Source: Bacteroidales bacterium (GTDB lineage Bacteria > Bacteroidota > Bacteroidia > Bacteroidales > Marinilabiliaceae). Taken from it: DNA of 34,547 nucleotides. Positions 1 through 34,547 of this stretch are shown piece after piece (within the stretch, counting starts at the first letter, position 1; every line of letters begins with the position of its first letter). The translations under genes and the position numbers were made by a program. Location of the stretch: positions 1 through 34,547 of the forward strand of contig JAFYCM010000069.1 in NCBI GenBank assembly GCA_017539645.1. The letters run 5' to 3'. A model generated the notes under the pieces. That model saw only the letters and a program-made list of their open reading frames with translations. It did no database searches and was not told the DNA's origin.

Positions 1-21
1 TTTCAATTTTTCATTTTCAAT
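1..21. repeat. Heptamer repeat (ATTGAAA type) at the 3' end of the restriction-modification gene
   Basis: Three 7-bp units, TTTCAAT, TTTTCAT, TTTCAAT, occupy 1-21; on the gene's strand these read ATTGAAA, ATGAAAA, ATTGAAA. They encode the last visible residues (KIENEKLK). The same heptamer is seen at 16174-16208, across another gene's stop codon. Confidence 0.6.
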
Positions 22-2727
22 TTTCTCGGGCCACACAAAATTGTTGTAGACAATATCCTTGCTGTATCTGTAGCGCATCTCCAATCTGCCGCACACCGCA
101 CGCATCCACGCCATGTGAACCGATGAGGTTAGCACACCAAAATGGTAAAGCGTGGCGGAAGGGATGAGTTGATTAGAATCTCCACAAATAATCTTTGACG
201 AAACATAACCAATAGGTAAATATTGCCTATTCTCTGATGAATGTCTAGGCACGAGCAAATAATGTCCATTTTCGGGTTGACGAATTTCGTCGAATAAAGT
301 TGCTATGTCGGCTTTCTTCTGTGTTGCTACTTTAGGACTTGCGAGTCTGAATTCTTTTACGGATTGAATGCGGCTATATATTTCGTGACAACTCTTTATT
401 TCAGAAGGGCTTGACCCTACTAGCCAAATACAATATCTTTTTTTGTTATTTATAAACTCTTCTGCACCTAAGAATGGTTTTATGAATTTTTCAGCCGAAG
501 GTTCTTTTTTTAGCAATGTTGATTTTTCTTCATCTGATAGAAATAGAAATCCGCCATCGGTTGGCTTATTTCCATATACCATTTGTGGTACGTCACTGAT
601 TGATTTCGAACGACTCTCAATGAAAACATTCGGTGCATCCAATAAATAGGCATTTATATTTGGGGCGTTTATGATTGTTCCATCGGCGTTGAAAATACGG
701 CGTTGTAGGGACGCACCGCGTGCGTCCGCATTTTTCGCGTTGGCGGACGCATTCAATGCGTCCCTACACGAAAAACCAACGATTACACAATGCACATGCG
801 CCTTTTGGTTCGATTCGCTGTCCCAACGAAATGTGCGCCAAGCAAAATCGATTTGTATTCCGAAACGTTCAAATAGCGGTCGCCATATAGCTGCCACTTG
901 TTCGCCTTGCGTAATTGAATTTGTGGAAACGAGGGCTGCACGTGTAGAAACGTTGTGTTCCGTGTCTGTAGAGACGCGGCGCGCCGCGTCTCTACAATAG
1001 GTTGCCATCAATTCAGCGGTTTTGTAATACCAACCAGCCACATAATCAATCTTGCCTGCCGTTTTGTATGGCTTGCCATTTTCGTCTACATATATCGATA
1101 GAATATCTTTTTTCTGTGATTCCGTTTGCAACGAATACCCCACAAACGGCGGATTACCAATGATATAATCATAATGATGCGCCGAGCCGTCGGTTTGGGT
1201 GGTGAAGCCTGCGAACAAATTTGCTTCTCCGTCTCCGGCAATGGGGCATGCCCCATTGTCAATAGGTAAAAGCGTACTCCAATCGGTGCGCAGGGCGTTG
1301 CCTTCCACTATGTATGCATTGGTCTTGAGTGGCAAGAAATTGAGGTTCATACCAAGAATTCTCTCTGTCTCCTCCATCATCTGGCTCTCGGCAATCCACA
1401 ACGCCGTCTTCGCCACCGTCACGGCAAAGTCGTTTATCTCTATGCCGTAGAATTGGCTGATTTTCACGTAGATAAAATCCTCAAAACCAATCACCTTTTC
1501 GCCTTTGTTGAGCGTAGAGATAACCTTGTTTTCAAGTCGGCGTAGCGATAAGTATGTCTCCGTCAGGAAGTTGCCGCTGCCGCAGGCTGGGTCGAGGAAT
1601 GTGAGCGAACCGAGTTTTTGCTGAAAATCAATCAATTGCTGTCGCAGAGACGTGGCGCGCCGCGTCTCTACAATCGATTGATATTCAGCATTCAAATCGT
1701 CCATAAATAGTGGGTCGATAACCTTATGAATGTTCTGAACGCTGGTGTAGTGCATACCGCCTTTGCGGCGAGTGTCGGGATTCAATGTCGATTCGAAAAC
1801 AGCGCCGAAGATGGTTGGCGAAATTTCCGACCAATTGAACGGTGCGCAGTGATTGCAAAGCACGTCTACAATCTCGTCCGTAAAATTCGGAATCTCAATA
1901 TTTTCAGCAGCAAACAGGCCACCGTTTACGTACGGGAATGGTTGCAATTTGGTGTCGTAGCGGTCGCGTTTGTCGAGCGGCGTGTCGAGGGCGCGAAAGA
2001 GTTTTATTATGCCGTCGCGAAGGTTGTCTATTGTGAACGAGCGTATGTAATCTTCAAAAGCCGTGCGCGTGGCGAAAAGTCCTGCGTCTTCGGCATATAG
2101 GCAGAATACCAATCTGACACACAGTATGTTAAGCGAGCGCAGACTCTGCTCGTCTTTAGGATTATAATATTGCTTAATTAGCGCGTCGTAGAGTTTTCCA
2201 ACCAGCACACCAGCTTGCAACGAGAGTTCCTCCTCGCGGCGCAGATAGTCGTGCTTTGCATCGGCAAGAAACTGCAGGCGATAATGCTCTTTTTCAAGGT
2301 CTTTCAGGAAGATTTGTTCGGGCTCAGAGCCTGGTTTCTCAAGGTCGTAGACAAGAAATTCTTGGAAGTTGCACACCACAATCCAGCGCGGCTTTTCCGA
2401 GGCTTTCATCTCGCTCACATAACGCTTGGCCTGCTCGTAGGGCGTAAGTTCCTCGCCATCGCTCTGCGCGTATTTTTTATGGAGGTCGATTTTTGCGCCT
2501 TTCTGCTCGATAAGCGTTTTGGTATCAGGGAGATACGCATCGATAAAGGAAGTGTGCGAGAGTTTTACGCGTTTCTCGAACTCGATGTATTTTGTAGGAT
2601 TCTCGATGCCTAAAACTTCGCTAAGTAACTGAATCCAAAAGCGTTGTGTCTCCTGCTTTTCGTCGCCTTTGTCTGCCCAGAATGCGGCAAACTCAGCGGC
2701 AGCAGCTTGTTGTTGCTGTGGTGTCAT
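1..2727 (-). CDS. MmeI-like (type IIL) single-chain restriction-modification enzyme, 3' end outside window
   Basis: Open from an ATG at 2727 to the window edge (909 codons, no stop yet); an in-frame TAA lies 15 nt upstream, so this is the first usable start. Likely combines endonuclease and adenine-N6 methyltransferase in one chain. Visible: a PD-(D/E)XK-like nuclease motif near the N terminus (D63, E74, K76, spacing D-x10-E-x-K, close to the D-x9-E-x-K of MmeI); methyltransferase motif I FLDPACGSGNF at residues 377-387; motif IV NPPF at 525-528; the C-terminal third would hold target recognition. MmeI relatives are about 900-950 residues, so little is missing. Oddities: palindromic repeats lie inside the frame at 704-768, 967-996, 1239-1258 and 1643-1672 without creating stops. 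No separate methylase or specificity gene is seen. Family call is confident; recognition sequence cannot be read. Confidence 0.88.
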   Translation of the reverse strand, partial: MTPQQQQAAAAEFAAFWADKGDEKQETQRFWIQLLSEVLGIENPTKYIEFEKRVKLSHTSFIDAYLPDTKTLIEQKGAKIDLHKKYAQSDGEELTPYEQAKRYVSEMKASEKPRWIVVCNFQEFLVYDLEKPGSEPEQIFLKDLEKEHYRLQFLADAKHDYLRREEELSLQAGVLVGKLYDALIKQYYNPKDEQSLRSLNILCVRLVFCLYAEDAGLFATRTAFEDYIRSFTIDNLRDGIIKLFRALDTPLDKRDRYDTKLQPFPYVNGGLFAAENIEIPNFTDEIVDVLCNHCAPFNWSEISPTIFGAVFESTLNPDTRRKGGMHYTSVQNIHKVIDPLFMDDLNAEYQSIVETRRATSLRQQLIDFQQKLGSLTFLDPACGSGNFLTETYLSLRRLENKVISTLNKGEKVIGFEDFIYVKISQFYGIEINDFAVTVAKTALWIAESQMMEETERILGMNLNFLPLKTNAYIVEGNALRTDWSTLLPIDNGACPIAGDGEANLFAGFTTQTDGSAHHYDYIIGNPPFVGYSLQTESQKKDILSIYVDENGKPYKTAGKIDYVAGWYYKTAELMATYCRDAARRVSTDTEHNVSTRAALVSTNSITQGEQVAAIWRPLFERFGIQIDFAWRTFRWDSESNQKAHVHCVIVGFSCRDALNASANAKNADARGASLQRRIFNADGTIINAPNINAYLLDAPNVFIESRSKSISDVPQMVYGNKPTDGGFLFLSDEEKSTLLKKEPSAEKFIKPFLGAEEFINNKKRYCIWLVGSSPSEIKSCHEIYSRIQSVKEFRLASPKVATQKKADIATLFDEIRQPENGHYLLVPRHSSENRQYLPIGYVSSKIICGDSNQLIPSATLYHFGVLTSSVHMAWMRAVCGRLEMRYRYSKDIVYNNFVWPEKIENEKLK
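704..768. repeat. 65-bp nested palindromic element inside the restriction-modification gene
   Basis: Outer arms 704-715 (TGTAGGGACGCA) and 757-768 are perfect 12-bp inverted repeats; inner arms 721-729 and 743-751 are a second perfect 9-bp pair. The arms could form a branched cruciform or RNA stem. The element is translated in the host gene as roughly residues 654-675, beginning CRDALNAS, with no stop codon. It resembles REP/MITE-type short palindromes. Confidence 0.85.
967..996. repeat. Perfect 30-bp palindrome, in-frame copy
   Basis: The half-site TGTAGAGACGCGGCG is followed directly by its exact reverse complement. Length 30 is a multiple of three and the element is codon-aligned in the minus-strand gene (residues 578-587, CRDAARRVST). 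A degenerate half copy (GTTTCTACA on the minus strand, about 943-951) lies next to it, suggesting a former tandem arrangement. Confidence 0.9.
1239..1258. repeat. Perfect 20-bp palindrome around GGGGCATGCCCC
   Basis: CAATGGGGCA is followed by its exact reverse complement. It is read through in the restriction-modification gene as part of DNGACPIA, between methyltransferase motifs I and IV. The sequence is unrelated to the GTAGAGACG/GTAGGGACG palindromes, so it would be a second element type in the same gene. Confidence 0.75.
1643..1672. repeat. Second copy of the 30-bp palindrome (three mismatches)
   Basis: Aligns over all 30 bp with the palindrome at 967-996, differing at 1643, 1645 and 1653. 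It sits just before methyltransferase motif I. Here the element is read in a different frame (giving VETRRATSL), so the same DNA is tolerated as coding sequence in two frames. Confidence 0.85.
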
Positions 2728-2767
2728 GGGAAAGTGGTTTTAGCGCATCGGCTACCAACCACTTCCC
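2728..2767 (-). promoter_or_regulatory. Leader hairpin abutting the restriction-modification start codon
   Basis: 2728-2739 (GGGAAAGTGGTT on plus) and 2757-2767 (AACCACTTCCC) are inverted repeats with one bulged base. In the minus-strand transcript the stem ends at the base directly before the AUG. Such a stem could hide the start region and limit translation. The pairing is seen; the regulatory role is inferred. Confidence 0.5.
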
Positions 2768-2777
2768 ATCGGGGCGT

Positions 2778-2796
2778 AAAAAAGGTGTGAACCTTT
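2778..2796 (-). terminator. Terminator-like hairpin upstream of the restriction-modification gene
   Basis: On the minus strand AAAGGT, loop TCAC, ACCTTT is followed by more T residues before ACG. The stem is short and AT-rich. It lies about 50 nt before the restriction-modification start, so it could end read-through from map or act as an attenuator. Confidence 0.35.
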
Positions 2797-2800
2797 CTAT

Positions 2801-2963
2801 CACGTTCAGGGAAAGCCTCGGAGCGAAACCCTATCCTACAACAGATTGGCCCACACCATACGGTGCGAGCACTAACCATAATTGTAGGATATTGTCCATG
2901 ACTTACCTGAACATTAGATTACCCGACTTTCAAAACGAGTTTCCGAGGCTTATTTTGAACGTG
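2801..2963. repeat. MITE-like element or structured RNA with 22-bp imperfect terminal inverted repeats
   Basis: 2801-2822 and 2942-2963 match as inverted repeats at 18 of 22 positions, including perfect blocks CACGTTCA and AAGCCTCGGA. A second perfect 10-bp pair, 2832-2841 (TATCCTACAA) and 2882-2891, is nested inside, and 2854-2857/2862-2865 can form a small apical stem. No clear target-site duplication and no transposase is seen. The remainder of the gap (2964-3067) is AT-rich and shows nothing I can name. It could be a MITE, an IS remnant or a folded RNA; I cannot decide from sequence alone. Confidence 0.5.
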
Positions 2964-3067
2964 AATAAATAGCTAATGCCTTATTATTAATATGTTATAC
3001 TAAATAGTAGTTTCTGGTTCTTGTAAATATTTATGTTCAACAATACGTTTATATATATTATCGAAAA

Positions 3068-3922
3068 CTAATGCGTAAGAATTTCGCAGCCATTCTCAGT
3101 CATGTGGAGCGTGTGCTCCCATTGAGCTGAGGGCAGGTGGTCGAGCGTGGTGACTGTCCAACCATCTTCGCGGCTAAAGTGAACCTCTTTGCGGCCCATG
3201 TTTATCATAGGTTCTATGGTGAACACCATGCCAGGCACGAGCATCATACCCGTCTTTGGGCGGCCGAAATGGCTAACTTCTGGCTCTTCGTGAAATTCCA
3301 AGCCTACGCCGTGGCCGCAGAGTTCGCGCACCACCGAGTAGCCATTCTTCTGCGCGTGGCACTGTATGGCAAATCCTATGTCGCCCACGAAACTATAAGG
3401 CTTAGCGGTCTCTATACCTATCTTCAAGCATTCGAGCGTAACGTCTACGAGGCGCTGCTTCTCGGGTGTAGTCTCACCACCAATGATGTACATACGCGAT
3501 GCATCGGAGAAGTATCCATTGTAAATAGTTGAAACATCGACGTTTACAATATCGCCTGGTTTGAGAATTGTCTTGGCGTTTGGAATGCCGTGGCAAACTA
3601 CATCGTTGATACTTATGCAGCTGTAGCGCGGATAGCCTTCGTAGTTGAGACAAGCCGAAACAGCACCATGGTCGGCAGTGAACTGTGCAATTTTGTCGTC
3701 GAGTTCGAGCGTCGACATGCCTTCGCGGATCTCCTTCTCCACCATATCGAGAATGCCAGTATTTATTACGCCAGAAGCGCGAATACCTTCAACTTGTTCG
3801 GGGGTCTTGATAAGTTTTCGGGTAGGTACGATATGCCCACTTTTCTGGGCTGCAAGAATTTTTTTGTCCATCTCGGTAAGTGGTTTCCCTTTCTCCACCG
3901 ACCAACGTTTTTTGAATATCAT
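3068..3922 (-). CDS. map: Type I methionine aminopeptidase
   Basis: Removes the initiator methionine from nascent cytosolic proteins. The 284-residue protein carries the full metal-binding set of the pita-bread fold: D129 (VNVDVS), D140 (YFSDASR), H204 (CGHGVG), E237 (FTIEPM) and E269 (WEHTL), with catalytic-site histidines H111 (VCHGIP) and H211. A lysine-rich N-terminal extension of about 35 residues precedes the catalytic domain. It starts 18 bp after the stop of the P-type ATPase gene on the same strand, so the two are probably co-transcribed. Nothing in the active site departs from the family. Confidence 0.96.
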   Translation of the reverse strand: MIFKKRWSVEKGKPLTEMDKKILAAQKSGHIVPTRKLIKTPEQVEGIRASGVINTGILDMVEKEIREGMSTLELDDKIAQFTADHGAVSACLNYEGYPRYSCISINDVVCHGIPNAKTILKPGDIVNVDVSTIYNGYFSDASRMYIIGGETTPEKQRLVDVTLECLKIGIETAKPYSFVGDIGFAIQCHAQKNGYSVVRELCGHGVGLEFHEEPEVSHFGRPKTGMMLVPGMVFTIEPMINMGRKEVHFSREDGWTVTTLDHLPSAQWEHTLHMTENGCEILTH

Positions 3923-3940
3923 ATTACTATTTGTTGTTGT

Positions 3941-6730
3941 TTATTTTTTTGATAGTTCCTCAGACGAAACGCTCTTCCTTTGGTGTCTCTTCCTCAGCCA
4001 AAGTATTAAGCGGAAGCTTTCGCCGAATACCAATGCTATTGATGTCACGCCAATGATTATCATCCAATCGGAGAATGATAGCGGAACAACATTGAAGAGT
4101 TTGCCGCCCAACGATACTATAAGTATCTGACCGAGCAAAATGGCTGCAGTAATTATGTGGAAAGCACTCGTTTTGTCGAGTCGCGAAAATACAGAGCAAG
4201 TCGTATGGAAAGCCTTCATATTGAAGAGTTGCCATAGCTGCGTGACTACGAAAATAGAGAAGAATATCGATGCCTCGTATGGCGTTAGCGTGCCGTTAGG
4301 ATTGTATGTGAAGAAGTGCATACGATAGCTACGCGTGAACACCTCGCTGAGGTCTAAAATGTCGTTGCACATGAAGTAGTGCAGTACCACCAACAGAAGG
4401 ATAACCACGATAGACGATGAGGTTAATATTCTATTGCGGATGCTTTTCGATAGTACATACGATTTGCCGTGGTGTGGTACTTCTTGCATCACCTCTGCTT
4501 CGGGCGGCAACGATACGAGTGCTACCGATGCAGCAATGTTCATAATCATATTTACCCAAAGCATCTGCGTGATGGTGAGTGGTATTTGCCCATTCGTAAT
4601 TATGCTGCCGAATATAACCACAAGTCCAGCAATGAGGTTTATTGATAGCTGGAAGAGGATAAATCGCTGAATGTTGCGGAAAAATGCACGACCGTGGAGC
4701 ACTGCGCGGTTGATGCTCTGGAACGAGTTGTCGAGTATGGTGATGTCGCTGGCTTGCTTAGCTACAGCCGAACCATTGCCCATCGACAGACCCACGGCAG
4801 CCGCCTTGAGAGCTGGAGCATCGTTGGTGCCATCGCCTGTTACGGCAACTACTTCGCCATGCTTCTGCAAAAGTTTCACAAGACGCAATTTATCCATTGG
4901 ACGAGCGCGCGACATAATCTTTATTCTCTTAGCGCATTCGTATGCATCTTCCTCATTCATAGCACTAAACTCAGAACCTGTGACGTGTACGTCGGTGGTG
5001 TCGTATTCGGCGAGAATGCTCGTCTGTCGACCAACTTCCAACGCAGTAGCAGGCGTATCGCCAGTAACTATTTTTATCTTGATGCCAGCGCTGAGACACT
5101 CTTTCACTGCATCGGAAACCTCGGGGCGAATTGGGTCTACAATTGCGGCAACGCCAAGCATTGTGAGTCCGTGCACCATCAGTTCGCCATTGTCGTCGAA
5201 GCATTTGGCATCGCGCTTCACTATTTTGTATGCAAATGCCAAAGTTCGCATTGCATGTAGTTGATATTCAAGAAGAATGAGCTCTATATGTTGGCGTAGA
5301 GATTTCTCGAAAGGAGCGGCGCCCTCTGGCACTTCAAAATATGCGCTCATACCTATGACAATTTCGGGCGCACCCTTCACAAGCAAAAGGTCGGTCGAAG
5401 GATTGTCGGTATGTACGACGGTGGCCATATATTTTTTCTCGGTCGAGAAGGCGCATTGTTCGAATATCTGAGTATTTGAACGAATGGTGCGATAGTCGAC
5501 GCATTGATCGATGAGCCAAATGAGCAGAGCGGCTTCTGTTGGATTGCCAATGGCGAATAGTCCCGAGTCGGTGATGTTGAGGTTGGCCGTAGAGTTCACC
5601 GCAATATTCTTGACTAAAGCGTCCCACGCGCGTTCGTTCTCCTTGAGGTTTTTGAAGTTTATGCTCGGAAGATATGTACTATTTACGCGCATTTGGTTGC
5701 GGGTGAGAGTGCCAGTTTTGTCCGTGCAGATGACGGTGACCGCGCCAATAGTCTCTCCTGCATGCATATTGCGTATTAGGTTCTGCGAGTCGAGCATCTG
5801 CCGCATATTTATAGTCAAACTCAGGTTGATGCCAAGTTGTAGACCTTCGGGAATCATCACCACAATTACAGTTACTGCCACCATCAACGTATCGATGATG
5901 TATTGAATGATTTCGGGAGGAGTATCGGCGTTGTGGCCGATGAAGAAGTTGATGACTCTACCTGCGCAGAACAGTATAGCTAATATGCAGCTAATTATGG
6001 TAATATGGCGCCCGATCCACAACAGTTGCTTCATAAGAGGTGCTTGGGTGTCGGTCTCTGTTTGAGCGCCATGGAACACTTTGCCATATTCGGTGTGGTC
6101 GCCAACCATAGTCACCTTCATAGTGCCGTGTCCGTCGGTGACGATAGAGCCGCGCAGCATACGGTCGCTGGGGTAGGTGGCATCCATATTGAACTTGCTC
6201 GAGTCGGTCGTTTTGCCTACGAGCAGTTCGCCCGTAAGTACACTCTCGTTTACGTGCATTGCCACCGATTCGAGCAAGATGCCATCGGCAGGCACTTCGT
6301 CGCCTACTTCGAGTATAACGACATCGCCCACAACAATGTCGTTGCGAGGTACGACGCTAAAGTTACCATTACGTAGCACCTTTACCGATTGCGCTTCGTC
6401 CTCTTTATTGAGCAGTTCAAAACGGTGTTTGGTGCGCATTTGAAGTATGAAACTTATGGTCGATGTTACCAAAACAACCAACAGAATACTAACAGGAGCG
6501 TAGAATACGCCACTCGTGCTGCTATTGGTGATGGTTTGATATATGGCTATAGCAAACGACAGAAGCATCATTACTAGCATCGTCAAAGAGAGCGGAGTCT
6601 TGAATTCCTTCAACAATATGCTATACGAACCCTTGTCGACAGGTGGTGCTATTATGTTGCTTCCAAACAATTTGCGGTTTTCCAGAACTTGTGTGTTGTT
6701 CAGGCCATCTATCTGTCTGCTTTGTTTCAT
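3941..6730 (-). CDS. P2-type cation-transporting P-type ATPase (calcium-pump-like)
   Basis: Membrane pump of 929 residues that uses ATP to move cations. Landmarks: actuator motif TGEL with E168; M4 motif IPEGLQLG (294-300 region); phosphorylation motif DKTGTLT with D337; KGAPE at 452-456; TGDGTNDAP at 631-639; about ten membrane segments, four in the C-terminal part. The domain order and length fit PMCA-type bacterial calcium ATPases. Two positions are unusual: the M4 PEGLP proline is Q298, and M6 reads WVNMIMN (725-731), with N731 where calcium pumps carry the ligand aspartate of WVNLIMD. The ion may therefore not be calcium. A TATCTTTG box lies about 20 bp upstream, and map follows in the same direction. 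Confidence 0.9.
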   Translation of the reverse strand: MKQSRQIDGLNNTQVLENRKLFGSNIIAPPVDKGSYSILLKEFKTPLSLTMLVMMLLSFAIAIYQTITNSSTSGVFYAPVSILLVVLVTSTISFILQMRTKHRFELLNKEDEAQSVKVLRNGNFSVVPRNDIVVGDVVILEVGDEVPADGILLESVAMHVNESVLTGELLVGKTTDSSKFNMDATYPSDRMLRGSIVTDGHGTMKVTMVGDHTEYGKVFHGAQTETDTQAPLMKQLLWIGRHITIISCILAILFCAGRVINFFIGHNADTPPEIIQYIIDTLMVAVTVIVVMIPEGLQLGINLSLTINMRQMLDSQNLIRNMHAGETIGAVTVICTDKTGTLTRNQMRVNSTYLPSINFKNLKENERAWDALVKNIAVNSTANLNITDSGLFAIGNPTEAALLIWLIDQCVDYRTIRSNTQIFEQCAFSTEKKYMATVVHTDNPSTDLLLVKGAPEIVIGMSAYFEVPEGAAPFEKSLRQHIELILLEYQLHAMRTLAFAYKIVKRDAKCFDDNGELMVHGLTMLGVAAIVDPIRPEVSDAVKECLSAGIKIKIVTGDTPATALEVGRQTSILAEYDTTDVHVTGSEFSAMNEEDAYECAKRIKIMSRARPMDKLRLVKLLQKHGEVVAVTGDGTNDAPALKAAAVGLSMGNGSAVAKQASDITILDNSFQSINRAVLHGRAFFRNIQRFILFQLSINLIAGLVVIFGSIITNGQIPLTITQMLWVNMIMNIAASVALVSLPPEAEVMQEVPHHGKSYVLSKSIRNRILTSSSIVVILLLVVLHYFMCNDILDLSEVFTRSYRMHFFTYNPNGTLTPYEASIFFSIFVVTQLWQLFNMKAFHTTCSVFSRLDKTSAFHIITAAILLGQILIVSLGGKLFNVVPLSFSDWMIIIGVTSIALVFGESFRLILWLRKRHQRKSVSSEELSKK

Positions 6731-6751
6731 AGTTTATCGCCTTTATGCGAG

Positions 6752-6759
6752 CAAAGATA
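6752..6759 (-). promoter_or_regulatory. Bacteroidetes -7 box (TATCTTTG) for the P-type ATPase/map unit
   Basis: On the minus strand TATCTTTG matches TAnnTTTG and lies about 22 bp before the ATPase ATG. No well-spaced TTG -33 element was identified. The divergent gap 6731-6961 also holds an imperfect palindrome CCAATAATTATTTGG at 6840-6854. Confidence 0.4.
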
Positions 6760-6961
6760 AACTACAATAGCTTATCTACTTTAGAATTGTTATACAAATT
6801 TATGGCTAAGTGCATAGTCGCCCTTTCTCGAATATTATTCCAATAATTATTTGGTAGAAATATTTGCGTACTCTAATTTTATAATCATTATTAATAATCG
6901 TTTCTGCGCATTATTGCTTTTGATTGGAAATTATCCGTAAACGTCTCTATGTAAAATATTT

Positions 6962-7504
6962 ATGTCGATAAAACCCTTCTTCTTATGCATTGTATATGCA
7001 GTGGCTTTTGCTCTTATTTCTAATAATTATGCTCATGCTCAAGAGTCTACCGAAACCACGCAGCGCCGTTTTTCGCCCGAAATTGGTGCGTTAGCCGAGG
7101 CTCAGTTGTGGTATACCAGTATTGAACTCACTGGCAACGTGCTCACTCCACGCAACAATGTGTTTGGTATAAATGTGGGCAGATCGATGTTTACCTATAA
7201 TGACGATTGCGTGGATGAGTACACTTTGAAATTTTGCTTGCACTATCGGCACTATTTCCCATTTGGCAAACGCAAACGTGTCGCTTTCTATCCCGATATT
7301 ATTATGGGTACTGAGTACGTATATAAAATGGTAATAGCTGTTGATACCGAAATTGATGACGATGACTACTTAGGCAAAGGCAACTTTGGACCTATGGGAA
7401 CTGTGCGTGCTGGTTTTGCCTTCAATTTGAAGCACGATTCACGACTGTTCCTTGGCTTGTCGTTTGTTCCAACGTTAGGTGTACATATCGGTTATGTACT
7501 TTAG
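6962..7504 (+). CDS. Predicted outer-membrane beta-barrel protein, unrecognised family
   Basis: 180 residues. A hydrophobic N-terminal signal peptide ends near AHAQ (residues 24-27). The mature part has alternating polar/hydrophobic segments rich in Tyr, Phe and Gly, such as YRHYFPFGKRKRVAFYPDII and RAGFAFNLKH, typical of small barrels with about eight strands, and no other hydrophobic helix. I do not recognise a named family. It stands alone between the divergent ATPase and the activase gene. Function unknown; periplasmic or outer-membrane location is inferred from the signal peptide and strand pattern. Confidence 0.65.
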   Translation: MSIKPFFLCIVYAVAFALISNNYAHAQESTETTQRRFSPEIGALAEAQLWYTSIELTGNVLTPRNNVFGINVGRSMFTYNDDCVDEYTLKFCLHYRHYFPFGKRKRVAFYPDIIMGTEYVYKMVIAVDTEIDDDDYLGKGNFGPMGTVRAGFAFNLKHDSRLFLGLSFVPTLGVHIGYVL

Positions 7505-7700
7505 ATCCAATAGTATGAGTACTAACAAAATCTGAATTTTTATGCAATTTGGGTTCGCTTAGAGATGGATGAAAATTGTAAAAACATTCCACGATGTGCT
7601 AAGTATGAGAATGAAGACGCGTAAGATTATAACGATTATATATTTCCACAAACCACCTTGTAATATAAGTACTCATAATTCGTAATTGAATTTTAATTGG

Positions 7701-7708
7701 TAATTTCG
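7701..7708 (+). promoter_or_regulatory. Possible -7 box (TAATTTCG) for the activase gene
   Basis: One mismatch to TAnnTTTG, 31 bp upstream of the ATG at 7740. It follows an AT-rich stretch containing ATTCGTAATT, also seen before other promoters in this window. The gap 7505-7739 additionally has a 10-bp inverted repeat, 7514-7523 (TATGAGTACT) and 7668-7677. Confidence 0.3.
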
Positions 7709-7739
7709 CGGCAAAATTGAAGGAAGAAACAACGATAAC

Positions 7740-10700
7740 ATGCAACAATATAAAATAGGAATCGATGCGGGGTCTACGACGATAAAGTTCGTAGCAATAG
7801 ATTCTAATTCAAGCCAGGTAGTTTATAGTTCCTACGAACGCCACTATGCCGACATTCGCGCTTGCTTGGACCGACAGATAGCTGCGATGGCGGAAAAACT
7901 TGGTGCCGATGCTAAATATGCCGTATGCATAACAGGTTCGGCGGGCATTGGCCTTAGCGAACGAAGCGGTTTGCCTTTTGTTCAGGAGGTTTTGGCGGCT
8001 GGCAAAGTGATGAAATCCCTATCTCACACCGACTTTACGCAGATTGACCTCGGCGGTGAAGATGCCAAAATGGTGTTCTTCCGCAAAGGCAAAAGTCCAG
8101 ATATACGTATGAACGGCTCATGTGCAGGTGGCACGGGCGCCTTCATCGACCAAATGGCTACGCTGCTCAATATCTCGCCTAAAGAGATGAGCGATGCGGC
8201 TCTCAACTACAAACAACTTTATCCTATAGCTTCGCGTTGCGGCGTGTTTGCCAAGACCGATGTGCAGAATCTTCTCAGCCGCCGTCTCTCGTTGGCCGAC
8301 ATCTCTGCTTCAATTTTCAACGCAGTAGCCATGCAGACCATGACTACACTTGCGCGTGGTGCCGATATTATTACGCCTATACTATGTACGGGTGGCCCGC
8401 TGAACTTCCTTCCAGCGCTCCGCGATGCATTTGTGCGTGTGATGAAACTCAAGCCTGAAGACCTCATAGTTATGCCTAACGCTGAGGTGATTACGGCTCG
8501 TGGCGCGGCTCTTTCGGTGACGGCAGAACCCAACATGACCATCGAGGAGATTAGCCATGCTCTGCATAAAGATGTTATCACAGCAAGCGAACAATTCCTT
8601 TCGCCGCTCTTCACGTCTAAAGAAGCATACGCAGAATGGTCTAAGAATCTAAAAGTTAGACGTTTGCAATATGCCGAGATTGAGAAGGGAAAACACTACG
8701 AAGTTTTCTTAGGTATCGACTCGGGTTCTACCACCACGAAGTTCCTAATAACTGATATTGAGGGTAATATACTCTTCAAGTCGTACGCCAACAATGAGGG
8801 CAACCCGCTCAAGAAAGTTGCCGAGGCGCTTCAACTCTTCTACCACACGCTCGACACCATCGGTGCAACGGTGAAGTTCATCGGTTCGTGCGTTACTGGT
8901 TATGGTGAAGATCTGGTGAAAGCCGCGCTCAACCTCGATCACGGCATTGTGGAGACTATGGCGCACTTCAAAGCTGCTCACTACGTAGCCGCCGACGTGT
9001 CGTTCATTCTCGATATTGGTGGTCAGGATATAAAATCGATATTTATAAATAATGGTACGGTGTCGAACATCGAGCTCAACGAATCGTGCTCGTCGGGCTG
9101 CGGCTCGTTCTTGCAGAGTTTCGCTGGTATGCTCGATATGCCGCTAAGCGATTTTGCCCAAGCAGCTTGTGAAGCCCAGCATCCATGCGACCTTGGCACA
9201 CGATGCACCGTATTTATGAACTCGAAAGTAAAAGAGGCTCTCCGCCAAAATATAGAGCCAGGCGACATAGCTGCTGGCCTCGCTATTTCGGTGGTTAAGA
9301 ACTGTCTTTATAAAGTGCTAAAGCTTCAGAACCTCAATAAGTTAGGTAATGCTATAGTAGTGCAGGGTGGTACGTTCAAGAACCGCGCTGTGCTTCGCGC
9401 ACTAGAGATTCTATCGGGCAAAGAGGTACATACCACAGATGCACCTGAACTTATGGGCGCATACGGCGCTGCACTCTATGCCATCGACCAGTATAAGATA
9501 GACCAAAAGGCCTCGTCGTTCGTTGGTCGTGAGGTGCTCGAGACGCTTTCGAACATAAAGACTGACCACGTGCAGTGCAAAGGTTGTACGAACAACTGCC
9601 AAGTGGTGCGCTTCAAGTTCCCGAATGGTAACATGAGTTTTGCTGGCAATAAGTGCGAGCGCATTTTCCACAGCAAAACTAAGAGTGAGCATAGCGGTCA
9701 TAACCAAATAGAGGAGAAGTATAAGTACACATTCAGTTGTGTATCAGACGCAAATGTTGTGAATAGCGACAAACATACCATCGGTATTCCGCGCGTGCTG
9801 AATATGTTCGAGAACTTCCCGTTCTGGAATACACTCTTCACCGAATGTGGTTTCAACGTTGTTCTCTCCGACGAATCGAATACGGCGCTCTATCGCGGCG
9901 GCATCTTCTCTATAATGTCCGACAATATTTGCTTCCCTGCGAAGCTTACCAATGGCCATATTATGAACCTCATAGGCAAAGGTGTGGCGCGCATTTTCTA
10001 CCCGTTGGTAATAAAGGAGAGCAAGGAGCATGAGCACGACACCAACTGCTTCAACTGCCCTGTTGTCAGTGGCTATCCAGACGTTATTCGCTCGGCTGTA
10101 GACCCTGAGAATAAGCATGGTATCAAATTCGATACGCCAGTCGTTTCGTTCAAAGACGAGAAGGCGCTTTTCAATAGTTGTAAAAACTATTTGGAGACTC
10201 TCGGCGTAAGTAATAAAAAGATAAAACAAGCTGTGCGTAAGGCTGTTGAGAAGAAGCAAGAGACAAAGCAACATCTCATCGACACCGAACGCGCATTGCT
10301 CGACGATGCTATCAAGAGTGGCAAAATGCTCTTTGTGATGACCGGTCGTCCGTATCATATCGATCCGCTTATAAATCAGCGTGTTGCGCAGATTGTGACA
10401 GACCTTGGCGCCGACATTATCTCTGATGATGTGTTCCGCGAAGACACCGATGGCTGCCTCGAGATGAACTATATTTCGCAATGGACCTATCCGAACCGTG
10501 TGATTCATGCGGCTCACGGCGTAGCTAAATTGCCTGCAAATATTCAGCTCATTCAAATCAACTCGTTCGGTTGTGGTCCAGACAGTTTCTTGATGGACGA
10601 GGCATCGAACATACTCAATGCAGCAGGTAAGAACCACACCGTCATTCGTGTGGACGAGATTAGCTCGCCGGGCTCAGTGCGCTTGCGTTTGCGTTCGCTC

Positions 10701-12035
10701 ATCGAATCGCTACGCCAAAGTGCAGCAATGAACTTGCAGCATAATACGCACGAATATAAATCGCTGCACAACGCCTTCACACAGAAGGAGAAAGAGGAAC
10801 GCACTATTGTGGTGCCTTGGTTCAGCGATTCGCTTTCGCCAATGTTGCCTAACTACTTCGCTCGCCTCGGTTTCCGCTTGCAAAACTTGCCTAAATCCGA
10901 CGAACAGTCGATACAGATGGGCTTGAAGTACGGTCACAACGAGGTTTGCTACCCAGCAACCCTTGTGCTTGGCGACATCATGAAGTTCCTTACTGCTCAC
11001 CGCGCTGACCGCGATAAATATGTTGTAGGTATGACGCAAACCGGTGGTCAGTGCCGCGCTACCAACTATCTTGCGCTCATCAAGAATGCCATGATAACCG
11101 CTGGATTCTCCGATGTGCCCGTGCTCTCTATAAATACCGGTACGGCATACGGCAACGACCAGCCAGCCTTCACTGCCGATTGGAAGATTGCGCTTTCGCT
11201 TGCTATAAAGATTATCCACTTCTCAGAAGGCATTGCTGCAATGCAGCGCTCAATGGTCGTTCGTGAGAAAATTGCAGGTCAGTCGAAGGAGATTATGAAT
11301 CGCTATCTCGAGATGGGCAACAGACTTGTGGCAGAGATGCGAGAGAAGGAACTCATAAAACTGCTCGAAAAAGCTGTTGAGGAGTATAACAATATGGAAG
11401 TTCGCGATGTCAAACCGCACACAGTGGGCTTGGTTGGCGAGATATACATAAAATATAATACTTATGGTCAGCTACATCTCACTGAATGGCTGCAAAGTCG
11501 TGGTATTGAGGTGGTTGTGCCATCGCTGTTTAGCTTCCTTTTGCAGTCGTTCATCAACGACCCTGTAAATAATAAGAACAATATTGAGAATACCACCTTC
11601 ATGCAGCGCACCGTTACCGATTTCATACGTATGTATGTAGATAGCCGTGCGCACAAATGGGAGAAGGTGAAGAAGCAGTTCCGCTACTATCGCCCCGAAG
11701 GCAATATTTTCTCTATAGCTAAAGACGCATCGAATGTGCTTAACCTCGTGAACCAGTTTGGCGAAGGTTGGCTCATTGCTGGCGAAGTGATAGAGCTTAG
11801 CAAAATGGGCATCGACCGCGTTGTTTGTTTGCAACCATTCGGCTGTATTGCTAACCATATCGTGGCGCGAGGCATAGAAAACCGATTGAAGAAAATTTGT
11901 CCGTCAAGCAGTATGCTCTTCTTGGACATCGATTCGAGTGTTGCCAAAGTTAACCTCGAAAACCGCTTGCACTTCCTCGTCGACCAAATGGAAAATGAGG
12001 AACGCGAAAAGACTGAAGCTTCTGCCGCTTCATAA
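7740..12035 (+). CDS. Long acyl-CoA dehydratase activase-type protein (BadF/HgdC family, double ATPase, DUF2229)
   Basis: 1431 residues. Relatives of the first part (HgdC, BcrA/D) are ATP-driven [4Fe-4S] electron donors for 2-hydroxyacyl-CoA dehydratases or benzoyl-CoA reductases. Two ASKHA ATPase domains are visible, each opening with a phosphate loop: IGIDAGSTTIKF at 6-17 and GIDSGSTTTKF near 326. The first has the cluster cysteines C128 (NGSCAGGTGAF) and C167 (SRCGVF), matching HgdC spacing; the second repeats them (NESCSSGCGSF, GTRCTVF). A CKGCTNNC motif near 620 begins the DUF2229-like region, and the C-terminal part resembles dehydratase (HgdB/C-type) subunits with several conserved cysteines. 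No dehydratase or CoA-transferase gene is adjacent. The gene stands alone and ends at a strong terminator. The substrate cannot be inferred. Confidence 0.88.
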   Translation: MQQYKIGIDAGSTTIKFVAIDSNSSQVVYSSYERHYADIRACLDRQIAAMAEKLGADAKYAVCITGSAGIGLSERSGLPFVQEVLAAGKVMKSLSHTDFTQIDLGGEDAKMVFFRKGKSPDIRMNGSCAGGTGAFIDQMATLLNISPKEMSDAALNYKQLYPIASRCGVFAKTDVQNLLSRRLSLADISASIFNAVAMQTMTTLARGADIITPILCTGGPLNFLPALRDAFVRVMKLKPEDLIVMPNAEVITARGAALSVTAEPNMTIEEISHALHKDVITASEQFLSPLFTSKEAYAEWSKNLKVRRLQYAEIEKGKHYEVFLGIDSGSTTTKFLITDIEGNILFKSYANNEGNPLKKVAEALQLFYHTLDTIGATVKFIGSCVTGYGEDLVKAALNLDHGIVETMAHFKAAHYVAADVSFILDIGGQDIKSIFINNGTVSNIELNESCSSGCGSFLQSFAGMLDMPLSDFAQAACEAQHPCDLGTRCTVFMNSKVKEALRQNIEPGDIAAGLAISVVKNCLYKVLKLQNLNKLGNAIVVQGGTFKNRAVLRALEILSGKEVHTTDAPELMGAYGAALYAIDQYKIDQKASSFVGREVLETLSNIKTDHVQCKGCTNNCQVVRFKFPNGNMSFAGNKCERIFHSKTKSEHSGHNQIEEKYKYTFSCVSDANVVNSDKHTIGIPRVLNMFENFPFWNTLFTECGFNVVLSDESNTALYRGGIFSIMSDNICFPAKLTNGHIMNLIGKGVARIFYPLVIKESKEHEHDTNCFNCPVVSGYPDVIRSAVDPENKHGIKFDTPVVSFKDEKALFNSCKNYLETLGVSNKKIKQAVRKAVEKKQETKQHLIDTERALLDDAIKSGKMLFVMTGRPYHIDPLINQRVAQIVTDLGADIISDDVFREDTDGCLEMNYISQWTYPNRVIHAAHGVAKLPANIQLIQINSFGCGPDSFLMDEASNILNAAGKNHTVIRVDEISSPGSVRLRLRSLIESLRQSAAMNLQHNTHEYKSLHNAFTQKEKEERTIVVPWFSDSLSPMLPNYFARLGFRLQNLPKSDEQSIQMGLKYGHNEVCYPATLVLGDIMKFLTAHRADRDKYVVGMTQTGGQCRATNYLALIKNAMITAGFSDVPVLSINTGTAYGNDQPAFTADWKIALSLAIKIIHFSEGIAAMQRSMVVREKIAGQSKEIMNRYLEMGNRLVAEMREKELIKLLEKAVEEYNNMEVRDVKPHTVGLVGEIYIKYNTYGQLHLTEWLQSRGIEVVVPSLFSFLLQSFINDPVNNKNNIENTTFMQRTVTDFIRMYVDSRAHKWEKVKKQFRYYRPEGNIFSIAKDASNVLNLVNQFGEGWLIAGEVIELSKMGIDRVVCLQPFGCIANHIVARGIENRLKKICPSSSMLFLDIDSSVAKVNLENRLHFLVDQMENEEREKTEASAAS

Positions 12036-12060
12036 TAGAATTTGAATGATATAAAGGAAC

Positions 12061-12101
12061 GAGAGAGGCTTCCCACAGCGGAAAGTCTCTCTCTGTTTTT
12101 T
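12061..12101 (+). terminator. Rho-independent terminator after the activase gene
   Basis: AGAGAGGCTT (12062-12071) pairs with AAGTCTCTCT (one G-U pair) and is followed by TCTGTTTTTTA. Position and shape are those of an intrinsic terminator. Confidence 0.8.
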
Positions 12102-12151
12102 ATGTATATATATAAATAGTTAGCGAATGTTAATTTGTGCTTTTTGAATAC

Positions 12152-12159
12152 TATTTTTG
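12152..12159 (+). promoter_or_regulatory. -7 box TATTTTTG for the membrane-protein pair
   Basis: Exact match to TAnnTTTG, 28 bp before the ATG at 12188. The region is AT-rich throughout, which weakens the call. Confidence 0.4.
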
Positions 12160-12187
12160 CATGCTCGCATTTGAGTAACAGACTAAT

Positions 12188-12601
12188 ATGAAGATTTTCA
12201 ATAAACAATTTCGAGAGAACAAAGAGCTCCGAGTAATAGTTTATATAGCTTGTGGAATTGGAATTATCTGGATGGTTACAATGCTTCAGAACCAATTCTT
12301 TTTTGAGAAAAAGGAGTTTGTTCCATACTCAGCTAAAGTCGTTTCGTATCATACAGACAAAATACCGCATGGAGAAGTATACTATCAGCGTATAAAACTT
12401 GACAATAATAGCCGTATTATTGCCAATGGTTTCTCTGCGGTAATAGATAAAGAAAAAACTTGGCTTATAAATTACGTGGCTATTGGAGACAGCATAGTAT
12501 GTGATTCAACAGACAATATTATTTACATACATCGGGCAGGAGCTGAGACTTTTCGGCTTGTCTATAGCCCCGTACGATTTCAAATAATGGCTGAATTATG
12601 A
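12188..12601 (+). CDS. Hypothetical single-pass membrane protein
   Basis: 137 residues, not recognised. A short basic N terminus is followed by one hydrophobic segment (about 15-36, VIVYIACGIGIIWMV) and then a soluble, beta-rich portion that would face the periplasm. There is no cysteine for lipidation and no enzymatic motif. Its last bases overlap the next gene (ATGA at 12598-12601), so translation is likely coupled. Base composition is clearly more AT-rich than the flanking activase and peptidase genes, which could mean acquisition or simply weak codon selection. Confidence 0.65.
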   Translation: MKIFNKQFRENKELRVIVYIACGIGIIWMVTMLQNQFFFEKKEFVPYSAKVVSYHTDKIPHGEVYYQRIKLDNNSRIIANGFSAVIDKEKTWLINYVAIGDSIVCDSTDNIIYIHRAGAETFRLVYSPVRFQIMAEL

Positions 12602-13269
12602 CTCACAACAAACTGATTAGGTATGAACTTATAGCATTGATTATTGTTGTGCTATGGTTTATTATAGGGTTTGATACTCTACAAATACTTGCTTACGGAA
12701 TAGTCTTGTTTGGCTGCGTATCAGATCTAATGATTAATCGTAAAACGAATAACATCCTCTTTTGTAGCAGACTAGATGCTATCGGCTTACTTATGTGTGG
12801 TTGCTGTTTGTCCTTTTTCTCGGTTGGTGCCTACCAATTTGTTTGTATGACAGCTATTTATGCGAGTGTTGTTGTGGCTTGTATATCGATGTTACTGAGC
12901 ATCATTCAGAAGATAGATCTCAAGAATGCTTGGTGTGTTGGATTAGGAATCTCTATTACTAAGCACATTTTTAGAGACGGCGGTGCAATTCCATATATTC
13001 AAGTGCTCTTTGCGCTATTAATCTCATTCCCTCAATTTGGTCACTACAGATATTATAAAGAGGTAAAATATGATAGCGTTTCAAATAGTTATAAGGCATG
13101 GATATGCGATGGAGAACGAATAGAGAAGCTTTATTATGAGCCAACAAATAATTGTTATGTTTCTGAAGTAACAAAAGGAGACACTTGCATAACAATATAC
13201 TGGTCATATTGGAGTTCTGATTCTCAAACGATTGGTTCGGCTGATACAATTGTTGCTCGACATAAATGA
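12598..13269 (+). CDS. Hypothetical polytopic membrane protein
   Basis: 223 residues, not recognised. Four or five hydrophobic segments occupy roughly residues 8-150 (for example LIALIIVVLWFIIGF and AIGLLMCGCCLSFFSVGA), followed by a hydrophilic Tyr/Trp-rich tail of about 70 residues. It overlaps the preceding gene by 4 bp, arguing that the two products act together. A terminator hairpin follows. Like its partner it is AT-rich relative to its neighbours. No function is proposed. Confidence 0.65.
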   Translation: MTHNKLIRYELIALIIVVLWFIIGFDTLQILAYGIVLFGCVSDLMINRKTNNILFCSRLDAIGLLMCGCCLSFFSVGAYQFVCMTAIYASVVVACISMLLSIIQKIDLKNAWCVGLGISITKHIFRDGGAIPYIQVLFALLISFPQFGHYRYYKEVKYDSVSNSYKAWICDGERIEKLYYEPTNNCYVSEVTKGDTCITIYWSYWSSDSQTIGSADTIVARHK

Positions 13270-13309
13270 ATATAGCATAGCCACAAGTATCGGCGGTGTA
13301 AATAAAACA

Positions 13310-13344
13310 ACAAGAGTGGGATTCCTCACTATTCTCTTGTTTTT
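13310..13344 (+). terminator. Intrinsic terminator after the membrane-protein pair
   Basis: ACAAGAG (13310-13316) pairs with CTCTTGT (13334-13340) and runs into TTTT. Inner bases can extend the stem. Confidence 0.7.
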
Positions 13345-13460
13345 AGATACTTACATGCTACTTTCGGCTTCATTTTTTTGTAACTTCGTTCTCGTTACTC
13401 AATAACAATATGGTCATATATACATACACAACACTCCATAAAACACTAATAAACAGAGTA

Positions 13461-14393
13461 ATGAAAAACATCATAATATCATTCATATCAATATTATCTG
13501 CACTCTTGTTATGCACATCGTGTAGCGCACAAATGAGTGGCGACAAAACCACAACGGTAGAGGCCTCAGAGATTGTAAAACGCATCAAAAACGGTAAACC
13601 AGTCAACTATACCAACGTACATATAGTAGGAGCAATCGACCTAAGTCAAATAGCAAACAAAAACTCAACTTCAGCATATATAAATTGCGAAATAACATTC
13701 GACGGGTGCGTATTCGAAGACGACTTTTCTGCCTTCACGTCAAGCAATAACCAATTGATTTATAGCATATTTATGCGCAACATATCATTTCGCAATTGCA
13801 CATTTCTCAAGAATGTCTCATTTCGCCAAGCACAATGTGCTTTTAGGCTCGATTTTGAGGATTGCCACATGAAAGGCGAGAGCGATTTTTGCGCAGTGAG
13901 TGCCAATGGTGCTTCGTTTAGCGGCACTTCGTTCGATGGAGCTGCACTCTTTGTTAGCGCTACGTTCAATCAGCGAACCACGTTTGCAAAGGCTAAGTTT
14001 GCGCAAGAGGCTAATTTCCAATATTGTCACTTTGGCAACATAGTTAGCTTCACCGATGCGCGTTTCGGTGGCTACGTCGACCTCTCGAATGCCTACGCCA
14101 ATGCGCTGTGCGACTTCACGAATGCTAATTTCGGTGCACGCGTAGCTATGCTCAACGCGGCATACATAGGTCAACTAAAAATGGCCAAGTGCGTTTTTGC
14201 CGACAATCTTAGCATAACACAATGTAAAATGCTGAGTGGTATAAACTTAACTAATGCGCAGGTTGATAAAATTTTTGAATTTTCGGACAATATTTTGGGC
14301 GTTGTACCCAATTTTTCAGAGCTTCACAGAGGCGAACAAAGTCACTGCGATATAAATAATAATAGAAGTCTACAACAGATTAATATTCAGTAA
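13461..14393 (+). CDS. Pentapeptide-repeat-like lipoprotein
   Basis: 310 residues from the ATG at 13461. An upstream ATG at 13410 is in frame but would place 17 residues before the signal peptide, so the internal start is preferred. The signal peptide (2-20) ends in a lipobox with C21 (LCTSC). From about residue 55 to 270 the chain shows repeated five-residue periods with a central Phe/Leu, such as CTFLKNVSF, ASFSGTSFDGAALF and CDFTNANF, typical of pentapeptide-repeat beta-helices. The role is unknown; a surface or periplasmic scaffold is plausible. The papain-like peptidase lipoprotein gene begins 9 bp downstream, so co-expression is likely. Confidence 0.75.
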   Translation: MKNIIISFISILSALLLCTSCSAQMSGDKTTTVEASEIVKRIKNGKPVNYTNVHIVGAIDLSQIANKNSTSAYINCEITFDGCVFEDDFSAFTSSNNQLIYSIFMRNISFRNCTFLKNVSFRQAQCAFRLDFEDCHMKGESDFCAVSANGASFSGTSFDGAALFVSATFNQRTTFAKAKFAQEANFQYCHFGNIVSFTDARFGGYVDLSNAYANALCDFTNANFGARVAMLNAAYIGQLKMAKCVFADNLSITQCKMLSGINLTNAQVDKIFEFSDNILGVVPNFSELHRGEQSHCDINNNRSLQQINIQ

Positions 14394-14402
14394 TATACAT
14401 AT

Positions 14403-16178
14403 ATGAAAACACGAATTAGAAGTTTTGCTTTTGCTATTTGCGTAGGTCTAACATTTTCGGCCTGCAACGAGGACACTCTCAACACTGTGCTCGAAATAAT
14501 TGGCGCAGTTTTGGCTGAAGATGGCACTACCACTATTGCTACCGACGATGGTACTTACCTTGGTTGGCTCGGCGACGAAGAAGACCCAGAGACTATCGAG
14601 GACGACATTGACCTCAACAATGTAAATAATGATATTACTGGTGAGTTGCCAACGAAGGTCGACCTTTCGAAAAACTTACCAAAAGTTGGTGACCAAGGCG
14701 AATATGGTACATGTGTAGCGTGGGCTACAGCGTACAACTGCCGCACATGGCTTTATGCTAAATCTAAAGGGTTGAAAACGAGCCAACTGAATGATGCTAA
14801 CACATTTTCGCCAGCCGATGTATTTATGGCTATATCTAATGATGATAAGGGCAAAAATTGCGGCGGCACGAATATCCGCTATGCATTCGATGTGATGCAG
14901 ACTCGCGGTGTAGCTACTCAGGCTGAAGTGCCATACACTAAAGATATGTGCTCGTGTTCGCCTTCAGCATCGGCAACTTCGTCGGCGAATAACTATAAGA
15001 TAAAGGCCTATCGCGAGATAAATATCAAAGACGTAAATACCGTAAAACGTTACTTGGCTAACGGCCGTTTGGTGGTTTTCGGTGCGAAACTTGGCGATGA
15101 ATTTATGTATACAAACGATGCCACCGTGCTTACCAAACAGACTTCATTCAAGTCGACCGGTCAACATGGCTATCACGCTATTGTTTGCTGTGGCTACGAC
15201 GATAACAAAGGCGCTCATGGTGCGTTCCGCGTGGTGAATTCTTGGGGTTCGTCGTGGGGCGACAGTGGCTACATCTGGGTTGATTACAACTTCTTTTGCG
15301 GCGGCGAGTTTGCCTACACAGGCTTCGTTGCATACGGTTTGGACGAGGAGATTGTAGTTGACGAGACCGAAAATACAGTAACAAATACCTCGGAAGGTTA
15401 CGACCTCGTGCCACTTACGCTAAATGATGTCGACTACGACGAGCCATCTGACCCAGATTCTGATGACCCAACGTGGCGTTCTATTGTATATAATGTGTAC
15501 AATGCTGGTTCACAGACTATAACGCCTAAAAATCCGTGGGGTATCATATATGTACTTTATGATGCATACAAAGCAAATGATTACCAAGTTTTACTTGTTG
15601 ACCTCTATACAGACGTGTTTGGTAAGTACACCAACCCAGACACAGGCAAAGAACAAAACTACAACCCTAATTGGGACGAAAATGTGGCTAAGGAGATGCT
15701 TGGCGTATCGGCTCAAGGTTACTGCTGGAGCAACGTTGATGTGGCTGGTGGAGAGAGCGTTTCGCACGCTGTATACGGCAACGATAGCCCATTTGAGTGG
15801 GGCTACAAAATGCCAGATGTCACAGGTTCGTACTATTTAGTTATGATTACCGATGCATTCAGCACTATTGCCGAAGACAATGAGGATAATAATTACTACT
15901 TCCTAACCACAAGCAATGGCAAACCGTTGGAAATAAAGAATGGAGTTATTACAAGTACTATAGGAAATAATAAGTCGGCTAAGATTCGCACCAGCGGCGA
16001 GTCTCCATCGCCAACGGCTGTGACACCCGAAGCGCCTAATACCTACACTCCGAAAGAGATTTCAGCAATGATAAGGGCACATCGTCGTTCGGGAGAACTC
16101 AAGAGCAAAGCTCTCAAGTGGTGCGAAAGCGAAGACGGGAAGGCTGTTCTTGCAAAGAAGAGAAAACAAGTAAATTGA
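14403..16178 (+). CDS. Papain-like (C1A) cysteine peptidase lipoprotein with C-terminal CARDB-like region
   Basis: 591 residues. The lipoprotein signal has a lipobox at FSAC (C21). An acidic linker (about 40-80) precedes a C1A peptidase core with a complete active site: Q99 and C104 in GDQGEYGTCVAWA, H258 in GYHAIVCCGY, and N279 in VVNSWGSSWGDSGY. There is no recognisable inhibitory prodomain. Residues about 330-520 look like a beta-sandwich of CARDB type (LVPLTLND, EDNEDNNYY), probably for protein or glycan binding. A basic tail follows. The lipid anchor implies envelope location and proteolysis of extracellular or periplasmic substrates. The stop codon lies in the first unit of a heptamer repeat. 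Peptidase assignment is firm; substrate and export route are unknown. Confidence 0.88.
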   Translation: MKTRIRSFAFAICVGLTFSACNEDTLNTVLEIIGAVLAEDGTTTIATDDGTYLGWLGDEEDPETIEDDIDLNNVNNDITGELPTKVDLSKNLPKVGDQGEYGTCVAWATAYNCRTWLYAKSKGLKTSQLNDANTFSPADVFMAISNDDKGKNCGGTNIRYAFDVMQTRGVATQAEVPYTKDMCSCSPSASATSSANNYKIKAYREINIKDVNTVKRYLANGRLVVFGAKLGDEFMYTNDATVLTKQTSFKSTGQHGYHAIVCCGYDDNKGAHGAFRVVNSWGSSWGDSGYIWVDYNFFCGGEFAYTGFVAYGLDEEIVVDETENTVTNTSEGYDLVPLTLNDVDYDEPSDPDSDDPTWRSIVYNVYNAGSQTITPKNPWGIIYVLYDAYKANDYQVLLVDLYTDVFGKYTNPDTGKEQNYNPNWDENVAKEMLGVSAQGYCWSNVDVAGGESVSHAVYGNDSPFEWGYKMPDVTGSYYLVMITDAFSTIAEDNEDNNYYFLTTSNGKPLEIKNGVITSTIGNNKSAKIRTSGESPSPTAVTPEAPNTYTPKEISAMIRAHRRSGELKSKALKWCESEDGKAVLAKKRKQVN

Positions 16179-16230
16179 AAATTGAAAATTGAAAGTTGAA
16201 AATTGAAAAGCTGGAAATTGGGAATTGAAA
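16174..16230 (+). repeat. Tandem 7-bp repeat ATTGAAA
   Basis: Five near-perfect units run from 16174 to 16208 (the fourth is GTTGAAA), followed by decayed units to about 16230. The peptidase stop TGA is inside the first unit. The same heptamer occurs at 1-21 on the opposite strand, again at a gene's 3' end. Confidence 0.85.
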
Positions 16231-16266
16231 TACTTATAACAAAAAACTTATAATCTTATAATTACC

Positions 16267-16533
16267 ATGAAACGTATATATCAGATAGCGGCTCTCGCAG
16301 TTTCGGCGTTGTTGTTTACGGCTTGTGTAGCGAGCACGCCCGCAGTGCATACTAAGACAAAAACTACAACGACTACTACCACAACAAAGACGACGAGTAC
16401 AACAAAATCAACCACAACAGACAATAAAGCGGCTGCTGCGTCCTCTACGCAGACCAATACAGATGCCCAGAAAGCTGGTCAAGCAACTTCGACTGGCACA
16501 ACATCCAAAGGCCGCAAAAGTAGCGCGAAATAG
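16267..16533 (+). CDS. Small Thr/Ser/Lys-rich lipoprotein
   Basis: 88 residues. The signal peptide ends in lipobox FTAC (C20). The remainder is low-complexity Thr, Lys, Ser and Ala, with eight consecutive threonines, and is surely disordered; such tails are candidates for O-glycosylation, although no Bacteroidetes D-(S/T)-hydrophobic site stands out. It lies 88 bp after the peptidase gene, separated by the heptamer repeat, and is closed by a strong terminator. No function is proposed. Confidence 0.65.
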   Translation: MKRIYQIAALAVSALLFTACVASTPAVHTKTKTTTTTTTTKTTSTTKSTTTDNKAAAASSTQTNTDAQKAGQATSTGTTSKGRKSSAK

Positions 16534-16557
16534 GTTGATAGTTAGCACTATAAAATC

Positions 16558-16591
16558 AAAAAGCACAGAAGCGAAAACTTCTGTGCTTTTT
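16558..16591. terminator. Bidirectional intrinsic terminator between convergent genes
   Basis: AAAAGCACAGAAG and CTTCTGTGCTTTT form a perfect long stem with a GCGAAAA-type loop. A-tract before and T-tract after allow function on both strands, suiting its position between the Thr-rich lipoprotein and the convergent MBL-fold gene. Confidence 0.88.
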
Positions 16592-16625
16592 ATGTATAAG
16601 TACTTACGATTTTAGAACTAATAAC

Positions 16626-17264
16626 TCACAAAAAATAGGGATTGCAATGACGCTCTTGTCCAACAGTTGTTGTTGAACCATGACCAGGATAAATGATGGC
16701 ATTGTCGGGCAATGCGAAGATCTTTGTACGTATGGATGCGAGTAATTCCTCTTCGCTAGAGCCACCAATATCCGTGCGCCCGATGCTCATGCGGAAAAGC
16801 GCATCGCCACTTATGCATATCGATTCATCGTCGTCGACGAAAGCGAGGCTGCCAGCCGAATGTCCCGGAACAAAGAGTGCATGCATCTTGCTATTGCCAA
16901 AGGTCAATTGGGAAGATTCGTCAATAAAATCGGAAATTTCGAATGGTTCAGGTGAAGCGATGCCCCACATGTCGGTGAGACGATTGTTTATATCAATAAG
17001 GTAAAGATCATTTTTCGCCGCCATTGGCTTCACGCCATACGTATCGATTACATAGCGTGCGCCATAAATATGATCGAAATGCAAATGCGTAAACCACAGA
17101 GCTACAGGTTTCAGCGACTGCTTTTGCAAGAAATCGGCAAGCAAATTCTTCTCTGCCTCGGTCTGGCACGCAGGATCGATGATGGCACATTCGCCCGTTT
17201 CGTCGCTGAGTACATACATATTAGTCTGTACCATATTGAAAACGAGCGAATTAACAGTAATCAT
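16626..17264 (-). CDS. Metallo-beta-lactamase-fold hydrolase (glyoxalase II-like)
   Basis: 212 residues, cytosolic. The binuclear metal set is complete: H60, H62, D64 and H65 in THLHFDH, H135 in PGHSAGS, bridging D154 in SGDALF, and H195 in YPGHG. The short form without the C-terminal glutathione-binding helical domain of true glyoxalase II is common in Bacteroidetes; the substrate is probably a thioester but is not known. It is last in a minus-strand operon, 18 bp after the 4HBT thioesterase gene. Confidence 0.88.
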   Translation of the reverse strand: MITVNSLVFNMVQTNMYVLSDETGECAIIDPACQTEAEKNLLADFLQKQSLKPVALWFTHLHFDHIYGARYVIDTYGVKPMAAKNDLYLIDINNRLTDMWGIASPEPFEISDFIDESSQLTFGNSKMHALFVPGHSAGSLAFVDDDESICISGDALFRMSIGRTDIGGSSEEELLASIRTKIFALPDNAIIYPGHGSTTTVGQERHCNPYFL

Positions 17265-17282
17265 GGCTAAACGTATTTACAA

Positions 17283-17690
17283 TTAAACCCAACGCGAAGC
17301 GAGAGCATCGGCAACGGTCTGCGGCATGCGCGTCGGACGACCTGTCTGCATATTTACAAACACAAGCGTGGTCTCGCCCGTGCAAAGAAGTTCGTCGTTC
17401 TGATTGAAAATTTCGTAGTTGAATACAACCTTAGCCGTTGGCATTTCTTTGATGGTGGTCTTTATGGTGAGCAAATCATCGTAGCGCGCCGAACGTTTGT
17501 ATGAAACATGAAGGTCGGCCACAGGAAGAGCAATACCTTCTTCTTCCATCTTGGAATATGGCACGCCAAGTTCTCTAAACATCTCAGTGCGGCCCACCTC
17601 GAAGAACACAGCATAATTAGCGTAATATACCACGCCCATATTGTCGGTATCGGCGTAACGAACGCGAACTTTTGTTTCGGTAGTAATCAT
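17283..17690 (-). CDS. YbgC/FadM-type acyl-CoA thioesterase (4HBT hot-dog fold)
   Basis: 135 residues, the normal length for a single hot-dog domain. The N-terminal motif RYADTDNMGVVYYANY (11-26) contains the catalytic aspartate of the DTD segment, and EVGRTEMFRELG follows, as in YbgC-type enzymes. It would hydrolyse acyl-CoA thioesters. Its ATG overlaps the stop region of the upstream SDR gene by 4 bp, indicating translational coupling, and the MBL hydrolase follows closely, so the operon probably handles related thioester or aldehyde metabolites. Confidence 0.9.
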   Translation of the reverse strand: MITTETKVRVRYADTDNMGVVYYANYAVFFEVGRTEMFRELGVPYSKMEEEGIALPVADLHVSYKRSARYDDLLTIKTTIKEMPTAKVVFNYEIFNQNDELLCTGETTLVFVNMQTGRPTRMPQTVADALASRWV

Positions 17691-18496
17691 TTTATCTTTT
17701 TTTCTTTACTCATAAACTTGTAAACCAAGTAGTTGGTCAATCTCGGGAAGCGTTTGTGCAACCAAACGGGGAATCGACCTTGCCAAAACGAGAGAATAAC
17801 CTCGCTCTTTTTGTGAACTACAGCTTTGTAGACGACGGCAGCCACATGTTCGGCGGTCATCATGCTCTTCTCGTTGCGCGGCGAAGCATTTTGCTCCGAG
17901 CCATCGGCAGTGAGTGCATGAATACGTATGTTGGACGTAGTGAATGATGGCGACACCATACATACGTTGAGCCCAGAATTTATGTACTCTGTGCGAAGTG
18001 TCTCGAAAAATCCGCGCAAGGCAAACTTCGACGCAGAATAGCCGCTACGCCCCGGCAAACCAAGATAACCTGCGACAGAATTGATGCTAACCACGGTGCC
18101 TTTCGATTCGAGTAGGTACGGAATAGCATAACGCACGCAGCGCACCACGCCAAAGAAATTGACGTCGATAACACGATGAATTACGTCGATGTCGAGCTTA
18201 TCGAAATTGGCGTGCATAGAGATGCCTGCATTACATACGATGATATCGATGCTACCGAAATGCTCTATGGTCTTGTCGATGAGGTTTTTACAATCATTGG
18301 CAATAGTGACATCGGTAGGAACGATGAGCGTATCGCTGTCGGAACCAATTTCCGCTGCAACGGCTTGCAGATTATCAATATTACGAGCAGCCAACACCAC
18401 ACGCACACCATGACGCGCGAAACAAATAGCTATGGCTCGGCCTATTCCCGATGATGCGCCCGTGACTATGGCAACTTTTCCTGATAAATTGAGCAT
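17687..18496 (-). CDS. Short-chain dehydrogenase/reductase (SDR)
   Basis: 269 residues. The NAD(P)-binding motif TGASSGIGRAIA (12-23), NAG at 89-91, N113, and the catalytic S140, Y153 and K157 (YSASK) are all present, making this a classical SDR. The R and N residues after strand two (AARN) favour NADP(H). The C-terminal 50 residues include aromatic and basic segments and may touch the membrane. It is first gene of the SDR / thioesterase / MBL unit. A TACCTTCG box, one mismatch from the -7 consensus, lies about 27 bp upstream on the minus strand. The substrate is unknown. Confidence 0.9.
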   Translation of the reverse strand: MLNLSGKVAIVTGASSGIGRAIAICFARHGVRVVLAARNIDNLQAVAAEIGSDSDTLIVPTDVTIANDCKNLIDKTIEHFGSIDIIVCNAGISMHANFDKLDIDVIHRVIDVNFFGVVRCVRYAIPYLLESKGTVVSINSVAGYLGLPGRSGYSASKFALRGFFETLRTEYINSGLNVCMVSPSFTTSNIRIHALTADGSEQNASPRNEKSMMTAEHVAAVVYKAVVHKKSEVILSFWQGRFPVWLHKRFPRLTNYLVYKFMSKEKKIK

Positions 18497-18572
18497 TTAT
18501 AAAGAAATTTCTTTTTGCGTTGCGAAGGTAATTTACACCAATTAAATATTTACGTTACTTTTTATTAATCCG

Positions 18573-18580
18573 TATATTTG
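18573..18580 (+). promoter_or_regulatory. -7 box TATATTTG for the polysaccharide export genes
   Basis: Exact TAnnTTTG match 28 bp upstream of the ATG at 18609. No clear TTG at -33. The divergent SDR operon starts on the other side of this 112-bp gap. Confidence 0.5.
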
Positions 18581-18608
18581 CGAGTTGAATTGAACAAAAT
18601 AGACATAC

Positions 18609-19388
18609 ATGCGTCACATAACTAAAATTTTATATTTTTTCGTTAGTGTTCTATTGTTTTCTGCTTGCATACCGCAGAGTAAGATAGTTTTATTGCAAGA
18701 CAAGAATGATGACGGAAAAGCTGAGTTCGATACTCAAGAAAATATTACGGATAGATATTATTTGCAACCCAACGATTATCTATATATAAATGTAAAATCG
18801 CCAGATGAGAAAATCTCCATGATTTTCAACCCAATGCAATCATCGTCGTATAGTAGTTCAACTAATAGTCCTGAAATTCAACGCTACTATAATTACATGA
18901 TTGACGATAGTATGCGTATAGATTTTCCATTCGTAGGTAAGATAGACCTTACGGGTTGCAACATGAAGATGGCGAAAGACAAAATTCGAAGCATACTTCA
19001 GAACTATGTAAGTGAATTTTCGCTCACTGTGCGTTTGGCTACTAATAGTTATTCGGTGCTTGGTGAGGTGAATAAACAAGGCGTATACACTATGAGCCGA
19101 GACCAGGTGACGATATTCTCAGCTATAGCAAACGCGGGCGGTTTCACCTCGTATGCGCGGCGTGGAGAAGTGAAAATTGTTCGGCAAGAAGCAAATGGTA
19201 AGTCGAAGGTCTATACGTTGGATCTTACCGATGACGACATCATAAATTCTGATCTCTATTATGTCTATCCAAACGATATTCTATATGTACGACCAATGCG
19301 CATAAAGATGTTCGGTTGGGGCGAGACATTCTCACTCACTTTAGTTTCATCACTTGTAACACTATATCTCCTCGCAAGACAGCTATGA
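18609..19388 (+). CDS. Wza-type polysaccharide export lipoprotein (Poly_export/SLBB)
   Basis: 259 residues. Signal peptide with lipobox FSAC (C20). The Poly_export domain starts near YYLQPNDYLYINVKSP (50-65) and continues past DFPFVGKIDLTG; an SLBB-like domain follows from about residue 148 (YSVLGEVNKQGVYTM) to YVYPNDILYVRPM. A C-terminal hydrophobic stretch (about 240-257) replaces the amphipathic helix of Wza and could cross the outer membrane. It works with the inner-membrane co-polymerase encoded next, with which it shares a 4-bp ATGA overlap. No glycosyltransferase or flippase genes lie nearby, so the exported polymer is not evident. Confidence 0.9.
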   Translation: MRHITKILYFFVSVLLFSACIPQSKIVLLQDKNDDGKAEFDTQENITDRYYLQPNDYLYINVKSPDEKISMIFNPMQSSSYSSSTNSPEIQRYYNYMIDDSMRIDFPFVGKIDLTGCNMKMAKDKIRSILQNYVSEFSLTVRLATNSYSVLGEVNKQGVYTMSRDQVTIFSAIANAGGFTSYARRGEVKIVRQEANGKSKVYTLDLTDDDIINSDLYYVYPNDILYVRPMRIKMFGWGETFSLTLVSSLVTLYLLARQL

Positions 19389-21871
19389 TAAACAATAATG
19401 ATATGCAGCAGCAGTCGTCGTACAACACACAAGACGATGGCACCATATTCAACATTGATCTGAAAAAACTATTGAACGATGTCATCAAGTTTTGGTGGCT
19501 ATTCCTCGTTACGGTAGTTGCGGCATTCTTAGTGGTGAATATATACCACCGCTTCAAAAAGCCAGTTTATTCTGCCGACCTCACGCTCATCATTGATGCT
19601 GATGCAACATCGCAAACATCGTTGCAAAGTTCTCAGAATAGTTTGATTGGCGGTATCATGCTTTCGCCTATGATGAGAAACCTCGACAACCAAGTGGAGA
19701 TTCTCTCATCACTGTCGATGACCGAACGCGTGATAACATCGCTAAACATATATATAAGTTATTACACCGTTGGCCGAGTAAGAGAGACGGAGACCTACAA
19801 AAGTTCGCAGTTCGTGGTTGTGTTCGACTCTACGCATTGCCAACCATTAGGAACAAAAATCCACGTAGACCCTATTGACAATGACCATTTCTACCTCGAT
19901 GTAGACGCTGGCAAGACTGCTACATATATATATTCGGAACGAAGAAGCAGCGAAGAACCAATAGAAGAGATTCATTACAGAGCTAAACATAGATATGGTG
20001 AAGCTATAATTACGCCTTGGTGCGCATTCTCGGTGAACAAAAGAACTGCGCAAGCCCCTGAGACTCGTGGCTATTTCGTATTCAACACGCCTGAAAATTT
20101 GGCAAAAGCGTTCCGGGCCTCAACGTCTGTTACAAAGCATCAAAGTAGAAATAATGAGTCTTCGGTTCTAACAATCTCTACTACTGGTACTTGCACTGGT
20201 AAAATACTGGATTACCTCAATCATACTGCGTACTCATTCATAAGCGATAACCTCAAACAGAAAAACGAGGTTGCTGAGAACACAATAAAGTTCATCAACG
20301 AACAACTTATATTCCTTGGCGATTCGCTATATAGTATTGGTACTCAACTTACTTCTTATCGTGTGGAACATGGTTTGGAACAAGATGCACCAACAAAGAG
20401 CAAACAGATTTTTGATGATATAAAACGTTACGATAAGGAGATTGAGGAGCAAAAGATAATACTTGCCTACTACGACTACTTGGAGAAGTATTTCAATGAC
20501 GACAGCGTGATGCACAACGTGATAGCGCCAGCATTCTACGACACCAAGAGTGCGTCGATAATCTCGCAACTCAACGAAATTATGAAGTTGAGCAACGAGC
20601 GCCATACTTATGAAGAGACATATGGCAGAGGCGAAAATCCTGTTGGTAAGCAACTTACTGCTAAACTGTACATTGCTCGCAACACGCTTCTAAATAGTAT
20701 CAACAACCACCGAGCAATGATTAATAAGCATATTAGTGATTTGAATTATGAATACGAATATGCTACCAAAGAGTTGATGAAATTGCCTGAGGCTGAGCGT
20801 GTATTGCTGAATATCGACCGTCGTTATGCTCTCAATAATGACGTATTCAACTTCTTGATGAGAAAACGCAGTGAGGCGCAGATACAGAAGGCTTCGAATA
20901 CACCCGATCACAAGATTCTCGATAAAGCCAAAATTAACGGCATTATATCGCCTAAGGTCGGTTTCGACTTTGCTGTTGGCATTATGGCAGCATTGGCTTT
21001 GCCTTTGGCGTTCTTAGTCCTTCGCCAATTGCTCGATAACAAAATCAGAAGTGAAGAGGATTTGGAGAAACTCACGCGCAACAAGATTATCGGTAGTGTG
21101 CCAAATAACACCAAAGGCGATATGTTGCTATTCAATGCTCCGCGCTCATACATAGCTGAATGCATTAGGCGAATACGTAACAAGCTCTCGTTCTATACTA
21201 ACGACGGTAAGATCTCCATTTTGGTGTCGTCGACATCGCCGGGCGAAGGCAAGACATTTACTTCGTTGAACATTGCTTCGGCGTTCGCTATCAGTGGTAA
21301 AAAAACCGTATTGCTTGGCTACGACCTTAGAAAGCCAGGCCTCAATAAAGTTGTTGGTATCAATGACCACTTAGGTCTAAGTAATTACATAATTGGCGAT
21401 TGCGAGAAACGTGACATCATTATCAATATGAAACCAGATTTTGACGTAATTCTTTCGGGTGATGTGCCGCCGAACCCAGCAGAACTTATAGCTCAGCAGC
21501 GCAGTCTTGACTTGATTACCGAACTTAAGCGAGAATACGACGTTGTGGTTATCGATACTCCGCCTCTTGGTGTGGTTGGCGATGCGCTTTCGCTCATCCC
21601 GCTCGTCGATTCTATGGTGTTTGTGGTTCGTCAGGACTATACGATCAAGCACATGCTGACCGACACGTTGCAAATCTTGTGGGACGAGAAGATTCCTAAT
21701 CTCTGCCTCATCCTAAATGATGTCGACAATAAAGATTCGCGCTATGGTTATAGATATGGTCATCGTTATGGCTATGGATATGGCTACTATGGTGGACACA
21801 AGAAAGGTCACCATCACAAAGGAGGATACTACTACGACCAAGACGGCCAGAATCACTACTACACAGATTGA
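19385..21871 (+). CDS. Wzc-type polysaccharide co-polymerase with BY-kinase domain
   Basis: 828 residues from the ATG at 19385, chosen because it makes a 4-bp overlap with the preceding stop; an earlier ATG at 19316 lies deep inside that gene. N-terminal membrane segment near 40-60 (FWWLFLVTVVAAFLVV), Wzz domain, a long periplasmic coiled-coil region, a second membrane segment near 535-555, then a bacterial tyrosine kinase: Walker A GEGKT at 620-624, Walker A' with D647 (LLGYDLRKPG), and Walker B D724 (VVIDTPPLG). The last 45 residues are extremely rich in Tyr, Gly and His (YGYRYGHRYGYGYGYYGG), the autophosphorylated tail typical of BY-kinases but unusually repetitive and His-rich. It controls polymer length and export through cyclic phosphorylation. 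Confidence 0.93.
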   Translation: MINNNDMQQQSSYNTQDDGTIFNIDLKKLLNDVIKFWWLFLVTVVAAFLVVNIYHRFKKPVYSADLTLIIDADATSQTSLQSSQNSLIGGIMLSPMMRNLDNQVEILSSLSMTERVITSLNIYISYYTVGRVRETETYKSSQFVVVFDSTHCQPLGTKIHVDPIDNDHFYLDVDAGKTATYIYSERRSSEEPIEEIHYRAKHRYGEAIITPWCAFSVNKRTAQAPETRGYFVFNTPENLAKAFRASTSVTKHQSRNNESSVLTISTTGTCTGKILDYLNHTAYSFISDNLKQKNEVAENTIKFINEQLIFLGDSLYSIGTQLTSYRVEHGLEQDAPTKSKQIFDDIKRYDKEIEEQKIILAYYDYLEKYFNDDSVMHNVIAPAFYDTKSASIISQLNEIMKLSNERHTYEETYGRGENPVGKQLTAKLYIARNTLLNSINNHRAMINKHISDLNYEYEYATKELMKLPEAERVLLNIDRRYALNNDVFNFLMRKRSEAQIQKASNTPDHKILDKAKINGIISPKVGFDFAVGIMAALALPLAFLVLRQLLDNKIRSEEDLEKLTRNKIIGSVPNNTKGDMLLFNAPRSYIAECIRRIRNKLSFYTNDGKISILVSSTSPGEGKTFTSLNIASAFAISGKKTVLLGYDLRKPGLNKVVGINDHLGLSNYIIGDCEKRDIIINMKPDFDVILSGDVPPNPAELIAQQRSLDLITELKREYDVVVIDTPPLGVVGDALSLIPLVDSMVFVVRQDYTIKHMLTDTLQILWDEKIPNLCLILNDVDNKDSRYGYRYGHRYGYGYGYYGGHKKGHHHKGGYYYDQDGQNHYYTD

Positions 21872-21894
21872 TAAACGTACGTCATAAATACACG

Positions 21895-21934
21895 AAAAAA
21901 TCCTTGTAGAGCATCACTCTGCAAGGATTTTTAT
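21895..21934. terminator. Intrinsic terminator after the polysaccharide genes
   Basis: AAAATCCTTGTAGAG and CTCTGCAAGGATTTTT form a long stem around a short loop with A and T tracts on both sides. It serves the co-polymerase gene and, in the other direction, the convergent GNAT gene. Confidence 0.88.
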
Positions 21935-21961
21935 TTGATTATAAACAATGATTTAGGGCGG

Positions 21962-22480
21962 CTATTTATGTTCGCCAATGAGCTTTTCCATCCAAACCAT
22001 ATCGTACCAGCGGTCGAATTTCTTGCCACACTTGTGAAAATGCGCAACCAATTTATATCCTAAATGCTCGTGAAAATGCACGCTATCGAGTGTTAGATAT
22101 TCATCTTCGGGGTCGCAGTAGGCAATGCACGCATTCATATTCAGCACACCTTGACGCTTGAGTGCATCTTCCAGCGCATCGTGCAATAGTCGGCCAATTC
22201 CGCAGCGTTTTTTGTCGATGTCTACGTATATCGACGTTTCGACAGCCCACTGATAAGCCGCACGCTCTTTGAATGCGCTTGCATATGCATAACCAACAAT
22301 ACGTTCGCCATCGACTGCCACAAGCCACGGATATTTAGCTGTTACAGTTGCAATTCGTCCACGGAATTCGTCGACACTCGGCACGTCGTATTCAAAAGTT
22401 ATTGCAGTTCTCTCGATGTAAGGCGTATATATTGCAAGTAACGCCTCGGCATCGTCTGCTTTTACTAATCTTATTTCCAT
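21962..22480 (-). CDS. GNAT acetyltransferase, phosphinothricin acetyltransferase-like
   Basis: 172 residues, one GNAT domain. Features of the Pat/YncA-type subfamily: ADDAEALLAIYTPYIERTAITFE at the N terminus (8-30), the strand VETSIYVDIDKKRCGIGRLL with the acetyl-CoA loop at 91-96, and C-terminal FHEHLGYKLVAHFHKCGKKF. Relatives N-acetylate phosphinothricin, methionine sulfoximine or other small amines; the actual substrate is not evident. It is monocistronic, divergent from the small winged-helix gene at 22608. Confidence 0.85.
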   Translation of the reverse strand: MEIRLVKADDAEALLAIYTPYIERTAITFEYDVPSVDEFRGRIATVTAKYPWLVAVDGERIVGYAYASAFKERAAYQWAVETSIYVDIDKKRCGIGRLLHDALEDALKRQGVLNMNACIAYCDPEDEYLTLDSVHFHEHLGYKLVAHFHKCGKKFDRWYDMVWMEKLIGEHK

Positions 22481-22559
22481 AAATATAGGGTATTAATAGT
22501 GCCTCAAAATTCTTGATTTTTGTTGAATTTATACATCATAGTAGCTATTGCTATAAAAA

Positions 22560-22567
22560 TAGTTTTG
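22560..22567 (+). promoter_or_regulatory. -7 box TAGTTTTG for the small winged-helix gene
   Basis: Exact TAnnTTTG match, 40 bp before the ATG at 22608. Confidence 0.4.
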
Positions 22568-22607
22568 CACTATTTTCAGCCCTCATCAAACTTCAAATAC
22601 TACAACA

Positions 22608-22781
22608 ATGAAAGAGCAAGTGTTACAATGTATGCGCGAGGCCGGCAAACCACTTTCGGCTGGTGATGTGGCAAAACTTCTAAATGCCGATCGCAAAGAA
22701 GTCGATAAGGCTTTTGCAGAATTGAAAAAAGAAGGTGCGATAGTGTCGCCCGTTCGTTGCAAATGGGCACCAGCGCAATAA
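22608..22781 (+). CDS. 57-residue winged-helix-like protein
   Basis: Begins MKEQVLQCMREAGKPLSAGD and ends CKWAPAQ. The pattern, two helices with KPLSAGDVAKLL, then a recognition-helix-like segment RKEVDKAFAELKKEG and a short wing AIVSPVRCKW, is that of a minimal winged helix-turn-helix. It is flanked by its own -7 box and a strong terminator, so it is a real monocistronic gene despite its size. The likely role is DNA binding; no partner or target can be read from the context. Confidence 0.75.
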   Translation: MKEQVLQCMREAGKPLSAGDVAKLLNADRKEVDKAFAELKKEGAIVSPVRCKWAPAQ

Positions 22782-22802
22782 ATATTGTTTATGTATGAAA
22801 CT

Positions 22803-22831
22803 AAAGGCGGGTCACTTAGGCTCGCCTTTTT
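22803..22831 (+). terminator. Intrinsic terminator after the winged-helix gene
   Basis: AAAGGCG (22803-22809) pairs with CGCCTTT and is followed by further T residues. Confidence 0.8.
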
Positions 22832-22904
22832 GGTGGATTAAGAATCCGTTCACTCTCTGCATCGCTGTTCCTAAATTCTTACCTCGTAATTCGTAACTAA
22901 AAAC

Positions 22905-22912
22905 TAAATTTG
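22905..22912 (+). promoter_or_regulatory. -7 box TAAATTTG for the purB operon
   Basis: Exact TAnnTTTG match 26 bp before the purB ATG, preceded by the recurrent ATTCGTAACT motif at about 22889-22898. This would drive the seven-gene run to 30826. Confidence 0.5.
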
Positions 22913-22938
22913 CGCTTTATTTCAACAAAACGATAAAT

Positions 22939-24288
22939 ATGGATTTACAACAGCTTACTGCCATTTCGCCTATCGATGGTCGCTACCGTGGTAAAGTGGA
23001 CGATTTGGCCAACTATTTTTCAGAATATGCACTTATCAAATATCGCGTTCGCGTTGAGGTCGAATATTTCATCGCGCTTTGCAAAATTCCAGTGCCAGCC
23101 CTCAAAAATGTAGGCTCCGATAAGTTCGAAAATCTTCGTAATATCTATAAAGAATTCTCTATCGACAACGCGCAGCGTATCAAAGAGATAGAGAGCGTTA
23201 CCAACCACGATGTGAAGGCCGTAGAGTACTTCCTCAAAGAACGTTTTGATGCACTCGGCATGAGCGATGTGAAGGAGTATATTCACTTTGGTCTCACTTC
23301 GCAAGATATAAATAATACCTCTGTGCCTCTCTCGCTCAAGGAGGCTATCAACGAGGTCTTCCTGCCGCAAGTTGATGGTTTGATTGCAGAACTTGCTCGC
23401 TACGCCGAGGAGTGGAAAGACATCTCCATGCTTGCTAAGACTCACGGTCAGCCAGCATCGCCTACGCGTCTCGGTAAAGAGATTCGAGTTTTCGTATCGC
23501 GTCTTCAGACGCAGGTGGCAGAGCTCCGCACTATGGTTCCGCCAGCTAAGTTCGGCGGCGCTACGGGTAACTTCAACGCTCACCACGTGGCATTCCCTGC
23601 TATCGACTGGGTGGCATTCGGTAACGACTTTGTAAATAATACTCTCGGTCTTGAGCGCGAACAGTACACCACGCAGATTTCCAACTACGACAATCTGTCG
23701 CGCATCTTCGACTCGCTCAAGCGCATCAACGTAATTATGATTGACCTCTGCCGCGACTTCTGGATGTATATAAAGATGGAGTACTTCAAGCAGAAAATCA
23801 AAGCTGGCGAGGTTGGTAGTAGTGCCATGCCACACAAGGTTAATCCTATTGATTATGAGAATGCAGAAGGCAACCTCGGTATAGCTAATGCCATTCTTGA
23901 GCACCTTGCGGCTAAGTTGCCCGTTTCGCGTTTGCAGCGCGACTTGACCGACTCTACCGTGCTCCGCAACGTAGGTGTACCTATGGCTCACAGCGTAATA
24001 TCTATAAAATCTATAATGAAGGGCCTCGGAAAATTGCTGCTCAACCCCGAAGCTATCGAGCGCGACCTCGAAAACAACTGGATGGTGGTGGCTGAAGGCA
24101 TTCAGACCATCTTGCGCCGCGAGGGCTATCCAAACCCATACGAGACGCTCAAGGCTCTCACCCGCACCAACACCAAGGTGAACCACGAGACTATAGCAAA
24201 ATTTATCGACGAACTCAACGTTTCCGAAAGCGTCAAGGCTGAGCTACGCGCCATCACTCCGCAGTCATATACAGGTATTTATAAGTAA
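22939..24288 (+). CDS. purB: Adenylosuccinate lyase
   Basis: 449 residues. Cleaves SAICAR and adenylosuccinate to release fumarate, acting twice in purine synthesis. Family hallmarks: N-terminal TAISPIDGRYRGKV (7-20), TSQDINNT at 120-127, the general-acid histidine H169 in THGQPASP, and the flexible signature loop GSSAMPHKVNP (293-303) with the catalytic serine. This is the long subclass also found in Escherichia coli. First gene of a co-directional run; the ABC exporter starts 24 bp downstream. Confidence 0.97.
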   Translation: MDLQQLTAISPIDGRYRGKVDDLANYFSEYALIKYRVRVEVEYFIALCKIPVPALKNVGSDKFENLRNIYKEFSIDNAQRIKEIESVTNHDVKAVEYFLKERFDALGMSDVKEYIHFGLTSQDINNTSVPLSLKEAINEVFLPQVDGLIAELARYAEEWKDISMLAKTHGQPASPTRLGKEIRVFVSRLQTQVAELRTMVPPAKFGGATGNFNAHHVAFPAIDWVAFGNDFVNNTLGLEREQYTTQISNYDNLSRIFDSLKRINVIMIDLCRDFWMYIKMEYFKQKIKAGEVGSSAMPHKVNPIDYENAEGNLGIANAILEHLAAKLPVSRLQRDLTDSTVLRNVGVPMAHSVISIKSIMKGLGKLLLNPEAIERDLENNWMVVAEGIQTILRREGYPNPYETLKALTRTNTKVNHETIAKFIDELNVSESVKAELRAITPQSYTGIYK

Positions 24289-24312
24289 GTATTAACCCGA
24301 AAAAACTACATT

Positions 24313-26145
24313 TTGCGATACTTCTTTAGTTTCCTCAGACGCTACTTGCCGCCATATAAGTCGAAGGTCGTTGTTACATTTCTATGCAACATAGCTTCGG
24401 CTATATTCTCCGTGATGTCGGTGGCGTTGCTCATACCTATTCTCGAAATAATTTTCCAGCAAGATAGCGAAGTGACTACGCTCATGCCATTCTCTATTGA
24501 CGGAGATATGAGCAAAGCGGCGGTGAACAACTTCTACTACTACGTAACGTATATAAAACTTACCTACGGAGCGGGATTTGCGTTGCTCTTCTCTGGCATA
24601 TTTATGATAATAGCCACTATGCTGAAATGCGGTATGGCCTATGCTGCGTCGTATTCCAACGTAGGTTTGCGCAATAATATGGTTCGCGATATTCGCCGCG
24701 AGATTTTTGCCAAGATTGTATCGCTGCCTGTTGGTTTCTTCAGCAACGAACGCAAGGGCGACATCATGCAGCGCGCTACTGGCGATGTGGCCGAGGTGGA
24801 AGGCTCGGTAATGTCATCGTTGGATATGTTCTTGAAGAATCCTGTGCTCATAATTGTTTACATCGTGTCGATGGCCATTATGAGTCCGCAGCTAACCATT
24901 TTTGCGTTCATCTTGTTGCCAGTAGCAGGTTCGCTAATCGGACGTGTGGGTAAATCGCTCAAGCGCCAATCGCGCGAAGGACAAGAGAAGATGGGTGTTT
25001 TGCTAGGCATACTTGAAGAGACTATTGGCGGATTGCGCGTGGTGAAGGCTTTCAATGCCGAGAAACACATCGTAAGTCACTATAGCGACGAGACGCAGTC
25101 GTATTGTAATATAGCAAAACGTCTCAGCCGCCGTCGCGACTTGGCTCACCCAATGAGCGAGTTCCTCGGCACCATAGTAGTTATCATAGTGGTATGGTTC
25201 GGCGGAACGCTCATTCTCAATGGCGATGGTTCGCTCACTGTGGCTAAGTTCCTTGCTTTCTTGGGTATATTCTATCAGATTATAAACCCAGCCAAGAACT
25301 TCTCAACGGCATTCTACAACATTCAGAAAGGTATGGCGGCTATGGAGCGCATCGACAAGATTCTTCTGGCCGACGACCATATTTTCGAGAATGCTAACGG
25401 TAAGCCAATCAAGCAGTTGCAAAACTGCATTGAATATCGCAACGTGACATTCTCATACAATGGCGAGATTGATGTGCTCAAGAACGTCAGCCTCACTGTA
25501 CCTAAAGGCAAGATGATCGCTCTCGTTGGTCAGAGTGGTAGTGGCAAATCTACCTTCGTCGACCTATTGCCGCGTTTTTGGGATATTACGCAAGGTGAGA
25601 TTCTTATCGATGGCGTAAATATCAAAGATTACCGTCTGCACGACCTCCGCGGCTTGATGGGTAACGTGAACCAAGATGCACTGCTCTTCAACGATACTAT
25701 TTATAATAATATCGCATTCGGTATAAGTAATGCCACGCAAGAGGATGTTGAGCGTGCGGCACGTATAGCCAACGCACACGAGTTTATTCTCGCTCAGCCC
25801 GAAGGCTATCAGACCAACGTAGGCGACCGCGGTTCGAAACTCTCGGGCGGTCAACGTCAGCGCATATCTATTGCGCGCGCCGTACTCCGCAACCCCGAAA
25901 TACTTATTCTCGACGAAGCCACCTCGGCACTCGACACCGAAAGTGAACGCCTTGTGCAAGACGCGCTCGAGAAACTGCTCGTGGGGCGTACGTCGCTCGT
26001 CATCGCACACCGCCTATCTACCATTCGAAATGCCGATTTGATTTGCGTATTCCACGAAGGTCAAATTGTAGAGACTGGCACTCATGACGAACTTGTGGCG
26101 CTTGGCGGCTACTACAAGAAACTTCACGATATGCAAGCACTATAA
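24313..26145 (+). CDS. MsbA-like ABC exporter (fused membrane and ATPase domains)
   Basis: 610 residues, a half-transporter that would dimerise in the inner membrane and export a lipid or hydrophobic compound. Six-helix transmembrane domain at about 15-320; Walker A GQSGSGKST at 406-414; signature LSGGQ at 510-514; Walker B ILILDE with D534/E535; switch histidine in IAHRLS. The start is a TTG: there is no in-frame ATG before the first membrane helix, the segment RYFFSFLRRYLPPYK is a natural N terminus, and the next Met (about residue 35) would delete most of that helix. Its place among purB, an EI24-like protein and a glycosyltransferase suggests envelope lipid transport. Confidence 0.9.
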   Translation: MRYFFSFLRRYLPPYKSKVVVTFLCNIASAIFSVMSVALLIPILEIIFQQDSEVTTLMPFSIDGDMSKAAVNNFYYYVTYIKLTYGAGFALLFSGIFMIIATMLKCGMAYAASYSNVGLRNNMVRDIRREIFAKIVSLPVGFFSNERKGDIMQRATGDVAEVEGSVMSSLDMFLKNPVLIIVYIVSMAIMSPQLTIFAFILLPVAGSLIGRVGKSLKRQSREGQEKMGVLLGILEETIGGLRVVKAFNAEKHIVSHYSDETQSYCNIAKRLSRRRDLAHPMSEFLGTIVVIIVVWFGGTLILNGDGSLTVAKFLAFLGIFYQIINPAKNFSTAFYNIQKGMAAMERIDKILLADDHIFENANGKPIKQLQNCIEYRNVTFSYNGEIDVLKNVSLTVPKGKMIALVGQSGSGKSTFVDLLPRFWDITQGEILIDGVNIKDYRLHDLRGLMGNVNQDALLFNDTIYNNIAFGISNATQEDVERAARIANAHEFILAQPEGYQTNVGDRGSKLSGGQRQRISIARAVLRNPEILILDEATSALDTESERLVQDALEKLLVGRTSLVIAHRLSTIRNADLICVFHEGQIVETGTHDELVALGGYYKKLHDMQAL

Positions 26146-26157
26146 ATATTTACGAAT

Positions 26158-26907
26158 ATGTTTGAAGGTCTGCGACTTACACTCTCGTCAATATCCTATA
26201 TACGCCAACATCGTTTGGGTGGTATTTATATTTATACCATACTTATAGGCATAGCGTTCACCATCCTCTGCAGTTTTCTGATGCGGTGGGGCGCGAATAG
26301 TATCTACGATTGGGTGTCGCAGTCGACTATAGCCGATGATATGCCCACGTTGCACACCGTGATTTCGTACAGTGCATACATACTCTCGTGGGTGCTGATG
26401 CTCTTGCCATACGTAGTTTTGGGTGCAACAATAATCTTAGTGATTATGGGCCCTACGCTGAGCATAATAGCGCAAAAAACTATTGCAGTGGAGACGGGCG
26501 CAAAACCTTCGTCGCAAAGTTTGTGGCACAATATCGTGCGTACGGTGGTAGTTGTGGCAGTGAACTCCCTAATGCAGCTGTCGATACTTGTGTTGCTCTT
26601 CATAATAGGCTTCTTCGTCGGTCCTCTAAAAATATTTATACTGCCGCTGACGTTGGCTGTGAACGCCTATTTCTACGCCATGTCGATGGGCGACTACGCT
26701 ATGGAGTGGCTCAACATGACACCATCGGAGAGCCGTCGCTACTGCCACAAGAATATGTTTCGCTACATAGGCCTCGGCTTGCCATTCGCGCTGCTTATGC
26801 TCATCCCGTTCGTAGGCTCGTTCTTGGCATTGCTCATAGCACCCGCTACTACAGTGGCTTGTGCGCGAAATTTTTATCAGAATAAAGACAATAATAATCA
26901 AGCATAA
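26158..26907 (+). CDS. EI24-like integral membrane protein
   Basis: 249 residues with about four to five hydrophobic regions (roughly 22-44, 70-105, 125-165, 198-235). The opening LRLTLSSISYIRQHRLGG and the late segment LGLPFALLMLIPFVGSFLALLIAPATTVACAR match the EI24/CysZ-like family, whose bacterial members include a sulfate permease but are mostly uncharacterised. It lies 12 bp after the ABC exporter gene, and its stop overlaps the next start by one base (TAATG), so translation is likely coupled to the glycosyltransferase. Sulfate transport is not supported by the neighbours. Confidence 0.7.
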   Translation: MFEGLRLTLSSISYIRQHRLGGIYIYTILIGIAFTILCSFLMRWGANSIYDWVSQSTIADDMPTLHTVISYSAYILSWVLMLLPYVVLGATIILVIMGPTLSIIAQKTIAVETGAKPSSQSLWHNIVRTVVVVAVNSLMQLSILVLLFIIGFFVGPLKIFILPLTLAVNAYFYAMSMGDYAMEWLNMTPSESRRYCHKNMFRYIGLGLPFALLMLIPFVGSFLALLIAPATTVACARNFYQNKDNNNQA

Positions 26908-27650
26908 TGGATCTTGTAATCATTCCCACTTACAACGAAAAGGAGAATATCAATGCAATCATCAGTGCAGTGTTTACGCTGCCTGTAGAGTACCACATAC
27001 TTATAATCGATGACGGTTCGCCCGACGGCACTGCCGACATCGTTCGCGATTTGATGACGAAATATTCCGACCGCCTATTTATGATAGAACGCTCGGGCAA
27101 ACTTGGCTTAGGAACGGCCTATTTGCGTGGCTTCGAATGGGCTGTGGAACATAAATATGACCTTATCTACGAGATGGACGCCGATTTTTCGCATCCTCCC
27201 AAGGATTTGCTCAAACTCCACGAGGCATGCACCGACGGTGGCGCCGACCTCGCCATTGGTTCGCGCTATATCTCAGGTGTCAATGTGGTTAATTGGCCTA
27301 TTGGTCGTGTGTTGATGTCGTATTTCGCTTCGGTATACGTACGCTTCGTAACTGGTATGAAGATTATGGACACCACAGCGGGCTTCAAATGCTACACGCG
27401 TAAGGTGCTCGAAACCATTCCGCTCGATAAAATTCAGCTCAAAGGCTACGGCTTTCAGATAGAGATGAAGTTCACCGCTTGGAAATACGGATTCAACATT
27501 GTGGAAGTGCCAATCATCTTCACTGACCGCAAACAAGGCTCGTCCAAGATGTCTGGCGGAATATTCAACGAAGCTGTTTGGGGCGTCATAGGTATGAAGA
27601 TTCGCAGTTTGTTCCGTAGTTATAAACGTAAAGAGACTACTGCGGAGTAA
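26907..27650 (+). CDS. Polyprenol-phosphate sugar synthase-like family 2 glycosyltransferase
   Basis: 247 residues, GT-A fold with no membrane helices. Motifs: VIIPTYNEKENI (4-15), IIDDGSPDGT (33-42), the metal-binding DAD at 91-93 in EMDADFSHPP, GSRYI, and KGYGFQIEM. The length and the DADFSHPP motif are those of dolichol/polyprenol-phosphate mannose synthases without the C-terminal membrane domain. It probably transfers a hexose from a nucleotide sugar to a polyprenyl phosphate, supplying glycans made outside the cytoplasm. Start overlaps the upstream stop by one base; pyrC follows after 18 bp. Confidence 0.9.
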   Translation: MDLVIIPTYNEKENINAIISAVFTLPVEYHILIIDDGSPDGTADIVRDLMTKYSDRLFMIERSGKLGLGTAYLRGFEWAVEHKYDLIYEMDADFSHPPKDLLKLHEACTDGGADLAIGSRYISGVNVVNWPIGRVLMSYFASVYVRFVTGMKIMDTTAGFKCYTRKVLETIPLDKIQLKGYGFQIEMKFTAWKYGFNIVEVPIIFTDRKQGSSKMSGGIFNEAVWGVIGMKIRSLFRSYKRKETTAE

Positions 27651-27668
27651 AAACGTAAAACGTTGGGT

Positions 27669-29006
27669 ATGAGAATACTTATAAAAGATATACAACTCGT
27701 CAACGAAGGCGCAACGCGACGTGCTTCGGTGCTTATCGAAGATGAGTATATCAAAGCCATTTTGCCCGTCAGTGCGCAGGTAGATGCCGATGTTGTCATT
27801 CGCGAGAAGGATTGCCTTCTTCTGCCCGGCGCCATCGATGACCAAGTGCATTTTCGCGAACCTGGGTTGACGCACAAGGCTGATATTCAGAGTGAATCGC
27901 GTGCGGCAGTGGCTGGCGGCGTAACTACTTTTATGGATATGCCCAATACCGTGCCCAACACCACAACCGTTGAAGCGCTTGAGCAGAAATACGAACGCGC
28001 GGCGCAAACGTCGGTGGCGAATTACTCGTTCTACATAGGTGCTACCAACGACAACCTTGCCGAAGTTACTTCCGTCGACTATCGCAAAGTGTGTGGCATA
28101 AAGGTGTTTATGGGTTCGTCTACGGGCAATATGCTTGTGGATAACGACAAGGCGCTTGCCGCTCTCTTCGAGGCTCATCCGGCGCTTATAGCTACCCACT
28201 GCGAAGACGAGCAGACTATTCAGCGCAACCTTGCTGAGGCTAAAGCTAAGTATGCCGATAGCCCCAATATTCCTTGGAGACTTCATAGCCAGATTCGTTC
28301 GGCGGAGGCTTGTTTCCTCTCGTCGCAAAAGGCGGCGACGCTTGCTCGTAAGTATGGCGCGCGACTACATATTTTGCACCTCTCTACGGCTCAAGAAATA
28401 GCGCTCTTAGATACTGGTACGCTTGCCGATCGCCACGTCACGGGTGAGGCCTGCGTGCATTATCTGCTCTTTAGCGACGCCGACTACGACACTCTTGGCG
28501 AACGTATAAAGTGGAATCCTGCCATCAAGACGGCTGCCGACCGCGATGCACTGCGCAAAGCAGTTGCCGAGGGCGTTATCCCTGTTGTAGCAACCGACCA
28601 CGCACCTCACACACGTGGCGAGAAGTTCGGCAACAACTTCTTCAGCACACCTTCGGGCGGACCAATGGTGCAGCACTCATTGCCTATGATGCTCGACCTC
28701 GCTGCTGAAGGCTTGTGGTCGTACGAGACAGTGGCTCAGCGTATGGCGCACAATCCAGCGGAACTTTTCCAAATTGAGCGTCGTGGTTTTATACGCGAAG
28801 GCTATTTTGCCGATTTGGTCATGGTTCGCAAGCAAGATTGGACTGTTACCGACGATAATGTACTATACAAATGCCAATGGTCGCCACTCAACGGTCACAC
28901 TCTGCATCATCAGGTAGTGCGCACGTTTGTGAATGGCAAAATTGCCTATGAACATGGCTATGTAAATAATGATGTTCGTGGCAAACGCCTGACGTTCAAT
29001 AGATAA
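27669..29006 (+). CDS. pyrC: Dihydroorotase
   Basis: 445 residues from the ATG at 27669 (a TTG two codons earlier is not needed). Closes carbamoyl-aspartate to dihydroorotate in pyrimidine synthesis. The amidohydrolase signatures are present: DDQVHFREPGLTHK (57-70), DMPNTVPNTTT, a lysine-containing KVFMGSSTGNMLVD strand, ATHCEDE, LHILHLST, and ATDHAPH with the catalytic aspartate. The first metal histidine of the usual HxH is Q59 here, a feature I recall in other Bacteroidetes dihydroorotases (for example Porphyromonas gingivalis), so it is probably lineage-typical and not decay. Sits between a glycosyltransferase and a lipoprotein gene in the same run. Confidence 0.92.
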   Translation: MRILIKDIQLVNEGATRRASVLIEDEYIKAILPVSAQVDADVVIREKDCLLLPGAIDDQVHFREPGLTHKADIQSESRAAVAGGVTTFMDMPNTVPNTTTVEALEQKYERAAQTSVANYSFYIGATNDNLAEVTSVDYRKVCGIKVFMGSSTGNMLVDNDKALAALFEAHPALIATHCEDEQTIQRNLAEAKAKYADSPNIPWRLHSQIRSAEACFLSSQKAATLARKYGARLHILHLSTAQEIALLDTGTLADRHVTGEACVHYLLFSDADYDTLGERIKWNPAIKTAADRDALRKAVAEGVIPVVATDHAPHTRGEKFGNNFFSTPSGGPMVQHSLPMMLDLAAEGLWSYETVAQRMAHNPAELFQIERRGFIREGYFADLVMVRKQDWTVTDDNVLYKCQWSPLNGHTLHHQVVRTFVNGKIAYEHGYVNNDVRGKRLTFNR

Positions 29007-29025
29007 TAAATATGTACATACATAT

Positions 29026-29562
29026 ATGAAAGCATACGTATCAATATTTATAATGTCCGTAGCAATGTTGGCGTGCAGTTGTGGCGGCGAGCAAAATAAG
29101 CCAGCAGAGAACTCAGCACCAACCACTTCGGGCGGTTTCGTAACAAGTGATAATTATGCCGACGATGTCGACACCATTTCGTTGGTCTGCGTAGATACCA
29201 TTCGTTACAACGTTTCGCTCATTCCAGAGGAGGACTACGAGAAGGATAACCTTCAGTATGTCAACCGTATGCAACTTGTTGATGCTATTTTCAACTCGAT
29301 ATATAGCGGTGCTGCGCGCGTATATAAATTTCGCGATGGTGCGCCAATAAGTATTGACGAAATACGCCAAACGGAGATTGAAGATCCGATGTTTCGCCGC
29401 AACCTTGTGTCGCTCTTGCAGTTCACCGAGGCGTGGGAATACGATGCCAAGCGCGTTGAGTTTCGCAAGCGCGTCATTTCGGTGCATGTGGCGTATGCAA
29501 TATTCCGCGAGGGTAAGTATGTGGGCAATCGCGCTGGACTTATAGTAATGATGAATAACTAA
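29026..29562 (+). CDS. Small lipoprotein, possibly GldN/PorN-like
   Basis: 178 residues. Signal peptide with lipobox cysteine at C17 (MLAC) or C19. A disordered Ser/Thr/Pro stretch to about residue 45 precedes a compact alpha/beta domain. The pattern LVDAIFNSIYSG, VYKFRDGAPIS, FTEAWEYDAKRVEFRKRV, ISVHVAYAI loosely recalls GldN/PorN, periplasmic ring proteins of type IX secretion, in which a similar WxxDxxR region is followed by a final beta-strand; I hold that comparison at low confidence. It lies 19 bp after pyrC and 10 bp before a GldE-like gene. Confidence 0.6.
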   Translation: MKAYVSIFIMSVAMLACSCGGEQNKPAENSAPTTSGGFVTSDNYADDVDTISLVCVDTIRYNVSLIPEEDYEKDNLQYVNRMQLVDAIFNSIYSGAARVYKFRDGAPISIDEIRQTEIEDPMFRRNLVSLLQFTEAWEYDAKRVEFRKRVISVHVAYAIFREGKYVGNRAGLIVMMNN

Positions 29563-29572
29563 GTAGATAGCA

Positions 29573-30826
29573 ATGGTGAATGTGTTCCTCATAGTGTCGA
29601 TGCTGATTTTCTCGGCATTCTTCTCGGCAGGCGAGATGGCATTCTTGTCGTCCAACAAGTTGATGCTTGAGATAAACCGCAAGCGCCACCCGCATTTTTC
29701 GCGCATCATAGATATTTTCAACGCCAATGCCTCCACGCTCATTGCCGTGATTTTGGTGGGCAATAACATAGCTATGGTAGTCTATGGCTTGGCTTTCGGT
29801 GAGGAATTTGCACAATTCTGCAACTTCAGTAGCGATGCTCTGACGCTACTTGCGCAAACGCTCGTATCTACGTTCATAATTATAATCGTAGCCGAGTTTC
29901 TGCCTAAGGCGCTCATACAGACCAATCCATCGGCAATGCTCAACGTGTTCTCCATGCCGTTGATGTTCTTCTACATTGTTTTCTATCCTATCGGACGCTC
30001 TATGCAGTGGCTTGCCGATATGATAATCAAAGGTTTGCTACCTACACGCAAAACCGAAGATGTCGACAAACAAGTTGGTCGCTTCGACCTCGATAAACTT
30101 CTCCGCACTCAAAGCGACGACAGCCACGAGTCCAACTCGCCCATCAGCCAAGAGGCAAAACTTATGCGCAACACGCTCGATTTTGCCAAAATCAAAGTCC
30201 GCGACTGTGCCATTCCGCGCACCGAAATTGTTGCTGTCGACGTCAACGAACCTGTGTCGGAGCTACACAAGCAGTTCATAGAGACGGGCTTCTCCAAGAT
30301 TCTTGTTTACGACGATACTATCGACAATATCATAGGTTTCGTGCACGTGTCGGCGGAGTTCCACCAAGCCAAGAGCATCCGCGCCATGATGTCGCCCATA
30401 GCTATTGTGCCTGAGACGATGGGCGCTAACAAACTGCTGAAGCTCTTCACGAGTCAGCATAAGAGTATTGCTCTCGTTGTAGACGAATTTGGCGGTACGG
30501 CAGGTATGATTACGCTCGAGGATGTGCTTGAAGAGATTTTCGGCGAGATAAACGACGAGCACGATGTGGCTGAATATGTAGAAAAACAACTCGGTGAAGG
30601 CGATTACATATTCTCTGGTCGCCTCGAGATTGACTATATCAACGACAAATACCACCTTGAACTCCCATCCGACGATGACTACGACACCATTGCCGGCTTG
30701 ATACTCCATACCACTCAGTCGATCCCCGACAGCAACGACGAGATTGACATCGACAAATTCCACTTCCGCATACTTATGGCGTCGCACACCAAAATAGAAA
30801 AGGTGCGTCTGACGATTACGAAGTGA
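29573..30826 (+). CDS. CNNM/CBS-domain membrane protein (CorC/HlyC family, GldE-like)
   Basis: 417 residues. The N-terminal CNNM (DUF21) domain with four hydrophobic segments within about 1-145 carries the family motif FFSAGEMAFLSSNK; a CBS pair spans about 190-310 (MRNTLDFAKIKVRDCAIPRT at its start); the CorC_HlyC domain is C-terminal (EYVEKQLGEGDYIFSGRLEI onward). Relatives export Mg2+/Co2+ or, in Bacteroidetes, are annotated GldE beside gliding/secretion lipoproteins. The gene ends the seven-gene run that began with purB. Confidence 0.88.
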   Translation: MVNVFLIVSMLIFSAFFSAGEMAFLSSNKLMLEINRKRHPHFSRIIDIFNANASTLIAVILVGNNIAMVVYGLAFGEEFAQFCNFSSDALTLLAQTLVSTFIIIIVAEFLPKALIQTNPSAMLNVFSMPLMFFYIVFYPIGRSMQWLADMIIKGLLPTRKTEDVDKQVGRFDLDKLLRTQSDDSHESNSPISQEAKLMRNTLDFAKIKVRDCAIPRTEIVAVDVNEPVSELHKQFIETGFSKILVYDDTIDNIIGFVHVSAEFHQAKSIRAMMSPIAIVPETMGANKLLKLFTSQHKSIALVVDEFGGTAGMITLEDVLEEIFGEINDEHDVAEYVEKQLGEGDYIFSGRLEIDYINDKYHLELPSDDDYDTIAGLILHTTQSIPDSNDEIDIDKFHFRILMASHTKIEKVRLTITK

Positions 30827-30898
30827 TCGGAATCTGGTAACTCCACTTTACGCGATAAAACAAAGGACTGATCCCCGAGACGGTCCTATATTCGTAAT

Positions 30899-30927
30899 TT
30901 GTAACTCATAATTACTTTTTACTTTTG
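30899..30927 (+). promoter_or_regulatory. Bacteroidetes promoter, TTG-N18-TACTTTTG
   Basis: The -33 TTG at 30899-30901 is 18 bp from the -7 box TACTTTTG at 30920-30927, 21 bp before the ATG of the OmpA-family gene. This is the best-spaced promoter in the window. Upstream, 30864-30868 (AGGAC) and 30883-30887 can form a weak hairpin at the end of the preceding operon. Confidence 0.6.
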
Positions 30928-30948
30928 TGGCACGCAATAACATAATCA

Positions 30949-32937
30949 ATGATGAATCGCATAATGATTGTAGCGGCTGCGTTGCTGGCGGCCGTAAACA
31001 TAAACGCACAATACGCAACCAAGGATAGACGTGCTATCCGCGCATACGAGGAAGCCGCTAATTACTACGAGTTTAGTAAATGGTCGGCAGCTCTAAATAG
31101 CCTCGAAATAGCTAAGCGCTCCGACCCTAAATTCACTGAAGCATACATACTTAGCTCCGAAATCTATTATAATATAAAGGAATACGACCGTCATCTCGAC
31201 GAGTTCTACAAAGCCATAAGCCTTGATAGTACGCGCTATGTGGCTGGCTATTTTCTTGCAGCCGAGAGCGCTTTTGAACTCGATCGTTTCGATACGGCGC
31301 TGTGGTTTTTGAGTAAATACAAACAGTTTTCCGCTGCCACAAAACGCAAGATGAGCTACGATGCTCAAGGCTTCGAGCGACGCATACGCTTTGTGCGCGA
31401 CATCATCAACAATCCCGTGCCGTTCAATCCGCGTCCTGCGTGCAAAACTCTCGATAAACCATACGACACGTACTTCCCAAGTCTCACACTCGATGGCAAT
31501 GAGATGGTAGTTACGATGCTCTTGCCGCGCGACACCTCAGCCTTCAAACGCGACCCACTGATGATGAAGCAACGCGGCGGTACATTCTTCCAAGAGGATT
31601 TCTACGCCGTGAAGAAGGTCAATGGCGAATGGCAAGCACCAACGTCGCTCACGAGCATAAATACCGATAGCAACGAGGGCGCGCAAGCTCTCTCTGCCGA
31701 TGGCAACTGGATGTTCTTCACTGCCTGCGGTCGCCCCGATTCCTATGGCAGCTGCGACCTCTATTTCTCTCGCCGCATTGCCTCGGGCTGGTCGAAACCA
31801 ATAAATGTTGGTGCGCCTATAAATACGTCGGGTTGGGAGTCGCAGCCCTGCTTCTCTGCCGATGGACAGACGCTCTATTTCGTTAGCAGTCGTCCAGGTG
31901 GTAAAGGCGGACGCGACATCTGGTGTTCGCAAATAACGGGCTTCCGTACCGATGGCCTGCCTCGATTCAGTATGCCTAAAAATTTGGGCGACTCTATAAA
32001 TACTCGTGGCAACGAATCGACGCCATTCTTGCACGCAGATGGCAGAACACTCTATTTCTCGAGCGATGGTCATCCGGGACTCGGCGGCGAGGATATTTTC
32101 TACTCGCAACTCAACGACTCGGGCGTCTGGTCGCGTCCGAAAAATATTGGATACCCAATAAATACTAAAGGCGACGACAATAGTCTGCGCGTGTCGGCCG
32201 ATGGCAAGACGGGCTATTATGCTTCTGAAGTTAAGACTAAATATGGAATGACACTCCGCGTGATGGAGTTTGATATGCCGCAGATTTCGCGTCCGAAGAT
32301 GACGCCATTCGTGAAGGGACATGTGTTCAATGCCAAGACGCAGAAACCAATTGGTGCGGAACTTGAACTCATCGACCTCGCTACTGGCAAATTGCAGACA
32401 CACGCATACTCGTCGGCGGCAAGTGGGGCATACATAGTTAACTTGCCTACAGGTCGCGATTATGCGCTGATAGTAAGCCACGAAGGTTACCTGTTCTTCT
32501 CGCAAAACTTCTCAACGGCAAACATCAGTGACCCATCTCAGACGATAATTCTCGACGTGCCGCTATCGCCAATAGTGAAGGACGAGAAAATTACGCTTCG
32601 TAACATCTTCTTCGATACCGATTCGGACGTACTGAAGGAGGAGTCGTTTATAGAACTTGGGCGCATTGTGGAATTCATGAAAAAGAATCCGAAAATACAT
32701 ATAGAAATTGGCGGACACACCGACAATGTCGGCTCGGCTGAATATAACCTGAAACTCAGTCAAGCCCGCGCCACTTCTACGAAAAACTACATTGTAGAAC
32801 ATGGCATCGACGCCAATCGCATAACATGTAAAGGATATGGACTTACACAGCCTATAGCTAAAAACACTACCGAACAAGGTCGCGCGCTCAACCGCCGAAT
32901 AGAAGCCAAAGTGGTTAAGATTGTCGATAGCCACTAA
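30949..32937 (+). CDS. PorE-like OmpA-family protein (TPR, PD40 propeller, CarboxypepD_reg-like, OmpA)
   Basis: 662 residues. The signal peptide ends at INAQ (residues 18-21). Domain order: TPR-like helices (about 25-135, RAYEEAANYYEFSKW), a PD40/WD40-like beta-propeller (about 165-445, repeated LSADG, FSADGQTLYF and FLHADGRTLYFSSDG motifs), a carboxypeptidase-regulatory-like domain (about 450-545, GHVFNAKTQKPIGAELEL), and an OmpA peptidoglycan-binding domain (about 547-662, IEIGGHTDNVGSAEYN). This is the architecture of PorE, which ties the type IX secretion system to peptidoglycan; similar proteins also have other roles. It has its own promoter and a terminator, and sits near GldE-like and possibly GldN-like genes. 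Confidence 0.9.
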   Translation: MMNRIMIVAAALLAAVNINAQYATKDRRAIRAYEEAANYYEFSKWSAALNSLEIAKRSDPKFTEAYILSSEIYYNIKEYDRHLDEFYKAISLDSTRYVAGYFLAAESAFELDRFDTALWFLSKYKQFSAATKRKMSYDAQGFERRIRFVRDIINNPVPFNPRPACKTLDKPYDTYFPSLTLDGNEMVVTMLLPRDTSAFKRDPLMMKQRGGTFFQEDFYAVKKVNGEWQAPTSLTSINTDSNEGAQALSADGNWMFFTACGRPDSYGSCDLYFSRRIASGWSKPINVGAPINTSGWESQPCFSADGQTLYFVSSRPGGKGGRDIWCSQITGFRTDGLPRFSMPKNLGDSINTRGNESTPFLHADGRTLYFSSDGHPGLGGEDIFYSQLNDSGVWSRPKNIGYPINTKGDDNSLRVSADGKTGYYASEVKTKYGMTLRVMEFDMPQISRPKMTPFVKGHVFNAKTQKPIGAELELIDLATGKLQTHAYSSAASGAYIVNLPTGRDYALIVSHEGYLFFSQNFSTANISDPSQTIILDVPLSPIVKDEKITLRNIFFDTDSDVLKEESFIELGRIVEFMKKNPKIHIEIGGHTDNVGSAEYNLKLSQARATSTKNYIVEHGIDANRITCKGYGLTQPIAKNTTEQGRALNRRIEAKVVKIVDSH

Positions 32938-32939
32938 AC

Positions 32940-32985
32940 AGCATCGGAGGTTGCCTACGGCGCTTTGCAACGCGAAGATGCTTTT
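32940..32985 (+). terminator. Terminator-like hairpin after the PorE-like gene
   Basis: AGCATC (32940-32945) pairs with GATGCT (32977-32982) and GTTGC with GCAAC inside it, followed by a short T run (CTTTTA). The T tract is modest. Confidence 0.55.
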
Positions 32986-33150
32986 AGGTCTATGAATAGG
33001 AACGGTTAATAGCTCGGCAAAAACTGATTATGTCGGCTTCGTTCCGTGTAGTAATTATTATTATGAAAAACCTCAACGAAACCGCTCATTATCAGGCGAT
33101 TTTATACACTTTATAAGTAATAGCAATATTACAGACACTAAACGAATTAT

Positions 33151-33158
33151 TACTTTTG
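33151..33158 (+). promoter_or_regulatory. -7 box TACTTTTG for the sensor-regulator gene
   Basis: Exact TAnnTTTG match 34 bp upstream of the ATG at 33193. No well-placed TTG at -33. Confidence 0.45.
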
Positions 33159-33192
33159 ACAAGAAAACTGCATGCATTTACCACAATATCTC

Positions 33193-34547
33193 ATGAAACA
33201 AATTATTCATCTACTAATTCTATGTTTTATTCTGACATCGTGCACATCTACAACAAAAAAAACTATTGTGGTGTCGCAATGTAGCATCGATGATTGGCGC
33301 AACCAAATGAACCAAGAGATATTGCGCGAAGCATTCTTCCATACCGACATGAATGTAGAAATACACTCAGCAAGCGACAATTCACAAGAGCAAATAGACA
33401 TGATAGAGAGCTTCATCAGCAGACATGTCGATCTTATAATAGTTGCCCCCAACGAAGCCGAGCCGCTACGCCCCGTCATTGAGAAAGCCTTCGACGCGGG
33501 CATACCAATCATATTAGTCGATCGCAAAATAAATAGCAACAAATACACAGCTTTTATAGGAGGCGACAACGTAGAAGTGGGAAAAGCCGCAGGACTCTAC
33601 ATAGCCGAACTGCTGAATGGCAAAGGAAATATTATTGAGATTGAGGGATTGGATGGTTCATCGTCGTCGCAAGAGAGGCATAACGGGTTTCATGAGGTTA
33701 TAGATAAATACAAAAACATAAAAGTTGTAGCAAATTTCGAAGCCGATTGGCTCAAGGATAAGGCCAAACAAATAATGGACACAATATCCATATCGCCCGA
33801 TGATGTCGATTTGGTCTTTGCCTACAACGACCGCATGGCAATAGGAGCCAAAGAGGCAGCGCAGACACGTTATCCGCAGAGCAAACTTGCACAAATACCC
33901 TACATAGGCGTTGACGCACTTCGCAACGATAGCATTGGCATTGGGCGAATAGAAGACGGAATGCTCAGAGCCTCGTTTCTGTATCAGACGGGTGGCGCCA
34001 AAGCTATCGACATTGCCGACTGCATATTGAACAACAAGCCATACAATCGTAATAATATATTTCAGACCAGCATTGTAGATAAGTCGAACGTTCATCTGAT
34101 GACCATTCAAACAAAGCATATCGACGAGCAAAACAATAAGATTGAGTTTTTGAATAATAAGCTCAACGATTTCTTTAGAGATTACGAAGCTCAACGCACC
34201 ATTCTCATAGCCTTTGTTATAATTACCATTCTTACGTGCAGCTTACTGTGGGTATCGATAAAAGCCTACCGAAACTCTACACGCATGAACAACCAGTTGG
34301 CGCAGCAAAAAGAGCGATTGGAGCAACAGCGCGACCAACTTGAAGCCGAGCGCGACAAACTGATAGAGCTGCAAGCCACATCGACAACGGAACCAGAAAG
34401 CAACACAATGGTTAACGAAGAGAATAATATGTTTATGGATAGGCTGAAAAAGGTTATCGACGAGAATATGAGCAACTCAGATTTGAGCGTTGAGATAATT
34501 GGCGCTGAAATGGGACTTAGCCGAGTGCAGCTATACAGACGAACAAA
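33193..34547 (+). CDS. Transmembrane sensor-regulator: RbsB-like periplasmic domain, membrane helix, AraC HTH (3' end outside window)
   Basis: 451 codons visible. Signal sequence with a lipobox-like end (ILTSC, C17). Residues about 25-310 form a ribose-binding-protein/LacI-type periplasmic domain (HVDLIIVAPNEAEPLRPVIE, GIPIILVDRKI, LVFAYNDRMAIGA, YIGVDALRND). A short coiled segment and one membrane helix (about 336-358) follow, then a cytoplasmic coiled coil (360-400, Gln/Glu/Arg rich), and an AraC helix-turn-helix begins at about 414 (VIDENMSNSDLSVEIIGAEM, GLSRVQLYRR). Bacteroides hybrid two-component regulators such as BT1754 pair a similar sensor with kinase, receiver and AraC domains; here kinase and receiver are absent, suggesting one-component control of a sugar or glycan locus, probably to the right of the window. 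Confidence 0.88.
   Translation, partial: MKQIIHLLILCFILTSCTSTTKKTIVVSQCSIDDWRNQMNQEILREAFFHTDMNVEIHSASDNSQEQIDMIESFISRHVDLIIVAPNEAEPLRPVIEKAFDAGIPIILVDRKINSNKYTAFIGGDNVEVGKAAGLYIAELLNGKGNIIEIEGLDGSSSSQERHNGFHEVIDKYKNIKVVANFEADWLKDKAKQIMDTISISPDDVDLVFAYNDRMAIGAKEAAQTRYPQSKLAQIPYIGVDALRNDSIGIGRIEDGMLRASFLYQTGGAKAIDIADCILNNKPYNRNNIFQTSIVDKSNVHLMTIQTKHIDEQNNKIEFLNNKLNDFFRDYEAQRTILIAFVIITILTCSLLWVSIKAYRNSTRMNNQLAQQKERLEQQRDQLEAERDKLIELQATSTTEPESNTMVNEENNMFMDRLKKVIDENMSNSDLSVEIIGAEMGLSRVQLYRRT

Follow-up and report, generated by a model that had tools for sequence, protein, structure and literature searches.

In excerpts of the text of Di Nocera et al. (2013; PMC3733652), REPs are described as mostly intergenic, and the GTAG type is hypothesised to be moved by RAYTs. 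The same excerpts record some intragenic REPs, sub-families with alternative complementary stem residues, and two Xanthomonas species whose recB genes carry different REPs at about one site, and they equate two families of Rickettsia palindromic elements (RPEs) with short REPs. The intragenic hosts given in the main text, as excerpted, are DNA repair, replication and RNA-related genes; neither “restriction” nor “methyltransferase” occurs there, a statement that covers the main text as distinct from the target ORFs listed in Additional file 3. For the transposases, the excerpted parts of PMC6006769 name internal REP copies in the transposase gene as a unique feature of TnpA-Y1 subclass 2.4, which is abundant in Bacteroidetes and Cyanobacteria and carries NH[IFV]H and WQ motifs. 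These parts mention a small number of unexpectedly long proteins and discard them as “gene fusions or annotation errors”, and the word “restriction” is absent from the main text, additional files aside. RPEs are about 150 bp long and lie in unrelated metabolic genes of Rickettsia, according to an excerpt of PMC10969869.

Here, we describe palindromes in a 34,547-nucleotide stretch of DNA (the window) from a Bacteroidales bacterium of the Marinilabiliaceae (assembly GCA_017539645.1, contig JAFYCM010000069.1) and in related genomes. These elements resemble REPs as the excerpts present them, being short palindromes that are mainly intergenic, co-vary in their two arms and lie in some genes. The unpaired GTAG/CGTC end tag of REPs is absent, GTAG being paired with CTAC in the full palindrome, and we therefore call the elements REP-like and do not file them as GTAG REPs; moreover, one hairpin (65 bp, site C below) exceeds the REP length of 20-40 bp. 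The original prediction likened the palindromes to RPEs, an analogy that holds for behavior, both being in-frame palindromes in proteins, but not for membership, the host belonging to Bacteroidales. Compared with RPEs as excerpted, the elements here are 20-65 bp long, belong to Bacteroidales and are concentrated in restriction-modification (R-M) genes in one genus.

In-frame palindromes in genes, whether in Rickettsia or as intragenic REPs, and recurrence at one site, as in Xanthomonas recB (PMC3733652), are already known from the excerpted sources. What appears new, as far as the scope of the literature shows, is a concentration in R-M linkers common to two unrelated palindrome families in one genus, together with in-frame RAYT-like domains in R-M genes. 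Among the matches listed in a search of titles and abstract openings of open-licence papers, a scope separate from supplementary gene lists, there was no report of R-M genes that contain RAYTs or REP-like elements in frame, and a search on the string GTAGAGACG likewise yielded none among the matches listed. We consider it likely that RAYT-mobilised REP-like hairpins insert broadly and that flexible R-M linkers retain them.

Palindromes inside an MmeI-type gene

The window opens with an MmeI-type (type IIG) R-M gene at positions 1..2727 on the minus strand, with 909 codons visible and its 3' end lost at the contig edge. Pfam matches to MmeI_N, MmeI_hel, MmeI_Mtase and MmeI_TRD place it among MmeI-type R-M genes, MmeI_C being beyond view because the contig stops before that domain, and the PADLOC model REase_MTase_IIG matches it with an E value of 3.9e-299. 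MmeI itself (PDB 5hr4) belongs to the same protein family and has the same domain order as the window protein, without the residues found at sites A, B and C. As predicted, the 909-codon frame stays open through both of the palindromes first reported. The frame runs past the contig start.

The original prediction counted two in-frame palindromes in this gene; both are real, but the count was too low, the gene carrying four. Site A (1643..1672) matches the family 1 palindrome with three mismatches and reads as VETRRATSL (aa 353-361), the Pfam Mtase match starting at aa 359. Site B (967..996) is a perfect 30-bp family 1 palindrome that reads as CRDAARRVST (aa 578-587) and forms a net insertion within the methyltransferase domain; these peptides, too, are those predicted. 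Adjoining site B is a degenerate half-element (943..966), identified by eye, at which the copy in the same-genus gene L117 starts as TGTATAGACGCGG on this strand (also by eye). Site C (704..768) is a 65-bp composite hairpin formed by the inverted repeat TGTAGGGACGC..GCGTCCCTACA, with the peptide CRDALNASANAKNADARGASLQ, and falls between the Pfam matches to Mtase (ending at aa 653) and TRD (beginning at aa 697); hairpins of this type are also found in L037, L038 and L117. Site D (1239..1258), in frame ahead of the NPPF motif, is a 20-bp palindrome of family 2 (CAATGGGGCATGCCCCATTG; core GGGGCATGCCCC), which is unrelated to family 1. As single-stranded DNA, sites A to D fold with -8.7, -15.1, -24.6 and -8.3 kcal/mol, corresponding to z values of -2.2, -5.3, -5.9 and -2.6 versus shuffles, site D having been folded with a few flanking bases included.

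Clean insertion relative to element-free homologues had been proposed as the check on these peptides, and the outcome differs by site. Sites B and C are insertions, most homologues and MmeI lacking the element residues, whereas site A is a replacement. The segment across site B has 24-26 residues in 80 of 82 aligned MmeI-type proteins (25 in 73 of them), compared to 41 in the window protein and 32 in the paralogue L033, which carries its own palindrome with a different centre; L117, from genome G055 and outside the 82, has the same form as the window. Across site C, 54 of the 82 aligned proteins have 35 residues, compared to 51 in the window protein, a gain smaller than the element length, which counts against the reading that we favor. 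Other palindromes occupy site C elsewhere, a short one in the paralogues L032 and L033 and a GTAGGGGCGAAA palindrome in L118. At site A, 73 of the 82 proteins, the window's included, have 31 residues, and this equal length indicates that the element took the place of linker sequence without net insertion, which likewise counts against the reading that we favor. The protein alignments leave aside L057, whose frame is broken in two.

Site A also bears on the concern, raised with the original prediction, that distant genera might share the same residues. Relatives do carry similar residues there, namely L117 and L118 of the same genus and L039, with GTAGAG..CTAC-type ends even in L064 (UBP6) and L116 (Spirochaetales), yet the centres differ. 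The palindromes of L039, L117 and L118 at this site are longer, those of L039 and L117 having other centres, and all three are still palindromic despite differing. This likeness among relatives looks like recurrence, turnover or gene transfer with the element rather than an ordinary conserved motif. A purely shared ancestral motif was rejected, as centres that differ among relatives remain palindromic. Outside the MmeI-type proteins, 23 residues of L302 (G055), including an element, are missing from all 12 homologues fetched and aligned; searches of Pfam, NCBIfam, PADLOC and PDB matched nothing to L302 within the limits applied, and it is methyltransferase-like by motif reading.

The host gene appears to be under purifying selection. 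In the N half, dN/dS was 0.11 for L195, 0.07 for L196, 0.11 for L178, 0.08 for L118 and 0.06 for L039 (five of eight pairs were usable, the other three being saturated); across the methyltransferase stretch it was 0.08-0.23 in eight pairs, and in the TRD it was 0.35 for L195, the sole non-saturated pair in that domain. These values fit a constraint relaxed in the specificity domain but do not prove activity; the peptides are putatively translated, in an enzyme that may still work.

Copies across genomes and their host genes

A search for further copies, proposed with the original prediction, found 32 full copies in the 3.44-Mb genome of the window, mostly intergenic. These are the places matching TAGRGACG(N0-30)CGTCYCTA; the half-site TGTAGAGACGCGGCG has 9 places and TGTAGRGACGC has 23, and all three reversed controls gave 0. 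In four relatives, the full pattern occurs at 22 (G055), 2 (G058), 5 (G219) and 55 (G452) places, with reversed controls of 0, 1, 1 and 0, respectively; these genomes are at the draft stage, and several come from metagenomes, which counts against the reading that we favor. Family 1 elements are 30 or 31 bp long, within the REP range, and their centres vary with both arms changing together, including TTGCGCGCAA, TAGCGCGCTA, GAGCGCGCTC, TTTCATGAAA and the window's own CGGCGCGCCG. The palindrome had been described as stop-free in the frames used, which is correct for two of the three frames of the 30-bp form, the third starting with TAG. None of the 28 curated in-frame copies uses this third frame, necessarily so because the host frame is open.

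When ORFs of at least 100 aa are assigned with the longest taken first, 25 of the 32 own-genome copies lie outside ORFs and 7 inside, at a moderate copy number. Matches inside ORFs number 5 of 22 in G055 (four distinct copies, one RAYT copy being matched twice by the pattern), 1 of 2 in G058 and 3 of 5 in G219; in G452, they number 15 of 46, from 46 of the 55 counted places, which include overlapping double matches. With RAYTs excluded, R-M or methyltransferase-like genes hold 7 of the 8 in-ORF copies in the three same-genus genomes (the window's own, G000, with G055 and G058), one of the seven being in L302, so named from motif reading only, and the eighth copy lies in a doubtful 144-aa ORF. 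The only such copy in G219 is also in an R-M or methyltransferase-like gene. The R-M genes observed in the window's genome (the window gene, L032, L033 and L172) amount to about 12 kb of 3436 kb, or about 14 kb with the methyltransferase-like L345.

G452, from another family of the order, has a different distribution. R-M genes hold only 2 of its 12 non-RAYT in-ORF copies among the places examined, which counts against the reading that we favor. Seven copies lie at aa 32-58 of proteins with lipoprotein-signal-like starts (by motif reading), and the others are in a DUF5063 protein, in the tail of what reads as an ABC ATPase and in a doubtful ORF, with one copy each. Of the 28 curated in-frame copies, which exclude the probably spurious ORFs L181 (144 aa) and L315 (114 aa), 10 are in R-M or methyltransferase-like genes, 9 in RAYT-like genes and 9 in others; copies in one gene or in related genes are not independent events.

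Family 2 elements are about 20 bp long. Their core GGGGCATGCCCC is found at 8 places in the window's genome and 20 in G055, with 0 in the reversed control. In these two genomes, 12 of the 28 copies are in ORFs, and 10 of these 12 are in R-M genes, with six in L194, two in L196, one in L195 and one in the window gene; the other two are at aa 4 and aa 9 of non-R-M ORFs with uncertain true starts. One family 2 copy scored as intergenic is, by eye, part of the L302 locus, where it lies in the 5' part and precedes a stop codon in frame.

RAYT-like genes and in-frame RAYT-like domains

The nine curated RAYT copies lie in frame in seven RAYT-like genes from four genomes (the window's own, G055, G219 and G452), an association that would make a RAYT the candidate mobilising enzyme. 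All seven genes match the NCBIfam model NF047646 (REP_Tyr_transpos) with E values of 8e-12 to 1e-19 and 45-71 bits, below its curated cut-off of 80 bits. L183, in the window's genome, is a 217-codon frame with two family 1 copies in frame and two upstream; its REP_Tyr_transpos match (E 1.1e-15) is under the curated cut-off, and it has no Pfam match. With its NHIH and WQ motifs and its two internal copies, L183 agrees with TnpA-Y1 subclass 2.4 in these features. The YIxNNP motif of that subclass, as excerpted, is kept only in some of the RAYTs here (YIDNNP in L317 and YIGNNP in L334, but YIENNV in L183 and YIEHNP in L340). L036, also in the window's genome, scores 96 bits, over the NF047646 cut-off, yet carries no element copy.

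Some centres inside RAYT-like genes recur in R-M genes. CGATTAATCG is found in L334 and at site C of the R-M gene L313 in one genome, CACGGCCGTG in L317 and at site A of L039, and TTTCATGAAA in L183, L300 and near the C-terminus of L312; L300 also has ATGTGCACAT, which differs by one change from the centre at site A of L117 (G055). The window's centre CGGCGCGCCG is in neither RAYT-like gene seen in its own genome, L183 having TTTCATGAAA and L036 none, which speaks against pairing.

Two R-M genes with an in-frame RAYT-like domain were found. In L041, which comes from a Bacteroidales assembly, site C is lengthened by about 280 residues that share a single frame with the full set of five MmeI domains, and this insert matches Y1_Tnp (E 3.1e-8) and, under the cut-off, REP_Tyr_transpos (E 5.5e-17). 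L194 (G055) resembles the type IIG gene L172 of the window's genome, the two agreeing at 88% of the first 600 aligned residues and at 74% of the other 548. Its insert lies directly ahead of the NPPY motif and matches Y1_Tnp (E 1e-7) and REP_Tyr_transpos (E 1.8e-12, under the cut-off), and at its other linkers L194 carries different palindromes. By reading, both inserts appear to retain HUH-like motifs.

Recurrent linkers and competing explanations

Among 144 distinct MmeI-type genes, we found 19 hairpins with a score of at least 12, of which 15 map to window-protein aa 354-357, 493, 582-593, 652-672 or 902-905 and four elsewhere. These five recurrent stretches were delimited post hoc, and three of them are edges of Pfam matches (Mtase start, Mtase-to-TRD and TRD end). 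The window gene is represented only by the partial L019 (756 aa), its full form being too like L195, and site C of the window gene is therefore not among the 19. A control of 369 other ORFs of similar summed length has 8 hairpins, two of them in the RAYT L183, so that the excess in this mixed-phylum set is modest (19 in 410 kb of MmeI-type genes versus 8 in 419 kb), which counts against the reading that we favor. The mean under a synonymous-codon null was 2.8 hairpins, versus 30 observed in 159 ORFs, among them partial repeats of the window gene. At a score of at least 14, the codon-shuffle null gave 0.2 versus 22 observed in a set in which the window gene is repeated, or 13 after de-duplication. 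Unrelated repeats also occupy the same sites in other genes, for example, site A of the spirochaete gene L045 and site C of L114 and L079.

Short palindromes are expected by chance in GC-rich coding sequence, and the four hairpins off the recurrent stretches and the eight in control ORFs agree with such a compositional origin. However, reversed-pattern controls are 0 in the window's genome, with one place each in two relatives, and hairpin counts far exceed the codon-shuffle null, giving chance a negligible probability as the explanation. For family 1 as a whole, a chance origin is ruled out by copy number. The palindromes might instead travel with swapped specificity cassettes and mark or promote R-M crossovers, their presence in linkers reflecting domain shuffling. 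The host genes are indeed mosaics, related alleles passing abruptly from near-identity to divergence, as in the specificity region. The window gene and L196 are 96-97% identical in DNA to aa 483 except for four residues and 53-59% identical thereafter, with islands at aa 508-530 (96%) and, surrounding site C, at aa 625-687 (91%). Likewise, L302 and L345 are 98% identical as far as aa 329, close to the element at 341-350, and then 52-59% to aa 588, with a short 97% stretch before that point and 95-96% identity from there almost to the end. However, 55 breakpoints in five pairs sit only a little closer to palindromes than randomly placed positions do (combined p 0.008, from overlapping pairs and with linker replacements scored as breakpoints), linkers are natural breakpoints regardless, and most own-genome copies are intergenic, as described above. 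This tie is weak and confounded, so we do not build on it, and we regard recombination as an unlikely vehicle.

A selected function is another candidate, with hairpins tuning interdomain distance or flexibility, or pausing translation through mRNA folding. Unrelated palindrome families do recur at domain linkers, and sites B and C fold strongly (z < -5), with weaker folding at A and D. Against this, most homologues do not have elements (73 of 82 have 31 residues across site A and, counted apart, 73 of 82 have 25 across site B), and paralogues in one genome vary in both sites and palindrome families, leaving such a function little chance of being the explanation. Under the reading that we favor, insertion of mobilised hairpins and their retention in linkers, the palindromes would be mobile REP-like hairpins that are non-autonomous and depend on RAYT (Y1, HUH) transposases for their movement. 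They would land throughout the genome, and within genes only frame-keeping copies would persist; two of the three frames lack stop codons. Survival would occur mainly where extra residues are tolerated, in the domain linkers of large R-M enzymes and in RAYT loops, and, in another family of the order, in the N-terminal part of lipoprotein-like proteins. Unrelated palindromes may strike the same R-M linkers repeatedly, with a whole in-frame RAYT-like domain kept occasionally, and through such events the linkers would act as capture sites. It is a more speculative and rather improbable proposition that the linkers of type IIG and related R-M enzymes are standing capture sites for hairpins and RAYTs, that the mobile family is carried by the R-M gene, that repeated swapping of linker elements aids the reshuffling of specificity domains, and that L041 and L194 are working composite enzymes.

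The related alleles L172 and L194 are near-identical for long stretches but differ in their C-terminal part and at several linkers, so that the effect of such inserts is directly testable. If the RAYT fusions are expressed, a transposase domain would be joined to a restriction enzyme. These observations suggest a route by which mobile DNA may repeatedly add and replace peptide at the joints between specificity domains of a defence enzyme while leaving the enzyme unbroken.

A folded stretch upstream of the restriction-modification gene

Directly adjoining the start codon of the MmeI-type restriction-modification gene, on its upstream side, lies a strongly folded stretch (window 2728-2980; RNA z -6.1), which has no match in Rfam. 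A counterpart with 87% identity is found upstream of the MmeI gene L196 of the same-genus relative G055, and the sequence upstream of two unrelated methyltransferase-like genes, L302 in G055 and L345 in the window's own genome, matches the stretch at ~71% identity over 122 bases. In a four-sequence alignment, 60 pairs are predicted, 10 of which have both sides changed in at least one sequence. A model of the 3' third of the stretch also weakly matched L312, an MmeI gene of G219, in its start region (E 0.017; 72 sources). The stretch is a candidate structured leader common to different restriction-modification genes.

The reading frame of L302 (3500-4000) appears to extend further upstream, and this upstream part contains a family 2 palindrome, unrelated to family 1, and an in-frame stop. 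In L345, its relative in the window's own genome, the frame is open for 832 aa.

Other inserts and repeats

Another Bacteroidales assembly has an MmeI-type gene (L041 3965-7717) with an in-frame domain resembling RAYT, the Y1 (HUH) transposase associated with REP-like palindromes. In assemblies of spirochaetes and others (L045, L079, L114, and L100), further long in-frame inserts occupy the same linkers of MmeI-type genes, with insert peptides such as CHPELVSGS..KQVRND and RHSEHSEESQRCFAGAQ. Within the window, runs of AAAATTGAAAATTGAAA-type repeats are located at the contig edge (1-26) and between genes (16169-16208).

Family 1 copies near protein N termini

In G452, a relative from another family, seven in-frame copies of the family 1 palindrome are located near the protein N terminus (loci L318, L320, L321, L322, and L337). 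The host proteins look like lipoproteins, and the copies lie in what is probably their tether region.
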